From: a virus
Length of the DNA: 64,000 nucleotides
Direction: 5' to 3' (one strand)
IMG/VR virus record: IMGVR_UViG_3300027906_000002
Span: 1 to 64,000 of that record
The notes under the pieces are model-generated. The model ran no database searches. It worked only from the letters and a program-made list of their open reading frames with translations, and was not told the origin of the DNA. The first letter of the stretch is position 1; every line of letters starts with the position of its first letter. Positions 1-64,000 of this stretch are shown here, piece after piece. The position numbers and the translations under genes were made by a program.

Positions 1-1
1 C

Positions 2-1087
2 TTAAAGGAGAGAGCAGAGACAGGTCGTATATACTTGATGAACATTGACCATTGTAATAGTCACAGTTCATTTAAAGATAAGGTTAGCATGAGTAACCTT
101 TGTCAGGAGATTACTCTACCTACAGATCCGATTCAACATATTGATGGGTCTGGTGAGATTGCATTGTGTATACTATCTGCTATTAACATAGGTAAGATTA
201 ATAAGATTGAAGAGTTGGATGAGTTGTGTGAGTTAGCAGTAAGAGGATTGGATGCACTGATAGATTATCAGCAGTATCCTGTAAAGGCAGCAGAACAATC
301 TACAAAGAACCGTAGGTCACTTGGGGTAGGTTATATTGGTTTGGCACACTTCTTAGCTAAGAATGGTGTCAAGTATGACTCACAAGAGGCATGGGATTTA
401 GTTCATTCAATGACAGAGAGATTCCAGTATGCTCTATTGACTGCATCTAATAGGTTATCAATGGAGAAAGGACCATGCGGTTACTTTGGTAAGACAAAGT
501 ATGCTGATGGAATTCTACCCATCGATACATACAAGAAGGACGTAGATGAGATTGTACCGAATGATCTATCATGTGACTGGGAGTTTCTTAGGGGGCGCAT
601 ATCCGAGTATGGGTTACGGAACAGCACACTGTCCGCACAGATGCCTTCGGAGAGCAGCTCCGTTGTGTCAAACGCAACCAATGGAATCGAGCCACCTAGA
701 GACTACTTGTCCATTAAAAAATCAAAGAAGGGGCCTCTTAAGCAGGTTGTACCATCATATACTACACTAAAGAATAACTACACATTGTTATGGGACATGC
801 CAAACAATGATGGATACATTAAAGTAGCTGCAGTGATGCAGAAGTTCTTTGATCAAGCCATTAGTGGTAACTGGTCTTATAACCCAGAGAATTATCCAGA
901 CAATGAAGTACCTGTGTCAGTGATGGCAAAGGACTTACTAACAACCTACAAGTATGGTTGGAAGACATCTTATTACCAGAATACATATGATGCTAAGAAG
1001 GATGTTGATGAAGAAGTTGATGTTGATAAACTTATCAATGAAATCTTAACTACTGAGGAGGAGGTCTGTGACAGCTGTGCAGTCTAA
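2..1087 (+). CDS. nrdA: Ribonucleoside-diphosphate reductase alpha subunit, C-terminal part
   Basis: Class I ribonucleotide reductase large subunit, which reduces NDPs to dNDPs for phage DNA synthesis. The reading frame is open to the window edge, so the N-terminal part is missing; about 361 residues are present. Seen: the NLCQEI motif carrying the active-site cysteine, the MPSESSSVVSNATNG segment that lines the substrate site, YYQNT with the two tyrosines of the radical path, and a C-terminal CDSCAV tail whose Cys-x2-Cys pair is re-reduced by glutaredoxin/thioredoxin. nrdB overlaps its end by 20 nt, so the two are translated together. A glutaredoxin gene at 13829 could supply the reductant. 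Confidence 0.96.
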   Translation, partial: LKERAETGRIYLMNIDHCNSHSSFKDKVSMSNLCQEITLPTDPIQHIDGSGEIALCILSAINIGKINKIEELDELCELAVRGLDALIDYQQYPVKAAEQSTKNRRSLGVGYIGLAHFLAKNGVKYDSQEAWDLVHSMTERFQYALLTASNRLSMEKGPCGYFGKTKYADGILPIDTYKKDVDEIVPNDLSCDWEFLRGRISEYGLRNSTLSAQMPSESSSVVSNATNGIEPPRDYLSIKKSKKGPLKQVVPSYTTLKNNYTLLWDMPNNDGYIKVAAVMQKFFDQAISGNWSYNPENYPDNEVPVSVMAKDLLTTYKYGWKTSYYQNTYDAKKDVDEEVDVDKLINEILTTEEEVCDSCAV

Positions 1088-2234
1088 AGAAATAAGTGGT
1101 ATGACAGTTTTCAATAAGAAGGCTGTTGATACTACAAAACAATACATGTTTTTCGGAGCACCCCTGAGTGTTCAACGTTATGATCAATACAGATTCCCAA
1201 CCTTTGATCGGTTAACTCAACAACAGTTAGGGTATTTCTGGAGACCTGAAGAGGTATCACTTCAGAAAGATAGAGCAGACTATGCACAGCTTAATGAAAC
1301 ACAACGACATATATTTACCAGCAACCTTAAGTATCAGATCATGCTGGACTCCGTACAAGGTCGTGCTCCTGGTATGGCTTTCACTCCTTACTGTTCTCTA
1401 CCTGAGTTAGAAGCATGTATGCAAGTGTGGCAGTTTATGGAGATGATCCATAGTAGATCATACACATACATCATTAAGAATGTATACTCAAATCCTTCAG
1501 AATTATTTGATACCATTTTAACTGATGATAATATACTATCAAGAGCAGAGTCTGTTACCAAATCATATGATGAGTTTATAAATTATGCACAGGATTATGG
1601 TCAGAGTAATGCTTGGAAAGATGATATGAGGACTCATATTAATTCAGAATGGACAAGAAAAGATTTAAAAAGATATCTTTATAAAGCAGTTGCTAACGTT
1701 AATATACTAGAGGGTATTAGATTCTATGTGAGTTTTGCTTGCTCCTTTGCATTTGGTGAGAACAAACTCATGGAAGGATCAGCAAAGATCTTATCACTCA
1801 TTGCGAGAGATGAATCACAACACCTAGTATTAACACAACAGATATTAAAGAACTGGTCTGAAGGTAAAGATGATCCAGACATGCAAGAGATAGCAGAGGA
1901 AGAGAAGGAAACCGTAACAGAAATGTTTAGAGCTACTGTTAATGAAGAGAAGGCATGGGCAGATTATCTTTTCAAAGATGGTTCTATGATAGGATTGAAT
2001 GAAAGATTATTACATAATTATGTTGAGTGGATTGCTAACAGGAGGATGAAGGCAATAGGTTTACAACCTATATACGATCAACCCCTTAGAAATAATCCAC
2101 TACCTTGGACTGAGCACTGGCTTAACTCTAAGGGTCAGCAAAATGCACCACAAGAAACGGAGATTGAAAGTTATGTCGTTGGAGGAATCAAACAAGATGT
2201 CAAAGGAGACTCCTTCGCAGGATTCTCCCTCTGA
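1068..2234 (+). CDS. nrdB: Ribonucleoside-diphosphate reductase beta subunit
   Basis: Small subunit of class Ia ribonucleotide reductase, which holds the diiron-tyrosyl radical. With the GTG start at 1068 (388 aa) the ligands can be read by homology to E. coli NrdB: D94 (MLDSVQGR), E125, H128 and radical Y132 (EMIHSRSY), a glutamate in LEGIRFY, and E/H in ARDESQH. The GTG is preceded by GAGGAGGAGG, a strong ribosome site inside nrdA. An ATG at 1101 (MTVFNKK) is the alternative start and has a weaker site. Overlap with nrdA implies translational coupling and equal amounts of both subunits. Confidence 0.96.
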   Translation: MTAVQSKEISGMTVFNKKAVDTTKQYMFFGAPLSVQRYDQYRFPTFDRLTQQQLGYFWRPEEVSLQKDRADYAQLNETQRHIFTSNLKYQIMLDSVQGRAPGMAFTPYCSLPELEACMQVWQFMEMIHSRSYTYIIKNVYSNPSELFDTILTDDNILSRAESVTKSYDEFINYAQDYGQSNAWKDDMRTHINSEWTRKDLKRYLYKAVANVNILEGIRFYVSFACSFAFGENKLMEGSAKILSLIARDESQHLVLTQQILKNWSEGKDDPDMQEIAEEEKETVTEMFRATVNEEKAWADYLFKDGSMIGLNERLLHNYVEWIANRRMKAIGLQPIYDQPLRNNPLPWTEHWLNSKGQQNAPQETEIESYVVGGIKQDVKGDSFAGFSL

Positions 2235-2421
2235 TCCAGAGTGGAAGTTAGAAGATTTACAGAAGGCAATCATTGATAGTGCTGAGATGTATGATGAACT
2301 GTTAGATAAGGCAGGTCAGCATGAGTTACCACCAAACACAGCAGAAGCAATGTGGGAGATGGAACGCAACCTATGGTCACAAAGACAGAATCGGGATGAG
2401 GTTGACGAATCATCCTATTGA
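2197..2421 (+). CDS. Small acidic hypothetical protein
   Basis: 74-residue protein that overlaps the end of nrdB. I chose the ATG at 2197 because GGAGG lies about 11 nt upstream; ATG codons at 2173 and 2143 in the same frame are alternatives. The protein is hydrophilic, rich in Glu/Asp, predicted helical, with no Cys or membrane segment. Position suggests it is the last gene of the nrdAB transcript. Function not recognised. Confidence 0.6.
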   Translation: MSKETPSQDSPSDPEWKLEDLQKAIIDSAEMYDELLDKAGQHELPPNTAEAMWEMERNLWSQRQNRDEVDESSY

Positions 2422-2463
2422 TGCTATTGTATCAATACGAACCAGTTTGTAATGGTTCTCTGA

Positions 2464-2471
2464 CATAAATA
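2464..2471 (+). promoter_or_regulatory. Late-type promoter box (ATAAATA)
   Basis: CATAAATA resembles the T4-like late -10 box recognised by the gp55 sigma factor. It lies just before the terminator hairpin at 2481 and the riboswitch-like element, so it could drive a short leader. Box match only. Confidence 0.35.
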
Positions 2472-2480
2472 GTCAGGTAA

Positions 2481-2500
2481 GGTATCAACAGATACCTTTT
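2481..2500 (+). terminator. Intrinsic terminator after the nrdAB unit
   Basis: GGTATC-AACA-GATACC followed by TTTT: a 6-bp perfect stem with a tetraloop. It ends exactly where the riboswitch-like element starts (2501). The U-tract is short. Confidence 0.6.
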
Positions 2501-2542
2501 CGTTCATCCCAGAAGGGACGCAAGTAAGCCGACTCGGAACGG
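2501..2542 (+). promoter_or_regulatory. Glutamine-riboswitch-like (glnA / Downstream-peptide) aptamer
   Basis: Three-way-junction RNA as in glnA and Downstream-peptide RNAs of cyanobacteria and cyanophages. P1: CGUUC (2501-2505) with GAACG (2537-2541). P2: UCCC (2507-2510) with GGGA (2515-2518), loop AGAA. The conserved-looking joining segment CGCAAGUAAG follows. P3: CCG (2529-2531) with CGG (2535-2537), sharing one G with P1. It lies upstream of a 52-codon ORF, the usual context of this RNA class. The match is from memory of the consensus, not a covariance search. Confidence 0.7.
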
Positions 2543-2547
2543 ATCAT

Positions 2548-2724
2548 CGTTCATCCTCATGGAATTCATTCTCATTACTCTCTTCACATGTTCAGATGCT
2601 ACGGACTTGATATCCAAAGTAACTGATCGCAGTGCAGGTGAGTTCAAGTCCGAAATCATTCAAACGATTAAGGACAGTACTGAGAAAGGATGTTTTGAGG
2701 ACGCAAAAGCCGACTGAAGGAACG
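2548..2724 (+). promoter_or_regulatory. Possible second, split riboswitch-like element enclosing a gene
   Basis: The half-motif CGUUCAUCCUC (2548-2558) pairs with GAGGACGC (2697-2704) and GGAACG (2719-2724): P1 is CGUUC/GAACG and P2 is CCUC/GAGG. The 3' half AAAAGCC...GAAGGAACG copies the first element. Between the two halves lies a complete small ORF (2559-2717), so its start codon directly follows the 5' strand of P2 and its stop lies in the P3 loop. The joining segment reads AAAAG instead of GUAAG, so ligand binding is doubtful. Confidence 0.4.
2559..2717 (+). CDS. Riboswitch-associated small protein
   Basis: 52 residues, starting MEFILITLFTCSDATDL. The N-terminus is hydrophobic (FILITLF) and the remainder hydrophilic and helical, with two cysteines (C11, C45). 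No Shine-Dalgarno precedes the ATG; the upstream sequence is the CGTTCATCCTC half-element, so translation may be controlled by that RNA structure. It falls in the class of small 'downstream peptide' ORFs. Function unknown. Confidence 0.6.
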   Translation: MEFILITLFTCSDATDLISKVTDRSAGEFKSEIIQTIKDSTEKGCFEDAKAD

Positions 2725-2757
2725 GTCTAATCAACCTAATCCTACAGGAGAAAACAC

Positions 2758-2901
2758 ATGGCAAAAGTCACTTACCGAGGGGTCGAGTACGACCCTGCAG
2801 AGTACAATAAGAAGGTACTCTACGAGGCAAGTCAGCATCGCAATCACGAACTAATGTATCGTGGTATTAAAGTTCAACGCAAGTTCGCAACTCAGAGCTG
2901 A
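2758..2901 (+). CDS. Small protein with YRG motifs (DUF4278-like)
   Basis: 47 residues with two YRG motifs (YRGVEY near the start and MYRGIKVQRKF near the end), the pattern of the small cyanobacterial/cyanophage DUF4278 proteins. AGGAG at 2746-2750 is a good ribosome site for the ATG at 2758. Placed directly behind the riboswitch-like region and just before a strong terminator, so it probably belongs to the same regulated unit. Biochemical role unknown. Confidence 0.7.
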   Translation: MAKVTYRGVEYDPAEYNKKVLYEASQHRNHELMYRGIKVQRKFATQS

Positions 2902-2922
2902 CACACGTCACGATTTGTATAT

Positions 2923-2953
2923 AAAGACACCTTATTGACAGGTGTCTTTTTTT
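2923..2953 (+). terminator. Intrinsic terminator
   Basis: AAAGACACCT (2923-2932), loop TATTGAC, AGGTGTCTTT (2940-2949), continuing in a T-run to 2953. A 10-bp perfect stem that closes the riboswitch/peptide unit before talC. Confidence 0.88.
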
Positions 2954-2961
2954 GTGTAATA

Positions 2962-2968
2962 ATAAATA
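2962..2968 (+). promoter_or_regulatory. Late-type promoter box before talC
   Basis: ATAAATA directly after the terminator and 22 nt before the talC ATG, a suitable distance for a late transcript start near 2975. Confidence 0.5.
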
Positions 2969-2989
2969 CTGGAAATTGTAACGAGAGTC

Positions 2990-3649
2990 ATGAAGATTTT
3001 TCTGGACTGCTCTGATGTTGACCTAATAAAACAGTCGTATGCGAGTGGGTTAATCGATGGAGTAACAACTAACCCCAGTCTTATGTTGAAGAATGGTCAA
3101 GATCCATTGAAGGTTCTTAAGGAGATAACTTCTATCTTCCCTTGGGATGCTTCGATATCAGCAGAGGTAGTCGGGGATACAGTGGAGGACATGCTAGCCA
3201 TGGCTGATACTTACTTGGAGATAGCACCCAACATTACTATTAAAGTACCTTGCACACGCACAGGTCTTAGGGCATGTAAAGATCTATCAGAGGATGAGGT
3301 GGCAGTTAACGTAACACTTATATTCTCTGCTGCTCAAGCAATACTTGCTGCTAAAGCAGGTGCAACATACGTTTCACCATTCATAGGTCGTTTGAACGAT
3401 CAATATTGGGATGGTATATCATTAGTCGAGGAAATTTCAGATGTATTCACAACGCATGGTTCTAAAACTCAAGTACTCGCTGCTTCAATTAGAGAACCAA
3501 TTCAAGTCGCAAAGTGTTTTCGAGTGGGGGCTGATATCTGTACTCTGCCTTGGGATATATTTAATAAAATGTATGACCACTGCTTAACTGATGCAGGTAT
3601 GCAGAAGTTTGATTCAGATTGGATCCAACTACAGGATAAACTGAAGTGA
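2990..3649 (+). CDS. talC: Transaldolase, TalC/FSA type
   Basis: 219-residue transaldolase of the short fructose-6-phosphate-aldolase-like subfamily carried by many cyanophages. K85 in ITIKVPC is the Schiff-base lysine at the same position as in the E. coli FSA family; the N-terminal LDCSDVDLIK and TTNPSLM motifs line the active site. In infection TalC is thought to shift host carbon flow from the Calvin cycle towards the pentose phosphate pathway, giving NADPH and ribose for nucleotides. It fits with cp12 at 33366, psbA at 7848 and the nucleotide genes here. Full length, no disruption. Confidence 0.95.
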   Translation: MKIFLDCSDVDLIKQSYASGLIDGVTTNPSLMLKNGQDPLKVLKEITSIFPWDASISAEVVGDTVEDMLAMADTYLEIAPNITIKVPCTRTGLRACKDLSEDEVAVNVTLIFSAAQAILAAKAGATYVSPFIGRLNDQYWDGISLVEEISDVFTTHGSKTQVLAASIREPIQVAKCFRVGADICTLPWDIFNKMYDHCLTDAGMQKFDSDWIQLQDKLK

Positions 3650-3657
3650 ATGGCCGA

Positions 3658-3807
3658 ATGAATAAGGTAACAATGGTAGCCCAGATCATGAAGATGAAAA
3701 CTGGGCTAGAAAATGGGTGGTATCCTGAATGGGATGAACGCCAGAGAGGAGCAGCACAAAGGATACTGCTCAATGTATTAGAACACTTAGACGAGTACCA
3801 CTCTTAG
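3658..3807 (+). CDS. Small hypothetical protein
   Basis: 49 residues, starting MNKVTMVAQIM. Begins 8 nt after talC. Contains WYPEWDERQRGAAQRIL followed by a helical C-terminus. No known motif. Its tight spacing in a run of overlapping small genes and intact frame support coding. Confidence 0.5.
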   Translation: MNKVTMVAQIMKMKTGLENGWYPEWDERQRGAAQRILLNVLEHLDEYHS

Positions 3808-3815
3808 GGGGGTGT

Positions 3816-3977
3816 ATGCAAAGACAAAATCTTAAAGTATTAGTTGCTGATTTGGAACGAGCAATAGCAGAGATAAAAGCAGAGGTTTATTCAGACACTT
3901 CTGCTTATGATATACATAGGGGTGATGATATAAAATCATACGCCCAAGTAAATGATGAAGACGGAGAGTGCGACTAA
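3816..3977 (+). CDS. Small acidic hypothetical protein
   Basis: 53 residues, starting MQRQNLKVLVADLE. An N-terminal amphipathic helix is followed by an acidic tail. GGGGGG stands just upstream as a ribosome site, and the 3' end overlaps the GIY-YIG gene that starts at 3952. Function unknown. Confidence 0.5.
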   Translation: MQRQNLKVLVADLERAIAEIKAEVYSDTSAYDIHRGDDIKSYAQVNDEDGECD

Positions 3978-4431
3978 TGAAAAAGATACAGAAACTTCTG
4001 AGGGAAGTTATGAGAACCCCTGGACCTATAAGGGTTCAACTTTTACTTCTAACGACATTAACGGTTTCTTCGGTTTCGTCTACAGGATTACTAATTTACA
4101 ATCGGGTAAGCAATACATCGGCAGGAAATACTTCACACAGCGTCGTAAACCTAGAGGTGGTAAGAGAAGGGTTACGTCTGAGAGTGACTGGAAAAAATAC
4201 TATGGAAGCTCTGAAGAACTTAAAGGAGATAGAAAGTTACTTGGGAACGACCTATTCAAGAGAGAAATCATATCCCTCCACACCACCCTTGGCAAAGTAA
4301 ACTACGAAGAGACTAGACAGTTGTTCCTAAATAATGTACTTACTGAGAGTACTGACGATGGACAACCAGCATATTACAACAGCAATATACTGGGTAGGTA
4401 CATGCGTAAGGATTATTTTACAAGGGATTGA
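3952..4431 (+). CDS. SegE-like GIY-YIG family protein
   Basis: 159 residues with an N-terminal acidic extension and then a GIY-YIG-like fold: FVYRI (strand 1, in place of GIY), YIGRKYF (YIG), then a basic segment RRKPRGGKRR and YYGSS. This matches the SegE-type GIY-YIG proteins of T4-like phages. T4 Seg proteins are free-standing homing endonucleases; whether this copy cuts DNA is not clear, since the first motif is degenerate. It overlaps the gene before it by 26 nt and is not an insertion in a core gene. Confidence 0.65.
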   Translation: MMKTESATNEKDTETSEGSYENPWTYKGSTFTSNDINGFFGFVYRITNLQSGKQYIGRKYFTQRRKPRGGKRRVTSESDWKKYYGSSEELKGDRKLLGNDLFKREIISLHTTLGKVNYEETRQLFLNNVLTESTDDGQPAYYNSNILGRYMRKDYFTRD

Positions 4432-4433
4432 CA

Positions 4434-4571
4434 ATGAACTCTGATCCTTGCTATACTGAGAACGACTTCTATGACTTTGAACAGTCTATGGAAGAGATGT
4501 ATATGGATTTATTAATTGATCAATTACATGACATGGCAGAGGAATCATTAGATGTTTTGCATACCGTTTGA
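4434..4571 (+). CDS. Small acidic hypothetical protein
   Basis: 45 residues, very acidic, starting MNSDPCYTENDFYDFE and rich in Met/Asp/Glu. Starts 2 nt after the GIY-YIG gene stop and overlaps the next gene (ATG 4552) by 20 nt. No recognisable domain. Confidence 0.5.
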   Translation: MNSDPCYTENDFYDFEQSMEEMYMDLLIDQLHDMAEESLDVLHTV

Positions 4572-5088
4572 GCACTATGAACCTATACCTAATCACGATC
4601 TAGCTAAGGAACATCTCTTAGAGTTGTTTAGTTTATGTGGTGAGGATAGGAATGGTGTTAGGGGTGACTTCTTTATTAATGATGAAAGGAAATCCCTTCC
4701 TGCTTATCATGTTACACTGATGAATTACTTAAAGGATTATCTTCAAGACCTACAAAATCAAATGGGGTTTGAAGTGAAGATTAATTCTATGTGGTATCAA
4801 CAAACTGTTAAAGGACAGTATCATGAGTTGCATAATCATGGTGCTATTGGTCTCTCATGTGTTTGGTATCTAGAGTATGATCCATCAGTTCATCAAGGAA
4901 CTACTTTCTATTGTCCCTTTGCTGATCCTATTACAGGAGATCTATTACAAGAGACACCTGAAGTAAGAGAAGGAGATCTAGTTGTCTTCCCATCCTACTT
5001 ACTACACGAACAGAAACCAAATAAAAGTGACGTAAGAAGGACTGTAGTATCATTTAACATTGACGGTAATTTAAATTATGGAAAGTAA
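4552..5088 (+). CDS. Putative 2OG-Fe(II) oxygenase-like protein
   Basis: 178 residues. The double-stranded-beta-helix pattern is readable: YHELHNHG, which supplies the first metal ligands, then SCVWYLEY, then EGDLVVFPSYLLHEQKPN with the distal His, and finally RRTVVSFN with the 2-oxoglutarate-binding Arg. This is the Tpa/2OG-FeII_Oxy_5-type arrangement frequent in cyanophages. Substrate unknown. It overlaps the next gene, a second member of the same superfamily, by 11 nt, suggesting a pair made together. Confidence 0.65.
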   Translation: MFCIPFEHYEPIPNHDLAKEHLLELFSLCGEDRNGVRGDFFINDERKSLPAYHVTLMNYLKDYLQDLQNQMGFEVKINSMWYQQTVKGQYHELHNHGAIGLSCVWYLEYDPSVHQGTTFYCPFADPITGDLLQETPEVREGDLVVFPSYLLHEQKPNKSDVRRTVVSFNIDGNLNYGK

Positions 5089-5692
5089 ATTTTATTTAAT
5101 GTTCGCAACACCACCTTTATTTGTTGCACAATATGAGGGTACGGTAGATTCTTTTTTAAGTGAAGCATATAATATACCTTATAGAGATTCGTTTGGTAAT
5201 AAGGTATCCACTGACACATATGTTTTAAAACGTCCAGGATTTAATAAGTTAGAGAAGTTTTTTCTTGAACATGTTAATAGTTACACTCGTCAGGTGTTAG
5301 GTAGTGAAGAGGAGATAGGTATTCAGCAGTCATGGGTTAATATAACTCAAGGGCAACAGAATCATCCAAAACATTATCATTCAAATAGTTATTTGAGTGG
5401 TGTCTTTTATCTTAATACAGTAAAGGATACTCCTATAGTATTTGATTCACCACATACACATAACTGGCCAATCAGACCAGAACCAAAGGAGTATCTAACA
5501 GTTGGTGGTAATGAGTTTACTAATGATAGTTATAGTTACCAGGCTAGTGCAGGTGATCTAGTATTATTCCCTAGTAGTATACCTCATTGGGTTCCAATTA
5601 ATAAGACTGATGAAAATAGAATTAGTCTTTCCTTTAATACATTTCCTAAGATACCTTTCGGTGGTATTGATAACAGTACTCGCTTGACGTAA
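5078..5692 (+). CDS. Putative 2OG-Fe(II) oxygenase-like protein
   Basis: 204 residues, second of a tandem pair. Seen: HYHSNSYLSGVFYLN (metal-binding His pair and core strand), AGDLVLFPSSIPHWVPIN (distal His) and ENRISLSFN (Arg for 2-oxoglutarate). Sequence differs strongly from its neighbour, so this is not a recent duplication. Cyanophage enzymes of this type have been proposed to hydroxylate phage or host proteins or to respond to nitrogen/2OG status; there is no direct evidence for its substrate. Confidence 0.65.
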   Translation: MESKFYLMFATPPLFVAQYEGTVDSFLSEAYNIPYRDSFGNKVSTDTYVLKRPGFNKLEKFFLEHVNSYTRQVLGSEEEIGIQQSWVNITQGQQNHPKHYHSNSYLSGVFYLNTVKDTPIVFDSPHTHNWPIRPEPKEYLTVGGNEFTNDSYSYQASAGDLVLFPSSIPHWVPINKTDENRISLSFNTFPKIPFGGIDNSTRLT

Positions 5693-5712
5693 TCGAATCT
5701 ATCATATATAAT
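5684..5712 (+). promoter_or_regulatory. Sigma-70-type promoter
   Basis: TTGACG (5684-5689), 17-nt spacer, TATAAT (5707-5712). It overlaps the end of the oxygenase gene and drives the gene at 5735. Confidence 0.78.
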
Positions 5713-5734
5713 AATCATAACTATAGTTTTAAAT

Positions 5735-6274
5735 ATGTCATGCAATTTAGATAAAACATGGAACGAGGCTGAAAAGGCACTGAGAGCCATGTTTGAAGCT
5801 GGATTTTATCATGAAGGTGAGATCCCTGAACGTTATCAAATAGATTTTAGAGATCATATTACTGACATCTATCACATGTATGAGAATGTGAAGAGGATTA
5901 ATAAATCTAGGAAGGATCAGTGGGTTGATGCTGAGGGTAATCCAGCACCTGCAACTACTTCTTCTAAGTGTTCTGATGTACATCAAGATACCGTCTTCGT
6001 AACTGGTGCTGATGATGGTGTGATCACATTACCTGACGGATGCTACGATCCAGATGGTAACATATCAATTGACACAGGCAACATTACATTAGGTGATGCT
6101 ATTGCTAGTGTTCCTGATGCTATATCATGGAACAATGAAGTGTTTACTTCACCTGAGATAACTTTTGGTACTGATACACAGGCAGCACCACCTCAAGCAT
6201 CACAGTCAGGAGAGCTACCACCTATAGATCCTGAGAAGAATGCTGAGGATCTTAACAACAGAGACGGAGACTAA
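5735..6274 (+). CDS. Hypothetical protein with acidic, repeat-free C-terminus
   Basis: 179 residues. The N-terminal half (to about residue 75) is helical and charged (MSCNLDKTWNEAEKAL...). The C-terminal half is acidic, Gly/Asp/Pro-rich and probably extended (ITLPDGCYDPDGNIS). No catalytic motif seen. It has its own consensus promoter just upstream and a terminator downstream, so it is probably a single-gene transcript expressed early. Function not recognised. Confidence 0.65.
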   Translation: MSCNLDKTWNEAEKALRAMFEAGFYHEGEIPERYQIDFRDHITDIYHMYENVKRINKSRKDQWVDAEGNPAPATTSSKCSDVHQDTVFVTGADDGVITLPDGCYDPDGNISIDTGNITLGDAIASVPDAISWNNEVFTSPEITFGTDTQAAPPQASQSGELPPIDPEKNAEDLNNRDGD

Positions 6275-6346
6275 GGAATCCGTCTTTGCCAATAGACGTT
6301 AAACTAGATGGTCTTACGTGCAAAAGCAATGATAAGGCAATCTTAT

Positions 6347-6377
6347 AAGAGTCATCAGAAATGGTGACTCTTTTTTT
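6347..6377 (+). terminator. Intrinsic terminator
   Basis: AAGAGTCATC (6347-6356), 6-nt loop, GGTGACTCTT (6363-6372), then Ts to 6377. A 10-bp stem with one G-U pair that ends the previous gene and opens the photosynthesis cassette. Confidence 0.88.
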
Positions 6378-6403
6378 GTTCGGATATCTAGGTAATTATA
6401 CCT

Positions 6404-6432
6404 TTGACACCCCTTAACATTTACTATATAAT
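6404..6432 (+). promoter_or_regulatory. Consensus sigma-70 promoter of hli
   Basis: TTGACA (6404-6409), exactly 17 nt, TATAAT (6427-6432): a perfect host-type promoter. Transcription should start near 6439, about 20 nt before the hli ATG. Confidence 0.88.
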
Positions 6433-6459
6433 TATGTAACGTTTCTTAACAAAACAGAA

Positions 6460-6669
6460 ATGACTTCAACAACTGCCAAAAGGTATACAACTACCGAGTA
6501 CGGCAAGCAAAATATGTTCGCAGCAGAACCTCCTATGGAGTACGTTGAGAACTATGAAGGTTACTGGAAGAACGCTGAAAGAACTAATGGTCGCCTAGCG
6601 ATGATTGGTTTGTTCGCAGCAATCCATAACTATGCCATCTTCGGATGGGTAATTCCAGGCATTGCTTAG
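6460..6669 (+). CDS. hli: High-light-inducible protein
   Basis: 69 residues. The single membrane helix contains the chlorophyll-binding signature AERTNGRLAMIGLFAA (E-x2-N-G-R-x-A-M), followed by GWVIPGIA. Hli proteins bind chlorophyll and carotenoid in the thylakoid membrane and protect photosystem II assembly; phage copies are expressed with psbA to keep host photosynthesis going. The N-terminal 35 residues are soluble. Two shorter Hli-like ORFs follow directly. Confidence 0.92.
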   Translation: MTSTTAKRYTTTEYGKQNMFAAEPPMEYVENYEGYWKNAERTNGRLAMIGLFAAIHNYAIFGWVIPGIA

Positions 6670-6718
6670 TCGAAGCAAGGTCTCTTTAAATTCTATCCCT
6701 ATTACAAATCTAAGAACA

Positions 6719-6826
6719 ATGACTCCAGAAGCAGAAAAGTTTAACGGTTGGATGGCTATGATTGGTTTCGTAGCAGCAACAGGTGCATACATCACCACAG
6801 GTCAAATCATTCCAGGTATATTCTAA
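6719..6826 (+). CDS. hli: Second, very short Hli-like protein
   Basis: 35 residues, starting MTPEAEKFNGWMAMIGF. It has the Hli membrane helix (E-x2-NGW-x-AMIGF-VAA) and the typical ending TTGQIIPGIF, but almost no N-terminal domain. It starts 49 nt after the first hli and is followed at once by another short ORF. NGW replaces NGR, so the chlorophyll-bridging Arg is missing; whether it still binds pigment is unclear. Confidence 0.78.
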   Translation: MTPEAEKFNGWMAMIGFVAATGAYITTGQIIPGIF

Positions 6827-6922
6827 ATGGCAGACCTAATCATCAGAGCAAACGGAAGGTTCACAATGGTAGCCTTCTGGATTGGCGTAGCGGTTTATAC
6901 TAAGGTCACATACTTTAGTTAA
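6827..6922 (+). CDS. Single-helix membrane peptide, Hli-related
   Basis: 31 residues, starting MADLIIRANGRFTMVAF, with the start codon directly after the previous stop (TAAATG). ANGRFTMVAF resembles the Hli signature (NGR-x-x-M) but the remainder is divergent. One transmembrane helix. Probably a degenerate Hli-type or photosystem-associated peptide. Confidence 0.5.
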   Translation: MADLIIRANGRFTMVAFWIGVAVYTKVTYFS

Positions 6923-6934
6923 AACTTAACAAAA

Positions 6935-6941
6935 CTAAATA
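6935..6941 (+). promoter_or_regulatory. Late-type promoter box
   Basis: CTAAATA 36 nt before the ATG at 6977. Matches the late box seen before the structural genes; it would allow the later photosynthesis-cassette genes to be expressed late as well. Confidence 0.45.
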
Positions 6942-6976
6942 GTTACTCGTAATTTATTTCAATACGGACATAATCC

Positions 6977-7162
6977 ATGACAGATCTAGTAGCAGATTCA
7001 TTTCCAGCTTGGAAAGCAATCCTTTGGATGTTCTATCCAATGACTGTTCTTGTCATGGTTGAGTTGTTTCTTCGTGCAGTTGACGATGACGACGACGATG
7101 AGGGTGGTAAGGGTATACGAGTGACCCAACCTCAATTGCAGACTGTCCCTGCAGGTGCTTGA
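6977..7162 (+). CDS. Membrane protein with poly-Asp stretch
   Basis: 61 residues: one hydrophobic helix (about residues 11-33), then DDDDDDEGG and a polar tail. The acidic stretch after the helix suggests a membrane-anchored acidic tail. Not recognised beyond being a cyanophage-type small membrane protein in the hli-psbA cassette. Confidence 0.55.
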   Translation: MTDLVADSFPAWKAILWMFYPMTVLVMVELFLRAVDDDDDDEGGKGIRVTQPQLQTVPAGA

Positions 7163-7187
7163 CTAAGAGTAGAAATACATATATAAT
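7159..7187 (+). promoter_or_regulatory. Sigma-70 promoter overlapped by an inverted repeat
   Basis: TTGACT (7159-7164), 17 nt, TATAAT (7182-7187), overlapping the stop of the previous gene. A 12-bp perfect inverted repeat (7167-7178 and 7195-7206) brackets the -10, so the promoter could be controlled by a dimeric repressor or by a hairpin at the 5' end of the transcript. Confidence 0.78.
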
Positions 7188-7206
7188 ACTGTAAGTATTT
7201 CTACTC
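7167..7206. repeat. 12-bp perfect inverted repeat around the -10
   Basis: GAGTAGAAATAC at 7167-7178 and its reverse complement GTATTTCTACTC at 7195-7206, separated by 16 nt that include TATAAT. No T-run follows, so it is not a normal terminator. Confidence 0.8.
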
Positions 7207-7210
7207 AGTC

Positions 7211-7285
7211 ATGCAAGTAATTCTTTTTATTTCAATTGTAGCAACATACGTGTTTACTAATGTCTCTCAATTCGCTTTTGCATAG
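7211..7285 (+). CDS. Tiny membrane peptide
   Basis: 24 residues, starting MQVILFISIVATYVF; almost entirely one transmembrane helix. It begins about 17 nt after the predicted transcript start from the 7159-7187 promoter and overlaps the next small ORF. Photosystem II and cytochrome b6f contain subunits of this size, but I cannot match it to one. Tentative. Confidence 0.35.
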   Translation: MQVILFISIVATYVFTNVSQFAFA

Positions 7286-7361
7286 CCCTTATAGAGAACT
7301 CTATGAGTTTGGATTCTTTGTTTGCATCGGTATAACAGCAGGATCTATGGGGTTAATATGA
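7260..7361 (+). CDS. Tiny membrane peptide
   Basis: 33 residues, starting MSLNSLLHSPYRELYEF, with a C-terminal helix FGFFVCIGITAGSMGLI. Overlaps the previous ORF by 26 nt and the next by 4 nt (ATGA), the close packing expected of coding sequence. Function unknown; a photosynthesis-complex subunit is conceivable. Confidence 0.4.
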   Translation: MSLNSLLHSPYRELYEFGFFVCIGITAGSMGLI

Positions 7362-7498
7362 AACAGGAATGTTTAAAAATTTTAGGAAGGTTTGGTTACT
7401 CTGGTAAGAGTGCAGAAGAATGTGCTGAAGAGTGGTCAAGTAAATTCAATGTAACATTTGGTCTTGTAAAATACTACGAGACTTATTTTAATAAATAA
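7358..7498 (+). CDS. Small hypothetical protein
   Basis: 46 residues, starting MKQECLKILGRFGYSG, soluble, with ECAEEWSSKF and a Tyr-rich end. ATGA overlap with the previous ORF. No recognised family. Confidence 0.5.
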   Translation: MKQECLKILGRFGYSGKSAEECAEEWSSKFNVTFGLVKYYETYFNK

Positions 7499-7518
7499 CT
7501 GAAGATTGGTTTAAGATT

Positions 7519-7713
7519 ATGAGTGCAGACACAGGAAACGCTATCAACTGGGTAGCAACTCGCAAGGTAGATGGCGAGATTGAATATTTAATATCCAATG
7601 CACCAACATGGGGTGCAGACAAAAGATTTGCAAAGGTATTTGATACCAAATCAGAAGCAAGAAAATATTTAAAAGGATGTAACGAGAAGGGAACTATAAG
7701 AAAGGCGACCTAG
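7519..7713 (+). CDS. Small hypothetical protein
   Basis: 64 residues (MSADTGNAINWVATRK...). The pattern of two strands followed by 'KVFDTKSEARKYLK' suggests a small alpha/beta domain. Directly upstream of the psbA promoter, which begins 4 nt after its stop. Function unknown. Confidence 0.55.
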   Translation: MSADTGNAINWVATRKVDGEIEYLISNAPTWGADKRFAKVFDTKSEARKYLKGCNEKGTIRKAT

Positions 7714-7716
7714 TAT

Positions 7717-7745
7717 TTGACAGGATACAAAACTTCATATATAAT
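7717..7745 (+). promoter_or_regulatory. Consensus sigma-70 promoter of psbA
   Basis: TTGACA (7717-7722), 17 nt, TATAAT (7740-7745): a perfect consensus. The transcript should start near 7752 and carry a leader of about 96 nt before psbA. Confidence 0.88.
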
Positions 7746-7750
7746 ATTGG

Positions 7751-7847
7751 TGTCTTCGATTGAGGACATTCATCTTCCCCCTAACCAAGACCAAGGGGTT
7801 ACAATGTCTTATTCATACCGTTCACAAAATCGTTCTTTTAAAATCAA
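7751..7847 (+). promoter_or_regulatory. Structured psbA 5' leader
   Basis: The leader can form CCCCT (7778-7782)/AGGGG (7794-7798) inside GACATT (7765-7770)/AATGTC (7803-7808). The strand GACA of the outer helix can instead pair with TGTC at 7751-7754, giving two exclusive folds. There is no Shine-Dalgarno before the psbA ATG. Structured 'PhotoRC' RNAs are known upstream of psbA in marine cyanobacteria and phages; this may be one, but I could not test the consensus. Confidence 0.45.
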
Positions 7848-8930
7848 ATGACAACTCTTCAAAAGAGAGATGCTGGTTTGCTTGCGAATTGGACCGAGTT
7901 TGGTGATTGGGTAACAAGTACGAACAACCGCATTTATGTTGGTTGGTTCGGAGTCTTAATGATTCCTTGCTTGTTGGCTGCTGCCACTTGCTTCATCGTA
8001 GCATTCATTGCTGCTCCTCCCGTAGATATCGACGGGATTAGAGAACCTGTAGCGGGTTCTTTCATGTATGGTAACAACATCATCTCTGGTGCTGTAGTTC
8101 CATCCTCTAACGCTATCGGATTACACTTCTATCCCATCTGGGAAGCTGCCACAATAGATGAGTGGTTGTATAACGGAGGTCCATATCAGTTAGTAATCTT
8201 CCACTTCCTTATTGGAATCTCTGCTTACATGGGCAGACAGTGGGAACTTTCTTACCGTTTAGGAATGAGACCTTGGATCTGTGTTGCTTATAGTGCCCCA
8301 GTCTCGGCTGCCTTTGCAGTCTTCTTGGTCTATCCTTTCGGACAAGGATCATTCTCTGACGGTATGCCGTTGGGAATCTCAGGGACATTCAACTTTATGT
8401 TTGTCTTCCAAGCGGAACATAATATCCTCATGCATCCATTCCACATGGCGGGTGTCGCAGGTATGTTTGGAGGTGCTTTGTTCAGTGCTATGCACGGTTC
8501 ATTGGTTACATCTTCACTTATTCGTGAGACCACAGGTTTGGATTCGCAAAACTATGGTTACAAGTTTGGTCAAGAAGAAGAGACCTACAACATCGTTGCT
8601 GCTCATGGATACTTCGGACGTTTAATCTTCCAGTATGCATCATTCAACAACAGTAGATCTTTACACTTCTTCCTTGCTTCATGGCCTGTGATTTGTATCT
8701 GGTTAACTTCAATGGGTATATGCACAATGGCATTCAACCTCAATGGATTTAACTTCAACCAATCTATCGTTGATAGTGGTGGTAAGATTGTTCCTACTTG
8801 GGCAGACGTTCTTAACAGAGCTAACCTTGGTATGGAAGTAATGCATGAAAGAAATGCACACAACTTCCCACTTGACCTAGCATCTGCTGGTTCATCTGAA
8901 GTTGCACTCATTGCTCCTGCTGTTGGGTAA
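7848..8930 (+). CDS. psbA: Photosystem II reaction-centre protein D1
   Basis: 360-residue full-length D1 in one uninterrupted frame, without intron. Numbering is one above the usual. Tyr-Z is Y162; D171, E190, H333, E334 and D343 are manganese-cluster ligands; H199 binds P680 chlorophyll; H216 and H273 bind the non-haem iron. Processing after A345 (DLA|SAG) would give the mature C-terminus. Position 131 (canonical 130) is Gln, the low-light D1:1 type. Phage D1 replaces the fast-turning-over host protein during infection. A consensus promoter precedes and a strong terminator follows. Confidence 0.99.
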
Positions 8931-8956
8931 AACCAAATTCAACTTTTAATTCCCAG

Positions 8957-8987
8957 ATACCCCGAAAAAAAATCGGGGTATTTTTTT
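8957..8987 (+). terminator. Intrinsic terminator after psbA
   Basis: ATACCCCGA (8957-8965), A-rich loop, TCGGGGTAT (8973-8981), T-run to 8987. A strong stem that closes the photosynthesis cassette. Confidence 0.9.
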
Positions 8988-8989
8988 GT

Positions 8990-8996
8990 CTAAATA
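8990..8996 (+). promoter_or_regulatory. Late-type promoter box
   Basis: CTAAATA right after the psbA terminator and 23 nt before the ATG at 9019. Confidence 0.5.
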
Positions 8997-9018
8997 GGTC
9001 AATCCTATATTTTATACT

Positions 9019-9309
9019 ATGGGCATTGACACACAAGGCATGAGCGGTCCTGTAGATCCGAACTATAATAGAAAAGGTGAGGTCAAGATACAACCGCACA
9101 AACCTATGACAATCACACCTCGTAGGTTGTTTACACCAGAGATGGTGAAGGAGGCAAAGATACTTATTAATGAAGTTCTTAACGAACGTGAGTATCAACG
9201 TAAGTTAAAGATGGCACATGATAATCCTACTCCACCAGGAGTATCTTATTTTGATGTAGAACACTTTAAACATTACATAAACGAAGATGAGCCAGAGTAC
9301 ATCCCATAA
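9019..9309 (+). CDS. Hypothetical protein
   Basis: 96 residues, Pro/His-rich, starting MGIDTQGMSGPVDPNY. The middle part is predicted helical (TPEMVKEAKILINEVLNERE) and the C-terminus acidic. No known motif. Probably expressed from the late box at 8990. Overlaps the next gene by 23 nt. Confidence 0.6.
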   Translation: MGIDTQGMSGPVDPNYNRKGEVKIQPHKPMTITPRRLFTPEMVKEAKILINEVLNEREYQRKLKMAHDNPTPPGVSYFDVEHFKHYINEDEPEYIP

Positions 9310-9559
9310 CTATACTAATCCATCCGAGAGATTAGATACTGCCTACGTTGAGGCACAGGTTACCAAAGGTAAGAAGTATTATGATGAGCAAGGGTGGGAA
9401 ATTGCCCCACCTATGAGTGATAGAGAATGTATCTATCGCTGTTTAGAAAACTGTGAGTTACTTGCTGGACTTCATAAAGAACAAGTTCAGAGATTGATGA
9501 AGGACTTTGAGACCGAGAAGACAACCTTAGAAAGAAACGAGGAGTACCCATCACTATGA
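9287..9559 (+). CDS. Hypothetical protein
   Basis: 90 residues, charged, starting MSQSTSHNYTNPSE. C-terminal helices carry two cysteines (RECIYRCLENCELL has three in total, C-x3-C-x3-C). ATGA overlap with purN implies co-translation. Not recognised. Confidence 0.6.
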   Translation: MSQSTSHNYTNPSERLDTAYVEAQVTKGKKYYDEQGWEIAPPMSDRECIYRCLENCELLAGLHKEQVQRLMKDFETEKTTLERNEEYPSL

Positions 9560-10101
9560 GACTAGGCGTTATGTGTTCTGGAAACGGAACCAACTTCGAG
9601 AACATCCTTACAAATCCTCTTTGTAATACAAATGAGGTTGTGTTGATGATACACAACACTAAGAAGTGTGGTGCAATGGCAAGAGCAGCAAAGTTTGGCA
9701 TCCCTCATGTAAGGGTTGCACATAAGGATGAAGATCAAATGATAAAACTCTTTGAAGCATATCGTGTTGATCTAATCATACTAGCAGGATATATGAGGGT
9801 ACTTAAGAAACCTGATTCGTTTACTGCTCCTATAATTAATGTTCATCCTTCATTACTACCTAAGTACAAGGGTTTAAATGCAGTAGAACAAGCCCTAGAT
9901 AGTGGTGATGATGTTACAGGTTGCACTGTACATTATGTAACTGAAGAACTTGATGGTGGTCCAATCATCATGCAAGGAGAAGTACCTATTATGCCCAATG
10001 ACGATGTTATATCACTCACTAAAGCAATACAACGTCGTGAGTATGCACTTTTACCATCAGCAATAGAACATGTTAAGCAAGGATTACAGGTTGCGGTTTA
10101 G
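9556..10101 (+). CDS. purN: Phosphoribosylglycinamide formyltransferase
   Basis: 181 residues. PurN transfers the formyl group of 10-formyltetrahydrofolate to GAR in purine synthesis. Seen: the phosphate-binding CSGNGTN loop (residues 7-13), catalytic N95 and H97 in INVHPSLLPKYKG, and D133 in ELDGGPII. Full length for the short phage type. With thyX, pyrE and nrdAB it completes a set of nucleotide-supply genes. Confidence 0.94.
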   Translation: MRLGVMCSGNGTNFENILTNPLCNTNEVVLMIHNTKKCGAMARAAKFGIPHVRVAHKDEDQMIKLFEAYRVDLIILAGYMRVLKKPDSFTAPIINVHPSLLPKYKGLNAVEQALDSGDDVTGCTVHYVTEELDGGPIIMQGEVPIMPNDDVISLTKAIQRREYALLPSAIEHVKQGLQVAV

Positions 10102-10249
10102 TATAATCGCATGTAAGATACGTTTAGGTAGAGAGGTTCCATTATCTGACATGGTGTGGTATAATAAGTTACTCGAACATAACAATCACGCAAGAGGTAT
10201 ACATGAGAGAACAACTTATCAAGGCGGTACTAGCCCATGCCAGTGGTGA
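10091..10249 (+). CDS. Possible small protein with TTG start
   Basis: 52 codons from a TTG inside the end of purN, starting MRFSIIACKIRLGRE, then VPLSDMVWYNKLLEHNNHAR. Composition looks protein-like, but there is no clear ribosome site and it overlaps the next gene by 47 nt. Two TATAAT hexamers lie in this stretch (10102-10107 and 10160-10165), so the region may instead be mainly promoter. Confidence 0.3.
   Translation: MRFSIIACKIRLGREVPLSDMVWYNKLLEHNNHARGIHERTTYQGGTSPCQW
10160..10165 (+). promoter_or_regulatory. TATAAT -10 before the 10203 gene
   Basis: TATAAT in GTGTGGTATAATAAG, 38 nt before the ATG. No good -35 at 17 nt. Confidence 0.4.
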
Positions 10250-10412
10250 AATAGAAAAACATAAAGCAAATGTCAATGTTTATCTTGAACATCCAGCAGG
10301 TATAGGAGAGCATTCAGATATTACTGAAGCAATTCAATGTGAGATAGATAAGATTGCTAGGTATCATGATCAGATAGAAGTCATTAGAACTTATTTTAGG
10401 ACAGGAGAATAA
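10203..10412 (+). CDS. Small hypothetical protein
   Basis: 69 residues, starting MREQLIKAVLAHASGE, all-helical and charged, with AAGAGG as ribosome site. The order of helices (HASGEIEKHKANVNVYL...EIDKIARYHDQIEVI) resembles the small helical proteins repeated across cyanophage genomes (compare the one at 38068). Function unknown. Confidence 0.6.
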   Translation: MREQLIKAVLAHASGEIEKHKANVNVYLEHPAGIGEHSDITEAIQCEIDKIARYHDQIEVIRTYFRTGE

Positions 10413-10415
10413 ATA
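10409..10415 (+). promoter_or_regulatory. Late-type promoter box
   Basis: ATAAATA 20 nt before the large gene at 10435; supports late (virion) expression of that gene. Confidence 0.55.
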
Positions 10416-10434
10416 GTTAAAATTTAATATGTAA

Positions 10435-12714
10435 ATGGCATATTATTATCCTGAAGGAACTCCAGGACCAGTTTGCGATCCTCTAATGACGGATTGGCTT
10501 AATGCCAATCCGAAGTTTGCTGGTGAAGATGAGCCAGATCCGTGGCCAGATCCAGAGGGGTGGATATATCCCCCTTGGTTATGTGAAACTGGTTCTTGTC
10601 CTCCTGGAGAACCTTATCCACCTCCTATCATTAGAATAGGTAGGAAGTGTAAGGTAGCACCTGATGGTACATATTATGATTGTGAAGATGTATATAGCAG
10701 ACCATATCCAACATCAATTCCTTGGGATCCAGGCGAAACATTTGGATTAACTGATACATTTTTCACTCCTATAATGGATGTGGATTCATGTTCTCCTTTT
10801 GATAATGATATTAATATTCAACCTAAAAGATTTTATAAGCAAGATGGTACGTATACATTAAAATATAAGAGAGCAAAGTCATCTCCAGTTACTTTCAATG
10901 TTGATAGTCCAGAGTGGTGGAACGATCAAGCAAATCATTATTCTGTTTGGGTTAATCCAGAAGTATGTACTTTACCTGGAGAACCTCAGAGTGTTACTTA
11001 TTTGATTTCTATTCCTGTAGGAGACACCTATGGTTTCACATTTGGATGTGACATGGAAGGGCAGGTTATATTAAATGATAATTCGACTGCTTTAATCAGT
11101 GCTGTTGGAGGTAATCTTAATACAGGTACTTACACTACACCATACACAGCAACATCTACTCTATCATCGGGTACTTTAAAGGTAACTGTTAATGTAACGA
11201 ATGACTTTGGATGGAGAGATAGGTGGTGGATAAACCCTGCTGGTATTGCATGGAGAATTACTAATAATGCTGGTGGTGCTGAGATTGCAAACTCATTGAA
11301 ATGTACTACCAATGCTAATGAAGGTACTAATACAACTAACTGGCTGCAGATAGGAACACCTAATAATCCAGCAGTTCCTTGGACACAGTTCCTAAAAGAT
11401 TATGCAATCTATTCAGTTAAACCTGCGGATGATATTGTAGATCCTTATCTTAATAGTTGGCAGTTTGCTGAGACTACTATTGATATAGCGTCAGAGATTA
11501 CAGTCACTTTCCAGGTAGAATCTGATAATGATAGTAAGATGACTTGGATTGATCCTGTAGGTAACCTACTCATCAATAAGGAAGTTACTTATACAAATGG
11601 TATGGGTGGAGAAACATTTACCCTTACACTTTTACCTGGCACACATTTAATAAAGTTTGAAGTTAGAAATAGATTAGTTGGAGATCCATATGCATGGGCA
11701 GATAATCCAGGTGGATGGTATCTTTTAATTTGTAGAGGTGCTCCATGTACAGTACCATTTACACCTCAGTGGGTTAGATCTGGTCCTCATCCTGCATGGT
11801 CAGACTTTATGGATCAGTATGCAGTATATCCATCAAACACTGAGACTCAATCGGGTATCACACACAATGGATGTTGGACTGCTACTGTTACTAACCCAAG
11901 TACAATGATCCTTGAGGTTCAGGCAGATAACTGGGCAGAATTTATATGGGATGGTGCTAATATAGGATCTGTAGGACAGAATGTATCACCTTTCAATGGT
12001 TCTTTCACTACTAGTACATTCTTTACTATTAATAATGTTGCAGCAGGTGGTCATGAATTATGTGTTAATTGTTTGAATGGTACAGGTAATGATGACTGGG
12101 CTACTAATCCAGGTGGTATGGCATTCAAGATGACTGACTCTTTAGGTAATGTTATACTTACCTCACTTGATTTATTCCCACCAACATCAGATATTATTGA
12201 AGAAGATCATCCAAATTTACTTTGGCATACTAGGATGGCATCAGGGTATGAATATTATGAGTTAGAACCTACATGCGTACCTACTGGTGGTATTACTACT
12301 GCTGGATATGCTAGAACTACTAAGGGATACCTTAAGTTTAATGATGGGTTTACATTACTAGGAAACTATGTAACAAGTTATATTCCTACTTGGTTGACTA
12401 TGACAATCAAAACAGGTTATACTTATCAACAGGTCTTTGATCAAATTGTATCTTCTTATGCAACTATTATAAGTAGGAAGCCAGAGGCAGATGGATTTGA
12501 TTACTGGGTTGATTCATTCAAGACTAATAGTAGTTGGACATTATCAGATCTTAATAATGCAATAAGTGTATCTGCTAATCTACCTACCAATGGTGAATTA
12601 TTATTACATACTGCACACAATGGTGTTCAAGGTAACTATAATGAATGTAATGTTAACTTCTTTGCATCAGATTATGCCCAACAATATGCAAGTAGTATTA
12701 ATGTATGTTATTAA
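10435..12714 (+). CDS. Large virion-like protein with three repeats and a DUF4214 domain
   Basis: 759 residues. Residues 1-100 are Pro/Trp-rich with several Cys. Three repeats of about 115 residues follow, roughly 160-276, 312-432 and 453-566. The second and third open with a W-x-x-F-x-x-x-Y-A-x-Y-like segment; all three close with W-x-x-NP-x-G-x-x-x-x-I/M (WWINPAGIAWRI, WADNPGGWYLLI, WATNPGGMAFKM), suggesting jelly-roll or PA14-like beta domains. Residues about 668-705 match DUF4214 (IISRKPEADGFDYW), a surface-protein domain. A late box precedes it. Probably a fibre or capsid-surface adhesin; the exact place in the virion is not known. Confidence 0.72.
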   Translation: MAYYYPEGTPGPVCDPLMTDWLNANPKFAGEDEPDPWPDPEGWIYPPWLCETGSCPPGEPYPPPIIRIGRKCKVAPDGTYYDCEDVYSRPYPTSIPWDPGETFGLTDTFFTPIMDVDSCSPFDNDINIQPKRFYKQDGTYTLKYKRAKSSPVTFNVDSPEWWNDQANHYSVWVNPEVCTLPGEPQSVTYLISIPVGDTYGFTFGCDMEGQVILNDNSTALISAVGGNLNTGTYTTPYTATSTLSSGTLKVTVNVTNDFGWRDRWWINPAGIAWRITNNAGGAEIANSLKCTTNANEGTNTTNWLQIGTPNNPAVPWTQFLKDYAIYSVKPADDIVDPYLNSWQFAETTIDIASEITVTFQVESDNDSKMTWIDPVGNLLINKEVTYTNGMGGETFTLTLLPGTHLIKFEVRNRLVGDPYAWADNPGGWYLLICRGAPCTVPFTPQWVRSGPHPAWSDFMDQYAVYPSNTETQSGITHNGCWTATVTNPSTMILEVQADNWAEFIWDGANIGSVGQNVSPFNGSFTTSTFFTINNVAAGGHELCVNCLNGTGNDDWATNPGGMAFKMTDSLGNVILTSLDLFPPTSDIIEEDHPNLLWHTRMASGYEYYELEPTCVPTGGITTAGYARTTKGYLKFNDGFTLLGNYVTSYIPTWLTMTIKTGYTYQQVFDQIVSSYATIISRKPEADGFDYWVDSFKTNSSWTLSDLNNAISVSANLPTNGELLLHTAHNGVQGNYNECNVNFFASDYAQQYASSINVCY

Positions 12715-12998
12715 TGGATCAATATGAATACCTTAAGAGACAACACTATCTGGCAACACACATGGAATTAACAGAAGAAAATGTAGTAAGGGTACTAGAA
12801 GAACTAGTACCTTATATTGAAGCAGATGGTGGATTCCTTCAGCTCGTAGAGATAGAAGAGGAGACAGGGTATGTCAAAGTACGGTTGGGTGGTGCATGTG
12901 AGACATGTGCTATGAGTACTATGACATTGAAGCAAGGTATAGAACGTAAACTGATGGAAGAAATTCCTGATGTTGTTGCTGTTATTCAGGTACTATAA
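12714..12998 (+). CDS. NifU-like C-terminal-domain protein
   Basis: 94 residues from ATG 12714; an ATG at 12705 would add three residues. Seen: YIEADGGFLQLVEI, then VRLGGACETCAMS with the Cys-x2-Cys pair that binds a transient iron-sulphur cluster in Nfu proteins. It could help supply Fe-S clusters to host photosystem I or ferredoxin during infection. The start overlaps the end of the large virion-like gene. The family match is strong; the role in the phage is inferred. Confidence 0.85.
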   Translation: MDQYEYLKRQHYLATHMELTEENVVRVLEELVPYIEADGGFLQLVEIEEETGYVKVRLGGACETCAMSTMTLKQGIERKLMEEIPDVVAVIQVL

Positions 12999-13219
12999 TG
13001 GAACTACCAAAAATTAAAAAAGAAAATCTAACACAAGAACTAAGAGAGGTCGTTGGTGACGGTGATCTTGAATTTGATTCAATAGTTAACCCTGCTGATG
13101 TCATCGTTCTTCCTTCAGATGTTGATGGGTATCGGGAGGAGAGACAGAAAACTGCAGAGATGTTGATAGAGTCAAGGAAAAAATTACACCAGTTAAGATC
13201 CGAGGTACGGAAGACTTGA
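12998..13219 (+). CDS. Small hypothetical protein
   Basis: 73 residues, starting MELPKIKKENLTQELR, with TAATG overlap to the NifU-like gene. Charged, with a C-terminal coiled-coil-like helix (EERQKTAEMLIESRKKLHQL). Co-transcribed with the gene before it; function unknown. Confidence 0.6.
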   Translation: MELPKIKKENLTQELREVVGDGDLEFDSIVNPADVIVLPSDVDGYREERQKTAEMLIESRKKLHQLRSEVRKT

Positions 13220-13249
13220 CAAGTATGTAAAGTTATGTTATTATAAATA
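13216..13249 (+). promoter_or_regulatory. Overlapping sigma-70 and late-type promoters
   Basis: TTGACA (13216-13221), 17 nt, TATTAT (13239-13244); ATAAATA (13243-13249) overlaps this -10. The porin-like gene downstream could therefore be read by host-type and phage-late polymerase. Confidence 0.6.
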
Positions 13250-13299
13250 CCATCATACAAAGGACTCGAAATTATCGTAACCCTGCGTAGATGTAAAAC

Positions 13300-13340
13300 G
13301 ATTCCCATGTCGGGGAGTCTATCATCCGTGGGGTTTTTTT
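13300..13340 (+). terminator. Attenuator-like hairpins in the leader
   Basis: CCCATG (13304-13309) pairs with CGTGGG (13327-13332), followed by seven Ts: a terminator. GATTCCC (13300-13306) can instead pair with GGGAGTC (13313-13319), which uses up the CCC and breaks the terminator. Both lie between the promoter and the start at 13371. Confidence 0.55.
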
Positions 13341-13370
13341 AATGCCTTGCGAGATACTTTTAAAACAATC

Positions 13371-13766
13371 ATGTCTATCAAATCAACAATCGCTGCTGTA
13401 GCAGCATCACCATTCCTACTCGCTGGAGCCGCTTTTGCTGGTCCTTATGTGAACGTAGAAAGCAACCTTAGCTATCCTGATGGAGAGTACTCTGCTGCAA
13501 CAACAGACGTACATATCGGATACGAAGGTACTGTAGGTGCTGACGGTTCTATCGCTTATTATGTTCAAGGTGGTCCTTCACTAGTTCATTCAGAAACTGC
13601 TGACGATACAGAAACAGAACTTTCTGGTAAGATCGGTGCTTCTGTTCCTGTTACTGAGTCTCTTGCTGCTTATGCTGAGATCTCTGGTGCTACTGCAGGA
13701 GAAGATTCTTCTGGAGACACAATCCGTAACTGGGGTGCTAAGCTTGGTGCTAAGTTCGTATTCTAA
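13371..13766 (+). CDS. Secreted outer-membrane beta-barrel-like (porin-like) protein
   Basis: 131 residues from ATG 13371; a TTG at 13347 is possible but less likely. A clear signal peptide (STIAAVAASPFLLAGAAFA) is cleaved before GPYVNVES. The rest shows alternating beta strands (HIGYEGTVG, IAYYVQGGP, LAAYAEISGA) and ends WGAKLGAKFVF, with the terminal Phe typical of outer-membrane barrels. It could sit in the host outer membrane late in infection and change adsorption or permeability. Small for a porin; host-derived origin is likely. Confidence 0.65.
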   Translation: MSIKSTIAAVAASPFLLAGAAFAGPYVNVESNLSYPDGEYSAATTDVHIGYEGTVGADGSIAYYVQGGPSLVHSETADDTETELSGKIGASVPVTESLAAYAEISGATAGEDSSGDTIRNWGAKLGAKFVF

Positions 13767-13780
13767 GTCGAACTGAATAT

Positions 13781-13813
13781 CTAAATAAAGGGTGACTTCG
13801 GTCACCCTTTTTT
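13781..13813 (+). terminator. Strong terminator with late box in front
   Basis: AAGGGTGAC (13788-13796), UUCG tetraloop, GTCACCCTT and Ts to 13813. CTAAATA at 13781-13787 touches the hairpin and could start the glutaredoxin transcript. Confidence 0.9.
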
Positions 13814-13828
13814 ATTCTCTAATTAAAT

Positions 13829-14065
13829 ATGAATTTTACAGTCTATTCAAAGGATGGTTGTCCATACTGTGCAAGGATCAAGTCAGTCTTGTCTGCTAAA
13901 GGTTTAAGTTTTGTTGAATACAACTTGGGGGTTGACTTTGAGCAGAAAGCATTCTATGATCAGTTCGGTAATGGATCAACATTCCCCCAAGTCGTTTTAA
14001 ATAATGAAAATCTTGGTGGATGTAATGATGCTGTTAAATACCTTCGAGACAAGAACCTTATCTGA
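13829..14065 (+). CDS. grx: Glutaredoxin
   Basis: 78 residues with the CPYC active site at 11-14, TFPQVV (cis-Pro loop) and GGCNDA (glutathione-binding loop). It reduces disulphides and is the likely electron donor for the phage ribonucleotide reductase, whose alpha subunit ends in CDSCAV. The next gene starts at its stop codon (TGATGG). Confidence 0.95.
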   Translation: MNFTVYSKDGCPYCARIKSVLSAKGLSFVEYNLGVDFEQKAFYDQFGNGSTFPQVVLNNENLGGCNDAVKYLRDKNLI

Positions 14066-14412
14066 TGGAAGAATTTTACGACCTTGTTGAACATGCTATT
14101 GATGCTGCATTTGAAAAGGAAATATATCTTTTCAAATGTTATCGCTACCTAAAGCATATCAAGGCAACTCGTAAACAAGTGAAAGAATTTATTGACTCTA
14201 GTACAGCAGGAGAGTTAGCTCTCGTAGTGTATGATCTAGATCAATATATTAAAGGTGGTTCAGATAATGAACACCAACAACTTAGAGAAGCATACGGTCA
14301 CTTAGGTAAGCCTAGAGCAAGAAAGATACGAAAGTATCTTCACACTATTCTTAGTGATGCTTGGCAATACGAGATAGATCGTAAGCCAGGTCGTAAGAAA
14401 CTCTCTAAATAA
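14065..14412 (+). CDS. Hypothetical helical protein
   Basis: 115 residues, charged, mostly helical (MEEFYDLVEHAIDAAF...), with a strongly basic C-terminus (GKPRARKIRKY and GRKKLSK) that could contact nucleic acid. Start overlaps the glutaredoxin stop. No family recognised. Confidence 0.62.
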   Translation: MEEFYDLVEHAIDAAFEKEIYLFKCYRYLKHIKATRKQVKEFIDSSTAGELALVVYDLDQYIKGGSDNEHQQLREAYGHLGKPRARKIRKYLHTILSDAWQYEIDRKPGRKKLSK

Positions 14413-14432
14413 AAATAACTGCACGGAGAACT

Positions 14433-14663
14433 ATGGAACCAATGATGATCGCACTGGTTGTACTAGTTGTTATAGGAGCATTTATCCTTGGGGTAACTGT
14501 TTCGTGGCTAGCAAAAGGATACGTTGAAGACTATGTTGAAAACGCTGCCTATGCTAGAGCAGTTATACATCCAGAGATGCTGGATGTTAACGGTAATATA
14601 ATTCATGACGAATTAATTTACCTTCGCAAAGAAACTGAATTTGATGAGGACACTGAGGATTAA
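14433..14663 (+). CDS. Small membrane protein
   Basis: 76 residues with one N-terminal transmembrane helix (about residues 5-27, MIALVVLVVIGAFILGVTV) and an acidic soluble tail. GGAG ribosome site. Function unknown. Confidence 0.62.
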   Translation: MEPMMIALVVLVVIGAFILGVTVSWLAKGYVEDYVENAAYARAVIHPEMLDVNGNIIHDELIYLRKETEFDEDTED

Positions 14664-14665
14664 TT

Positions 14666-15133
14666 ATGCCAGCTAAATCACTTGATAATAGTAACAGTAG
14701 GTTACTTATTAGCGAGGTCTTGAGAAAGGTCTCGAATGCAAAAACTAAAGCAGAGAAGATCAAACTTCTCCAAACAAATAATAGTCAGGCTCTTAGGTCT
14801 CTATTAATATGGAACTTTGATGAGAGTGTCATCTCTATGATTCCTGAAGGTGATGTACCTTACACACCTAATGATGCACCAGTAGGGACTGATCACACTC
14901 GTCTGGAGTCCGAATACAGGGGTTTCTATCGCTTTGTAAAGGGTGGTCAAGATACTTTGAAGTCACTTAAGCGTGAGTCTATGTTTGTTCAACTGTTAGA
15001 AGGTTTATCAGCAGAAGAAGCAGAGTTGTTATGTCTTGTTAAAGATGGTAACTTAACTTCAAAATATAAGCGTATTACTAGAGCAGTAATAACAGAAGCA
15101 TTTCCTGCTATTGAATGGGGTAATAGATCGTGA
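14666..15133 (+). CDS. DUF6433-family T4-like phage protein
   Basis: 155 residues. Order of motifs: ISEVLRKVSNAKTKAEKIKLL, then SVISMIPEGDVPYTPN, FYRFVKGGQDTL, QLLEGLSAEEAELL and ITEAFPAI, which I recognise as the DUF6433 pattern of T4-like phages. Biochemical role unknown. Overlaps the next gene by 4 nt. Confidence 0.7.
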   Translation: MPAKSLDNSNSRLLISEVLRKVSNAKTKAEKIKLLQTNNSQALRSLLIWNFDESVISMIPEGDVPYTPNDAPVGTDHTRLESEYRGFYRFVKGGQDTLKSLKRESMFVQLLEGLSAEEAELLCLVKDGNLTSKYKRITRAVITEAFPAIEWGNRS

Positions 15134-15417
15134 GTAGTAAAGATGTTAGAGTCTTCCATGAAGATTGTGACCCTACACTTGCAAATGATAAGAAATTACC
15201 CTATAGTGCATACTTAATAGAGTATATGAAAGAGGATCGTATTGCCTATGACATTGCTATGACTGGTAGTCTGGTAAGACTCTTTGATCATTACTACGAT
15301 AAGTATAAGAAAGATTTTAGATCTTTTAAACAATCTGAAGGTACTATCAATCCAACATTATGGAACCCACCCAAGAAAGCAAAAGCACCCAACCAACAAC
15401 CTCGAAAGAAAGGATGA
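15130..15417 (+). CDS. Hypothetical protein
   Basis: 95 residues, starting GTGAGTAGTAAAG (GTG start). Tyr/Asp-rich, with YSAYLIEYMKEDRIAYDI and a basic end rich in Lys/Pro. ATGA overlap with the genes on both sides. The same strongly coupled row runs from 14666 to 17312. Not recognised. Confidence 0.6.
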   Translation: MSSKDVRVFHEDCDPTLANDKKLPYSAYLIEYMKEDRIAYDIAMTGSLVRLFDHYYDKYKKDFRSFKQSEGTINPTLWNPPKKAKAPNQQPRKKG

Positions 15418-15659
15418 GTGTATACTTTGACAATAAAGTCAAGGTTAAAGATTCACAAGAAAAGAAAAAGGTTGAAGACATTAAGAGAGGAGCTGAAGCA
15501 GCTGCTAATCTTATCAGACCTTTAGTTCTTATGTTATTATGGAACTGGATAATGCCAGGTCTATTTGGTCTTCAAACGATAGGTTATCTAAAGGCGTTTG
15601 GTCTTTATATAATGTCTCGCATTTTATTTAATCATGAGGATGTAGATTACGATGAGTAA
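15414..15659 (+). CDS. Small membrane protein
   Basis: 81 residues from ATG 15414, chosen because of the ATGA overlap with the previous stop; an earlier ATG at 15360 lies far inside the neighbour. A basic helical N-terminus is followed by two hydrophobic segments (LIRPLVLMLLWNWIMPGLFG and the stretch before NHEDVDYDE). Unknown function. Confidence 0.58.
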   Translation: MSVYFDNKVKVKDSQEKKKVEDIKRGAEAAANLIRPLVLMLLWNWIMPGLFGLQTIGYLKAFGLYIMSRILFNHEDVDYDE

Positions 15660-16299
15660 TGTTTCTTTAGTCTCTGTGACTCCTGATGCAGAGAAAACTA
15701 TTGGTTATATTGCTAGGGTATCTAACCCAAACAACCAAGACAATCCGAAGGTTGCTGGTCTGTTAGCATATTGTATCAAGCATGGACACTGGAGTGTCTT
15801 TGAGCAAGCACACATGACCCTAGAGATTGAAACTACTAGAGGTCTTGCTGCACAGATACTTAGGCACAGATCATTTACTTATCAAGAATTTTCACAGAGG
15901 TATGCTGATAGTAGTATGCTAGCTGATGTAATCCCTTTACCTAAATTACGTCGTCAGGATACTAAGAATAGACAGAACTCTACAGATGATTTGGATAGGT
16001 TTATAGTACAAGATTTTGAATTGGAAATGCAGAAGCATTTCGCAGAAGGAATGAAATTATATAAGAAGATGTTAGATGAAGGTGTTGCTAAGGAGTGTGC
16101 TAGGTTTGTCCTACCACTTGCTACACCAACAAAGCTTTATATGACTGGTAGTATACGTTCGTGGATCCACTACATAGATTTACGTTCTGCACATGGAACC
16201 CAAAAGGAACACATGGATATCGCAGAAGCATGTAGGGATATATTCATAGAGCAATTCCCTGCTACTGCAGAAGCGTTAGATTATGTACACACCCAATAA
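15652..16299 (+). CDS. thyX: Flavin-dependent thymidylate synthase
   Basis: 215 residues. ThyX makes dTMP from dUMP using FAD, NADPH and methylene-tetrahydrofolate. The signature RHRSFTYQEFSQR at 71-83 fits RHR-x7/8-S-x-R, and the C-terminal GSIRSWIHYIDLRSAHGTQKE segment holds the conserved substrate-binding Arg and His. Full length. It supports phage DNA synthesis with nrdAB. Confidence 0.96.
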   Translation: MSNVSLVSVTPDAEKTIGYIARVSNPNNQDNPKVAGLLAYCIKHGHWSVFEQAHMTLEIETTRGLAAQILRHRSFTYQEFSQRYADSSMLADVIPLPKLRRQDTKNRQNSTDDLDRFIVQDFELEMQKHFAEGMKLYKKMLDEGVAKECARFVLPLATPTKLYMTGSIRSWIHYIDLRSAHGTQKEHMDIAEACRDIFIEQFPATAEALDYVHTQ

Positions 16300-16311
16300 C
16301 ACATACCAGAG

Positions 16312-16542
16312 ATGCCTACTTACGATTTTATTAATAAGGAAACAGGTGAGGTTACTGAACATCATATGTCAATGACTAAACTTGATCAGTTCAAAGAAGA
16401 TCATCCAGAGTTGGATAGATACTTTGGTAATCAAGCCACCTCTGCTACTTACGGCAAACCTAAAATGGATGATGGATTTAAGGAAGCCATGTCCAAAGTA
16501 CAGGAGGCACATCCACTTGCAAACTTGAGTCGCTTTACATAA
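16312..16542 (+). CDS. FmdB-like small protein without zinc cysteines
   Basis: 76 residues beginning MPTYDFINKETGEV, the opening typical of small zinc-ribbon (FmdB-like) phage proteins, but no cysteine is present. The rest is polar. Its stop overlaps the phoH ATG (TAATG). In T4-like cyanophages a similar gene stands before phoH; function unknown. Confidence 0.6.
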   Translation: MPTYDFINKETGEVTEHHMSMTKLDQFKEDHPELDRYFGNQATSATYGKPKMDDGFKEAMSKVQEAHPLANLSRFT

Positions 16543-17312
16543 TGCCAAGAGCCAGAAAGAAATCCAACGGTAATGGTAATGGTACTGCACCAATCCAACC
16601 AATGTCTAAGAAGATGATGAAGAGGAAGAAACCTATTGATAAGTCATACATGACTGATATCAAACCTCTTACTGATAATCAAACGATTGCGTTTGATGAG
16701 TATAAGAAGGGGAAGAATCTTCTGTTGCATGGTGCTGCTGGTACAGGTAAGACATTCATTATGCTTTACCTAGCACTACAAGAAGTGTTAGATGAACAGT
16801 CACCTCACGATAAGATATACATTGTAAGGTCACTCGTACCTACTAGAGAGATTGGATTTCTTCCTGGTGATCATGAAGATAAGTCATACTTATATCAGAT
16901 ACCTTACAAAAATATGGTGAGGTATATGTTTGGTATGCCTGACGATAATTCATTTGAAATGTTGTACGATAACTTAAGATCTCAAGAGACCATTGACTTC
17001 TGGAGTACCTCATTCATTAGAGGAACTACATTAGATAATGCTATTGTTATTGTAGATGAGTTCAGTAACTTGAATTTTCATGAATTAGATAGTATAATAA
17101 CAAGAGTAGGTGAGGACTCTAAGATTATGTTCTGTGGTGACATCACCCAGACAGATCTAACAAGAGAAGCAGAGAAGTCTAAGATATCAGACTTTATTCA
17201 GATCCTTCAGGAGATGAATGACTTTGCTTGTATTGAGTTTGGTATAGATGACATCGTAAGATCTGGTCTAGTCAAACAATATCTAATCACAAAATATAAT
17301 CTTGGTTTCTAA
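16542..17312 (+). CDS. phoH: PhoH-like P-loop ATPase
   Basis: 256 residues. Walker A GAAGTGKT at 64-71, Walker B IVIVDEFSN, and a sensor-like MFCGDITQTD. The first 32 residues are basic and disordered. Named after the phosphate-starvation ATPase PhoH and very common in marine phages. The real role in infection is not settled; RNA/DNA helicase-type activity is proposed. Confidence 0.92.
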   Translation: MPRARKKSNGNGNGTAPIQPMSKKMMKRKKPIDKSYMTDIKPLTDNQTIAFDEYKKGKNLLLHGAAGTGKTFIMLYLALQEVLDEQSPHDKIYIVRSLVPTREIGFLPGDHEDKSYLYQIPYKNMVRYMFGMPDDNSFEMLYDNLRSQETIDFWSTSFIRGTTLDNAIVIVDEFSNLNFHELDSIITRVGEDSKIMFCGDITQTDLTREAEKSKISDFIQILQEMNDFACIEFGIDDIVRSGLVKQYLITKYNLGF

Positions 17313-17993
17313 ATGACTTTTACTTTTGTTGATGTTCCACTCAAAGAAATTGAAGTGGAACCTGTGAATAAAGATGGGGTAAGGTTCTACCCTATTCCTG
17401 GTGCTGATAAATACTATCCGAGTGTTACCTCAATCACATCGTTTAAGAACGCAGCATTCTTCGCAGGTTGGAGAAAGAAAGTAGGTGAGCATGAGGCTAA
17501 TCAGATTACTGCTAGAGCAACGCAAAGAGGTACTGCATTCCATAGTATTACTGAAGATTATATTAAGGATAAATTAAATCTTGAAGTTTACTTGGAAAAT
17601 AATCCATTATCTGTTAGAATGTTTCAGTCGGCAAAGACTACTCTTGACCGCATTGATAACATACACTGCTTAGAAACATTTTTGTATTCACATTATCTTG
17701 GACTCGCTGGTCGTGTAGACTGTATTGCAGAGTTTGATGGTGAGTTAGCAGTAATTGATTTTAAAACCTCCACTAAAGAAAAGAAGGAAGATTGGGTTGA
17801 ACATTACTTTGTTCAAGAGACTGCGTACGCAGCGATGTTCCTCGAACGTTCAGGTATTGAGGTAAAGAAAATTGTCACACTCATTGCGGTTGAAGATGGG
17901 TCTATACAAGTGTTTCAGAAATACAATCTTGATGACTATCTACAACTACTTAAGTCCTACATTGAAGAATTTGTTAGGGGAAAGAATGCCTAA
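17313..17993 (+). CDS. PD-(D/E)XK exonuclease, MGME1/Cas4-like
   Basis: 226 residues. Seen: YPSVTSITS and GTAFHSITEDYI (the His/Glu motifs of RecB-type nucleases), GLAGRVDCIAEFDGELAVIDFKTSTKEK (catalytic D, D and K) and YFVQETAYAAMF (the QxxxY motif). This is the set for MGME1/RecB-like single-strand exonucleases. It probably acts in recombination or DNA repair beside gp32. It starts directly after phoH. Confidence 0.82.
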   Translation: MTFTFVDVPLKEIEVEPVNKDGVRFYPIPGADKYYPSVTSITSFKNAAFFAGWRKKVGEHEANQITARATQRGTAFHSITEDYIKDKLNLEVYLENNPLSVRMFQSAKTTLDRIDNIHCLETFLYSHYLGLAGRVDCIAEFDGELAVIDFKTSTKEKKEDWVEHYFVQETAYAAMFLERSGIEVKKIVTLIAVEDGSIQVFQKYNLDDYLQLLKSYIEEFVRGKNA

Positions 17994-18240
17994 AGAAAAC
18001 TTACTTGAAGATAAGTTCTTAACTCCAACTAAATTCTCTGCAGAGATTGAAAGGTTGGTGCATAAGAGCAGTGGTCTCATTACTTACATCGAGGCAGTAG
18101 TAACCTACTGTCAAGAGAATGAGATCGAAATAGAAACTGTACCAAAACTTTTATCAAAACCATTGAAAGAAAGATTGAAGCATGAAGCTCAGCGTCTTAA
18201 TTATATGAAGCAAACAACTAAAGGAGTGTTACCCTTATGA
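17986..18240 (+). CDS. 33: Late-transcription coactivator gp33-like
   Basis: 84 residues from ATG 17986. The central pattern (FSAEIERLVHKSSGLITYIEAV..CQENEIEIETVPKLL) aligns with T4 gp33, which links the sliding clamp with RNA polymerase carrying gp55 at late promoters. This fits the many CTAAATA/ATAAATA boxes in the window. A longer in-frame ATG upstream lies within the exonuclease and is not credible. Confidence 0.78.
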   Translation: MPKENLLEDKFLTPTKFSAEIERLVHKSSGLITYIEAVVTYCQENEIEIETVPKLLSKPLKERLKHEAQRLNYMKQTTKGVLPL

Positions 18241-18578
18241 CAGAGACTACGTTCTTTGAATCAGAACAGGTTCAGGAAAATTTGAATGATATATTTAATA
18301 CCTATCATGAGATAGCTTCTATGACCAATCATCTTCATAAGATGGATGCAGAAGCAAGAGTTGAGCACATTGATAAGTGTAAAGTCCTCATAGATAAGCA
18401 AAAGAATTTTTATACTAGGTTAACTTTAGCAGCTAAGGAAGATGCTGAAGCAGCAGACATGAGGACAAGGATTGATGCCTTGTCTCAAGCATTTGGGTAC
18501 AAGAGTCTCTTGGACTGCATGGATGCTATGCTCGTTACGTTAGGAAGAGCAGAAAAAAGTCAGTCAGAACTTGATTGA
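18237..18578 (+). CDS. DUF1825-family protein of cyanobacterial type
   Basis: 113 residues with FFESEQVQENLNDIFNTYHEI at the N-terminus, then HIDKCKVLIDKQKNFYTRL, which follow the DUF1825 pattern known from cyanobacteria. All-helical. ATGA overlap with gp33 puts it in the DNA replication/late-transcription row. Probably acquired from a host. Function unknown. Confidence 0.62.
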   Translation: MTETTFFESEQVQENLNDIFNTYHEIASMTNHLHKMDAEARVEHIDKCKVLIDKQKNFYTRLTLAAKEDAEAADMRTRIDALSQAFGYKSLLDCMDAMLVTLGRAEKSQSELD

Positions 18579-18603
18579 CATTACCTAAATAGTATGCTAC
18601 GAT
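18575..18603 (+). promoter_or_regulatory. Dual promoter region before gp32
   Basis: TTGACA (18575-18580) with TACGAT 17 nt downstream (18598-18603), and a late box CTAAATA at 18585-18591 between them. Confidence 0.5.
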
Positions 18604-18644
18604 TATACAGTAGCAACAATACACTCAATACGGAGAATACGATT

Positions 18645-19562
18645 ATGTCATTTGCTTCACTAAAGAAAGCTGCCTCTGCTGGTAGCAGTCTTAGTAAACT
18701 GACACAAGAGATAGAAAAACTAAACCAACCTCAGAGTGGTGGAGGTGCTGATGAGCGTCTCTGGAAACCTGAGTTGGATAAATCAGGAAACGGTTATGCC
18801 GTTATCCGATTCCTTCCTGCTCCAGATGGAGAGGACATGCCTTGGGCAAAGATCTGGTCACACTCCTTCAAAGGACCTGGTGGTCAGTGGTACATCGAGA
18901 ACTCTCTTACTACTATTGGTAAGGATGATCCTGTCGGTGAGATGAACAGGGAACTATGGAACAGTGGTCGTGAGTCTGACAAGGCAACTGCTAGAACACA
19001 GAAGAGAAAACTCTCTTACTATTCTAACATCTATGTTGTAAGTGACCCTGCACATCCAGAGAACGAAGGAAGAGTCTTCTTATACCGCTACGGTAAGAAG
19101 ATATTTGATAAGCTAGTAGAAGCAATGCAACCTGCATTTGCTGACGAGACTCCACTAGATCCATTTAATCTATGGAAAGGTGCAGACTTCAAGGTAAAGA
19201 TTCGTAAGGTTGATGGGTACTGGAACTATGATAAGTCAGAGTTCGCTGCACCTGCTACTCTAGGTAAACTAGATGATACAGAACTAGAAGAGATTTGGAA
19301 GAAGTCCTACTCACTCGCTGAGTTTGAAGCACCTAAGAACTTTAAGTCTTATGAGCAACTCAAGTCAAGATTGAATCTAGTATTAGGTAAGTCTGCACCT
19401 CGTACAGCACCTGTTGTTGACGAGAGTGAAGAGGAAGTAGTACCTGCTAATTGGGGTAAAGAAGTATCAGATTTCAGAGAGAAAGTAGGGGCAACAGCAC
19501 CTGCTTCAGCAACTGAAGGTGATACACTCTCATACTTCCAGTCATTAGCAGAGGAGGACTGA
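18645..19562 (+). CDS. 32: Single-stranded DNA-binding protein gp32
   Basis: 305 residues from ATG 18645 (MSFASLKKAAS). It coats ssDNA during replication, recombination and repair. The T4-type core is clear: LWKPELDKSGNGYAVIRFLP, then RKLSYYSNIYVVSDPAHPENEGRVFLYRYGKKIFDK. Unlike T4 gp32, it has no cysteines, so the zinc finger is lost. The C-terminal third is acidic and ends SLAEED, the usual protein-interaction tail. Confidence 0.94.
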   Translation: MSFASLKKAASAGSSLSKLTQEIEKLNQPQSGGGADERLWKPELDKSGNGYAVIRFLPAPDGEDMPWAKIWSHSFKGPGGQWYIENSLTTIGKDDPVGEMNRELWNSGRESDKATARTQKRKLSYYSNIYVVSDPAHPENEGRVFLYRYGKKIFDKLVEAMQPAFADETPLDPFNLWKGADFKVKIRKVDGYWNYDKSEFAAPATLGKLDDTELEEIWKKSYSLAEFEAPKNFKSYEQLKSRLNLVLGKSAPRTAPVVDESEEEVVPANWGKEVSDFREKVGATAPASATEGDTLSYFQSLAEED

Positions 19563-19568
19563 TTATAA

Positions 19569-19612
19569 ACTGGCACAAGGAGGACTTAATATCCTCTTTG
19601 TGCTGTTATAAT
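19569..19612 (+). promoter_or_regulatory. Promoter with half of the early dyad
   Basis: ACTGGCACA (19569-19577), then 29 nt, then TATAAT (19607-19612), the same geometry as the early promoters at 53964-63056; the left half-site is degenerate. A 12-bp hairpin (GCACAAGGAGGA at 19573-19584 with TCCTCTTTGTGC at 19592-19603) lies between. Confidence 0.6.
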
Positions 19613-19633
19613 AAGTATATTAACAGGAGAATT

Positions 19634-20044
19634 ATGAAACTAGCACCATTACTATTGTTTCCATTTCTGATTGCTGGCAGTGCTCAAGCGTACGAGTCAC
19701 AACCAGGCTGGTCTTCATCGAGAAAATGTATACGCAAAGAATATAGAGAAGAGTATGTTCCTGGTACAGCAAACAGTCCAGGATATGTTAAGTCATGGCA
19801 TGATACTATTGAAGTACCATGTAGGCCATGGAGATCATCACCCCCTAGAGAAAGAGAACCAAGACCAATCATTCAAAGAGCACCATCACCTGACGGTAAT
19901 GAGTGTAGTGACGGAGCAGTTCTTGGTGGTATCTTAGGTGGAGGAGCTGCCGCAGCAATATCTCAAGGAGATGGACGCTGGTGGGCAATTCCTTTGGGAG
20001 TTGTAACAGGTAGTGTTATTGGTTGTGATATAGACGGAGGATAA
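19634..20044 (+). CDS. Secreted glycine-zipper protein
   Basis: 136 residues from ATG 19634 with AGGAGA as ribosome site. A signal peptide (LLLFPFLIAGSAQA) is followed by a polar Arg/Pro-rich middle with three Cys, then GAVLGGILGGGAAAAISQGDGRWWAIPLGVVTGSVIG, a glycine-zipper two-helix membrane segment as in Rick_17kDa/2TM proteins. Probably placed in the host envelope; a role in lysis or superinfection exclusion is possible but not shown. Confidence 0.65.
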   Translation: MKLAPLLLFPFLIAGSAQAYESQPGWSSSRKCIRKEYREEYVPGTANSPGYVKSWHDTIEVPCRPWRSSPPREREPRPIIQRAPSPDGNECSDGAVLGGILGGGAAAAISQGDGRWWAIPLGVVTGSVIGCDIDGG

Positions 20045-20046
20045 TA

Positions 20047-20361
20047 ATGACGGAAGAAGCGGTTAGGAAAATTTTACCTCATCTTTGTTATACTAAGGAA
20101 GAAGTTGATATCTTAATCGCTGAAGCCTTAGCAGAAGCACGTAGAATAGATGAAGAGTCTATGCGTAAACATAACCGAGATGCTACTATTATTAGTATGA
20201 TTCTCGGTTTTACTTGTTTAGCATTGTTTTTAGATGGGACACTAAGATTACTCGGTATCATTCCACCTTTTATGGACATAGATATAAGTATAGTTGATAA
20301 GATTGCAGACAGAGTAGAGACTGAAATCCTCCCACTAATACAAAAGATACCGAGATTTTAA
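20047..20361 (+). CDS. Small membrane protein
   Basis: 104 residues: a helical N-terminus (residues 1-45), one transmembrane helix (about 48-70, SMILGFTCLALFLDGTLRLLG) and an amphipathic C-terminus. Starts 2 nt after the glycine-zipper gene, so likely made together with it. Confidence 0.6.
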   Translation: MTEEAVRKILPHLCYTKEEVDILIAEALAEARRIDEESMRKHNRDATIISMILGFTCLALFLDGTLRLLGIIPPFMDIDISIVDKIADRVETEILPLIQKIPRF

Positions 20362-20892
20362 ATGAATGTTTTTGATGACTTTCTTTCTGAGAAAGATGCA
20401 GGTGCTATACAATCCTATATGATGTCAGAGCATTTTCCTTGGTTCTATTCATCAGAGGATCCATCTTGTAAGTATGAGCATGTTTTTTATTCTGCTAAAG
20501 GGGAGAATCCAGAACCAGATAGAGAAATTGCTGCTGGTACATGTTTAATATTAGATCCTTTGATGCAAGCATTGAAAGTTTCTAAACCATTTCTTGTTAA
20601 AGCAGTCTCTATTGCACAAACAGACAATATAATACAGCAAGAGTATGCTACTAGTACAAGGAAGACTGCATTTTATTATGTTAACACTAATGATGGAGTA
20701 CTAGAAATCGCAGATAGTAATACCTCTTATTCTCCAGAGAATATAAAGATTGAGAGTCTTGCTAATTCTATTGCAGTATTAGATGAAGGACTAAAGTATA
20801 AAGGATCTACATGTACTGATCAAGGAAGAAGAGTTTTTATACGTGTAGAGTATGAAGAGCAACCATATAAAATGATAAGAGTCGATAAATAA
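20362..20892 (+). CDS. Putative 2OG oxygenase-like protein, degenerate
   Basis: 176 residues. The N-terminus (VFDDFLSEKDAGAIQSYMMSEHFPWFYS) is typical of prolyl-hydroxylase-like 2OG enzymes and the end (GRRVFIRVEYEE) fits the last core strand with its Arg. No clear H-x-D...H triad is visible (TAFYYVN stands where it is expected), so it may be inactive or use other ligands. Confidence 0.5.
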   Translation: MNVFDDFLSEKDAGAIQSYMMSEHFPWFYSSEDPSCKYEHVFYSAKGENPEPDREIAAGTCLILDPLMQALKVSKPFLVKAVSIAQTDNIIQQEYATSTRKTAFYYVNTNDGVLEIADSNTSYSPENIKIESLANSIAVLDEGLKYKGSTCTDQGRRVFIRVEYEEQPYKMIRVDK

Positions 20893-20922
20893 CTGTTACG
20901 CAAAACTTAAATCATTATAAAA

Positions 20923-20944
20923 AAACCCTCTTTTATGAGGGTTT
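20923..20944 (+). terminator. Hairpin terminator
   Basis: AAACCCTC (20923-20930), loop TTTTAT, GAGGGTTT (20937-20944). A-run in front and short T-run behind, so it can work in both directions. Confidence 0.75.
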
Positions 20945-20981
20945 CGTTATAAAATAGTGTGTAAGTTTCAACACAACACAC

Positions 20982-21149
20982 ATGTCAGGCGATTATTTCA
21001 CCCATGAAGACCAACAGACCGAGTGTAAAGCATCGATTGCAATGGATGAGATTAAGGAGTCACGTTGGCACAATACAAACTATATTATTGAGCTAGAAAG
21101 TATGATAGTTAATGCAAGGTACAGGACTGGAAGTCCCATGCAAGACTGA
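20982..21149 (+). CDS. Small hypothetical protein
   Basis: 55 residues, starting MSGDYFTHEDQQTECK, polar and helical. It stands alone between the terminator and the tail end of the leftward gp53 gene. Not recognised. Confidence 0.5.
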   Translation: MSGDYFTHEDQQTECKASIAMDEIKESRWHNTNYIIELESMIVNARYRTGSPMQD

Positions 21150-21182
21150 TATATTATTCAACTTTTGTTTACCAGGAAACCG

Positions 21183-21222
21183 TAAAAAAAACTCGGCATA
21201 TTTTTTGATATGTAGGGTTTTT
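21183..21222 (-). terminator. Possible terminator of the leftward gp48-gp53 unit
   Basis: Read leftwards: CATAT-N6-ATATG, then CCGAG and eight Ts. The stem is short and A+T-rich; the T-runs on both strands suggest a two-way stop. Confidence 0.35.
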
Positions 21223-21223
21223 T

Positions 21224-22126
21224 CTAATATGAGGAAGTTGCTGCTTCACCACCATCAAATGTTTGAGTTGTAGTTGTAGTGGTGGTAGTTGTAGTGGTAG
21301 AACTGGTTCCTGATGTTGTAGTGCTAGAACTACTTGTTGAAGTTGTAGTAGTCGAGGATTCACCAAGTTTTATAGTTGAACTACCAGGACCGTTATCATA
21401 AGATACTATAGTACCAAGTTGACTTAATGATATTGTTTCTGAACCAGAAACGTATCCCTTTGTATCTAAGAATCTTTGTGCAACACTTAATGGCGTAAAT
21501 TTATCATTCTCATCATTCAATTCTTTATGTTCTTCATAAGCAAGTAATTCGTCAATTTCACTTTCTATTTTATTAATCAGACCTTGAGTAGGAATTCTAA
21601 TAAATCGTTTTTTATCATTTAAATGAGATTCGTGTTCATAATTACTTACTGGATATATTGATTGTTCTTTCGTTCTTGTTGTTCCATCAGGTAGTACTGC
21701 TCTCCAAGATTCATTAACTTCATGACCCTTTTCAATAACTGTAATATCTTCAAATCCCTCTTGCTCCCATATCACTTCACGTGTTTCCCAGTGGTGCAAT
21801 CCATCTGGGTCGCTATCGTATTTTTCATTTATATAATCTTGTAGATCCGATTCCCTTCTAGGCCATTGTTCGTAAATATCAGTTATATTGTTTACTAGAA
21901 GAATTAGCCAATCCATATAAGCAGTACCAGTTACCGCTTCTGCAATTTGTTCTGGTCTTACACCATCAGGTAATGTTTTTAACTCAAATTGAGTTACAAA
22001 TTTGTCTATATCTTCTCTTATTGTAACTCGTCTAAAGATATTTTTAACAAGATCGTGTGTAAACGCATCATCATCTGTGATACCCTTTCCAACATATACG
22101 TTTGGTAAGTGAGAAAAATAAGACAT
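21224..22126 (-). CDS. 53: Baseplate wedge subunit gp53
   Basis: 300 residues. The N-terminal 190 residues (MSYFSHLPNVYVGKG..., GTAYMDWLILLVNNITDIYEQWP) match gp53, which joins baseplate wedges in T4-like phages. The last ~50 residues are nearly all Ser/Thr with an 11-Thr run encoded by an ACT/ACC repeat, then a short tail. Such a low-complexity end is unusual for gp53. One of only two leftward genes here; its start is 1 nt from the gp48 stop. Confidence 0.85.
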   Translation of the reverse strand: MSYFSHLPNVYVGKGITDDDAFTHDLVKNIFRRVTIREDIDKFVTQFELKTLPDGVRPEQIAEAVTGTAYMDWLILLVNNITDIYEQWPRRESDLQDYINEKYDSDPDGLHHWETREVIWEQEGFEDITVIEKGHEVNESWRAVLPDGTTRTKEQSIYPVSNYEHESHLNDKKRFIRIPTQGLINKIESEIDELLAYEEHKELNDENDKFTPLSVAQRFLDTKGYVSGSETISLSQLGTIVSYDNGPGSSTIKLGESSTTTTSTSSSSTTTSGTSSTTTTTTTTTTTQTFDGGEAATSSY

Positions 22127-22127
22127 T

Positions 22128-23234
22128 TTAGTATCCCTGTGTGCAGTTGTCTGCTGTAAGAAGTGTCACTTCTGTAAATGATAGGTTCATAATAACTGCT
22201 GGTACGCTTAATGACCTGATTGTGGGATCATTAGAATCATCAGCTGCAACTCTTTTTAATGCATTATATTGATTATCTGGAGTATAGTTAAGAGTAACAC
22301 CACTGCAGACTGAAGGCATAATTTTAAAATGTAGATTTGGTGTTATATGCGGTACTGAACTTACTGTCTGATCTGCTGCTAAACGTACAAAATCTATTTC
22401 AAACTTATTTGGGATAGAGAAGAATCTTCTTTCCTCTGCTGCATTTTTTATATTAGCACCACCAGCACCACCGAAAATTTTTCCTAATTCCTCTCTTGCA
22501 TCTGCAGATTTTTGAAAACCATCACCCTCTTGATCGGAATCGAATTTTGCTCCTTGACTTGCCATTCCATCTAATATTCCTCCTCTTTGATATCTTGGGT
22601 GAGCACCTGCTTTAAAATAATGTATAATTTCTTCTATCGTTTGTGATTCTTGAGGATCTCTAGCAAACATTTTGAAACTAAAGTTATGCTGACGGAAATT
22701 CATATTATTGAATATTTGTTCCGTATAAGGGTTGAATATTCTTCCCTTTGTCATTGCTTCTAGAGATTGAGTATCAATACTACCTTGCAATCCCATCATA
22801 CCACCGATACTGTTAACTGCTGTTGTTAAAGTACTTGCGAGGAATTCTGGAGCAGATGCTCTTGCAGCGGCTTGAAGGGTATTGGTTAAAGCATTCATGT
22901 CATCAAAACCAGCAGTACCACCTGCTGCCCCTAGTGCTACACCACCAACCCCAAGATCTACTTGTCTGTAATTAGCAGAGTATTGGGTAGTTAGTTGTGG
23001 AGGCATTGCAAGATATACCGCAGCAGGAGCTGTACAATATTGCTTTTCAGCTGCGGAGTAATTATATAATGAGTTAGCCTCCATTTTTCTATTATCATCA
23101 AATTTCATCCTATATTGCTTAAATCTCACATAGTCAACGACCTCTGTTCCACCCCACAAATCAGGATTCCTTGAATCTGATGGGACTGGAGGTCTTAATG
23201 GGTAGGTGTAGCAAGCACCATTTAATGCAGACAT
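22128..23234 (-). CDS. 48: Baseplate tail-tube cap gp48
   Basis: 368 residues beginning MSALNGACYTYPLRPP. Gly/Ala-rich middle, with the conserved block EQIFNNMNFRQHNFSFKMFARDPQES, then HITPNLHFKIMPSVCSGVTLNYTPDNQYNAL, the tube-like fold shared with gp54. gp48 caps the baseplate and starts tube assembly with gp54, which here is on the other strand just across gp4. Confidence 0.87.
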   Translation of the reverse strand: MSALNGACYTYPLRPPVPSDSRNPDLWGGTEVVDYVRFKQYRMKFDDNRKMEANSLYNYSAAEKQYCTAPAAVYLAMPPQLTTQYSANYRQVDLGVGGVALGAAGGTAGFDDMNALTNTLQAAARASAPEFLASTLTTAVNSIGGMMGLQGSIDTQSLEAMTKGRIFNPYTEQIFNNMNFRQHNFSFKMFARDPQESQTIEEIIHYFKAGAHPRYQRGGILDGMASQGAKFDSDQEGDGFQKSADAREELGKIFGGAGGANIKNAAEERRFFSIPNKFEIDFVRLAADQTVSSVPHITPNLHFKIMPSVCSGVTLNYTPDNQYNALKRVAADDSNDPTIRSLSVPAVIMNLSFTEVTLLTADNCTQGY

Positions 23235-23246
23235 GCGTTTACTAGG

Positions 23247-23280
23247 CTAAATATTATGAGTGATCATATATTTTATTTAT
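23247..23280. promoter_or_regulatory. Divergent late-type promoters between gp48 and gp4
   Basis: CTAAATA on + at 23247-23253 (32 nt to the gp4 ATG) and ATAAATA on - at 23274-23280 (40 nt to the gp48 ATG). The boxes face so that the two transcripts cross in their leaders. Confidence 0.55.
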
Positions 23281-23719
23281 GCGGTCTAAACGATATAAAC
23301 AGGGTCGTTATAAATTAACTAATCCTTCTAAGTATAGAGGTGACCCAAATAACGTATGGTATAGGTCATCTTGGGAATTTAAATTCATGTTATTTTGTGA
23401 GAGAACTCCCTATGTTACTGAATGGGGTAGTGAGGAATTAAAAATTCCTTATGTTAAACCATCTGACGGAAGAGTTCATCGATATGTACCTGATTTCTAT
23501 ATGAAAATAGGTAATAAAAAGTATATTGTCGAAGTTAAACCCGAAAGGGAAACTAAAGAACCTGTGATGAGAAAAAAGACTGCAAAGTCTAAAAGAACTT
23601 ATATTAATGAAGTTCTCACATATGCCATTAATAGAGCAAAGTGGGATGCTGCCGATGATTTTTGTAAGGACAGGGGATTGATTTTTCAAATAATTACCGA
23701 AAGGGAGTTAAAAGTCTAA
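23279..23719 (+). CDS. 4: Head completion protein gp4
   Basis: 146 residues. Starts MRSKRYKQGRYKLTNPSKY like T4 gp4, followed by YRSSWEFKFMLFCE, RYVPDFYMKIGNKKYIVEVKPERE (PD-x10-12-E-x-K nuclease motif) and a basic helix. In T4-like phages gp4 (with gp50/65) finishes DNA-filled heads and has a TnsA-like nuclease fold. ATG overlaps the next gene. Confidence 0.9.
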   Translation: MRSKRYKQGRYKLTNPSKYRGDPNNVWYRSSWEFKFMLFCERTPYVTEWGSEELKIPYVKPSDGRVHRYVPDFYMKIGNKKYIVEVKPERETKEPVMRKKTAKSKRTYINEVLTYAINRAKWDAADDFCKDRGLIFQIITERELKV

Positions 23720-24747
23720 TGTTTGGATTAATATTTGCAGCAACAGCAATCGGAGCACTAGTGCATGCCTTTACTGGCAATAGCAATAGTAATAGTGGAG
23801 GCAGTAGTTCTGGTGGTAGTAATTCTAGTGTTGCAACTAGTGGTAATACAACTGGGCAACCTGCAGCGTCATGGGATGGGAAAGCATATACTGTCCCAAT
23901 GGCTAGCGAAGCTCAGTATCCAAAAATAAACGAATTTGTTTCTTTCTCTCTTAAAAATCAAGATTATACACCTTCTTATACAAATCTTTGGTCTTTTCAT
24001 ATAGCAACTCCACCTATACTACAGAATGTTATAGGATTTAATAATGCGTATAGTGATTTTAATCAGACTGTTGGACAACCTGGAGGAAATTTTGTTGCTG
24101 AATTAGGTAATCTTAGAAGTGCTTTAAATTATTATTGTCAAACAGTAAATCTTCCTAGCAGACAAGCAACAACTGGTGGTTTAGTTAATATTGGTGCTGG
24201 TCAGAAATATGCTACAGGGCAAGCATTTAGTCAAATAAGTGCAACCTTTATGATACCTAGAAATCAACATACAAGAAATTTCTTTGAAAGATGGATGCAA
24301 TTAATGGCTCCAGATGCAAATCAATATACCGAATATTATAATTTTTATGTTTCTCCTAGAATATCAATTTATAAGTGGGAAAGGAAAGGAGGTGCAGATA
24401 TACCACAAGGATTTTCTGATCATGTAAGTAGTGGTGGATCTACAAATACTAATATACCTGCAAATAAATTGTATGCTTTAACTGGAAAATGGGAGTTGTG
24501 GAATGCATTCCCATATAATATTGGTGGTATACAATTAAATAATGATCGTGCAAGGGCTATGACATTGACAGTTGGATTTTATTTTGAGAGATATAGATTC
24601 TTCCCTGCAGATGTTAAGGTAGTGGATGAAGTTGGACCTAGAAATGATATTACGATTCCTAGAGATGATGTTGTTACAGGTATAAGAGATGCTTCTGATC
24701 TTCAAGTTGGTATTGCACGTACAGTACAACAATTAATTGTTTCCTAG
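23719..24747 (+). CDS. 54: Baseplate tail-tube initiator gp54
   Basis: 342 residues. A hydrophobic start is followed by a Ser/Gly/Asn linker (residues 20-50), then the tube-type domain: LWSFHIATPP, ALNYYCQTVNLPSR, QISATFMIPRNQHTRNFFERWMQLM and LNNDRARAMTLTVGFYFERY. gp54 sits on gp48 and nucleates polymerisation of tail tube gp19. The linker is a feature I do not know from T4. Confidence 0.87.
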   Translation: MFGLIFAATAIGALVHAFTGNSNSNSGGSSSGGSNSSVATSGNTTGQPAASWDGKAYTVPMASEAQYPKINEFVSFSLKNQDYTPSYTNLWSFHIATPPILQNVIGFNNAYSDFNQTVGQPGGNFVAELGNLRSALNYYCQTVNLPSRQATTGGLVNIGAGQKYATGQAFSQISATFMIPRNQHTRNFFERWMQLMAPDANQYTEYYNFYVSPRISIYKWERKGGADIPQGFSDHVSSGGSTNTNIPANKLYALTGKWELWNAFPYNIGGIQLNNDRARAMTLTVGFYFERYRFFPADVKVVDEVGPRNDITIPRDDVVTGIRDASDLQVGIARTVQQLIVS

Positions 24748-24751
24748 TCAC

Positions 24752-24758
24752 ATAAATA
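24752..24758 (+). promoter_or_regulatory. Late-type promoter box
   Basis: ATAAATA 23 nt before the gp26 ATG. Confidence 0.5.
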
Positions 24759-24780
24759 TAATTACTGAATTGAATTCTAT

Positions 24781-25491
24781 ATGGCATTACCAAAGCTGAA
24801 TGTACCTAAGTACAAATTGAAACTGCCTTCTGATGGCAGAACTGTGAATTATAGACCATTCTTAGTCAAAGAAGAAAAGTTGTTATTATTAGCAACTGAA
24901 ACAGGAGATCAATCCGATATCATTAGAGCTATTAAGACTATCATTACTGAATGTACTGATATTCATGATATTGACGATCTTCCTACATTTGACATTGAAT
25001 TTGTTTTCCTACAGATTCGTACAAAATCTGTTGGTGAAGCTGTTGATGTGTCTATTGTTTGTCCTGACGACAATGAAACTCAAGTTGAGGTTTCAATACC
25101 TTTAAATGAGATAAAAGTTATCAAGACAAAGGGGCATAAAACAGATTTAAAACTTAGTCCTGAGATTATTCTAACTATGGGATATCCTAGTTTGGATAAT
25201 TTTGTTAAGATGAATTTCTTGGGTGAGGAACCTGGAGTTGATCAAATATTTAAGATGGCTGCTTCATGTGTGAGGCAAATCTCTGATGCTGAAGAAGTAT
25301 ACGAAGCTTCTGATAGTACCGAAGAGGAATTAGTTGAGTTTTTTGATCAATTGAGTAGTAAGCAGTTTTTGATGGTTCAAAGTTTCTTTGAAACTATGCC
25401 TAAACTAGCTCATACTGTTAAGGTTACTAATCCAAAAACACAGGTCGAAAGTGATGTAGTTCTTGAGGGTCTAGCTAGTTTTTTCGGATAG
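24781..25491 (+). CDS. 26: Baseplate hub protein gp26
   Basis: 236 residues. Start MALPKLNVPKYKLKLPSDG, RPFLVKEEKLLLLA, and a repeated beta segment match the T4 gp26 / T4_baseplate family, needed for hub assembly. Follows gp54 with a late box between; gp51 comes next as in T4, where 26 and 51 are neighbours. Confidence 0.87.
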   Translation: MALPKLNVPKYKLKLPSDGRTVNYRPFLVKEEKLLLLATETGDQSDIIRAIKTIITECTDIHDIDDLPTFDIEFVFLQIRTKSVGEAVDVSIVCPDDNETQVEVSIPLNEIKVIKTKGHKTDLKLSPEIILTMGYPSLDNFVKMNFLGEEPGVDQIFKMAASCVRQISDAEEVYEASDSTEEELVEFFDQLSSKQFLMVQSFFETMPKLAHTVKVTNPKTQVESDVVLEGLASFFG

Positions 25492-25541
25492 CTCTTCTCC
25501 ATACAAGTCTCCAAACTTATTATGAGGTAAATTTCTCTTTA

Positions 25542-25697
25542 ATGCATCATCATAAATGGTCAATTGATACAGTTGACAATTTAATGCCTTGGGAGAAAGA
25601 AGTCTATATGAATCTTTTGGTCGGATTCCTTAAGGAAGAAGAGAAAAGAATGAAGGCACAACAAGCAACAGAGAAGAGACAATACGGTGGCCACTAA
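25542..25697 (+). CDS. 51: Baseplate hub assembly protein gp51-like
   Basis: 51 residues, MHHHKWSIDTVDNLMPWEKE..., then a helix LLVGFLKEEEKRMKAQQ. Short proteins of this form follow gp26 in T4-like phages (T4 gp51) and in many tailed phages as tail-assembly chaperones. Overlaps the next gene by 11 nt, including its GTG start. Confidence 0.7.
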   Translation: MHHHKWSIDTVDNLMPWEKEVYMNLLVGFLKEEEKRMKAQQATEKRQYGGH

Positions 25698-28600
25698 GAT
25701 CTCACCCTATAAATTAGTCAGTATAACGGGAGCCGCTGGTAAGGTAACTCCTGCAGTTCGTGCTGCTAGAAAAGGAATATATGCTAAAAATAGGTTAGGA
25801 CTTGCTGTACATAGTCTTGGAGGTTTAGTTGGATCGTTAAGTGATATTGCTATATCTAATGTTAAAATTGATGTCTTAGAAAAAAGATTAGCACGTAGAA
25901 AAGATCAGAAAGAGAGAGATCAAGAGGCAGAAGATTTTGCAGAAATGCAAAAACTGACTACGGATAAGAAAGGGAAAAAAAGAAAACCGACTAAAAAGGA
26001 AAAGAAGAAATTTGGTGACATCTTTGGATGGATGGGAAACCTTTGGGGTCCTATTGCTAAGTTTATAGTACAACTTCTTAGTTTTTATGTTATAAAGGAT
26101 CTATTAAAATGGGTCGGAGATCCAGCTAATAGGGAGAAATTACAAGTATTTGTAGAAAAATTTGTATTTGTTGTACAGAAATTATTTGATTTTGCCAAGT
26201 GGATAATTGGTGATAATATTTTAGTAGGGTTAACAGGTCTTATTAGTGGTAAGGATGCAGATGGTAATCCTATAGGATTCATAGGACAAGTTAAGAATTT
26301 AGGTAAGCTTTTATTTGGTTTTATTAGTTTACGGTATCTACTCAATCCTTTTGCATTAATTGGTGACATTATAGGTCTATTAGACTTTATAATGAATTGG
26401 AGGGTTCCTGATTTTGGTCGAATGCAGAAAGGACCAAAAGGAAGGATAAAGGGACCGAAAGGAAAAAATAAGATAAAATTTAAGAAGCAGAAAGGTAAGT
26501 GGTGGGATTTCTTTAGGAAGAAAAAGACTTCAGTTACAAGAGCTGCAGATTCTTATAGAAGATTTATTAAAGGTACTTCTAATTTTGGAGATAGGTTAAG
26601 ATTAATCCGTAGAGGTCAAATAGGTTTAAGGGGATTATTTCAGAAGGGTGCAAGGGGTGATGATCTTTTAAAGGCTAAGCAATGGAAAATTCCAAGTGGA
26701 ATTCGTGAGTTTCCAGGTAAAGCAAAGGATTGGTTTGGAGCAAAAACAAAACCAATTGTTAAAGGTTTTCAGGAAACTGTTGATGGTTGGAAATTAGGAG
26801 ACAAGTTAAAGAAACTTCCTGGGCAAGTTAAGGGTGGAATAAAAAGTGGACTTGATAGTGCATGGAAAGGAATACAGGGTCTGGGAGATAGTAAAGTTGT
26901 AAAGGGTGCTCAAGAGCTTGGTACGCAAATATCCAAGAGAGCACGAGGAATGTTTGGTACAGCAGTACGAAACACTAGAAGAGGTGCAAGTGCGTTTGGT
27001 GGTTGGGCTTCAAGAAATGCAAAGCGTATATACCATCTTCCTGGTAAGATTGAGAAGGGATTAAAATCTAAAATATTTGGTCCAATTTATAAAAAATATA
27101 TTAAACCTGTAATTGGTGCAGTTTCTAGTGCTGGTAATAGGTTATTAGGATCACTTAATAAGGTTCCTTTCATCAAGAAGATGACCGATGCTCTAGGGAA
27201 GCGGGGTATAACTTGGGGATCATTTGGAAAATTTACTGGAAGATGGGGTAGAAGATTAAATGCTGCATTACCTTTTATTGGTGGTTTAGGTAATTTCTAT
27301 TTTAGTAAAGTAGCTTTTGATGGTGGTGATAATATAGGTGGAGTATTAGAGGGATTAGCTGGTGCGTTAACTATTGGTGGTGGTATTAGTACTGCAACTG
27401 GTGTTGGTGCTACTTGGGGTGGTCCAATGATAGCACTTGGAACTGCTCTTGATGCATACTTACTTGCTAGAATTCTTCCTGGAATTGGTCCAGCTATTCT
27501 GCAGTGGGAACAGGATGGCGGTCTCATGCAGATTATACCTGGTTTAACAGGTCTAGTAGATAAGATGACTGGTCAGATTGGTCCTTCTGCTAAGGATAAA
27601 TCTAAGGAAGTTGATAAAATACTTTCTGGAAAGGATGATGAGAAAGGTAGTAGTAGTGGTATATTAGGAGTAATCAGTAGTGATACTACTGATATGGTTA
27701 ATGCTGATAAAGAGATTAAGAAACAAGAGAAAGAGAATAAGAAACCGTGGTGGAAATTCTGGGGTGGTGACAAGAAGGTTGAATCTGTAATCACTAAGAA
27801 AGATGTACCATTACCATCAGAAACGAAAGAAGAAGTTGAGAAGAAGAAACCGTGGTGGAAATTCTGGGGTGGTAAGAAGGAAATGGGTGGCTCGTGGTCA
27901 TCCATGTATAAAGGTCAGACTATTAGTGGATATGGTAAGATTCCACAAGCATGGAACCCATTTAAGGCTGTCTTTGATATTGTTAAAAAACCTTTTGAGT
28001 GGGTAGGCGATATAGTTGGTGGTGTTGTTAATGTTGTAGGTGATGTTATAGAGGGTATTGGTAATATTGCTAATGATATAATGGATAGTCAATTGGGTCA
28101 GATATTATCAATAGCATTACCTATAATATTCCCACAATATAAATGGATTGAAACTTTAATTAGTGGAATGAATGCTTTCAGAGCATTATCAAATGGTAAC
28201 CCTATAGCAGCAGTAATGTCTATGTGGAATACTGCAAGTAATATATTCCCTGAAACATTTGCAAATATTGGTGATAAAGTTGGTGGATGGTTTGATAAAA
28301 ATATTGGAAGTAAATTTAGTAATATATGGGAAAAAGGAAAATCTATCTATGATGGATTCATGGAGTCTAAAGTTGGTAAAATATCATCTGCTTTAGTTCA
28401 AGGAAATTGGGGTGGTGCAATTGGTGCTGCAATTGAAGGTACTGGTTTTGAGGCAGGTCTTGCAGCATTTGGAGCACAGATAGATGCTGCTGGATTAAGT
28501 GGAGTTCTTGGTATGTCACCAGGTATTACTTCCGCAATAGCAAATATTCCTGGATTGGATCAACTTCCTGGAGTTAACTCTTTAGTTAGTGGTAATTTTA

Positions 28601-28965
28601 GTCCTGCTGGATTTGTATCTGGTATGGCAGAAAAACATGGTTTGGGTGGAATTTATAAAGCAATGATGGGTGTTGCTGATGGTGGTAATATTCAATCTGG
28701 ATTGAGAGAATTAGCACCAGAATTGGGTGTTGATAAGAGAGTTCTTGGTATCGTTGATGAAGTTGGAGAGGTATTCAGGAATGGAAAGATTGATACTGAA
28801 TATGCTCTACAGACTGCTATTGAATTAGTACCAATACCTGTTATTGTCGAAAGATTACAAGCAACTCCTGTTCCAGTTGATTCTAGTTCAGGTGTTGGTG
28901 AACAATTATCATCATCTAGTGGTGTCAGAGGGTTGTTAAATAGAATGGCAGGAGGTTTTGGATAA
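25687..28965 (+). CDS. Large tail/hub protein, tape-measure-like
   Basis: 1092 residues from GTG 25687 (MATKISPYKL). Basic N-terminal third; hydrophobic helices near residues 118-250 (ILVGLTGLISG, FALIGDIIGLLDFIMNW) and 520-625; then two copies of KPWWKFWGG coded by identical 27-nt stretches (27742-27768 and 27847-27873); a helical amphipathic C-terminus. Long, helical, membrane-active proteins between hub genes and gp5 are usually tape measures. It shares its N-terminal plan with the next gene and is probably its paralogue. T4 uses gp29 here; I see no direct sequence match to it. Confidence 0.65.
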   Translation: MATKISPYKLVSITGAAGKVTPAVRAARKGIYAKNRLGLAVHSLGGLVGSLSDIAISNVKIDVLEKRLARRKDQKERDQEAEDFAEMQKLTTDKKGKKRKPTKKEKKKFGDIFGWMGNLWGPIAKFIVQLLSFYVIKDLLKWVGDPANREKLQVFVEKFVFVVQKLFDFAKWIIGDNILVGLTGLISGKDADGNPIGFIGQVKNLGKLLFGFISLRYLLNPFALIGDIIGLLDFIMNWRVPDFGRMQKGPKGRIKGPKGKNKIKFKKQKGKWWDFFRKKKTSVTRAADSYRRFIKGTSNFGDRLRLIRRGQIGLRGLFQKGARGDDLLKAKQWKIPSGIREFPGKAKDWFGAKTKPIVKGFQETVDGWKLGDKLKKLPGQVKGGIKSGLDSAWKGIQGLGDSKVVKGAQELGTQISKRARGMFGTAVRNTRRGASAFGGWASRNAKRIYHLPGKIEKGLKSKIFGPIYKKYIKPVIGAVSSAGNRLLGSLNKVPFIKKMTDALGKRGITWGSFGKFTGRWGRRLNAALPFIGGLGNFYFSKVAFDGGDNIGGVLEGLAGALTIGGGISTATGVGATWGGPMIALGTALDAYLLARILPGIGPAILQWEQDGGLMQIIPGLTGLVDKMTGQIGPSAKDKSKEVDKILSGKDDEKGSSSGILGVISSDTTDMVNADKEIKKQEKENKKPWWKFWGGDKKVESVITKKDVPLPSETKEEVEKKKPWWKFWGGKKEMGGSWSSMYKGQTISGYGKIPQAWNPFKAVFDIVKKPFEWVGDIVGGVVNVVGDVIEGIGNIANDIMDSQLGQILSIALPIIFPQYKWIETLISGMNAFRALSNGNPIAAVMSMWNTASNIFPETFANIGDKVGGWFDKNIGSKFSNIWEKGKSIYDGFMESKVGKISSALVQGNWGGAIGAAIEGTGFEAGLAAFGAQIDAAGLSGVLGMSPGITSAIANIPGLDQLPGVNSLVSGNFSPAGFVSGMAEKHGLGGIYKAMMGVADGGNIQSGLRELAPELGVDKRVLGIVDEVGEVFRNGKIDTEYALQTAIELVPIPVIVERLQATPVPVDSSSGVGEQLSSSSGVRGLLNRMAGGFG

Positions 28966-31938
28966 ATGGCGAAAACAGTTAAGATAAACATGTATAAGTT
29001 TGTCGATGTTGAAAAGCAATCAGCATCTTCTGGAGTTGGCGGCCAAGCTGAAGCTGAGAATAAATTAGTATCTACTATTAATCTCAATACAATGGCTATC
29101 AATAATATTGGTAGTGTAATAAATGGATGTATTAAGACTGTAGTAGAACTCAAAGATATTGAAGAGGATAGGTTAGAAGAGAGAAGGAAAGAATTAAGAA
29201 AAATAAAACCTAGTAGTAGTAAGATAAAACCAAATAAATTTAAGAAGTTTTTCCAAAATATAAGATCATTTAAAGCACCAGGATTTTTTGATAGTCTTTT
29301 GGGTTTATTGGGATCCTTCTTTAAGTTGATGGTTGTTTGGCCATTAATGAAATGGTTGGGTGATCCTAAAAATCATACAAAGATTAAGAATACTCTTATT
29401 AAATTACATAAGATTTTTAGTGCTATTGCGAAGTTTGTTAGTTCCCAAGTTATTGGGATGGTTGATGATTTGTATAATCTTCTTAGTGATGATACAGATC
29501 CTTGGACTAAAATAAAGTCATTTGTGAGTATATGGCTTAAATTTGCAGGAGCATTTTTAGCAATTAGATATCTTACCCAACCGTGGAAGATAATTGGCGA
29601 CTTTATGAGAGTTTGGCAGTTATTTGATAGGAGAGGTAGAGCAACTAAATCAATGCTCTTAAAGAGAAAAGGTCGTCTTATGATGACTGGTGGTAGAGCT
29701 GGGAAATGGTTCCTTGGTGGATTTATTGGTGCTACTGCATTGTGGGCAGCAATGGAATTTTTATTCCCACGTAAGACTGCTGAGGGTACTTTAGAAGCTG
29801 AAATGGATGCTAAAGGAAATCTACCTGGTGATGAGGGTTATGATGAAAGTACTAGAGGTCACTATGCAAAGTCAGGTGATAAGGATGCTGTAGGAGAACT
29901 TGAGAAGAATCAAAGATCTATTGATGCTGCAATGTCAACTCAGCGTTATGGTGAAGATTTAACAAATAGTGGAGTATACGATGCTCATGAGAATCTTAAT
30001 TGGAAAGATGGAGAAACCAAATTAAAAGATCAAGATAAGTTACCAGATAAGGTAAAAAATAAAGCTGCTGAGATGGAGAAACAGCCTTGGTGGAAGGCTA
30101 TTACAGATTTACCTGGAAAACTTAAAGAAACTATTGAAGGGAAAGATGCTGATGCGAAGTATGAAAAGAATAAGGGTCTTCTAGCAGAAATTACTGGTTG
30201 GACTGCTGCTAATGACTTAGCAAATAGTACATTGAAGGAGATGAAGCAGAAGTATTCTTATGATAAGGATGCTGCTGGTGAAGAACATAAGTTTAATGTT
30301 GTTCGTGCTGTTTCTAGTATTTTTGGTTCTTTAACTGGCAATGACAATGCTATACAAGAATCTACCAACAAAGCTATTAGTAGTTTTAAATCTTTTGAAA
30401 AGGGATTCAAGGAAAAGGATACTAAGAGTTTTTGGGATAGTATGAAGGAAGGGTTTGGTATATGGAATAAAGATAAACGTGAGATGGGAGGTAGCATTAA
30501 TGATATGGGTAGTGGTATAATATCAGGACCGAATTCTGGATTTCCTGTGCATATGCATCCATCATTACCACCTTCCTTCATAGGACACGGTACAGAATAT
30601 GTTGCCACTAAGGGTAACGGTAAAGGATATGTTATACCACTTGATAATTTTGCTACCAGAAGAGATCCAACTATAACTTCAAAAGCAATACGAAGAGCAC
30701 AGAGTATGGGATTTAATCTCTCAGATCTTGGTGTTAAAAGATTACAAGAAGGTGGTAGTTTTGGACCTGCTTTACACCATCCTACTAAAAGAAGTATTCC
30801 TAGATTCAGTGGTATATCTGATAAAGCATTGAATAAGAGAATGGTTGCAGAAGGTAAGAAGGGTGCTAAGAAAACAGATGATCCTGGTCATGATTTGTTT
30901 AAAAAGTTAATTCTTGCTGAAGCTAGAGGTGAAGGATTGGGTGGTATGGCAATGGTAGCAAGATCTGTTTTGAACAGACAGGCTATTATTGAAGAGACTG
31001 GCAATCCAGGAACATTCATGTCAAAGAGTGGATCTCTTCAGGATATTATTACTGCACCTGGTCAATATTCTCCTGTCCAAAATGGTGCTATTGACAAGAA
31101 GTTTACTCCTGCTGAATTGGGTCTTGCTGATAGAGCTATTGGTGTTGCAAAGAGTCATGAAAGATTGAAAGGTATTTTGACTACTGGTGGTATTGATGAA
31201 AGAAAATTGATGAAATTGATGTCTGCAACTGGATTCCGTAATTATTCTGCAGGTGCTAGGTATGATAGATCTCAAGATGTTAATCAAGTTAAGTTTGGGA
31301 ATCATACATTCAATACTGCTGGAAATGAGAATCTGGATACTAGATTTTTGACATCAGGTGAGAAGCAGAGTGGAATATTCCAGAAACTATTAAATCCAGA
31401 CGGACTTAGTTTGGGTGATAAGGCAGAACTGGGTAAAGCTGGTACTGCTTATACTAAGAAGACTGGACAAATAGGTGGTGGTTTATTTGGTGGATTGGGT
31501 GGTGGTGCTAAAGAGATGATGGGTGGTAGTAGTGGTGGTGGTATCTTTGATATGTTAACTAACGTATTTGGTGCTAAAGGTGGTGGAGAACAGGGTGGTC
31601 AGCAAAAAGGTGGTGGTGGAAATGTAAAGAAATCTAAGGCAAAGAAAGATGACCAAGCAAAAGTTGAAAGAGCAACAAGAGAAAGGAATAGAGCAAGAGC
31701 TGAGATTAATAATAGAACTAGAGAAATAGTTCAAACAACTTTAGGTGCTGTTGAACAATCTAATGCACAAACTAGAGCATATATATCTGGAGCACAACAA
31801 ACTGTTACTACTATCGTTAAGAGGACACAGGGTAATCAGCCTGGTAAGGGTAGTGCTCAAGCTCCTGGTGGTATGTTTGGTGCTCTAATTAAAACTACTG
31901 CAGCAGTTTTAAATTCATTTAACAATCCATTGAGGTGA
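28966..31938 (+). CDS. Large tail protein with SleB-like cell-wall hydrolase domain
   Basis: 990 residues, starting directly after the previous gene. The N-terminal third repeats the neighbour's layout (MKWLGDPKNH against LKWVGDPANR; RYLTQPWKIIGDF against RYLLNPFALIGDI). Around nt 30890-31330 it contains LILAEARGEGLGGMAMVARSVLNR and then APGQYSPV, the pattern of SleB/CwlJ 'Hydrolase_2' enzymes that cut peptidoglycan. A Gly-rich segment and a coiled-coil end follow. Likely a tail-tip protein that opens the cell wall during DNA entry, a job done by the gp5 lysozyme in T4. Confidence 0.65.
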   Translation: MAKTVKINMYKFVDVEKQSASSGVGGQAEAENKLVSTINLNTMAINNIGSVINGCIKTVVELKDIEEDRLEERRKELRKIKPSSSKIKPNKFKKFFQNIRSFKAPGFFDSLLGLLGSFFKLMVVWPLMKWLGDPKNHTKIKNTLIKLHKIFSAIAKFVSSQVIGMVDDLYNLLSDDTDPWTKIKSFVSIWLKFAGAFLAIRYLTQPWKIIGDFMRVWQLFDRRGRATKSMLLKRKGRLMMTGGRAGKWFLGGFIGATALWAAMEFLFPRKTAEGTLEAEMDAKGNLPGDEGYDESTRGHYAKSGDKDAVGELEKNQRSIDAAMSTQRYGEDLTNSGVYDAHENLNWKDGETKLKDQDKLPDKVKNKAAEMEKQPWWKAITDLPGKLKETIEGKDADAKYEKNKGLLAEITGWTAANDLANSTLKEMKQKYSYDKDAAGEEHKFNVVRAVSSIFGSLTGNDNAIQESTNKAISSFKSFEKGFKEKDTKSFWDSMKEGFGIWNKDKREMGGSINDMGSGIISGPNSGFPVHMHPSLPPSFIGHGTEYVATKGNGKGYVIPLDNFATRRDPTITSKAIRRAQSMGFNLSDLGVKRLQEGGSFGPALHHPTKRSIPRFSGISDKALNKRMVAEGKKGAKKTDDPGHDLFKKLILAEARGEGLGGMAMVARSVLNRQAIIEETGNPGTFMSKSGSLQDIITAPGQYSPVQNGAIDKKFTPAELGLADRAIGVAKSHERLKGILTTGGIDERKLMKLMSATGFRNYSAGARYDRSQDVNQVKFGNHTFNTAGNENLDTRFLTSGEKQSGIFQKLLNPDGLSLGDKAELGKAGTAYTKKTGQIGGGLFGGLGGGAKEMMGGSSGGGIFDMLTNVFGAKGGGEQGGQQKGGGGNVKKSKAKKDDQAKVERATRERNRARAEINNRTREIVQTTLGAVEQSNAQTRAYISGAQQTVTTIVKRTQGNQPGKGSAQAPGGMFGALIKTTAAVLNSFNNPLR

Positions 31939-31942
31939 TAGA

Positions 31943-33328
31943 ATGACATTAACAAGAACTGGTGCTGGTGATTGCGAAGTAGAATTTAGTATTTACAATA
32001 GTGGTAAAAGAGTAGAGACCAGTGATGGTAAGTACGATTTAACAGAATATTTGGCTGGTTGGGAAGTATTTGAAAGTATAAGTTCAGCAACCCAAGAAGC
32101 AAGATTTGTTATAGAAGATCAAGGTGGATTGTTAGAATCTTTAACGGGTACAGAAGAATTTCGTTTATTAGTTAAAACGGGATTGACTGATAGAACCTAT
32201 TATTTTAGAACTTATCAAATAGAATCTCGTGTAAGAGTTGGTCAATCTACTGACTTCTTTCAGATTAATGCTTGTTCAAATGAATTTGTTAAGAATGAGG
32301 TTACTAATGTATTTGGTTCGAGTGAGAAAATTTTTAATAAGAAAATTAAAACAGAGCAAATTACTAGAGAGTTATTAAAAAATAGAAAATATTTGAATAC
32401 TAAGAAAAAGGTATTTCTAGAAGATACTCTTAATAAACAAACATTTGTTGCTCCTAATTGGAGGGCAATTGATACAATTTTCTGGTGTGCTAATAGAAGT
32501 ATACGTAAGAATCCTAAAGGAGGAACATTACAGAATGGGTTCTTATTTTGGGAAAATGCTCTTGGATATAATTTTAAATCTATTGATAAAATAATTGATG
32601 ATGTAAATGATAATGATGGATCAAAAGAGACTGATATGAAGAAAGGTATTGGTAAGATGTATACTTACATATATTCACCTAAAAACTTTGCGAAAGATGG
32701 TGATGATCAATATTCTATTGATACTATTACTTTTCCTGATGAGAAAAGTTATCTAATGGGATTAAGGCATGGCACTTGGTCTGGATATAGTGTTGGTTTT
32801 GATCCAGTTAATATAGTTAAATCTCGTTGGGGTGTTAGTACTGATATGAAAAAGGATGAGTATCGGTATGGTGTTAAGAAATTATGGAAAAAAATGTCTC
32901 ATGTTGGTAAATCTACTGCTATAAATCCAGTTAATAATATGGATGATGAAATCAGAAACATAGTTGACTTTCCTAAGAGGGTACGTTATACTATGCTTCC
33001 TAACCAAATTTTTGACCCCAAGTATAAAAATAACCCACAATCAAATTATGAGGAGTTGGTTGAATTACAAGCATACCAATGGATGAGGATAGAAACCCTT
33101 AGAAACATTAGGATGGTTATATCAGTTCCTGGTAATTTGGATTTATATTCTGGTAATGGTATAAGGGTTGATATACCAGCTACAAAGCTAGGTGGTGATA
33201 GACCAACACCAGATAAGAAATATAGTGGTAAATGGGTTATTGCTGGAATTAATCATTCTGGTGTTGGTTCAAGTTCTAAAATGAAGACAGAAATGTTTTT
33301 ATGTAAGGATTCGGTTAGCAAAAGATAA
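31943..33328 (+). CDS. Baseplate hub protein, gp27-like
   Basis: 461 residues, beta-rich, with VEFSIYNSGKRVETSDGKYDLTEYL near the start, WEVFESISSATQEARFVIED, and a C-terminal part ending in WVIAGINHSG..KTEMFLCKD, the form of phage hub (gp27/gpD/VgrG-N) proteins. Position just ahead of gp5, its partner in T4, supports a gp27 role. Similarity to T4 gp27 itself is not obvious by eye. Confidence 0.58.
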   Translation: MTLTRTGAGDCEVEFSIYNSGKRVETSDGKYDLTEYLAGWEVFESISSATQEARFVIEDQGGLLESLTGTEEFRLLVKTGLTDRTYYFRTYQIESRVRVGQSTDFFQINACSNEFVKNEVTNVFGSSEKIFNKKIKTEQITRELLKNRKYLNTKKKVFLEDTLNKQTFVAPNWRAIDTIFWCANRSIRKNPKGGTLQNGFLFWENALGYNFKSIDKIIDDVNDNDGSKETDMKKGIGKMYTYIYSPKNFAKDGDDQYSIDTITFPDEKSYLMGLRHGTWSGYSVGFDPVNIVKSRWGVSTDMKKDEYRYGVKKLWKKMSHVGKSTAINPVNNMDDEIRNIVDFPKRVRYTMLPNQIFDPKYKNNPQSNYEELVELQAYQWMRIETLRNIRMVISVPGNLDLYSGNGIRVDIPATKLGGDRPTPDKKYSGKWVIAGINHSGVGSSSKMKTEMFLCKDSVSKR

Positions 33329-33331
33329 ATA
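33325..33331 (+). promoter_or_regulatory. Late-type promoter box before cp12
   Basis: ATAAATA overlapping the hub gene stop (TAA at 33326-33328), 35 nt before the cp12 ATG. Confidence 0.5.
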
Positions 33332-33365
33332 GTTATTGTTACCTATAGTAACGGAGAAAAAAATT

Positions 33366-33593
33366 ATGAAGACTATCGAAGAACACATTCAAAAAGATAG
33401 AGACATTCTTGACAACCCAACAACTAGTCCTGCATCTCGGAGACATGTTGCAGAGGAGTTACATGAGTTAGAAGTTTATCGTGAGCATCACATTGATGAG
33501 ATTGAGGCAGGTGACCACCATGATCCTAATACAATCGAATTATTCTGTGAAATGCATCCTGACGAGCCAGAGTGCCTAGTATATGACGATTGA
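33366..33593 (+). CDS. cp12: CP12 Calvin-cycle regulator
   Basis: 75 residues from ATG 33366 with GGAG upstream. The C-terminal IELFCEMHPDEPECLVYDD carries the CP12 signature (C-x8-C and terminal YDD) that clamps PRK and GAPDH together and stops the Calvin cycle. The N-terminal Cys pair of host CP12 is absent, as in the phage type. With talC it would turn host carbon flow to the pentose phosphate path. It lies between two tail-hub genes, overlapping a CpeT-like gene by 4 nt. Confidence 0.88.
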   Translation: MKTIEEHIQKDRDILDNPTTSPASRRHVAEELHELEVYREHHIDEIEAGDHHDPNTIELFCEMHPDEPECLVYDD

Positions 33594-34042
33594 TGAAAAA
33601 CTTTTTATCATGGTTACTTGGAACTTGGTCTAATAAAATTCAAGCACAATCCAGTCCTCTACTTTATAAACAAGTATTTGTTAGGTGGGAGGATGATGGA
33701 GATTTTATACATTCTGTTCATTGGGGAAGAAAGGAAGAACACAATCCATACTTAACAACTAATAAAAAACTAAAAGTACTATCCGATACTGAAGTTATAC
33801 TTGAGCATTGGGGTGGTACTTATAGTGGGTTTACAAGGAATGAGAGTTGTGATATGATATTAAAGTTTGATGGATCCGCATGGATGGGTAAGTTTGATAC
33901 CAGTATGGATGATGTAACTGGTCATGCAGAACTTGCTGTTTTTGGTCATAAACTTTTTATGAGAGACAGGTTTCTAGACTCTAAAGGTAAAATTATCTGG
34001 GGAGCAGATGAGATCTATAAGTTTAACAGAATAAATACATAA
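33590..34042 (+). CDS. CpeT-like protein
   Basis: 150 residues. FLSWLLGTWSNKIQAQSSP at the N-terminus and the end pattern (CDMILKFDG.., RDRFLDSKGKIIWGADEIYKFNR) resemble the CpeT/CpcT fold, which attaches bilins to phycobiliproteins; phage CpeT also binds bilin. The match is to general pattern only, so activity is uncertain. ATGA overlap with cp12 suggests a small metabolic cassette. Confidence 0.5.
   Translation: MMKNFLSWLLGTWSNKIQAQSSPLLYKQVFVRWEDDGDFIHSVHWGRKEEHNPYLTTNKKLKVLSDTEVILEHWGGTYSGFTRNESCDMILKFDGSAWMGKFDTSMDDVTGHAELAVFGHKLFMRDRFLDSKGKIIWGADEIYKFNRINT
34031..34037 (+). promoter_or_regulatory. Late-type promoter box before gp5
   Basis: ATAAATA 21 nt before the gp5 ATG. Confidence 0.5.
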
Positions 34043-34057
34043 AAACCGTACCATAAG

Positions 34058-36643
34058 ATGTTACAGCAAGAAGCTACCTCAATTGATGGAATTGTAAATG
34101 AACCTACGATTAACTTTGTAGGTAAAGATGGTTTTTGGTGGTGGGTAGGAGAAGTAGAAGATAATGAAGACCCTATGGAATTAGGTAGGGTTAAAGTTAG
34201 GTGTCTTGGATATTATACTAATATTCGTGGTGGTACTACTGCTGATTTAAAAACAGATCATTTGCCTTGGGCAACGGTATTACAACATACATCTCAAGCA
34301 GGTAATGATGCTCAAGGTGAATCATCAGGACAATTGCAACCTGGAGCAATTGTTATGGGATTCTTTATGGATGGTGAGAATGCACAGATGCCTTTGGTTT
34401 TGGGTGTCATGCGTTTGAATAAATCTTCAGGTTCAAGAGAGAAGAAAGAATTTGCTTTTACTGGTGAAGCAATGAGTTCAACCAGTACAGGTACTATTAA
34501 TCCAGCATCTAATAAACCAGGAGATCCTAATAGTATTTCTACTGATAATGTAAGAAGACCTGGAGTTGCAAATAATAGTGTTTCTACTGTTGCAGCAGCA
34601 AAAACTACACAAATTGGTGGAAAGGGATCTCCTAGTAATATAGGTACAACACCTGGAGTTAACGGTAGTGGTGGTAATCCTACTAAACCTAGACAACCAT
34701 CTAAACCTATTCCTGTTGGACAAGGTGTTGGTGGTCCTTGGAAGAGTGTGGATTATCAATTATCATATCTCTTAGAAGATTTGGCTGATAAATCTGCATT
34801 ATTGGTAAAGGATGAGAGTGGAGATTTCTTTAATGTGATTACTGGTAAAGTTGTTACAGCAAAAGAACTTACAGCAGGTATTCAAAATTTCTTAGGTGCA
34901 GTATTTACTCAGGCAATAAGTGCTATGAGAGGAGCAGCATCTAGTCTTGTTGAAGGATTGGACACTGAGTCATTAAAAGAAAAGGCAAATGGTGTTCCTT
35001 ATACTATAATTACTGAGGTTCAAGAAGCAGTTACAGAACTATTATCAGCTTTGTGTATTGTTGATAATCAATTAACTCAGTTTATACAGGATCCTCTTAG
35101 TGCTGTTACAAGTCAATTGGATTCTTTTTTACAAGGTGCTATTGATAAAGCAACTTTTGTAGCACAGGGAGTAGAGGATGTAATTGATAGAGTGTTCTGT
35201 AATGTTCAAGGTGTTTTGGATTCTCTTTTATCAATAATTGGAAAAGTAACTTCTGCTCTTGATAGTCTTGGGGAAGCTAAAGAAGTCATGGATGCATGGC
35301 AATCTGGTGAGCAGATATTTTCTGATGCTACTGATCTATTTGGTCAAGAGAAAATGACACTATCTGGTTTGTTCTCTTTCTTTATGAATCTATTTGGTGG
35401 TGGTAATTGTGAGAGAAAACCTAAAGGTGGTGAAGATGATGCTGGTTGGTTCCCTTTACTTGGTGTAACACATTGTACTCCAGAAGAATTTGCAGATATT
35501 GATAAGTTTAGGGGTGATAGTAGAGGTAAGTGTGGTGATGGTCAAAGTGAAGGTAGTAAGAGTAGTGGAGGAGGTATCTATGATTCTATTTTTGAAGAAG
35601 CAGATCCATATTTAACTACTGCTAAAACTTGGGTGAATGGTGCTTATGAGTTATACATTGGTACTCCTGGTCGTCAATCTACTCAACAGAAGAGAGAAAA
35701 TGGTACTACTTGGACATCTGTTAACATAAACAATGCTCAACACCAAGAGTGGATGGCTAAGAGAAGTATTAAAGAGAATAATCCAGACTTAACTGAAGAA
35801 GAGATTGAGGCAAAGGCTAAAGATAGTGTTAAATCTGCTACTGGTAGTGAAGGTGATACAGGTAATTTACAGGCAGATCATATCTCTTATGCTGGAACAT
35901 TAACTTCAGAAGTTCATGGTGATGACTGTAAAGTTATTGATTTGGATTTATGTAGAACAGTACAAGGTGATATTAGATTGAAATGTACTGGTGATATGCA
36001 TCTTGAAGTAGGTGGTGCATTTCTCATGAACGCTCAAGGAGCACCTAAGCAAGTAGATAAGAAAGGTAATAAGAAGAGTGATGAAGTGCAAAAGCATACT
36101 ATATCATTTGGTTCTGATGTTGACTGGGGTTTCCACGGTTCAAAATTGGAATGGAACGCATCTGAAATAAAGTTAGCAGGTCAGAAGATTTCAATTACTG
36201 GTAAGGAATGGGATAATGCATGTAAAATACAAAAAAATTCTGCTGTGGAAATGGCATTAACTTCTGATAACTCTATTAATATGTTAACAACTCATTTATT
36301 CCAACAGATTAATGAACCAAAAAAAGATCCTTTACCAGAAAAATCTGGTATTACTAGAATCGTTAGAGGTTCGATAGAAACTACTATGTTGGATGAAGGG
36401 TCTTCAAAGGATGAGATTCCAAGATATTCTATTGACAATAAGTATGGACCATGTACAATGGTATTTGGTGAGAAGGGAATGAATACTACTATTAAAGATG
36501 AAGGTGCTTATAAGTTAGATGTTGAAGGTGGTCCTATGTCTATGGAGTGTAAGAAAAATGCTACTATTTTTGCTGATAAGGATATGACTATAGAATGTAC
36601 AGAGACTATGAAGTTAATTGGAAAAGAGATCCATTTGAACTAA
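34058..36643 (+). CDS. 5: Baseplate hub spike protein gp5
   Basis: 861 residues. N-terminal OB-fold as in gp5/VgrG: GFWWWVGEVEDNEDPMELGRVKVRCLGYY, LPWATVLQ, and GAIVMGFFMDGENAQMPLVLGVM. A long Gly/Ser/Asn linker and helical middle follow (to about 600), then repeated beta strands (GDIRLKCTGDMHLEVGGAF..., KKNATIFADKDMTIECTETMKLIG) forming the membrane-piercing beta-helix. No lysozyme domain is visible in the place where T4 gp5 has one. Confidence 0.9.
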   Translation: MLQQEATSIDGIVNEPTINFVGKDGFWWWVGEVEDNEDPMELGRVKVRCLGYYTNIRGGTTADLKTDHLPWATVLQHTSQAGNDAQGESSGQLQPGAIVMGFFMDGENAQMPLVLGVMRLNKSSGSREKKEFAFTGEAMSSTSTGTINPASNKPGDPNSISTDNVRRPGVANNSVSTVAAAKTTQIGGKGSPSNIGTTPGVNGSGGNPTKPRQPSKPIPVGQGVGGPWKSVDYQLSYLLEDLADKSALLVKDESGDFFNVITGKVVTAKELTAGIQNFLGAVFTQAISAMRGAASSLVEGLDTESLKEKANGVPYTIITEVQEAVTELLSALCIVDNQLTQFIQDPLSAVTSQLDSFLQGAIDKATFVAQGVEDVIDRVFCNVQGVLDSLLSIIGKVTSALDSLGEAKEVMDAWQSGEQIFSDATDLFGQEKMTLSGLFSFFMNLFGGGNCERKPKGGEDDAGWFPLLGVTHCTPEEFADIDKFRGDSRGKCGDGQSEGSKSSGGGIYDSIFEEADPYLTTAKTWVNGAYELYIGTPGRQSTQQKRENGTTWTSVNINNAQHQEWMAKRSIKENNPDLTEEEIEAKAKDSVKSATGSEGDTGNLQADHISYAGTLTSEVHGDDCKVIDLDLCRTVQGDIRLKCTGDMHLEVGGAFLMNAQGAPKQVDKKGNKKSDEVQKHTISFGSDVDWGFHGSKLEWNASEIKLAGQKISITGKEWDNACKIQKNSAVEMALTSDNSINMLTTHLFQQINEPKKDPLPEKSGITRIVRGSIETTMLDEGSSKDEIPRYSIDNKYGPCTMVFGEKGMNTTIKDEGAYKLDVEGGPMSMECKKNATIFADKDMTIECTETMKLIGKEIHLN

Positions 36644-36650
36644 TCTATGC

Positions 36651-36656
36651 TATACT
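36651..36656 (+). promoter_or_regulatory. -10 box TATACT, ATG at predicted +1
   Basis: TATACT ends 7 nt before the ATG at 36663, so transcription would begin at the start codon. Confidence 0.4.
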
Positions 36657-36662
36657 ATTATT

Positions 36663-36824
36663 ATGGATGAACTACGACAACGACAATTAATAGAACTCAA
36701 GGAAATCCTTGAGGATACTATTGAATATTTCTGTGATGAGAACATGGTTTCTGGGGAAACTGCATGGAACATGGTAGGTGCTTTATCCGATGCGAAACTA
36801 AACGTGGAATTTACTAATGACTGA
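36663..36824 (+). CDS. Small hypothetical protein
   Basis: 53 residues, starting MDELRQRQLIELKEIL; helical, acidic. There is no Shine-Dalgarno and it may be leaderless. Overlaps the next gene by 8 nt. Function unknown. Confidence 0.55.
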   Translation: MDELRQRQLIELKEILEDTIEYFCDENMVSGETAWNMVGALSDAKLNVEFTND

Positions 36825-37035
36825 CATTCAAGATGTAACAGAAGAAGAGGCGGTTAGTAACCTACCTTTTCTTTTAAGTATGACACAGAGAAATAGAACT
36901 GTTTGGCGTATACGTAGAGAAGATGGTAGTTGCTGCTTACTATCTCCTGTAATACAGTCTGGTCCTCCTGTAGATCAAGAGGTCATTGATCAAGTTGAGG
37001 AATTTAAGAAAGAACTTCTTGACACTACTGACTAA
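36817..37035 (+). CDS. Small hypothetical protein
   Basis: 72 residues, starting MTDIQDVTEEEAVSNL; beta strands in the centre (NRTVWRIRREDGSCCLLSPV), acidic helical end. Not recognised. Confidence 0.55.
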   Translation: MTDIQDVTEEEAVSNLPFLLSMTQRNRTVWRIRREDGSCCLLSPVIQSGPPVDQEVIDQVEEFKKELLDTTD

Positions 37036-37038
37036 ATA
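37032..37038 (+). promoter_or_regulatory. Late-type promoter box
   Basis: CTAAATA overlaps the previous stop codon and lies 31 nt before the small basic gene at 37070. Confidence 0.5.
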
Positions 37039-37069
37039 CCGTATACTGGTTAAGCAATAGGGCAGACCG

Positions 37070-37198
37070 ATGCGACTCAAACGCCATGAAACTCCTAGAA
37101 AGCAGGGACGTAATATTAAGTCTCGTGCTGCGTCTGCTCGTTTGCGCCAACTTAAAAAACGATCAAAACTATTAATAAGAAAACTTCGTAATGTATAG
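37070..37198 (+). CDS. Very basic 42-residue protein
   Basis: 42 residues, starting MRLKRHETPRKQGRNIK; about 16 Arg/Lys and only one acidic residue. Probably binds nucleic acid or is a packaged/scaffold peptide. Overlaps the next gene by 8 nt. No family recognised. Confidence 0.55.
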   Translation: MRLKRHETPRKQGRNIKSRAASARLRQLKKRSKLLIRKLRNV

Positions 37199-37901
37199 AT
37201 TATTTCCAACCCTTGTGCATGATCTTGAAGTTAGAAATTTTCAAGAGAGGAAGAAAGAACTTCAGGATTATTGTTATGATCAGATGGGTAAAGACCCAGA
37301 TGGAAAGATGTATAGAACTAATAGAGGTGGATGGCAATCTAATGATGATTACCATTTAAGTGAGAACCCAGTTAGAAGAGCAATTTTAGATACTTTAGGA
37401 TATTATCTCAATAACAATAAGGTTTTTAAAGATAATGTTAATCTATATTTGACAGCTTGTTGGATTAATATTAACGGTAAAGGACATTTTAATATTCAGC
37501 ATGACCACCCATCATGTCATATGTCAGGAGCATTGTATATAAAAATACCACCTATTCCAGAAAAATTTCTTGGTGGTGGTTCTAATAATGTATACGGTTA
37601 TTCAACTACTAAAATTGAAGGTGAGGGTGTTATTGGTGGAGAGATATGTTTTGCTAATCCAGCAGCATTTAGTGCTTGGCAAGAATTGTATAATTATACT
37701 GATGAATTTAAAGAAAAGCATTTACAATTTGGGTCATATTATATGCCACCTCAAGAAGGTACAATGTTATTTTTCCCTGCACATCTTAGACATCATGTAG
37801 AACCAAATAAGAGTGATGAGGATAGAATTTCTTGTTCATTTAATTTAGATTTAGTCCAAGATCGTATTGATGGCGGGAATATAGAGGGTGGATATAAATA
37901 A
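37191..37901 (+). CDS. Putative 2OG-Fe(II) oxygenase
   Basis: 236 residues of the TIGR02466/2OG-FeII_Oxy_5 kind: starts MYRLFPTLVHDLEV, metal site NIQHDHPSCHMSGALYI (H-x-D/H), PQEGTMLFFPAHLRHHVEPN with distal His, and EDRISCSFN with Arg. The most canonical of the five 2OG-like proteins here, with a usable H-D...H triad. Substrate unknown. Confidence 0.75.
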   Translation: MYRLFPTLVHDLEVRNFQERKKELQDYCYDQMGKDPDGKMYRTNRGGWQSNDDYHLSENPVRRAILDTLGYYLNNNKVFKDNVNLYLTACWININGKGHFNIQHDHPSCHMSGALYIKIPPIPEKFLGGGSNNVYGYSTTKIEGEGVIGGEICFANPAAFSAWQELYNYTDEFKEKHLQFGSYYMPPQEGTMLFFPAHLRHHVEPNKSDEDRISCSFNLDLVQDRIDGGNIEGGYK

Positions 37902-37927
37902 TTAAAATATCTAGAATACAATATTAT

Positions 37928-38062
37928 ATGACTACGGATAGAAAAGCGGCTAAAAAATTATTAAAGCTTGCCAAAGAACACCCAGACTGGTATACTAAGA
38001 AAGACGTGTTCTACGCAAAACAAGTTAAGAAATTAACCAAAAAGAAAAAACCCACTGACTAA
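37928..38062 (+). CDS. Small Lys-rich protein
   Basis: 44 residues, starting MTTDRKAAKKLLKLAK; 16 lysines, helical with a Trp-Tyr (DWYTKKDVFYAKQ) centre. Possibly nucleic-acid-binding. Unknown family. Confidence 0.5.
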   Translation: MTTDRKAAKKLLKLAKEHPDWYTKKDVFYAKQVKKLTKKKKPTD

Positions 38063-38067
38063 TTATT

Positions 38068-38256
38068 ATGGCACTATCAGAACAAGTAGAAACTGCTTTG
38101 AATGAAGCACAAGATAAACTAAGAGAAGCATTAGCATTTGCAGCAAGGAGTGAGAAACCTTATATTAGTAAGCATATTGCTGATATGATGATGAAAATAG
38201 ATTGTTTGAATGAAGTTTCAACTTTACTTGATAGTGTTGAAGGTATTATGGAGTAA
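38068..38256 (+). CDS. Small helical protein
   Basis: 62 residues, starting MALSEQVETALNEAQD; two predicted amphipathic helices. Similar in size and style to the protein at 10203. Overlaps the oxygenase start by 1 nt (TAATGG). Confidence 0.55.
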   Translation: MALSEQVETALNEAQDKLREALAFAARSEKPYISKHIADMMMKIDCLNEVSTLLDSVEGIME

Positions 38257-38906
38257 TGGATTTTCATCAACCTGTTAAACGACCTACAAAAGATTCTGTA
38301 TTGTATCATTTGTTTCCAACCCCAGTGTATGCTGCGATGATTGGTAACTTGGATGGAGTTCAGAGTGAATTGGATAGTGTCTGTGATAAATTAGAATTCT
38401 TATACAATCCTAATTTCGGACAGACACATAAATTATCTGCTCCTGATTTTAAAACAAATGTTATAGGAGAACATAAGTTAACTAATCTCTCTGATGAGAT
38501 TCATAAGCATATTCATAATTATCTTACTGCTATAGAGTTTGAACAGAGTGGTTATTGTACTAGAGGAGAAGAAGTACGATATGATATTGTTAGTTCTTGG
38601 ATAACTAAATTTGAGAAGAGAGATTATGCACATATCCATAATCATGGACATTGTGATCTTTCTGGTGTTTATTATTATAAAGTAGGTAATGATAAAGATG
38701 AAACAGGAGATTTATTCTTTCAATCTCCTTGTCCATCAATGATTACATCATTTATTTTTAATCATTATGCTTATAAGCAATGTCAGATACCTCAAGAGGG
38801 TAAATTGTTATTGTTTCCATCATATTTGGATCATGGAGTAGCGACAAATGAAAGTGGATATGATAGAATGAGTGTGTCCTTTAACATTATATTTGAAAGC
38901 CGATGA
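38256..38906 (+). CDS. Putative 2OG-Fe(II) oxygenase
   Basis: 216 residues. VLYHLFPTPVYAAMI at the start, metal site AHIHNHGHCDLSGVYYYKV, then QEGKLLLFPSYLDHGVATN with distal His and YDRMSVSFNIIF with 2OG-binding Arg. Related in plan to the proteins at 4552, 5078 and 37191. Substrate unknown. Confidence 0.7.
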   Translation: MDFHQPVKRPTKDSVLYHLFPTPVYAAMIGNLDGVQSELDSVCDKLEFLYNPNFGQTHKLSAPDFKTNVIGEHKLTNLSDEIHKHIHNYLTAIEFEQSGYCTRGEEVRYDIVSSWITKFEKRDYAHIHNHGHCDLSGVYYYKVGNDKDETGDLFFQSPCPSMITSFIFNHYAYKQCQIPQEGKLLLFPSYLDHGVATNESGYDRMSVSFNIIFESR

Positions 38907-39055
38907 TAGACAATGAATCAGACTTGATAGCAGAATTATTAACAATTGCTGCTGAACTTAAAGGTACGATGACTAGATCTACTACATATGCTAGTACTGG
39001 TAGATCATCCAAAAAAATTGTAATAGAGTACGACATTAAGGAGAACAAAAGATGA
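38903..39055 (+). CDS. Small hypothetical protein
   Basis: 50 residues, starting MIDNESDLIAELLTIA, with ATGA overlaps on both sides. N-terminal helix, then SSKKIVIEYDI strand. Function unknown. Confidence 0.5.
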   Translation: MIDNESDLIAELLTIAAELKGTMTRSTTYASTGRSSKKIVIEYDIKENKR

Positions 39056-39204
39056 AAATTAAACTAGGATCAGCAGTCACTAAGATTAAGGACTGGGATA
39101 AGGCAATGGCAAAGAAATTTCAGGACAAGTTTAACTTGACCGATTATCAAATGTTATGTCTTACTTTCGTTAAGGGTTTTGTTATTGGGGCTGTTCTTCT
39201 ATGA
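39052..39204 (+). CDS. Small membrane-associated protein
   Basis: 50 residues, starting MKIKLGSAVTKIKDWD; the C-terminal YQMLCLTFVKGFVIGAVLL is a likely membrane helix. ATGA overlap with pyrE. Unknown function. Confidence 0.5.
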   Translation: MKIKLGSAVTKIKDWDKAMAKKFQDKFNLTDYQMLCLTFVKGFVIGAVLL

Positions 39205-39725
39205 AAGGAGAGTTATTATGTTTGATAAAGACATATTGTTATCGTAAAGGTGAGTATACTCTTTCTTCTGGTAAGAAAAGTGAGCATTATGTTAATTGCA
39301 AACCAGTTACTTTATCTGGAGTAGGACTTAATATAATCAGTCAGTTATTTACACAGGAATTATCTCCTTCTACACTAGCAGTAGGTGGTTTAACTCTTGG
39401 TGCTGATCCATTAGTGGCAGGTGTTGCTATGACTGCTGGTGTTGATGGTTTAATTGTTCGTAAAGAACCAAAGGGTCATGGTACTCAAGCATGGATTGAA
39501 GGACCAGCATTACCTTTAAATACGGAGATAACCGTACTAGAGGATGTAATTACAACAGGTGGGTCTGCTATTAAAGCAGTAGAGAAACTTCGTGATGCTG
39601 GATATAAAGTAAATGAGATTATTACTATTGTTGATAGGCAAGAAGATGGTGAAGCAGATATTAAAATGAAAGAAGCTAACATAACACTTAAGAGTCTATT
39701 CACTCTTGCTGAGGTTGCTAAATAG
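39201..39725 (+). CDS. pyrE: Orotate phosphoribosyltransferase
   Basis: 174 residues. PyrE joins orotate to PRPP in UMP synthesis. Seen: FTQ-type N-terminal region, LSSGKKSEHYVNCKP, LIVRKEPKGHGT (flexible catalytic loop with Lys/His), and the PRPP motif TVLEDVITTGGSA at 111-123. Near full length for the family. Adds pyrimidine synthesis to the purN/thyX/nrdAB set. Confidence 0.92.
   Translation: MKGELLCLIKTYCYRKGEYTLSSGKKSEHYVNCKPVTLSGVGLNIISQLFTQELSPSTLAVGGLTLGADPLVAGVAMTAGVDGLIVRKEPKGHGTQAWIEGPALPLNTEITVLEDVITTGGSAIKAVEKLRDAGYKVNEIITIVDRQEDGEADIKMKEANITLKSLFTLAEVAK
39718..39724 (+). promoter_or_regulatory. Late-type promoter box
   Basis: CTAAATA inside the pyrE end, 27 nt before the structural gene at 39752; likely start of the fibre operon. 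Confidence 0.55.
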
Positions 39726-39751
39726 AACTGTAGCAAAACGTATGATTATTC

Positions 39752-41071
39752 GTGGCAACTAAGAAGATATCACAGTTAGAGACAATATCTGACTCCAATT
39801 TGTCGGGGGAAGCAATTCTTCCTGTTGTTGTTTCTGATCCTTTGATTCCTAATAGGAAAGCGAAGGTTAATCAGTTAATGAAAGGAGTTAGTCAAGGAAC
39901 AAAAACTGAACCTGGTTTATGTTTTGACCTTGATAGAGACACTGGATTGTATCAAAATGCATACAATCAAATAGGTGTATCGTTTGGTGATGGTGGATTA
40001 TATGCCACTCGTCTTGATAATGGTAATGATAGTACTTCGTTATATGTTACAGCAATTGATGATGTAGCACAAAATACAGATATAGTTTTTGCTCCAAAAG
40101 GTACAGGTGCGGTTAAGGTAACAGGTCAATTTCTAATTGAAGATTCCTCTTTTGTTTTAGAGGATTCTCAGGGTCCAAAGGTAAGATTTGAAGTAGGTAA
40201 TGTTGGTACTGGTACTAGTACCAGAATCATGACACTTCCTCAAATTACTCAAGGTAATGGTACTACAATTGTAGGTGACAATACTACTCAAACGTTAACA
40301 AATAAAACTCTTCTTATTGATGAGGATAATTTTGTTATTGTTGATGGTACTGAAGAAGCAATTTTTCAAATCAACTGGCCAACAACGTCAGGAACTAGGA
40401 GATCTTACTTCTTACCTGATGCAGGTGCAGTAACAACTTCTGGAGAACCTACTGCAACATCTTCTACTCTACTTGATACTAAGACGGAACAGACAACTTT
40501 AAATAAGACTTTAGTCACTCCGAAAATGGCTGCTAATGCAGATGACGGAACAAGTTGGGTTCAATGGAATACTTCAGCATTAAGTGCTAATAGAACTATT
40601 TCATGTCCAGACCAAAGTTTAATTTTAGTTGGTACAGAATCAACTCAAACTCTTACTAACAAGACTGTTAGTGGTTTGATTGTTGCAGATACTACAGATC
40701 CTACTAAGAGATTCTTATTTGATATATCAAATAGTAACTCTCTTACTATAGAATCTATTCAGTTTCCACCTACGGCAAACCTAAATAATGATGGTGATAC
40801 TAATACAATAGTAACAGAGTTAGCAGGACAGGATTTAAAGAATAAAACAATTTATAATCCAGTAATTGCTCAGACAGGACTACCTGGACAAGTGACTATT
40901 TCTGTAGATAATATAACATCTACTAGAACTATTAGGTTCCCAGATGCGGATGCAACACTACTTTCTACTGAAAACGTAACTGTTGATGATGTTAACTTTG
41001 GTGCTGGTATCGGTGCTGCAAACTTAACTTCAAGAACAAGACTACAACAATTTTTCTACGCAGGATTCTAA
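39752..41071 (+). CDS. Virion structural protein, fibre-type
   Basis: 439 residues from GTG 39752 (MATKKISQLETISDSNL). Beta-rich, with repeated T-Q-T-L-T-N-K-T units (about residues 180 and 290) and DLKNKTIYNP as used in trimeric phage fibres. A late box precedes it and fibre genes follow. Exact place in the virion unknown. Confidence 0.68.
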   Translation: MATKKISQLETISDSNLSGEAILPVVVSDPLIPNRKAKVNQLMKGVSQGTKTEPGLCFDLDRDTGLYQNAYNQIGVSFGDGGLYATRLDNGNDSTSLYVTAIDDVAQNTDIVFAPKGTGAVKVTGQFLIEDSSFVLEDSQGPKVRFEVGNVGTGTSTRIMTLPQITQGNGTTIVGDNTTQTLTNKTLLIDEDNFVIVDGTEEAIFQINWPTTSGTRRSYFLPDAGAVTTSGEPTATSSTLLDTKTEQTTLNKTLVTPKMAANADDGTSWVQWNTSALSANRTISCPDQSLILVGTESTQTLTNKTVSGLIVADTTDPTKRFLFDISNSNSLTIESIQFPPTANLNNDGDTNTIVTELAGQDLKNKTIYNPVIAQTGLPGQVTISVDNITSTRTIRFPDADATLLSTENVTVDDVNFGAGIGAANLTSRTRLQQFFYAGF

Positions 41072-41080
41072 TTAATAGCT

Positions 41081-42523
41081 ATGGCAGACCAAGGAATTTT
41101 AGCACAATCTAAACCAGGTGCGAATACAAATACTGTTTTATATTCAGCTCCAGTAGATAAATCTGCAAGTACAGTATTGACTGTAGCGAATGATGGAACT
41201 GGATCTGCATATAAAGTTGGTATAAAGGATTATGATCAAAAATTAACTCTTGATGCATCAACGTATAGGTTGCATACGGGTGATTTGATCTCAGGATATA
41301 AGGTAACAGTAGATAATGCCATGTCATCCACTACTGGTCTTACTGGTGGTAGTTTAATTACAAGTGATGATTCTGAAAAGAGTTTCTACTTTGAATCATT
41401 TGCTGTTCCTGATTTAACAACATGGTATGTAAAGGTTGCATCAATAAGGCAAGTAACTCTAGAATCTGTAACAGGTACTTTTACTGTAGGTTCGACTCTT
41501 AGTACAGGAACTTCACCTAATGATACAACAGCAGTAATTTTTGGTGTTGTTGGAACTATTCTTTATATTGGACCTTCTACTATTAATGGTACTGGTGCAG
41601 AATTTGCTGATGGTAATGCTGTAGCTTCTGGTGCTGCTTCTGGTACTATTTCAAGTGGTGGTATCGGTGCTGCAAGCGATGATTTTGTAATTTCAAAAAC
41701 AACTGCTGGTGGTACATATAGTCTTTATCTTGGAGATCCTTTAGAAGCATTTACTGATCGTACTTATAAGTTTGATCTTTCAGATTCTAGTATGACTGGT
41801 AGGGATTTTAAAATATCTAGTACTGTCAATGGAATATGGGGTCCTGATGGTGTAATAGGTGGTGGTGATGATGGTGTTGAATATACTACTGGTAAGACCA
41901 GTGGTGGTACTGCTGGACAGGCAGGAGCATATATTCAGTATGACTGGACAGCAAGTGGTACTTTAACTGTCATGTATTTTTATGATGGTGGATCAGGTAC
42001 TGCTGGTAATGCTGGTTTTGGTGGTGCTGATAGATCTCTCACAATGTCGGACCAGTTTACCTATAATGATTTCTTTGTTTATGATATTACTGGTACTTGG
42101 GTTAACGCATCTGATTCATTTACACAAACAGCAACTACTTTTACAGTAACTGCTCAAGCATCTGGTGCTTATGGTTATGTTCGTGATTATACTGGGACTG
42201 CTTTAAAAGTAGTTAAAGGTCTTAATTCTCCAGAGTTTGCTGGTAGTTTAACCTTTAAGGATGCACCACTCCAAGAAAACCTTACTAGATCTACTGTTAC
42301 TGTTAGCTCAGTTACTGTAGCTAGTGATGCACTTGAAGATGAGCATTATATTGTTAATGGTGTTGCCAATGGCAATAATGAAGTAGATAGAATCACTTCA
42401 TTAGTTGTTGGTCCTGGTGAGAGAATAGTTATTAATAGTACTACTGCTAATAACTCATTCAGTCTCATTGGATTTGAGGATGCAAGCACAGCATTTACTG
42501 CTAGAGTCTTCGCAGCGATCTAA
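41081..42523 (+). CDS. Virion structural protein, fibre-type
   Basis: 480 residues, Gly/Thr/Ser-rich and beta-predicted throughout (MADQGILAQSKPGANT...). Contains GGTAGQAGAYIQYDW and GSGTAGNAGFGG loops; ends with a small domain ERIVINSTTANNSFSLIGFE typical of phage tail-fibre tips. Follows the previous structural gene by 9 nt. Confidence 0.65.
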   Translation: MADQGILAQSKPGANTNTVLYSAPVDKSASTVLTVANDGTGSAYKVGIKDYDQKLTLDASTYRLHTGDLISGYKVTVDNAMSSTTGLTGGSLITSDDSEKSFYFESFAVPDLTTWYVKVASIRQVTLESVTGTFTVGSTLSTGTSPNDTTAVIFGVVGTILYIGPSTINGTGAEFADGNAVASGAASGTISSGGIGAASDDFVISKTTAGGTYSLYLGDPLEAFTDRTYKFDLSDSSMTGRDFKISSTVNGIWGPDGVIGGGDDGVEYTTGKTSGGTAGQAGAYIQYDWTASGTLTVMYFYDGGSGTAGNAGFGGADRSLTMSDQFTYNDFFVYDITGTWVNASDSFTQTATTFTVTAQASGAYGYVRDYTGTALKVVKGLNSPEFAGSLTFKDAPLQENLTRSTVTVSSVTVASDALEDEHYIVNGVANGNNEVDRITSLVVGPGERIVINSTTANNSFSLIGFEDASTAFTARVFAAI

Positions 42524-42529
42524 TAAATA
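42523..42529 (+). promoter_or_regulatory. Late-type promoter box
   Basis: ATAAATA overlapping the previous stop, 26 nt before the 1320-residue gene. Confidence 0.5.
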
Positions 42530-42554
42530 ACCATATAGGAATAGCGTATACGTA

Positions 42555-45500
42555 ATGTCACTAACTAGGTTAAAGAATATTATTACGTCCAGAACTGGAC
42601 GTATTATCTACGTAAACCCTGACGATTTCGATGCTTCTGATGCAATTGATAACAGGGGTAACTCGGCATTACGTCCGTTTAAGAGTTTACAACGTGCTTT
42701 CCTTGAGGTGGCACGATTTTCATATAGAGTCGGTTTAAGTAATGACGAATTTGACGCATTTTCAATTTACTTATATCCAGCAGTATATGAAATAGATAAT
42801 AGACCTGGAGATATTCTTTATACAAACGTTGCACCTATTGATGAAAACTCTAACCTAGATTTAACATCTCCAAATAATGTACTATACAAATATAATTCAA
42901 TCGAAGGTGGTGTTATTGTACCCAGAGGTTGTTCTGTAGTTGGTAGTGACCTTAGAAGAACTAAAATAATTCCAAAGTATGTTCCTTATCCTACAACATA
43001 CGCTGCTAAAGGTATAAACACAGAAGCACAAGTACCTGCAAGAACTGCAATATTTAAAGTAACTGGTGGTACTTACTTCTGGCAATTCTCATTCTTTGAT
43101 GGTGCAGAAGAAGGTGTATATTTCAAACCTGATAGTGTAGAAACATTACCACCTAAGTATTCACATCATAGACTTACATGTTTTGAGTTTGCTGATGGTT
43201 TAAATACATTATCACAACTTATTGCTAATGGAACGGTTGCTAACGCAGATTATTCTGCTGTTCCAAATATTCTAGACAGAACAGACTTAGACATATATTA
43301 TCAGAAGATATCTAAAGCATTCGCAACAATTCCTGATACATCTGGTGATCCTACAACTGACCAAATTCAGGCAAGGGTTGAGGAAAACAGAATTGTTGGT
43401 CCTATTTCTGATGAATATAAGGTATTACAAATAACAAGAAACGGACAGACTGCTACTGCTGTTACTGTTGATGAATTTGATAACCCAAGAGATCATGGAT
43501 TCTCTGTTGGTGTTAACATTAACATCTCTGGAGTTACAGGTTCAACTGGACCTCAATCAGAATTAGACTCTGGTATATACAATGGTTCATTCACTGTAAC
43601 ATCTGCATCTGGTAACGTATTCACTTATCAAATGGCAGCAGAACCTTCTGGTAATGCTGTTGGTTCAAACGTAACAGTTAAGACTGAGATTGATACAGTT
43701 GACTCAGCGTCACCTTATGCTTTCAACCTATCACTGAGAAGTGTGTGGGGTATGAATGGTATGAACGCTGATGGTGCTAAAGCAACTGGTTTCAAATCAA
43801 TGGTTGTGGCACAGTTTACTGGACTATCACTACAGAAAGACGACAGAGCATTTGTAAGATATAACGCATCAACTGGTAACTATGACGTAGCAACATCTGG
43901 AGATGGTGCTCACTTAGATGGATTTGCAGAGTATAGAAAAGATTGGGGTCATAGACATATTGTTGCATCTAATGATGCATTTATTCAGGCGGTCTCGGTG
44001 TTCGCTGTTGGATACTATGCTCATTTCTCAGCACACAACGGTGCTGACATGTCAATTACTAATAGTAACAGTAACTTTGGTAATACTGCACTTAGATCTG
44101 CTGGATTTAAGAATAAGTCATTCTCTAAAGATAAGGCAGGTTCATTAACTCATGTTATTCCACCTAAAGCTTTAGGTGTTATTTCAACTTCTGCTACTGG
44201 TGCAAATAATGGTGGTAATATTACATTAGCTAATGATGGATCTGTCAATGGTGTTATTGAAGGAATGACAGTTCATGGTGTTGGAATAGGTCAAGGTGCA
44301 ACTGTTGGATCTGTTAATACCAATACTAGAGTTATTACATTAACAGAAACTAATACTGCTGTTATTGATGGTAATGTTATTTTTGGTGAAGAGACATCTG
44401 TTAACTGGGTTAACGTTGATATTAAGAGAACTAAGACAATTAACTCTGCATTGGCAGGACAAGGTGGTACTCCAGGAACTAGATTGTATCTCTATGGTTA
44501 TACTGTAGAAGCATCACCACCAACAACAAGAGTACAGGGTTATACAATCGGTGCTAGACAAGATGGTACTGGACTTGATGCAGTAGCAGATAAAATTAAT
44601 TGTTTGCTTGTTGCTAATGGTGCAAATGAAGCGACTATTCATAATGCAGCAGTATCACCTTATGGACCTAGTGTTTCTGGTGTTTCTGCTGGTACTGCTG
44701 GATCTCCAATACAATTTGATAATCAAACATATACTATAGGTGGTGTACCAGATGTAGTGGGTGGTTGGTATCTTTCTGTAGATTCTGTTAATAACATGAT
44801 CTATGATACATTATCAACTAACGCAACATATAATACTGTTAACTTTACACCAACAACATTCCTTAAGAGAATACCTGACCCAAGAGACTTACAAGATAGA
44901 ACATATAGATTCCGTTATGTAATTGATAAGGATAAGACTAATCCATTACCAAGAGATCCTCTATCTGGTTATGTATTACAACCATTGAATAGTGATACTA
45001 CATCATATGCATTATCTAAGTGTTATTACATTTACGATATTGAAGTTGTACAACCATTTGTTCGAGGTGTTGATGATGGTATCTATTACCTAACATTATT
45101 ATGTGCATCTATTGCACCTTCAACTTCTAACTTTAATGATAGATTCTTCTCTCAGAATGTTAACGAAGTATATCCTACATTTGACAGAGATAATCCTCTT
45201 GCTGATCCAGATCCTGCTATATCTGTTGCTGATAACCAAATCATTGGTTTAGTTAATGCAACTGATGGTGCAACACCAACTCCTAATCTTGATCCTCAAA
45301 GAAGTATTACTAAGGAATCAACTGAGTTCTTACTAGCAGATACAGGTTGGACACAACCAGGTACTACACCTAACTTTGACTCTGTTAATGGTAGGTTATC
45401 TAACACAGAATTAACTGCTCGTGCTGGTGATGAGGAAGTAAGAAAGATTAAGATAAGACAGAATAATGATGGTACGGTAGCACCAATAGCAGTAGAGTTT

Positions 45501-46517
45501 AGACGACACTCTATCTTAAGATCAGGTAACCATACGTTTGAGTATCTCGGTTTTGGTCCAGGTAACTATTCAACTGCGTTCCCTCAAACACAGGTTGAGA
45601 CATTAACTACTAATCAAGTTAGGTTCTCTCAGTCTATTAAAGAGGCAGCAGGTGTTGCGTTCTATTCAGGTCTTAACTCAAATGGTGACCTATTCATTGG
45701 TAACCAGGTCATTAACCCTGTTACTGGTCAGATCACTAACGAAGATATTGCACAGTTGAATGTTGTTGGTGAAGAGAATACTACTATTGAAACCTTCTCT
45801 GAGTTGGTTATAACTGATAAAATAACTGTAATTGGTGGAGCATCTAACCAGTTAGAATCTATATTCGCTGGTCCTGTTACTTTCCAAGGACAGACAACGT
45901 TTACTGATAACTTATCTGCTAAGAAGATTTCATACTTCAACCAAGATGGTACAGTTATTAAGCAGACTCTACTAGCACCAGAGCTAGCAACTGGACAACC
46001 AGATTTCTCTAACATAACAGGATATGATACTCCTGCTGATGGTGACTTAGTTTATAATATAAACTGGGTTCCAGGTAAATCTCTTGGTTGGATTCGTTAT
46101 GCTCAAGAGTGGAAAGAATTTGGTCTAACAGACACAGGTATCATTGATATTTCTACCTTTAGTAATACTCAAAACATTGGTATTGGTAAGACAGCAACTG
46201 CTGACTTTAGAGTTGATATATTAGGTAATGCTAAGGTAGATGGTGACTTAGTTGTAACTGGTCGAGGTGGTGTTGCATCTGACAAGTATATTACAAGAAC
46301 TTATACTGGTGATGGATCAACATTAACATTTGCATTAACAACTTATGGTGCTGGTATTCAACATACTGATGACTCTGTATTAGTATTCTTGAATGGTGTA
46401 GCACAGATAGCAGGTACTAACTATACTGTTGATACTCTTGGTGCAAATATTGTATTCAGTTCTGGTGATGCACCATTGAATACAGATACAGTTCATATTT
46501 TAGAATTACCTATCTAA
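42555..46517 (+). CDS. Very large virion structural/fibre protein
   Basis: 1320 residues, starting MSLTRLKNIITSRTGRIIYVNPDDFD. The N-terminal 400 residues contain YVNP..., SALRPFKSLQRAFLEVARFSY and GVIVPRGCSVVGSDLRRTKI, a pectate-lyase-like beta-helix pattern shared by cyanophage structural proteins. The C-terminus RTYTGDGSTLTFAL...DDSVLVFLNGVAQ is a common fibre-end module. Long, continuous, with a late box upstream. Probably a long fibre or baseplate-attached appendage protein. Confidence 0.72.
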   Translation: MSLTRLKNIITSRTGRIIYVNPDDFDASDAIDNRGNSALRPFKSLQRAFLEVARFSYRVGLSNDEFDAFSIYLYPAVYEIDNRPGDILYTNVAPIDENSNLDLTSPNNVLYKYNSIEGGVIVPRGCSVVGSDLRRTKIIPKYVPYPTTYAAKGINTEAQVPARTAIFKVTGGTYFWQFSFFDGAEEGVYFKPDSVETLPPKYSHHRLTCFEFADGLNTLSQLIANGTVANADYSAVPNILDRTDLDIYYQKISKAFATIPDTSGDPTTDQIQARVEENRIVGPISDEYKVLQITRNGQTATAVTVDEFDNPRDHGFSVGVNINISGVTGSTGPQSELDSGIYNGSFTVTSASGNVFTYQMAAEPSGNAVGSNVTVKTEIDTVDSASPYAFNLSLRSVWGMNGMNADGAKATGFKSMVVAQFTGLSLQKDDRAFVRYNASTGNYDVATSGDGAHLDGFAEYRKDWGHRHIVASNDAFIQAVSVFAVGYYAHFSAHNGADMSITNSNSNFGNTALRSAGFKNKSFSKDKAGSLTHVIPPKALGVISTSATGANNGGNITLANDGSVNGVIEGMTVHGVGIGQGATVGSVNTNTRVITLTETNTAVIDGNVIFGEETSVNWVNVDIKRTKTINSALAGQGGTPGTRLYLYGYTVEASPPTTRVQGYTIGARQDGTGLDAVADKINCLLVANGANEATIHNAAVSPYGPSVSGVSAGTAGSPIQFDNQTYTIGGVPDVVGGWYLSVDSVNNMIYDTLSTNATYNTVNFTPTTFLKRIPDPRDLQDRTYRFRYVIDKDKTNPLPRDPLSGYVLQPLNSDTTSYALSKCYYIYDIEVVQPFVRGVDDGIYYLTLLCASIAPSTSNFNDRFFSQNVNEVYPTFDRDNPLADPDPAISVADNQIIGLVNATDGATPTPNLDPQRSITKESTEFLLADTGWTQPGTTPNFDSVNGRLSNTELTARAGDEEVRKIKIRQNNDGTVAPIAVEFRRHSILRSGNHTFEYLGFGPGNYSTAFPQTQVETLTTNQVRFSQSIKEAAGVAFYSGLNSNGDLFIGNQVINPVTGQITNEDIAQLNVVGEENTTIETFSELVITDKITVIGGASNQLESIFAGPVTFQGQTTFTDNLSAKKISYFNQDGTVIKQTLLAPELATGQPDFSNITGYDTPADGDLVYNINWVPGKSLGWIRYAQEWKEFGLTDTGIIDISTFSNTQNIGIGKTATADFRVDILGNAKVDGDLVVTGRGGVASDKYITRTYTGDGSTLTFALTTYGAGIQHTDDSVLVFLNGVAQIAGTNYTVDTLGANIVFSSGDAPLNTDTVHILELPI

Positions 46518-46520
46518 ATA
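46514..46520 (+). promoter_or_regulatory. Late-type promoter box
   Basis: CTAAATA overlapping the stop of the 1320-residue gene; AAGGAGG follows as a ribosome site for the gene at 46540. Confidence 0.5.
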
Positions 46521-46539
46521 ATAATAGTAAGGAGGTCTT

Positions 46540-46962
46540 ATGGCAGTTTCAAGAATTAGTGGAAATCAAATATCGACTTCCACAGAAGCAATTATCACTA
46601 CACTTGGTTTTTTAAACTCTAATAGTGTCTTTAAATTACCTGTTGGTAATATAGCACAAAGACCTGTTGGTGTTACTGCTGGTACTCTAAGGTATAATAG
46701 TGAGATAGATAACGCAGAGATATATGTTAACGATGATGGTACTGGTTCTGCTGGATGGGCTCCAGTTGCAGGTGGTGGTCCAGCATTAGGAGAAGAAAGT
46801 GTTATAAGAACGAATCATAATGTTATTTCAGAAAATATTACTGTAGGTCCATCAGCAAATAATGATGCTAAATTTACAAACGGTTTTACTGCTGGACCTG
46901 TGACCATTGCTAATGGTTACACCATTACTATAGAAAGTGGAGCAGCATGGAGCGTAATCTAA
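46540..46962 (+). CDS. Fibre-associated structural protein
   Basis: 140 residues. FKLPVGNIAQRPVGVTAGTLRYNSEIDNAEIYV is the LP-x-G-x-x-x-QRP...G-x-x-R-x-N motif found at the start of several fibre proteins in this window (50015, 50318, 51475). The C-terminus is beta-rich and ends in a hydrophobic GAAWSVI. Likely an attachment domain for the adhesin that follows. Confidence 0.65.
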   Translation: MAVSRISGNQISTSTEAIITTLGFLNSNSVFKLPVGNIAQRPVGVTAGTLRYNSEIDNAEIYVNDDGTGSAGWAPVAGGGPALGEESVIRTNHNVISENITVGPSANNDAKFTNGFTAGPVTIANGYTITIESGAAWSVI

Positions 46963-48165
46963 ATGACGAGCGAAATTAAAGTAGCAGCATTACAGGGCAA
47001 TTCTCCCAACTTCAAGATAAATCTTGCCAATGACACTACTCTTAAGATGGAGAGTGATTTAAGATTGCAGAATCAATCTTATTTACCTGTGCCTGGTGGT
47101 GATCCAGATGCAAATGTCTATGCTAGACCACAAGATCCTAGTTATGGATCTCTTTTTATGAATACAAAGACAGGTAAGTTAGAGTATTGGAAGCATGGTG
47201 GTAAAGGAGGTTGGGGTTATATTATCAGTGGTGGTGGAGATGGAGAAGATGCAGCAGGAGACTTTTTATATCCTTGGGAAACAGGATCATCATTTACTTT
47301 CACTTCTGGTGGAAGAGGTGGTAGTAGTAATACATATGAAGCACCTAGTATTGGGAATGTAAGACAACACTCCAGTTATAGTGGTTCTGATGCTTGGGAG
47401 AATGAATATTTAACTACACCCAATTATGATGGTGTTATGCAATGGACTGTGCCTGGAACTGGTATTTGGACGTTTGAAGTTGCAGGTGCAAGAGGTGGTA
47501 CATCAAGTGGTTATGGTGGTTATAGACAACCAGGTTGGGGATATAGTGTAGAAGGAGATTTCACCCTTAATGGTGGTGATAATATTATGATTGTTGTAGG
47601 ACAACAAGGTCAAAATTCACAGAATGGTGGAGGTGGTGGAGGATCATTTGTATACAAAAATAGAAACGATTCTTATCCAATGTTAGCAGGTGGTGGAGGA
47701 GGTGGTGCTGGTTATAATAGCGGTAATGGTTATGATGCTACAAGTAGTAGCACTGCTGGTGGATGCCCCCCTTGTGGAACAAGTGGTGGATCAAATGGTA
47801 ACTCAGGTTCAGATGCCTACGGTAATGGTGGATCTGGAGGAGGATGGAACTCCTATGGTAACCAAGGTGGATCAAGTGGTAACACATCCAACTTCCGAGG
47901 AAAGCAAGCATCATATTATGGTGGATTTGGAATGGGTGGTGGAGCACAAGGTGGTGACAACGGTGGAGGAGGCGGTGGCGGTTACTCTGGCGGTGGATCT
48001 GGTTGTGACGGAGGAAACGGTTGGGGTGGCGGTGGTGGAGGATCCTATATTTGGACAGGATCTCCATTATATGCAGGAGCAAGTGCAAATAAAGGAAATA
48101 ACACCAGTAGTACTGGTGGAGGAAGTGGATGGGGATATGTTAAAGTAACACTTAAGTCTGTTTAA
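46963..48165 (+). CDS. Glycine-rich tail-fibre adhesin
   Basis: 400 residues. N-terminal fibre-joining part (to ~120), then one beta domain, and a long region of Gly-rich motifs (GGGGGGSFVYKN, GGGGGGAGYNSG, GGGGGGGYSGGGSG) from about 220. Such poly-glycine repeats form polyglycine-II lattices in T-even gp38-type adhesins that bind host receptors. Ends WGYVKVTLKSV. Probably host-range-determining; starts directly after the preceding gene. Confidence 0.68.
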   Translation: MTSEIKVAALQGNSPNFKINLANDTTLKMESDLRLQNQSYLPVPGGDPDANVYARPQDPSYGSLFMNTKTGKLEYWKHGGKGGWGYIISGGGDGEDAAGDFLYPWETGSSFTFTSGGRGGSSNTYEAPSIGNVRQHSSYSGSDAWENEYLTTPNYDGVMQWTVPGTGIWTFEVAGARGGTSSGYGGYRQPGWGYSVEGDFTLNGGDNIMIVVGQQGQNSQNGGGGGGSFVYKNRNDSYPMLAGGGGGGAGYNSGNGYDATSSSTAGGCPPCGTSGGSNGNSGSDAYGNGGSGGGWNSYGNQGGSSGNTSNFRGKQASYYGGFGMGGGAQGGDNGGGGGGGYSGGGSGCDGGNGWGGGGGGSYIWTGSPLYAGASANKGNNTSSTGGGSGWGYVKVTLKSV

Positions 48166-48169
48166 AATT

Positions 48170-48176
48170 ATAAATA
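48170..48176 (+). promoter_or_regulatory. Late-type promoter box
   Basis: ATAAATA (a second copy at 48174-48180 overlaps), 26 nt before the next adhesin gene. Confidence 0.5.
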
Positions 48177-48202
48177 AATAATGATAGGTAATAGATGGAG
48201 TT

Positions 48203-49495
48203 ATGAGTAATCTCAACGTAGATACCGTTACAGCAGCGAATGTTCATGCAACTGGAATGGTATCCGCTAATACCGCATTAAAAGCACCAAATTATGCGGA
48301 TGCAGGAAAACCTGCTAGTGCTGATCCAGGAGTGATAATCTATAATACAACTGGACAGGATGTTGAGTTGTGGAAAGGAAGTACTTGGTTAAGTCTAGGT
48401 GCTGGTAATATGAGAACATGGTCAGGAGAAGAAGGGAGACCAACATCACCTGCAACAGGACAATTTGGTTTTAATACAACAACAGGACAGGCAGAGATAT
48501 TCAACGGTTCTGATTGGATAACATTTGGTGCTAATTCTGCTGAAGGTGCTGCTGCTGCTCTATTTAACTTTAGTTCGTTTACATTCCTTTCTATTGTAGG
48601 TAGAGGACAGGATACAGGTCCAAACTCAAGTCAAATGAGTAGTGAGTATTCTGGACAACCTTGGGCATCACAATACTTTAAGCAAGGAGATTATCAAGGT
48701 TATCAAGTATGGACAGTGCCTGAAGATGGTAATTATGTCATTGAAGCAGGTGGAGCAAGAGGTGGTAGAGATTTAAACTATGGACAACAAAACCTTTGGG
48801 GAGCAGTTGTTACAGGAACGTTTGCTTTAACTAGAGAAACAGAATTATCAATGGTAGTTGGTGTTGGTGGTAACCAATACTATTCACCTCATGGACATGA
48901 ATGTGGAGGTGGTGGTGGATCATTTGTTGTTAACAAGACAACAAGTTCTCCATTGCTTATTGCTGGTGGTGGAGGAGGTAGTGCTGGTGGTGCATCATGG
49001 GGATGGTCATGTAGCAGACCTACATCATGGGGATATGGACAATCAGGAGAATATGGTGGAAGACCAACTTGTTATACGAACCCTTCACAACCTAGTCCTG
49101 GATACGGTGGTAACACAAATGGTGGATACATGGGTGGTGCTGGAGGAGGATATTTAACTAAAGGTCAGAATGGAGGTGGTCACTGTCGAACTGCTCAAGG
49201 TGGTCAAGGATATAATAATGGTATGGTAGGTGGTTACGGTAATTCTTGTTATAATAGTACTGGAAATCGTGGTGGATTTGGAGGAGGTGGCGGTGGTCAA
49301 CTCTCTGGACCAGGTGCAGGTGGAGGATGGACTGGAGGTTGTACTTCAGGACAGTGGGCATCTCACGCTACTCATGGTGGTGGCGGTGGTTCATATAATG
49401 CTGGAACCAATGCTCAAGCACAACAAGGTGGTAACTCATCATCTGAAGGTGGTCAATATAGTGGTAACGGATACATTAAAATTACTAAACAATAA
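48203..49495 (+). CDS. Glycine-rich tail-fibre adhesin, paralogue 1
   Basis: 430 residues. N-terminal part with ATGQFGFNTTTGQAEIFNGSDW units, a beta domain (TFLSIVGRGQDTGPNSSQMSSEY, then YQVWTVPEDGNYVIEAGGARGGRD), and a Gly-rich distal part with VVGVGGNQYYSPHG, conserved Cys pairs, GGGHCRTAQGGQG and an end GNGYIKITKQ. The same order, often identical, occurs in the gene at 51475. It differs mostly in distal loops, the pattern expected for receptor-binding diversification. Confidence 0.68.
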   Translation: MSNLNVDTVTAANVHATGMVSANTALKAPNYADAGKPASADPGVIIYNTTGQDVELWKGSTWLSLGAGNMRTWSGEEGRPTSPATGQFGFNTTTGQAEIFNGSDWITFGANSAEGAAAALFNFSSFTFLSIVGRGQDTGPNSSQMSSEYSGQPWASQYFKQGDYQGYQVWTVPEDGNYVIEAGGARGGRDLNYGQQNLWGAVVTGTFALTRETELSMVVGVGGNQYYSPHGHECGGGGGSFVVNKTTSSPLLIAGGGGGSAGGASWGWSCSRPTSWGYGQSGEYGGRPTCYTNPSQPSPGYGGNTNGGYMGGAGGGYLTKGQNGGGHCRTAQGGQGYNNGMVGGYGNSCYNSTGNRGGFGGGGGGQLSGPGAGGGWTGGCTSGQWASHATHGGGGGSYNAGTNAQAQQGGNSSSEGGQYSGNGYIKITKQ

Positions 49496-49498
49496 ACT

Positions 49499-49705
49499 AT
49501 GGCACAGTTTTATGATGGTTTCAAGTGGAGAGGAAATTCTTCCTACAATCCATTTGCTAGTGAAACATTAAAAAAAGAAAGAATGGACATGTGTAGAGCA
49601 TGTGACCAATTCAAACCAAGAACTCAGCAATGTAATAAGTGTGGTTGCTTTATGCAATTAAAAACAAAGATGAAAGACGCACATTGCCCCATTGATAAAT
49701 GGTAA
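49499..49705 (+). CDS. Small zinc-finger protein (DUF6171-like)
   Basis: 68 residues with MCRACDQF (C-x2-C) and QCNKCGCFMQLKTKMKDAHCPIDKW (C-x2-C-x-C ... HCP), a four- to five-Cys zinc-binding layout as in small cyanophage DUF6171-type proteins. Placed between fibre genes, 3 nt after the adhesin. Role unknown. Confidence 0.65.
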   Translation: MAQFYDGFKWRGNSSYNPFASETLKKERMDMCRACDQFKPRTQQCNKCGCFMQLKTKMKDAHCPIDKW

Positions 49706-49711
49706 TAAATA
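49705..49711 (+). promoter_or_regulatory. Late-type promoter box
   Basis: ATAAATA at the zinc-finger gene stop, 29 nt before the next ATG. Confidence 0.45.
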
Positions 49712-49733
49712 AACATAAGGACATTTATAGATT

Positions 49734-50015
49734 ATGACACCTGCAGAACTAAAAGAAAAACAGATCGCTATAGAAGCATCTATTCGTACTTTGGAAGAGC
49801 AACTCCAAACAGCAAAGAACCATCAAAGGGAATTATTTGTATTAGAGGCAGATTTAGTTATTACTCAACAGATAGAATCTGGAGTACATGCTGCTGCAAT
49901 GGCAAATAGAGCAGCACAAGAAGCATTAGACGAAGCAGATAATGCATTGCATTATCCAGAAGGTGATCCGATTAATGATATCGATCCACCAGCAGTACCA
50001 CCAACTGAAGAATAA
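49734..50015 (+). CDS. Coiled-coil protein
   Basis: 93 residues: an uninterrupted helix (KEKQIAIEASIRTLEEQLQTAKNHQREL...) with heptad pattern, then a Pro-rich tail. Ends in TAATGG overlapping the next gene. Perhaps a fibre connector or assembly chaperone, by position. Confidence 0.58.
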   Translation: MTPAELKEKQIAIEASIRTLEEQLQTAKNHQRELFVLEADLVITQQIESGVHAAAMANRAAQEALDEADNALHYPEGDPINDIDPPAVPPTEE

Positions 50016-50317
50016 TGGCAAAAGTAACAACATCTAAAATATCTGGTATTGGTGCTACACTAGGACAAGTTAGTGTTAGTACTGGACATACCTTTGAGGT
50101 GGATGGTGTTGTTGACTTAACACACTGTACTAACCAAGCATTTCAGTTACCAACAGGTACTATAAGTCAGAGACCACAGAATCCACTTACAGGTTATCTT
50201 AGGTGGAATACTGATAATGACCCTAACACAGGTAGTACCATTGGTTTAGAATATTATAATGGTACTGAATGGTGGAATATTAATACAGCACCCGAACCTG
50301 AAGAGGAGGATCCATAA
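50015..50317 (+). CDS. Fibre-associated structural protein
   Basis: 100 residues; FQLPTGTISQRPQNPLTGYLRWNTD is the QRP-type attachment motif shared with 46540. Ends in an acidic tail and is followed directly by the adhesin at 50318, as 46540 is by 46963. This pairing suggests a modular attachment plus adhesin cassette. Confidence 0.62.
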   Translation: MAKVTTSKISGIGATLGQVSVSTGHTFEVDGVVDLTHCTNQAFQLPTGTISQRPQNPLTGYLRWNTDNDPNTGSTIGLEYYNGTEWWNINTAPEPEEEDP

Positions 50318-51448
50318 ATGAGTATCATAAGATTTGACGAGTTATATGGACCAGAGCAAACAGAGATGATGCTTCAGATGGATGGTCAAGACCATCTTAA
50401 TATCTTTGGAACTTTTGCTATGGGGCAATTGGGTCAGATATGTTTACCATCTGGTACAACAGGACAAAGACCAACAAGTCCTAATGTTGGTATGATAAGA
50501 ATTAATGAAACCCTACTTGCTATAGAAGTATACGATGGTGAGACATGGATACCAGTTACAAATCCTCAAGGTGGTGCAGGTACTGGTGCTACAACTGCTG
50601 TAGGTCAGCAAAAATATGGTTCAGCAGGTACATTCTCATGGACATGCCCTGATAATGTATATGATGTTTCAGTGGTATGTGTTGGAGGTGGTGGTGGTTC
50701 TACTAGAGATGAGCAAGGTGCAGGTGGAGGTGCTGGTCTTGGATGGGCAAACGGTATTCAAGTTCAACCAGGTCAGAGTTATCAAGTAGTTGTTGGAGCA
50801 AAAGGTACATCAGCATCACCAGGAAACTATGCTGGTAATGGTGGACAATCATATTTTATAGACACCAATACCATATGGGGTGGAGGTGGAGGTGGAACTG
50901 GTAGAGATAGAAATGGTTCTGCTAATAGACCAGGTTACGGAGGTCAAGGTGGAACATGGGGTGGATCAGGTGGATCTGCTCAAGGTGGAGGAGATGGTGG
51001 TAATGGAGGAGATGGTAACAGAAGTAGTTTAAGTGATACAGGACAATCTTGTGGTGGAGGTGGTGCTGCTGGATACTCAGGAAATGGAGGATATGGAGGA
51101 CACTATACTTCAGGTTGGGGTACTGGTGGTAATGGTTCTGGTGGCGGTGGATCAGGTGGATATGCTGGTTCTTCCGAATCCTATGGAGGAGGAGGTGGAG
51201 GCGTAGGTCTCAACGGTCAAGGTTCTAATGGTAATGTAAGTTCAAGTAATGGTGGTGCTGGTAATGGTGGATCAGGTGGTTCAAATGGTGGAGGAAACAC
51301 AGGTAATGACCCAGATGTTCCAGGTGGTGACTACGGTGGTGGTGCTGGATCAAACGACTCATATGGATCATATGGTGGTGTAGGTGGTGTCCGTATTATA
51401 TGGGGTCCAGATAGAGCATTTCCAAGCACTAACACCGCAGACCAATAA
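50318..51448 (+). CDS. Glycine-rich tail-fibre adhesin
   Basis: 376 residues. QICLPSGTTGQRPTSPNVGMIRIN attachment motif, YGSAGTFSWTCPDNVYDVSVVCVGGGGGS domain, then a Gly-rich region of about 200 residues (GGSGGSAQGGGDGG and similar). Little sequence shared with paralogues 48203/51475 outside the Gly motifs. Likely receptor binding. Confidence 0.65.
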   Translation: MSIIRFDELYGPEQTEMMLQMDGQDHLNIFGTFAMGQLGQICLPSGTTGQRPTSPNVGMIRINETLLAIEVYDGETWIPVTNPQGGAGTGATTAVGQQKYGSAGTFSWTCPDNVYDVSVVCVGGGGGSTRDEQGAGGGAGLGWANGIQVQPGQSYQVVVGAKGTSASPGNYAGNGGQSYFIDTNTIWGGGGGGTGRDRNGSANRPGYGGQGGTWGGSGGSAQGGGDGGNGGDGNRSSLSDTGQSCGGGGAAGYSGNGGYGGHYTSGWGTGGNGSGGGGSGGYAGSSESYGGGGGGVGLNGQGSNGNVSSSNGGAGNGGSGGSNGGGNTGNDPDVPGGDYGGGAGSNDSYGSYGGVGGVRIIWGPDRAFPSTNTADQ

Positions 51449-51451
51449 ATA
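51445..51451 (+). promoter_or_regulatory. Late-type promoter box
   Basis: ATAAATA overlapping the stop of the adhesin gene, 24 nt before the next ATG. Confidence 0.5.
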
Positions 51452-51474
51452 TAATGGAGGAATAGTATTATCCC

Positions 51475-52806
51475 ATGTCAGAATTTTCATCAAGACTCTT
51501 ATCAGCAACGACCATTAATGTAAGTGGTATGGTAACTGGTACTAAAGGAATCCAAGTTCCTTCAGTTACCACTGCTAACCGACCAAGTGGGATGACTGGA
51601 TCTCACTCTGGTGCATTGATATATGATAACGAGAAAGAAACCTTATGTGTATGGTCAGGTAGTTCTTGGATTGAGGTGGGAAGAGCAGTTGATGTGTTAC
51701 CTACATGGACTGAATCATCTAAACCATCAACTAATCTAGAAAATGGTTTGATTGGGTATAATACAGATAACGAAGAAATAGAAATATATTTTGATCCAGG
51801 CGATCCAGGAGATAATGAGGAAGAGGAGGAAGCAGGTTGGATCACACCATTTAGCGGTGGTTCTGGTGGTAAACTATTTGACTTCTCAACATTTACATTC
51901 AAATCCATTGTAGGTAGAGGAAGTCATCAAGGTCCTAATGAGAGTCAAATGACCTCAACATACGGTGGGCAACCTTGGAATGATGGTACTAATTTTGGTC
52001 AAGGAACTTATCAAGGTTATCAACTCTGGACTGTTCCTGAAAATGCTAATTATCAGATAGAAGTAGGTGGAGCAAGAGGAGGAAGAGACTATAACTATGG
52101 GTATACTGATTATTGGGGTGCTAAGGTTACAGGTACATTCTCATTAAGTAAGGGAGATCAATTAGAAATGGTAGTTGGTGTTGGTGGTAACCAATACTAT
52201 TCACCTCATGGTAATGAGGCAGGTGGAGGTGGTGGATCATTTGTTAAGAACGCTACATCAAATCAACCTTTAATTATTGCTGGTGGTGCTGGTGGATCAC
52301 CTAGTAATAACTGGGGATGGTCATGTGGAAGATCATCATCATGGGCAAACGGTCAATCTGCTGAATATAGTGGAAGACCACAATGTCATAACAACCCTTC
52401 CCAGGCAAGTCCTGGATATGGTGGAAATACTAGTGGTGGATATATGGGTGGTGCTGGTGGTGGATACTTGACTGGTGGTTCAAATGGTGGTGGTCATTGT
52501 TGTACTGCTTACGGTGGTCAAGGATTTAATCAAGGTATGGTAGGTGGAGATGGTAACTGTTGCTATGGATCAGGAAATAAAGGTGGATTTGGTGGAGGTG
52601 GTGGAGGACAACTATCTGGACCAGGTGGTGGTGGAGGATGGACTGGAGGTTGTACTTCAGGTCAATGGTCTTCTTACTCTACTGGTGGAGGTGGAGGTGG
52701 TTCATATAATGCTGGAACCAGTACCACTAATCAACAAGGTGGTAATACTTCAAACGAAGCAAGCACGTATACTGGAGACGGATATATTAAGATAACCAAA
52801 CAATAA
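51475..52806 (+). CDS. Glycine-rich tail-fibre adhesin, paralogue 2
   Basis: 443 residues. Same plan as the protein at 48203: TFKSIVGRGSHQGPNESQMTSTY, YQLWTVPENANYQIEVGGARGGRD, VVGVGGNQYYSPHGNE, CGRSSSWANGQSAEY, GGGHCCTAYGGQGFNQGMVGG, and GDGYIKITKQ at the end. N-terminal 100 residues differ more and include an acidic DPGDPGDNEEEEE stretch. A recent duplication with local divergence. Confidence 0.68.
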   Translation: MSEFSSRLLSATTINVSGMVTGTKGIQVPSVTTANRPSGMTGSHSGALIYDNEKETLCVWSGSSWIEVGRAVDVLPTWTESSKPSTNLENGLIGYNTDNEEIEIYFDPGDPGDNEEEEEAGWITPFSGGSGGKLFDFSTFTFKSIVGRGSHQGPNESQMTSTYGGQPWNDGTNFGQGTYQGYQLWTVPENANYQIEVGGARGGRDYNYGYTDYWGAKVTGTFSLSKGDQLEMVVGVGGNQYYSPHGNEAGGGGGSFVKNATSNQPLIIAGGAGGSPSNNWGWSCGRSSSWANGQSAEYSGRPQCHNNPSQASPGYGGNTSGGYMGGAGGGYLTGGSNGGGHCCTAYGGQGFNQGMVGGDGNCCYGSGNKGGFGGGGGGQLSGPGGGGGWTGGCTSGQWSSYSTGGGGGGSYNAGTSTTNQQGGNTSNEASTYTGDGYIKITKQ

Positions 52807-52849
52807 ACTGTCACATCTATAGACAAAGAGGGTAACTATCTGCTATACT
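52807..52849 (+). promoter_or_regulatory. Half early dyad with TATACT
   Basis: ACTGTCACA (52807-52815), 28 nt, TATACT (52844-52849); the left half-site is not conserved. It marks the switch from late structural genes to the early region. Confidence 0.4.
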
Positions 52850-52871
52850 AGCGAAGTATTAGAGCAGAAAG

Positions 52872-53105
52872 ATGCCCTCATTTTATTTACAATCCATTGA
52901 TGATAATGGAGCAACGACAACGAAATCATTTGAATCAAGTTATCTCGATGAGGTAGTAGAGAATATAGATGATTTTCTTAGAGGTTCTGGATTTGCCTAT
53001 GATGAGTTGCAACTTATTAAAAGTTCTACTTCTGATGAAACAACTAAGTCATTTCTAAGGGAACAGGTAAATGAGTATCGGAGAACACAGTCATCAGTTG
53101 ACTAA
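52872..53105 (+). CDS. Small hypothetical protein
   Basis: 77 residues, starting MPSFYLQSIDDNGATTTK, acidic, strand then helix pattern. Ribosome site GCAGAAAG weak. First gene of the right-hand early region. Unknown. Confidence 0.52.
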   Translation: MPSFYLQSIDDNGATTTKSFESSYLDEVVENIDDFLRGSGFAYDELQLIKSSTSDETTKSFLREQVNEYRRTQSSVD

Positions 53106-53150
53106 TCTGCATACATAAATTGTAGTCTATTAAATTGCACAGACAAACTC

Positions 53151-53330
53151 ATGGGTAAGACTTATAGGCGTGGTGGTGCTGAAAGAGGTTATTCCTCACC
53201 AGGTAAATCACTACGAGATAAGAGACAACGGGGTACAAACAGATCCGAATTTAGAGAAGGTAGTAATGACAATTATAAGAACAAAATTAAACCTAAAAAT
53301 GACTATGAGGATCAACAACAATGGACTTAG
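53151..53330 (+). CDS. Small basic hypothetical protein
   Basis: 59 residues, starting MGKTYRRGGAERGYSSPG; Arg/Lys/Gly-rich and probably disordered. Overlaps the next gene by 10 nt. Unknown; could bind nucleic acid. Confidence 0.5.
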   Translation: MGKTYRRGGAERGYSSPGKSLRDKRQRGTNRSEFREGSNDNYKNKIKPKNDYEDQQQWT

Positions 53331-53470
53331 ACAAAAATAAAATACCAGGAGTTGATGTATCAAATCAATCACCTGGTTTGTTACCTGAATCATTTTATGA
53401 TGATGATGACTTAGAGTATGATGATGCTTCACTAGATGGAGTAGAAATAGAATACACAACATCATTGTAA
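53321..53470 (+). CDS. Small acidic hypothetical protein
   Basis: 49 residues, starting MDLDKNKIPGVDVSNQ, then a DDDDLEYDDASLDG stretch; extremely acidic, opposite in charge to its overlapping neighbour. TAATGG joins it to the next gene. Possible DNA mimic, by composition only. Confidence 0.48.
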   Translation: MDLDKNKIPGVDVSNQSPGLLPESFYDDDDLEYDDASLDGVEIEYTTSL

Positions 53471-53775
53471 TGGAAGACACTAAACAGGAAAAATGGGAAC
53501 GTGGTAAGACTCTTATGCTAGAGTCTTTACATAAACCTGATGACAGATTGAGAGGATGTGCTCACAATCAAAAGTGCTATCACGAATTACTTGAAATAAG
53601 AGATCAAGTAATTGAAATGGTAAGAGGGATACCTAATCCTCATGCAGAAGCATTAGCATTTGGTAAGGTTAATTCACTTCCAAATCCTACAGTCACAACA
53701 CCTAACGGTGATATTAGTGAAACTTTAATGAGTGGAGCATTGGGTGATTATTATGCAGATAAGAGGGAGTATTAA
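53470..53775 (+). CDS. Hypothetical protein
   Basis: 101 residues, starting MEDTKQEKWERGKTLM; helical N-terminus (LRGCAHNQKCYHELLEIRDQVIEMVRG) and a Pro/Asn-rich end. Not recognised. Confidence 0.55.
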   Translation: MEDTKQEKWERGKTLMLESLHKPDDRLRGCAHNQKCYHELLEIRDQVIEMVRGIPNPHAEALAFGKVNSLPNPTVTTPNGDISETLMSGALGDYYADKREY

Positions 53776-53777
53776 TA

Positions 53778-53975
53778 ATGAATATTGATTTGCCTGAATG
53801 TATATTATTAAATGATAGTGAGAAGCAACTACTAAAGGATGCTTTCTTATCATACATGAAGGAACTAGAGATAAAGACAAAGAAAGAGAAAATGTTAACT
53901 GCTGAAGCATATCAGGAGGTTAGATATCAACTTGAGGATATGATACAGAAATTACATTTAGGGTATGGCAGTTAA
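53778..53975 (+). CDS. Small helical hypothetical protein
   Basis: 65 residues, starting MNIDLPECILLNDSEK, charged helices. Its last codons and stop lie inside the early dyad at 53964-53987. Unknown. Confidence 0.5.
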   Translation: MNIDLPECILLNDSEKQLLKDAFLSYMKELEIKTKKEKMLTAEAYQEVRYQLEDMIQKLHLGYGS

Positions 53976-54022
53976 CTAAGTGGCACATGACCTCATGTCA
54001 TCACATGGGGTTCATGTATAAT
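53964..54022 (+). promoter_or_regulatory. Early promoter with dyad (copy A)
   Basis: TATGGCAGT-N10-GCACA (53964-53987), 29 nt, TATAAT (54017-54022). A hairpin (53991-53998 with 54003-54010) lies in the spacer. The predicted +1 is the ATG at 54029. Confidence 0.7.
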
Positions 54023-54028
54023 AGTATT

Positions 54029-54637
54029 ATGAAATTACAATTCCCACCTAAACTCGTTGAGGCAGTTCATTACCTCAATCAATTAACCATTCAAGTGAGT
54101 GAATCACATGAGGATGGTAGAGTTAATAGTATTGATGATGAAGATACTATTATAGATCTTCTCATTGAAAGATATGGTGATAATGTAGAAAAACCTAAAG
54201 CAAGATGTTGGTGGGATCTTAAACTATTTGGATACCCTACTAATATTAAATCATCTAAGTTTGGAAGTGCAGCAGATAATTTCTCATCTAAAGCAGCAAT
54301 ATTATATGCACTAACTGATATTCCAGAGGAGGATGTTACATGTACATCATGGAAGAGTTTTCAAACTAAACTAAAAGAGAACTCATCACAATCAACACCA
54401 AGAGATTATTATATAATTGTACTCAATAAGGTAACTGGTGTTGTATATTTACAATCACTCAAATCATTGAGTAAACTAACATCTAATGGTAATAACCTAC
54501 CATTTCAGATTAAGTGGAGAGATAATATACATCCTGTACAAAGAGACTATTTACAATCATATGATTTTCTGGTAGAATACTACAAGGAATCAGTACGCAA
54601 GAAAATTACATCACATGATGGATTTGAAGAACTGTAA
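54029..54637 (+). CDS. Putative PD-(D/E)XK restriction-endonuclease-like protein
   Basis: 202 residues from ATG 54029, which is also the predicted transcript start (leaderless). ARCWWDLKLFGYPTNIKSSKFG has D63 followed by N72-I-K74 after 10 residues, similar to the D...x-K core of type II restriction enzymes, and E38/D39/E40-rich helix EDEDT in front. 'NIKSSKFGSAADNFSSKAAILYAL' has the look of restriction nucleases that act on short sites. It overlaps a methyltransferase gene by 23 nt, the usual layout of a restriction-modification pair. No family proven. Confidence 0.5.
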   Translation: MKLQFPPKLVEAVHYLNQLTIQVSESHEDGRVNSIDDEDTIIDLLIERYGDNVEKPKARCWWDLKLFGYPTNIKSSKFGSAADNFSSKAAILYALTDIPEEDVTCTSWKSFQTKLKENSSQSTPRDYYIIVLNKVTGVVYLQSLKSLSKLTSNGNNLPFQIKWRDNIHPVQRDYLQSYDFLVEYYKESVRKKITSHDGFEEL

Positions 54638-55391
54638 ATTACACCAAGGCGATTGTTTAGAATTAATGAAGGAGATACCAGATGAGTCTATTGACTTTAT
54701 CTGTTGTGATCCACCATACGGTACTACATCTATTAAATGGGATTCAGTCCTAGATTATAATAAATTGTGGGAACAATATGGTAGGATAATTAAACCTAAA
54801 GGTATTATATGTTTGTTTGGTTCTCAACCATTTACATCTCAATTAATATGTTCTAAGATAGATTGGTTTAGGTATGAGATTATATGGAATAAGAATAAGT
54901 GTGGATCACCAGGTCTTGCAAAGAAGAGACCAATGAAAGTGCATGAGAATATATTAATATTCTATAAAAATGCTGGTGGTACATATAATCCTCAAATGAC
55001 TAAAGGAGAACCATTTAAAAGAGTGAGTAAGAACCCAGAAGGTTATGTAGGTAAGAAGAATGACCACAATTATGGTATGAAACCACGCAAAGAGTTTGAG
55101 AATAAGGGTACAAGATATCCTAAATCAATTGTTAACATCTCTAGAGATTTTAGTGCTCAACAACAGGTACATCCAACACAGAAACCAGTACCATTAATGG
55201 AGTGGTTAATTAAAACATACTCCAATGAAGGTGAAACTGTATTAGATAATTGTATGGGTTCAGGTTCAACTGGAGTAGCAGCAATTAAATTAAATAGATC
55301 TTTCATAGGTATTGACACATCACCAGAATATGTTAGAATATCTAATGAAAGAATCGAATCAATCCCACTAGATTTAACTAAAATACTATGA
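54615..55391 (+). CDS. DNA methyltransferase, class beta (N6-adenine or N4-cytosine)
   Basis: 258 residues. Motif IV DPPY at 32-35 comes before motif I DNCMGSGSTG at 211-220, the order of class-beta amino methyltransferases. HPTQKP at 186-191 and FLFGSQPF-like motif (residues 67-74) are typical of phage and R-M enzymes. Overlaps the putative nuclease upstream by 23 nt and the next gene by 4 nt. May protect the phage genome or form an R-M pair. Confidence 0.88.
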   Translation: MMDLKNCKLHQGDCLELMKEIPDESIDFICCDPPYGTTSIKWDSVLDYNKLWEQYGRIIKPKGIICLFGSQPFTSQLICSKIDWFRYEIIWNKNKCGSPGLAKKRPMKVHENILIFYKNAGGTYNPQMTKGEPFKRVSKNPEGYVGKKNDHNYGMKPRKEFENKGTRYPKSIVNISRDFSAQQQVHPTQKPVPLMEWLIKTYSNEGETVLDNCMGSGSTGVAAIKLNRSFIGIDTSPEYVRISNERIESIPLDLTKIL

Positions 55392-56581
55392 ATACAGATA
55401 TGACTGGATTACATGAAGAATTTGGTGTAGATATACCAACAGCACCAGAGATTGATCCTAACCAATGTTTCAATGAAGAGTTATTAAAGTCTTTTAAAGA
55501 TACAATAGATCAACAACCTCATTTACATGTTAATACTATACTGGGTAGTTATGCTACAGTTGTACCAGATAGTAACAATCAAATTTATCCTCAATTAATA
55601 TGGATTGATGAGATACATGATTTAGAGTCAATTAGGAATACTATAACAGGAGAAGTGAGACCAAGAGGATGGCAAATAAGAGATGGAGAAGATGTTAACG
55701 AAGATTGTGTTAATGATTATCATCAAGATATAGTTAATAAGGAATGGGTTCCTACACACATGTGTGGTTGTGTATTTGAATTGGAAGATGGGTGGTATAG
55801 TGTATCAAGTAGAGGTGTAAAACGTAAGTATGGTGTTGCTAATTTACATCATAGATTAAAAGCAGCAGCAGAAGCAGGTGAAGATTATATTATTGCATGG
55901 GTAATAAAATTTAAAGATCTTAGATTATTAGCAGAGTGGGCATGTGCTGAAGCAAATAGGAATAAGTATACTTCTAATCCTAGAAAAGATAATGATATTG
56001 TTAGAGCAATTCAAGAGCAATTAACATGGGAGTCAGAACTTAAGATTGCATTAGATAATGCTGAAGAAGATGGAGAAGAGAAAACAAAAATAATAGTTAA
56101 CAAACTTAAATTATTTCATCTTCATGGAAATACTATCAATGGTTTAGTTAGAAAGTTAGAAAGTGTCGGTGTATTTACAGGAGATAGGAGAAGAAGAAGT
56201 GCAGAAGATATTGATAAATGGTTTGAAGATAATTTACCTAGTTGGAAGAAAACAGGTCAAAATGAATATTTAAATGACCAAGGTGTAACAGTTAAAGTTG
56301 TACAAAATATGGGTAACAATCATTTTGCAACTGCTGGTTATCTTGCAGATCAGATACTTGCTGATATCCCACATATAATAATTACTTCTGATAGTTCAGG
56401 TAAAGAAAAACTTCCAACTGATGTATTACAATACAGAAAAGGACATTTAAGTGATGCTTATAAACATATTGATAAGATGGGTGAAGTAAGAGATCTACTT
56501 AGATCAGGTAAAGCACGATTAGCAACACAATATAATCTTCCTGGATTAAATAATGAAGATACATTAATCTACATTCCATAA
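55388..56581 (+). CDS. Unknown 397-residue protein of the methyltransferase operon
   Basis: ATGA overlap with the methyltransferase. 397 residues; the middle is helical and acidic, a segment THMCGCVFELEDGWYSVSSRGVKRKYGVANLHHRLKAA resembles no domain I know. C-terminal RGLDT-free region ends NEDTLIYIP. Could be a specificity, sensor or partner protein. The next early promoter begins 1 nt after its stop. Confidence 0.6.
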   Translation: MNTDMTGLHEEFGVDIPTAPEIDPNQCFNEELLKSFKDTIDQQPHLHVNTILGSYATVVPDSNNQIYPQLIWIDEIHDLESIRNTITGEVRPRGWQIRDGEDVNEDCVNDYHQDIVNKEWVPTHMCGCVFELEDGWYSVSSRGVKRKYGVANLHHRLKAAAEAGEDYIIAWVIKFKDLRLLAEWACAEANRNKYTSNPRKDNDIVRAIQEQLTWESELKIALDNAEEDGEEKTKIIVNKLKLFHLHGNTINGLVRKLESVGVFTGDRRRRSAEDIDKWFEDNLPSWKKTGQNEYLNDQGVTVKVVQNMGNNHFATAGYLADQILADIPHIIITSDSSGKEKLPTDVLQYRKGHLSDAYKHIDKMGEVRDLLRSGKARLATQYNLPGLNNEDTLIYIP

Positions 56582-56640
56582 TGTGACACCTAACATAGTG
56601 TCACAGTAAACTACCATTTCATTCTATACTATAGTATATT
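56582..56640 (+). promoter_or_regulatory. Early promoter with dyad (copy B)
   Basis: TGTGACAC (56582-56589) and GTGTCACA (56598-56605) form a perfect 8-bp inverted repeat. TATATT (56635-56640) follows after 29 nt; +1 would be the ATG at 56647. TATACT at 56625-56630 is another -10 choice. Confidence 0.65.
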
Positions 56641-56646
56641 AACAAT

Positions 56647-56847
56647 ATGAGAAAATTCTTTTCTCCCGATCAACAAATCAAGTTGATTAAAAATGCTTTG
56701 AAAAAAGCAGAACAAGGTTCCGTTCTTTATAATGATGATGAACTCATCAAATTAAAGACATCACTTAATAAATTGCGTGATGAGAAGGAACAAACTAGGA
56801 AACTACTCAACCGAGGATTTGGTTATGACAAAGAAACTAACAGTTGA
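56647..56847 (+). CDS. Small helical hypothetical protein
   Basis: 66 residues, starting MRKFFSPDQQIKLIKN; basic coiled-coil-like (ELIKLKTSLNKLRDEKEQTRKLL). No ribosome site; ATG is at the predicted +1. Overlaps the next small gene by 23 nt. Confidence 0.55.
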   Translation: MRKFFSPDQQIKLIKNALKKAEQGSVLYNDDELIKLKTSLNKLRDEKEQTRKLLNRGFGYDKETNS

Positions 56848-56953
56848 TTACGATCAAAAGTATGACAATTGTCAGGAAAATGAGGATGATTGGGTATCAT
56901 CAGTTATAGGAACTGAAGATGATGCAATCTATGACATTCTGGATCAATTATGA
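56825..56953 (+). CDS. Small acidic hypothetical protein
   Basis: 42 residues, starting MTKKLTVDYDQKYDNC; acidic, overlaps both neighbours. Unknown. Confidence 0.45.
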   Translation: MTKKLTVDYDQKYDNCQENEDDWVSSVIGTEDDAIYDILDQL

Positions 56954-57318
56954 ATACTTGGGAAGTCACATTACAACGTGAAAATGGTATCAACAAGACA
57001 GTAATTGTTGATGATTGTATGTATGAAAGTGAAGCAGAATTGCTTGCTGAATCACAATATGGACTTCCAGTTTTAAAAGTATTATATAAAGGACAATCAG
57101 ATGTTTGGGGTATGAGTAATAAAGATGGTAATGATTACATTTGGTATGATTTACCTAGACGGAGAGCAAGAGGGGGAAAAAATGTAGATATAGATGGTCT
57201 ATTTGGAGTGATGATGATTATACCTGCACTTGCCACACTTGTTATTATTATTGAGTATTGGTTACCAATACTTATTATTACATGTGGTGTAGGTGCATTT
57301 ATGTCATTCAAGAAATAG
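56950..57318 (+). CDS. Membrane protein with two C-terminal helices
   Basis: 122 residues, starting MNTWEVTLQRENGINK. The N-terminal 75 residues form a soluble beta domain (VTLQRENG.., WEVTL) with a basic RRRARGGK stretch; two hydrophobic helices (about 83-100 and 103-117) end in MSFKK. Probably inner-membrane bound. Unknown role. Confidence 0.55.
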   Translation: MNTWEVTLQRENGINKTVIVDDCMYESEAELLAESQYGLPVLKVLYKGQSDVWGMSNKDGNDYIWYDLPRRRARGGKNVDIDGLFGVMMIIPALATLVIIIEYWLPILIITCGVGAFMSFKK

Positions 57319-57364
57319 GCATTTATATTTGTTAACTTAAGGTGTTCAATTCATCACAAATGTT

Positions 57365-57371
57365 ATAAATA
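57365..57371 (+). promoter_or_regulatory. Late-type promoter box
   Basis: ATAAATA within the 141-nt gap after 57318; that gap otherwise contains only the TTG gene's ribosome site. Confidence 0.35.
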
Positions 57372-57459
57372 ATGATAGTCACCGAAAGGTACAGTTAGGA
57401 GTAACAAGATGCACTGAAACCTCATTTATTATGAGTTTAATGTATACAAGGAGGTCTAA

Positions 57460-57624
57460 TTGTCCAACAGTTTAATTTCATTCAATCAAATGGCATTTTG
57501 GAAACATGGAACAGATGATACTTCTCAAGATGAGAAGATAGATGAGTACTTTGAATGTCTAATTGATTGCGATACAAACGACCAAAATAGTTGTAGGAGG
57601 GTATGTTCAGAGTTATTAGTTTAA
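57460..57624 (+). CDS. Small protein with TTG start
   Basis: 54 residues. TTG 57460 is preceded by AAGGAGG (57448-57454) at 5 nt, the best ribosome site in this region, which favours it over the in-frame ATG at 57490. Three to four Cys (ECLIDCD, NSCRRVC) in a short acidic protein suggest a disulphide or zinc site. Function unknown. Confidence 0.55.
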   Translation: MSNSLISFNQMAFWKHGTDDTSQDEKIDEYFECLIDCDTNDQNSCRRVCSELLV

Positions 57625-57650
57625 GGGACAATTAACAACAATTAAGTTAA

Positions 57651-57676
57651 AAGAGGGTTGCAAAACCCTCTTTTTT
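57651..57676 (+). terminator. Intrinsic terminator
   Basis: AAGAGGGTT (57651-57659), GCAA loop, AACCCTCTT and Ts to 57676. Directly followed by TATAAT. Confidence 0.88.
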
Positions 57677-57680
57677 AATG

Positions 57681-57686
57681 TATAAT
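57681..57686 (+). promoter_or_regulatory. -10 box of the second methyltransferase
   Basis: TATAAT; +1 would be the A of the ATG at 57693. No early dyad is found 29-30 nt upstream (that place is taken by the terminator). Confidence 0.55.
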
Positions 57687-57692
57687 AGGTAC

Positions 57693-58661
57693 ATGAAAGA
57701 TACTATTCTATTTGGAGATTGTCGTAAGACGTTATCAGCGTTCTTACCAAATAGTGCTCGTATGTGTGTAACATCACCACCATATTACGGACTAAGAGAT
57801 TATGGTGGAGAAGATAATCAAATAGGATTAGAACAATCACCAGAAGAATATGTTAACGAGATGGTGAAAGTATTCAGAGAAGTTAGAAATATATTGACTG
57901 ATGATGGAACACTATGGTTAAACATAGGTGATAGTTATTACAACTATCGTCCTGGTAAGGGTGCTAATTACCCTAAGCAAAGTGTTAGTGAGACTAGACA
58001 AGATCTACCCACTAATAGTAACAAACGTGCTAACAAATTAGAGGGACTAAAAGAGAAGGATCTAATTGGTATTCCTTGGATGTTAGCATTTGCATTAAGA
58101 GCAGATGGATGGTACTTAAGGCAAGATATTATATGGCATAAACCTAATCCAATGCCTGAAAGTGTGCGTGATAGATGTACTAAAGCACATGAATATATCT
58201 TCTTGTTGAGTAAGAATAAGCATTACTATTATGATAATGAGAGTATAAAAGAACCTGCTAAAGATTGGGGTACTCGTGATAGATCTAAGGGGAAATATCA
58301 CAATGAAGGTACAGGTTTATCACCTCATACTGGTCTCACTAAATCATATCCAACAAAGAACAAACGTAGTGTATGGAGTATAACTAAGAGACCATATAAG
58401 GGTGCTCATTTTGCTACTTTCCCACCTGAATTAATCACACCATGTATACTTGCAGGTTCAGCACTAAATGATACTATCCTCGACCCATTTATGGGTAGTG
58501 GTACAACAGCAGCAGTGGCAAAATCATTAGGTAGGTATTACATAGGGTGTGAATTACATGAGGATTATGGTCATTTAATAGAGGAGAGAGTACGAGAATA
58601 CCATGTGACACCTGACAAAGAGGCACACAACCCACTGACAACACTGCTGAATGATGTATAA
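57693..58661 (+). CDS. DNA methyltransferase, TSPPY type
   Basis: 322 residues from ATG 57693; an ATG at 57678 falls upstream of the -10 and is unlikely. TSPPY at 27-31 (motif IV, common in N4-cytosine enzymes), GTLWLNIGDSYYN, PWMLAFALRADGWYLRQDIIWHKPNPMPES (target region), and DPFMGSGTTAAVAKSLGRYYIG (motif I) at the end: class beta order. No nuclease gene next to it, so probably an orphan phage methyltransferase for host-restriction protection. Confidence 0.88.
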   Translation: MKDTILFGDCRKTLSAFLPNSARMCVTSPPYYGLRDYGGEDNQIGLEQSPEEYVNEMVKVFREVRNILTDDGTLWLNIGDSYYNYRPGKGANYPKQSVSETRQDLPTNSNKRANKLEGLKEKDLIGIPWMLAFALRADGWYLRQDIIWHKPNPMPESVRDRCTKAHEYIFLLSKNKHYYYDNESIKEPAKDWGTRDRSKGKYHNEGTGLSPHTGLTKSYPTKNKRSVWSITKRPYKGAHFATFPPELITPCILAGSALNDTILDPFMGSGTTAAVAKSLGRYYIGCELHEDYGHLIEERVREYHVTPDKEAHNPLTTLLNDV

Positions 58662-58662
58662 T
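58604..58662 (+). promoter_or_regulatory. Early promoter with dyad (copy H), drives the ncRNA
   Basis: TGTGACACC-N10-GCACA (58604-58627) within the methyltransferase end, 29 nt, TATAAT (58657-58662). Predicted +1 at 58669. Confidence 0.7.
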
Positions 58663-58668
58663 AGATAT

Positions 58669-58831
58669 GTTGAGAGATCACTAGGTTTCCAACTACTAAG
58701 ACATCAGGCATCCGTAAGACTTTCAAGGTTGCGTTCAATCGCATTTAAGTCGAACTTAAGCAAACATAAGTCCTGTGAATCTTAGACATGATGTTAGAGT
58801 AATTTACTTACCCTAGTCTCTCAACTTTTTT
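58669..58831 (+). ncRNA. Candidate structured small RNA
   Basis: The predicted 5' end GUUGAGAG (58669-58676) pairs perfectly with CUCUCAAC (58818-58825), which is followed by six Us. After a short bulge ACUAGG (58680-58685) pairs with CCUAGU (58812-58817). Inside, GACUU...AAGUC encloses a hairpin UGCG-UUCAAU-CGCA, and ACAUCA pairs with UGAUGU. No ORF of note. An RNA of about 157-163 nt with its own early promoter and terminator. I do not recognise its class. Confidence 0.6.
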
Positions 58832-58846
58832 CTTTGATCTAACTAC

Positions 58847-59137
58847 ATGCCAACTGCAACACCTCGTAAGACTTCAACTGCAACACCACGCAAGAGAAGA
58901 ACACGCAAGGCAACTGCAAAGAAAGTAACACCAACTCCACTAAATACAACAGTCGAAACTAAACTCAATGGAGATCCTATTGTGACTGAAACTGTTAACA
59001 ATGAAGTGAAAGTTGATGTGAAAAGAAGAAACCTAACCGAGTTAAATGGTCTTGAGTTAGTAATACTTCCTCTAGTATATCTTGAGGGATTTGTTAAACT
59101 AATCCTAAAAGAGACTGGAGTATTAGAAACAGTGTGA
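58847..59137 (+). CDS. Basic Thr/Pro/Lys-rich protein, histone-H1-like N-terminus
   Basis: 96 residues. N-terminal TATPRKTSTATPRKRRTRKATAKK repeats TPRK units like H1-type DNA-binding tails; the C-terminal half is a neutral domain with hydrophobic LVILPLVYLEGFVKLIL. Starts 16 nt after the small-RNA terminator, so expression may need read-through. May coat DNA or bind host nucleoid. Confidence 0.6.
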   Translation: MPTATPRKTSTATPRKRRTRKATAKKVTPTPLNTTVETKLNGDPIVTETVNNEVKVDVKRRNLTELNGLELVILPLVYLEGFVKLILKETGVLETV

Positions 59138-59192
59138 CAGTTAAACAACCTACACACTGAGACCCCATAAGGGGTCTTTTTTTGTGTATAAT
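59133..59192 (+). promoter_or_regulatory. Early promoter with dyad (copy C)
   Basis: TGTGACAGT-N10-ACACA (59133-59156), including the TGA stop of the gene before; 30 nt; TATAAT (59187-59192). Confidence 0.7.
59160..59182 (+). terminator. Intrinsic terminator inside the early promoter spacer
   Basis: AGACCCC-ATAA-GGGGTCT followed by a T-run, lying between the dyad and the -10 of copy C. Confidence 0.85.
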
Positions 59193-59216
59193 GATTATGT
59201 CCTTTGAAATGATTCT

Positions 59217-60467
59217 TTGAAAGACGCATTGAGACCACACCAGCAGAGAGCATATGATAAGATGACCACTGAGAATTCAGGTCAGATTATTATACCTACT
59301 GGTGGTGGCAAAACATTCATTATGATAGCAGATTGTCATAGATTAGTAACAACAACTCCTCGTAGTCCTCAGACTATTGTTGTAGTTGCACCACGCATAT
59401 TGCTTGCTAATCAGTTATCTAACGAGTTTGAATCTGCACTTCCTGATGTTAAGATAGCACATGTACATTCTGGTGAAACTCATCATTTTAGTACAACAGA
59501 TCACAGGTTTTTAACACATTGGGGTTGCTCTAATCCTCAGTATGATAAGTTAATCTTTACCACCTATCATTCACTCCACAGAGTATTAGATAGCATGGTA
59601 AATATCAACAGAATATACTTTGATGAGGCACACAATGGCACTAGCAAAGTATTCTTTAAGCAGATAAAGAGAATCGCTGAGTTACAAATACCACGCTTCT
59701 TCTTTACTGCTACACCACGCATTTCACGCTCTAAGAATAGTATTAGTGCGGAACGTGGTATGAACAATGCGGAGATATATGGTGAAAAGTTAGAAGAAAC
59801 ATCTGCTAAGGAGTTAATAGATAGTGGCACTATCTTATACCCTAAAGTTATACCATTTGAGACCGATAGAGAGCGTACTAAACAGAACGCACATGAGGTT
59901 GATAGTGATAACTTAAAGGACATACTTAACTCCTTAACTGATAACAATCCAAAGGTACTTGTGAGTGCTCCAACAACAAGAATCATGTGGAATATGCTAT
60001 CACAAACTGATATTCAGTCATGGTTATTAGAGCATGATTATAACATCATGCACATCACATCTAAACATGGTGCTGTTATCAATGGTAAGAAAGTAGGAAG
60101 GGAAAAGTTCTTCCAAACCCTTACAGATTGGGGCAAAGATGATAACAAAAGGTTTGTAATCTTCCACTATAGTATACTATCAGAAGGCATAAATGTTCCT
60201 GGTTTGACTCATTCAATCATGCTTAGAAACTTACCTACCATTGAAATGGCACAGACAATAGGTAGAGTTATCAGGATACATGAGAAGGATAGAGTATCAA
60301 TGAAGGATGGTAAGATACCTGCTGGTCAGTATAACTTATACCATAAAAGTCATGGTCAAATTGTTGTACCTATGACTGGTAAGTATGGTCAAAGAATAGC
60401 AGATAGATTGAAATCTATTGTTTCATATATCTTTATAGAGGGTATTCCACCAAGAGCATACGTCTAG
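59217..60467 (+). CDS. Superfamily 2 DNA helicase
   Basis: 416 residues from TTG 59217. TGGGKT (motif I) at 28-33, DEAH (II) at 136-139, TAT (III) at 164-166, and TIGRVIRI (VI) near residue 346. Likely recombination or repair helicase; similar in kind to T4 UvsW. A leaderless-looking ATG at 59197 opens a 7-codon frame (MSFEMIL) whose TGA overlaps the TTG; termination-reinitiation or a -1 frameshift could give the true N-terminus. Confidence 0.87.
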   Translation: MKDALRPHQQRAYDKMTTENSGQIIIPTGGGKTFIMIADCHRLVTTTPRSPQTIVVVAPRILLANQLSNEFESALPDVKIAHVHSGETHHFSTTDHRFLTHWGCSNPQYDKLIFTTYHSLHRVLDSMVNINRIYFDEAHNGTSKVFFKQIKRIAELQIPRFFFTATPRISRSKNSISAERGMNNAEIYGEKLEETSAKELIDSGTILYPKVIPFETDRERTKQNAHEVDSDNLKDILNSLTDNNPKVLVSAPTTRIMWNMLSQTDIQSWLLEHDYNIMHITSKHGAVINGKKVGREKFFQTLTDWGKDDNKRFVIFHYSILSEGINVPGLTHSIMLRNLPTIEMAQTIGRVIRIHEKDRVSMKDGKIPAGQYNLYHKSHGQIVVPMTGKYGQRIADRLKSIVSYIFIEGIPPRAYV

Positions 60468-60525
60468 TGTGCCAGTCTGTAAACTGCACACTATTCTCCC
60501 CACTGCCTCTAAAATGACCTATAAT
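60468..60525 (+). promoter_or_regulatory. Early promoter with dyad (copy D)
   Basis: TGTGCCAGT-N9-GCACA (60468-60490) directly after the helicase stop, 29 nt, TATAAT (60520-60525). Spacer one nt shorter than in the other copies. Confidence 0.68.
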
Positions 60526-60552
60526 AACAGAGTACCAAACAAAGACACCTTT

Positions 60553-60882
60553 ATGACAGTCTCCAACCTATCTCAAACAGCACGAGTTGAAATGTGGGTT
60601 TTGGATTTGGTAGATGCACTTGAAGCAAACTACACAAGTCGTTACCCTGATTCACCTAATCCTGTAAAGTTTGAAACTAAGGTAGGTAAGAAGTACATCA
60701 AAATTATTCAAGTTGATGGAGGTGTTCATGCTTTCATTGATAAGAATACAGGTGAAGTTTATAAACCTGCATCTTGGAAATCACCAGCAAAGCACGTTAG
60801 ATATGATTTAAGGATCATTAATCAACGTCAAGAGTGTTATTCAAGAGCAGATTGGGCAGGTGGTTATCTTTACATAAGATAA
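60553..60882 (+). CDS. Hypothetical protein
   Basis: 109 residues from ATG 60553 (MTVSNLSQTARVEMWV). Earlier in-frame ATGs (60469, 60514) lie in the promoter and are unlikely. ALEANYTSRYPDSPNPVKFETKVGKKYIKIIQ, then VHAFIDKNTGEVYKPASWKSPAKHVRYDLR, a pattern I have seen in cyanophage proteins but cannot name. Alpha/beta, basic end. Confidence 0.6.
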   Translation: MTVSNLSQTARVEMWVLDLVDALEANYTSRYPDSPNPVKFETKVGKKYIKIIQVDGGVHAFIDKNTGEVYKPASWKSPAKHVRYDLRIINQRQECYSRADWAGGYLYIR

Positions 60883-60945
60883 TCAATCATTAGTCCTAAG
60901 TATGACTCTAAACTGCTTATTGTAAATTTACTTTCTCACTTTATC

Positions 60946-61047
60946 ATGTCATTTAATCCTGAAGTTGCACTATTCAATCTACTTGAAGATGCACAAACAG
61001 CAGCAGAATTACTAGCAGTAATTGATGACTACATTGCTAACAGTTAG
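60946..61047 (+). CDS. Tiny acidic hypothetical protein
   Basis: 33 residues, starting MSFNPEVALFNLLEDA; one amphipathic helix. It sits between the previous gene and a strong terminator. Tentative coding call. Confidence 0.4.
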   Translation: MSFNPEVALFNLLEDAQTAAELLAVIDDYIANS

Positions 61048-61056
61048 TAACACTTA

Positions 61057-61081
61057 GGGGGGATCATTTCCCCCCTTTTTT
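61057..61081 (+). terminator. Intrinsic terminator
   Basis: GGGGGG (61057-61062), ATCATTT loop, CCCCCC (61070-61075), six Ts. Confidence 0.9.
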
Positions 61082-61103
61082 ATCACCCATTTGTTAAATA
61101 ACT

Positions 61104-61238
61104 ATGAACACATCAATCCGTTATTGGTTCCCTGATACCAGACAGTGCAGATATTTGTACTTTAAAACATACCAACAGGCACTAGATTGTATTGAATTGT
61201 TTAAACAAATCGAGGTAAGATCGGAGGTAATTGTATGA
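61104..61238 (+). CDS. Small hypothetical protein
   Basis: 44 residues, starting MNTSIRYWFPDTRQCR, with YFKTYQQALDCIELFK. ATGA overlap with the next gene. Unknown. Confidence 0.48.
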   Translation: MNTSIRYWFPDTRQCRYLYFKTYQQALDCIELFKQIEVRSEVIV

Positions 61239-61399
61239 CTGAACCATACACAATTGAAACGAGTTGTTATACAATAGACTTTACAAATAGGAAGGCATAT
61301 GAAGATGTATTGAAGGAATGTGAGAGACTAAGTGTTAATATGGATTACTACTTCTTAGAGTTTGACACAACAGACACCGAACCAGAAGCATATATGTGA
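61235..61399 (+). CDS. Small hypothetical protein
   Basis: 54 residues, starting MTEPYTIETSCYTIDF; acidic. GGAGG ribosome site about 10 nt upstream. The TGA stop is part of dyad copy E. Unknown. Confidence 0.5.
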   Translation: MTEPYTIETSCYTIDFTNRKAYEDVLKECERLSVNMDYYFLEFDTTDTEPEAYM

Positions 61400-61454
61400 C
61401 AGTTAACTAAGTTGCACACTAAACCCCCATTTTGGGGGTTTTATCGTTTATAAT
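61395..61454 (+). promoter_or_regulatory. Early promoter with dyad (copy E)
   Basis: TGTGACAGT-N10-GCACA (61395-61418), 30 nt, TATAAT (61449-61454). ACCCCC-ATTTT-GGGGGTTTT terminator at 61423-61442 lies in the spacer. Confidence 0.72.
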
Positions 61455-61479
61455 AAGAATGTTCAAACGAATTCAACCC

Positions 61480-61599
61480 ATGAACACAAATCTTTCAAAA
61501 GAAGTGTATGAGCAGTTGTTGAACCCAACTCCAACAATTCGTTATTACTTCTTATCAAACTTAACAACCAAATCTACAACTAAGGGAGGTAAAAAGTAA
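61480..61599 (+). CDS. Small hypothetical protein
   Basis: 39 residues from ATG 61480 (MNTNLSKEVYEQLLN); an in-frame ATG at 61459 would start only 5 nt after the -10. Basic C-terminus. TAATG overlap with the next gene. Unknown. Confidence 0.45.
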   Translation: MNTNLSKEVYEQLLNPTPTIRYYFLSNLTTKSTTKGGKK

Positions 61600-61838
61600 T
61601 GAATAACTTACAAGAATTCATTGATTATGTGTGGAGTTTCTATAACCCACAATCTGACCTTTACCCTATTAAAGGTTTAACAAAGAACGACATATTAGAG
61701 GCAAGTTGGTTATACTTGCAGATGTGTTGTTATCCATCAATGCCCGAATATACTTGGGGTGATGGTGATAGTTTAGATAGAGAACATGTAAGAGATATTT
61801 TACTACAGAGTCCTCAATTTTCCTTTGGAGGTGCATGA
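61599..61838 (+). CDS. Small hypothetical protein
   Basis: 79 residues, starting MNNLQEFIDYVWSFYN; aromatic, acidic helical protein (YLQMCCYPSMPEYTWGDGDS). GGGAGG ribosome site. ATGA overlap with the zinc-ribbon gene. Confidence 0.55.
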   Translation: MNNLQEFIDYVWSFYNPQSDLYPIKGLTKNDILEASWLYLQMCCYPSMPEYTWGDGDSLDREHVRDILLQSPQFSFGGA

Positions 61839-61996
61839 CTAACATCACAAGATACACTCGTGCTGGTAAGAATGGGAAGCAAATTGCATGTCCTAAATGT
61901 GAATCAGTACGAACAGTTTATCACTTCAACTTCTCAGGATTAACATGTCCTGATTGTAAACAATCCATCACCAAATATGACTGGAGGTTAGCATGA
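61835..61996 (+). CDS. Small zinc-ribbon protein
   Basis: 53 residues with CPKC (19-22) and CPDC (38-41), 15 residues apart: a treble-clef/zinc-ribbon likely to bind one zinc. Short basic N-terminus. Probably a nucleic-acid or host RNA-polymerase binding early protein, by type; not shown. Overlaps the next gene by 4 nt. Confidence 0.6.
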   Translation: MTNITRYTRAGKNGKQIACPKCESVRTVYHFNFSGLTCPDCKQSITKYDWRLA

Positions 61997-62127
61997 AACT
62001 ATTCCTCTTAATCATCATCGGATTATTATTATATAACTCCGAAGATTCTCGTTATTTTATTAGTGACCAACTACAAAATGCGAGTGAGTTTGTAAGACCA
62101 GAACCAACAATCCAAGTGAGGTACTAA
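61993..62127 (+). CDS. Small secreted or membrane-anchored peptide
   Basis: 44 residues; N-terminal MKLFLLIIIGLLLY is a membrane anchor or signal, rest polar. Unknown. Confidence 0.48.
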   Translation: MKLFLLIIIGLLLYNSEDSRYFISDQLQNASEFVRPEPTIQVRY

Positions 62128-62128
62128 C

Positions 62129-62434
62129 ATGAACTACAGACAATCTGCAAATCCAAATGCAACAAATAGTGAGTTAGATGCTAAGAAGATAGTATATCCT
62201 AGCATCCCTAATTGTGAGTTGCCAGTATCACTAACTGAAGAACAAATCTCCACGATTCTTTATATCATGGAGGGATATATTGTAAATTCAGATGATACTA
62301 ATGATGAGCAATTTAATAATGATGTTGATGACATCTTTGAGAAGTTAGAGACCGCAGTTGATATACACTATGCGGAATTAGACGCACTATGTAACACTAA
62401 CCCTGAACCATTCATTCCTACTTTCCATGACTAA
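62129..62434 (+). CDS. Acidic hypothetical protein
   Basis: 101 residues, starting MNYRQSANPNATNSEL; acidic helical (DDTNDEQFNNDVDDIFEKLE). Overlaps the next gene by 8 nt. Not recognised. Confidence 0.55.
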   Translation: MNYRQSANPNATNSELDAKKIVYPSIPNCELPVSLTEEQISTILYIMEGYIVNSDDTNDEQFNNDVDDIFEKLETAVDIHYAELDALCNTNPEPFIPTFHD

Positions 62435-62684
62435 TTCATCCCCTAAAGTATCATTCACACCAGATCAAAAGAGAGAACTAATTGAACAGTATGCTGAACT
62501 CTTAGTTGATAACATGGATCCTAAAACTCTTGCACAATATGTGTATGAAGACCTCGTATATACATACGAACAATCATCATCACAAGAGTTAAAAGAGCAG
62601 ATAGATGATTATGACCCTGAGTTATTTGATGAGTTACTTGATAACGTAACCGCACCAAGTGTGAGTCTAAATGTAATTAAATAA
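62427..62684 (+). CDS. Acidic hypothetical protein
   Basis: 85 residues, starting MTNSSPKVSFTPDQKR; helical, very acidic (ELKEQIDDYDPELFDELL). Unknown early protein. Confidence 0.55.
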   Translation: MTNSSPKVSFTPDQKRELIEQYAELLVDNMDPKTLAQYVYEDLVYTYEQSSSQELKEQIDDYDPELFDELLDNVTAPSVSLNVIK

Positions 62685-62698
62685 GAGTCAAGACATAG

Positions 62699-62758
62699 TG
62701 TGTCAGTTTACATACTGGCACACATTTTTCCCATATGGGGTGGTTGTGTGTGTATAAT
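62699..62758 (+). promoter_or_regulatory. Early promoter with dyad (copy F)
   Basis: TGTGTCAGT (62699-62707), 6 nt, ACTGGCACA (62714-62722): the most symmetric copy. Then 30 nt and TATAAT (62753-62758). Confidence 0.75.
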
Positions 62759-62782
62759 AGGTATATACACGAAAGAACTCTT

Positions 62783-62992
62783 ATGTCAAAAACTCAAACC
62801 ATCATCAACAGAATTCTAGAAGTTGAGAACTTCCAGAATGTCGCTTGCGTATGTGCTGACTGGTCTGAGTTTGTACAAGAACTAAGCGAGTGGGGTGTTT
62901 ATGGGTGTGCTAAGATCGATTTCTTAGATGCTGATCTAGACATCCCAACACTTGATAAGTTCATGGTAACCGAAAACGGTTACATCAGATAA
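62783..62992 (+). CDS. Small hypothetical protein
   Basis: 69 residues from ATG 62783 (MSKTQTIINRILEVEN); an in-frame ATG at 62735 lies in the promoter. Acidic alpha/beta with VACVCADWSEFVQ. Unknown. Confidence 0.55.
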   Translation: MSKTQTIINRILEVENFQNVACVCADWSEFVQELSEWGVYGCAKIDFLDADLDIPTLDKFMVTENGYIR

Positions 62993-62996
62993 ACCC

Positions 62997-63056
62997 TGTG
63001 GCAGTCTAGGAAGTGGCACAAGGTCGCTTGATTTATGCCCCAATCTGTGCTATATT
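62997..63056 (+). promoter_or_regulatory. Early promoter with dyad (copy G)
   Basis: TGTGGCAGT-N10-GCACA (62997-63020), 30 nt, TATATT (63051-63056). Starts 4 nt after the stop of the previous gene. Confidence 0.68.
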
Positions 63057-63119
63057 AAGTACATAATCAAGGAAGACCAAATTTCTTGATCTCCAGAACA
63101 AACATTCAATTTCAAAATT

Positions 63120-63422
63120 ATGTCAAAATCTTTATTTCAACAATCCATCAACCTATGTGAAGACTACTTAGGTTTTGAGTGGTCACAAGGTGTTCGCACC
63201 TCTATCTTCGATTCTTACAGACGTGAGAACGATTTAGATCCTAGTCTTTCAATCTACCATTACGGTGGAGACCGTTTCGAGGTTCGTTCTATGAACTATT
63301 CTGATTCAACTGGTTGCATTGTAGGCGATCAGGTCGATCTTGGTTCTTTTGATAACATCTACGATGCACAAGATTGTGCCGAAGATTATCTAAAAGATCT
63401 ACTATTAAACCTCGGTGTTTAA
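63120..63422 (+). CDS. Hypothetical protein
   Basis: 100 residues, starting MSKSLFQQSINLCEDY; alpha/beta, acidic, with YHYGGDRFEVRSM. Leader of about 55 nt from copy G with no clear ribosome site. Codon use here is richer in C-ending codons than neighbours. Unknown. Confidence 0.58.
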   Translation: MSKSLFQQSINLCEDYLGFEWSQGVRTSIFDSYRRENDLDPSLSIYHYGGDRFEVRSMNYSDSTGCIVGDQVDLGSFDNIYDAQDCAEDYLKDLLLNLGV

Positions 63423-63453
63423 TAGTTACCAGCACACATTACAGAGTTTTATT

Positions 63454-63714
63454 ATGCAACTTTCTTCTAAATCTGGTCACATGGTTAGTGACTACTACCC
63501 TGTAAAAACACGTAACGGTGTTAAACAGTATGATAGAGTTCTCAGAATTCTAACATTTATGGGACAAACTATGTCCAAAAGAATTATGACTACTCAACAG
63601 TATGTCAATGAAGTTTATGACAAAATCCATCAATTTGAGTACGTTGATAACAACGTAGATCACTCAAATATGTGGCAGTTTGTATCATCTACGGAGGTAA
63701 CTTACCATGTATAG
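63454..63714 (+). CDS. Small hypothetical protein
   Basis: 86 residues from ATG 63454 (MQLSSKSGHMVSDYYP); a GTG at 63415 in the same frame would overlap the previous gene. Mixed alpha/beta. Overlaps the next gene by 8 nt. Unknown. Confidence 0.52.
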   Translation: MQLSSKSGHMVSDYYPVKTRNGVKQYDRVLRILTFMGQTMSKRIMTTQQYVNEVYDKIHQFEYVDNNVDHSNMWQFVSSTEVTYHV

Positions 63715-63934
63715 TAGTGATGCTTTCGGTAGAATCTTCTGGGTTGATGATAACTTCGATTTCAAATCATGCCCACTATGTGTAGATGGGACTGGTGATT
63801 TTGACTGTGAAGATTATGTATCAGACTGGACAGATTGGGAGGGAGTTAATATGAGTTTGCTCTTCCAAATACACAAGACTTGTTTACATTTAAAGCAAGA
63901 TCATTCTAACTCAATATCATTAGTAGGAGTTTAA
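63707..63934 (+). CDS. Small acidic hypothetical protein
   Basis: 75 residues, starting MYSSDAFGRIFWVDDN, with SCPLCVDGTGDFDCED (C-x2-C ... C), perhaps a small metal site. GGAGG ribosome site. Unknown. Confidence 0.52.
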   Translation: MYSSDAFGRIFWVDDNFDFKSCPLCVDGTGDFDCEDYVSDWTDWEGVNMSLLFQIHKTCLHLKQDHSNSISLVGV

Positions 63935-63939
63935 TTATT

Positions 63940-64000
63940 ATGTCATGTATTCAAAATGAAGAACTATTAGAAACAATCTATGAGGAACTTGCAGAAGAGT
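63940..64000 (+). CDS. Start of a hypothetical protein, cut by window end
   Basis: Begins MSCIQNEELLETIYEE; 20 codons visible. Acidic helix. TAGGAG about 16 nt before the ATG. Confidence 0.45.
   Translation, partial: MSCIQNEELLETIYEELAEE

Follow-up and report, generated by a model that had tools for sequence, protein, structure and literature searches.

The locus studied here raises the question of what reads an inverted repeat that stands, again and again, at a fixed distance ahead of -10 hexamers in a virus genome. The window, i.e. the whole 64,000-nucleotide stretch that was analysed, comes from a T4-like cyanophage genome of 179 kb and covers its first 64 kb. Our reading, to which we give a probability of about 0.7, is that this dyad is the operator of a modular Kyanoviridae promoter, early or delayed-early in timing, and is read by an activator that recruits the host polymerase.

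Dyads and -10 hexamers in the window

The first-pass annotation had placed eight dyads in the window, at 29, 29, 29, 30, 29, 30, 30 and 30 nt from their hexamers. All eight were found at the claimed positions on the + strand, and the gaps were reproduced from the -10 coordinates. The features are listed below.

19554-19612, +: half-site copy after gp32; right half ACTGGCACA at 19569-19577, TATAAT at 19607-19612
53964-53987, +: dyad 1, TATGGCAGTTAACTAAGTGGCACA; position check, matrix score 24.6
54017-54022, +: -10 TATAAT, 29 nt past dyad 1; gene start at 54029
56582-56605, +: dyad 2, TGTGACACCTAACATAGTGTCACA; position check and matrix
56635-56640, +: -10 TATATT, 29 nt past dyad 2; gene 56647-56847
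58604-58627, +: dyad 3, TGTGACACCTGACAAAGAGGCACA; position check and matrix
58657-58662, +: -10 TATAAT, 29 nt past dyad 3; putative ncRNA, then gene 58847-59137
58668-58832, +: putative structured early RNA with closing stem and T-run, behind the dyad 3 promoter
59133-59156, +: dyad 4, TGTGACAGTTAAACAACCTACACA; position check and matrix
59187-59192, +: -10 TATAAT, 30 nt past dyad 4; helicase gene downstream
60468-60490, +: dyad 5, 23-bp variant, TGTGCCAGTCTGTAAACTGCACA; position check and matrix
60520-60525, +: -10 TATAAT, 29 nt past dyad 5; gene 60553-60882 (DUF7717)
61395-61418, +: dyad 6, TGTGACAGTTAACTAAGTTGCACA; position check and matrix
61449-61454, +: -10 TATAAT, 30 nt past dyad 6; small gene 61480-61599
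62699-62722, +: dyad 7, TGTGTCAGTTTACATACTGGCACA; closest to the symmetric pattern, matrix
62753-62758, +: -10 TATAAT, 30 nt past dyad 7; gene 62783-62992
62997-63020, +: dyad 8, TGTGGCAGTCTAGGAAGTGGCACA; position check and matrix
63051-63056, +: -10 TATATT, 30 nt past dyad 8; gene 63120-63422

The pattern given earlier for these copies, TGTGnCAGT-N9/10-GCACA, is present, but its wording is too loose. The left half TGTGNCAGT occurs in only five of the eight, copy 53964 starting with TATG and copies 56582 and 58604 having TGTGACACC; on the right side, copy 56582 ends in TCACA and copy 59133 in TACACA. Copy 60468, with 23 bp, is 1 bp short of the other dyads. A scan of the window with a matrix built from other phages detected 9 sites at the threshold score of >=10, each with a -10 at 28-31 nt, against means of 0.52 dyads and 0.017 dyads with a -10 in dinucleotide shuffles of the window (n=60). 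The observation of a dyad with a fixed spacing is real. Copies that had been overlooked are the half-site at 19554 and, elsewhere in the genome, those at 65855 and 152633.

Consensus and promoter layout across phages

The consensus of 535 unique copies from IMG/VR is TGTGMCASTT-N4-AASTGKCACA, a 24-bp palindrome, with TATAAT 29 or 30 nt downstream. This symmetry upholds the earlier description of an inverted repeat. Likewise, no good -35 is visible in the 535 copies, and their layout agrees with a centre near -54, taking the start position from the hexamer. Counting only dyads outside the seed set, TATAAT was found at 29 nt in 150 cases and at 30 nt in 63, with about one per other offset, which bears out the fixed distance. 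The enrichment in related phages that the first-pass annotation had put forward as a test was also found, since the exact pattern is present in at least 119 IMG/VR stretches at 28-31 nt and in only 4 at a control spacing of 38-41 nt.

The genes that follow the dyads form 256 unrelated clusters of small genes, and the median distance from -10 to ATG is 25 nt in the IMG/VR copies. Orthologous promoters retain the dyad, as the P-SSM7 counterpart of dyad 4 precedes the same helicase gene. Half-site promoters like the copy at 19554 are located near position 2000, after gp32, in P-SSM7, P-SSM4, P-RSM4 and S-SSM5. In Syn9, the copies are grouped in a block of small unknown genes (gp60-gp93).

Distribution among phages and search in host genomes

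The dyad is confined to Kyanoviridae phages, and its half-site differs by lineage. It is found in marine and freshwater isolates (P-SSM7, P-SSM2, Syn9, S-PM2, P-TIM40 and S-CRM01). Eleven Kyanoviridae isolates carry 2-15 dyads each, against 0-2 in reversed controls; the freshwater phage S-CRM01 has 19 and P-TIM40 has 6. The half-site plus -10 gave 81 matches in 20 phage records and 0 in the control. S-TIM5, isolated on WH8102, keeps the layout with an altered half-site (CCCA for CACA), having five ASTGGCCC[AT] sites, each exactly 30 nt from the -10, while S-SSM5, recorded on the same host, has the CACA half-site. Only weak copies are present in P-TIM68 and few strict copies in Syn9, thus early genes do not all require the element. 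The dyad search found none in cyanosiphoviruses, P-SSP7, Ma-LMM01 or T4.

These data bear on the possibility that the phages hijack a picocyanobacterial transcription factor, present at infection, that reads the dyad. Such a factor would give immediate expression, and transcription of the dyad-led genes should set in right after infection; in addition, the motif is common to phages of several hosts, and phages borrow host PhoB sites (PMC10976474). However, no dyad with up to 2 mismatches was found in 27 picocyanobacterial genomes, recognised by psbA, and the half-site plus -10 was at background in 121 Cyanobiaceae genomes (2 matches, control 3). The dyad is not a promoter class of the host Cyanobiaceae. 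Furthermore, other phage families on these cyanobacteria are without it, and S-TIM5 and S-SSM5 differ in half-site despite the shared host. We therefore consider a hijacked host factor unlikely, though a host protein whose own sites are few or weak may be the reader. A wider host regulon was rejected, as a search of 84,980 bacterial and archaeal genomes for perfect dyads detected 11 stretches, about the number expected by chance. Some matches were found in larger cyanobacteria, in mixed contexts where inspected (within CDS, in a CRISPR spacer, by unrelated genes). One of the 11 stretches belongs to TMED113 'Flavobacteriales', which has many copies at the usual spacing and is evidently cyanophage contamination.

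Comparison with known promoter systems

Doron et al. 2016 reportedly described, for Syn9 and P-TIM40, a novel element that regulates early genes and is said to be abundant and conserved in T4-like cyanophages. That element belongs to the same phage group and gene class, and both Syn9 and P-TIM40 carry the dyad. The two are very probably the same, so we do not call the element new, and the earlier remark that no named cyanophage element of such a kind exists is probably wrong. The palindrome model, the absence from hosts and the S-TIM5 variant are results of the present analysis. Among the matches listed in a literature search with motif sequence strings, none was a cyanophage paper containing the motif.

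The late promoters of P2 and P4 (Ogr/Delta) have a TGT-N12-ACA dyad near -55, a sigma70 -10 and no good -35. They are similar in that a dyad at about -55 takes the place of the -35 and host polymerase transcribes. In the cyanophages, however, the half-sites are longer and differently spaced, and early rather than late genes would be served. Ogr_Delta (PF04606) was rejected as the binder, being absent from the 16 phages tested, with the positive control in E. coli detected. T4 early promoters have a -35 and a -10, and MotA boxes lie near -30. The early and middle (MotA) promoters of T4 are alike in belonging to a T4-like phage, in using host polymerase and in being dispersed. Cyanomyoviruses are without alt, mod, motA and asiA (PMC2984593). 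T4 itself has no dyad. NtcA sites are GTA-N8-TAC near -41.5, Pho boxes are direct repeats, and CRP sites are TGTGA-N6-TCACA. The 24-bp consensus of the 535 sites and its position near -54 match neither CRP nor NtcA, as had been noted at first reading, and a palindrome of this size and position is also distinct from the Pho boxes. Operators of the NtcA, PhoB and CRP types are found ahead of -10 hexamers in cyanophage genomes (PMC3037559, PMC10976474).

Proposed mechanism

In the activator reading, a dimeric sequence-specific DNA-binding protein would occupy the 24-bp palindrome. The operator, with a predicted centre near -54, would lie upstream of a good sigma70 -10, at a helical register that is fixed, and stand in for the -35, and the bound protein may recruit host RNA polymerase through contacts with alpha-CTD or sigma region 4. 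Both the activation and the early timing of these promoters are predictions. An operator shared by one protein would allow many dispersed small operons to be switched on together. The binder is more probably phage-encoded than a host regulator, and could be delivered by the virion or made from an activator-independent promoter. More tentatively, with slightly less than even odds, the Kyanoviridae may encode, or bring in with the virion, a dimeric activator from a family not yet described, which would guide host RNA polymerase to -35-less promoters by way of the 24-bp palindrome at -54; activator and operator would have diverged as a pair between lineages (CACA or CCCA half-sites), with the register unchanged. 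Ten conserved small phage proteins examined as candidates (T4-GC 43, 49, 321, 147, 139, 313, 4, 152, 61 and 176) have no HTH, zinc-activator or other DNA-binding activator domain. In addition, T4-GC 49 is also present in S-CBS2, a phage without the dyad, and the C-x-H-x3-C-x-H of T4-GC 43 is not invariant.

A phage protein on the dyad could instead shut the promoters by blocking alpha-CTD or UP-element contacts. The dyad sits at the expected place of alpha-CTD binding and shows independent half-sites, a feature that the palindromic operators of repressors typically have. A repressor site would more often overlap the -35 or -10, whereas the missing -35 and the fixed 29/30-nt register suit activation, and we regard repression as quite improbable.

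The mirrored positions of the dyad vary almost independently: 11 of 12 pairs have no excess of complementary combinations, the covariation is at most weak (one pair of twelve, z 3.5), and mismatches, for instance A/G, occur often. This near-independence points to an operator whose two half-sites are bound by protein, rather than to an RNA hairpin. Hairpins do exist in the spacers between dyad and hexamer, where 38% reach folding energies below -6 kcal/mol, compared with 11% of shuffles; dyad 4 is followed by a terminator-like hairpin, GACCCCATAAGGGGTC-T7, and dyad 6 by CCCCCATTTTGGGGG-TTTT. Such structures would favor a dyad that acts as an RNA hairpin, terminator or recombination hot-spot, like the promoter-stem-loop (PeSL) cassettes of T4-like phages, which likewise combine an early promoter and a stem-loop between small shuffling genes (Comeau et al. 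2014, cited in PMC4503421). However, the spacer hairpins lie between dyad and -10 as something distinct from the dyad, and stable ones are present only in a minority of spacers; relative to the PeSL cassettes, the palindrome is an extra element. With the weak covariation and frequent mismatches, a non-protein role for the dyad is very improbable. Finally, a chance or compositional artefact has a negligible probability, given 9 sites in the window against 0.017 expected and at least 119 IMG/VR stretches against 4 in the control.

The element bears on how the Kyanoviridae, which count among the most abundant viruses of cyanobacteria, take over host transcription without T4 Alt, Mod, MotA and AsiA (PMC2984593). 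An operator this precise, set in a fixed register, is a bait for its cognate regulator, and the half-site change of S-TIM5 provides a natural specificity pair for testing candidate binders. The operator also allows metagenomic contigs to be screened for predicted takeover genes and early operons. As a by-product, the RNA at 58668-58832 revealed an unannotated family of putative structured RNAs, whose transcription from dyad promoters is predicted.

Dyad promoters in the window and their conservation

All eight dyads and -10 hexamers of the first-pass annotation were found where it had placed them, with the same gaps between dyad and hexamer:

Dyad 1, 53964, gap 29 nt
Dyad 2, 56582, gap 29 nt
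Dyad 3, 58604, gap 29 nt
Dyad 4, 59133, gap 30 nt
Dyad 5, 60468, gap 29 nt
Dyad 6, 61395, gap 30 nt
Dyad 7, 62699, gap 30 nt
Dyad 8, 62997, gap 30 nt

A dyad matrix derived from phages other than this one recovered 8/8 copies, each beside a -10 at 28-31 nt, against a chance expectation of 0.017 such arrangements per shuffled window (mean). The consensus first proposed was loose, being exact in 5/8 left halves. The window covers bases 1-64000 of an IMG/VR virus record of 179,402 bp. Additional copies lie at 65855 and 152633 of the genome, and a half-site copy, consisting of the promoter-proximal half and a -10, at 19554. Dyads 1-8 are located among very small genes, methylases and a helicase, which form a block bounded on one side by tail-fibre genes. 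In P-SSM7, a Prochlorococcus phage of the Kyanoviridae and the closest isolate to this region, the other boundary is a baseplate gene; the Syn9 counterpart of the block is gp60-gp93. P-SSM7 has the arrangement at about 12 places, and its orthologous helicase promoter retains the dyad, a terminator-like hairpin and the -10.

Enrichment in related phages, on which the annotation had made its proposal depend, was found: at least 119 IMG/VR stretches contain the full pattern with a 28-31-nt gap, and 4 contain it with a 38-41-nt control gap. Among non-seed dyads in these loci, 150 are followed by TATAAT at 29 nt and 63 at 30 nt, with about one at each other offset. The consensus of 535 unique copies is TGTGMCASTT-N4-AASTGKCACA, somewhat biased to the seed because loci were selected by pattern, a bias that affects neither the isolates nor the spacing test. 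Its promoter-proximal half is slightly more conserved, the first ATG follows the -10 at a median of 25 nt, and no -35 is seen; for the window the annotation had noted the lack of a good one.

Dyads in isolates (up to 3 mismatches, with reversed controls 0-2, except where the refined pattern is named)
P-SSM2, 15
P-RSM4, 12
P-HM1, 10
P-SSM7, 10
S-PM2, 9
Syn1, 7
S-SSM5, 6
Syn9, 5
P-SSM4, 4
S-CAM8, 3
S-SM1, 2
S-CRM01 (freshwater), 19, refined pattern
P-TIM40, 6, refined pattern

The refined pattern gave 0 dyads in P-SSP7, PSS2, S-CBS2, S-CBS3 and T4, a search of Ma-LMM01 found none, and P-TIM68 has weak copies only. S-TIM5, a T4-like phage outside the Kyanoviridae, has five sites ASTGGCCC[AT], each exactly 30 nt from a -10:

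S-TIM5 promoters with changed half-site: 163789, 165059, 165345, 168438, 170903

A GCCC[TC]GT-like stretch directly after the right half-site is common to these promoters. A CCAC-ended half-site in the same register is also used in P-SSM4, P-SSM7 and P-HM1.

Relation to known elements

In T4-like cyanophages a novel, conserved regulatory element was reportedly described by Doron et al. in 2016, controlling the early genes of Syn9 and P-TIM40. Since both phages have the dyad, it is probably the same element. In mechanism, the P2 promoters activated by Ogr/Delta come closest; this activator family is absent from the 16 phages tested, and the dyad promoters were therefore not placed in that class. 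Sigma70, T4-late, Pho and NtcA promoters had been sought in cyanophages by a 2010 genome comparison (PMC3037559), and a review counts early and middle control among the unresolved points (PMC2984593).

Nature of the site and its putative binder

Only 1/12 mirrored pairs (positions 5/20, z 3.5; 535 copies) has an excess of complementary combinations; others show slight deficits, and A/G and G/G combinations are common. This lack of co-variation argues for a protein dimer that reads each half-site independently, not for an RNA stem. With the hexamer taken as -12 to -7, the dyad would extend from about -65 to -42, centred near -54, and the strict 29/30 gap without a -35 implies stereospecific contact with polymerase. 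We favour a putative dimeric activator that would recruit host polymerase and coordinate many small operons. Genes downstream of dyads fall into 256 clusters, so that the conserved part is the control module and not the cargo.

Spacer hairpins below -6 kcal/mol occur in 38% of spacers against 11% in shuffles, which indicates that upstream operons often end between operator and -10. Terminator-like hairpins resembling the promoter-stem-loop (PeSL) cassettes of T4-like phages lie exactly there in window spacers 59157-59186 and 61419-61448 and in many IMG/VR copies.

The promoter-proximal half with its -10, ASTGKCACA-N28-31-TATAAT, has 81 matches (control 0) in 20 phage records (3.7 Mb), 5 of them picked for carrying the element, and 2 (control 3) in 121 Cyanobiaceae genomes. 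No full dyad with up to 2 mismatches was present in 27 psbA-verified picocyanobacterial genomes. A binder encoded by the phage seems likelier than a host factor, because the element is absent from host genomes and from other phage families on the same hosts, and because S-TIM5 and S-SSM5 differ in the half-site they read, with WH8102 as the recorded host of both. Dyad promoters would be delayed-early if the binder must first be synthesised, but could be immediate-early if the virion brings it in or the host already contains it.

Many dyads with cyanophage spacing occur in the record Flavobacteriales bacterium TMED113 (G008 contigs C26, C52, C54, C70; stretch L136), contigs that look like cyanophage contamination. 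In addition, a cyanobacterial CRISPR array of 65 repeats (stretch L169, G105:C1:3601000-3606000) holds a 35-nt spacer, ATCTAACTGTGACACTTTGAGAATTGGCACTCGAT, containing a dyad at 2214, which suggests acquisition from the early promoter of a phage; IMG/VR contains no exact target.

Predicted structured RNAs downstream of dyads

A structured RNA is predicted downstream of dyad 3, with further copies in other stretches:

58668-58832, window, z -2.9
L208:3186-3345, P-SSM4
L076:9417-9515
L260-L298

Its near-invariant core, TAARACTTTCAAGGTTGCG-(6 or about 66-78 nt)-CGCATTTAARTCGAACTTAAG, was found in 40 IMG/VR stretches and P-SSM4. Of 42 copies, 27 start shortly after a dyad promoter, and pairing of the outer stem is kept by two-sided compensatory changes at 8 pairs. 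No Rfam family matches it, and we predict an unannotated RNA family, putatively transcribed from dyad promoters. At the same locus P-SSM7 has a different RNA (L008:39712-39810), after a dyad at 39650 and before a gene at 39830, likewise with its 5' and 3' ends paired in a long closing stem, GGAAAACAAA...TTTGTTTTCC (z -2.1).
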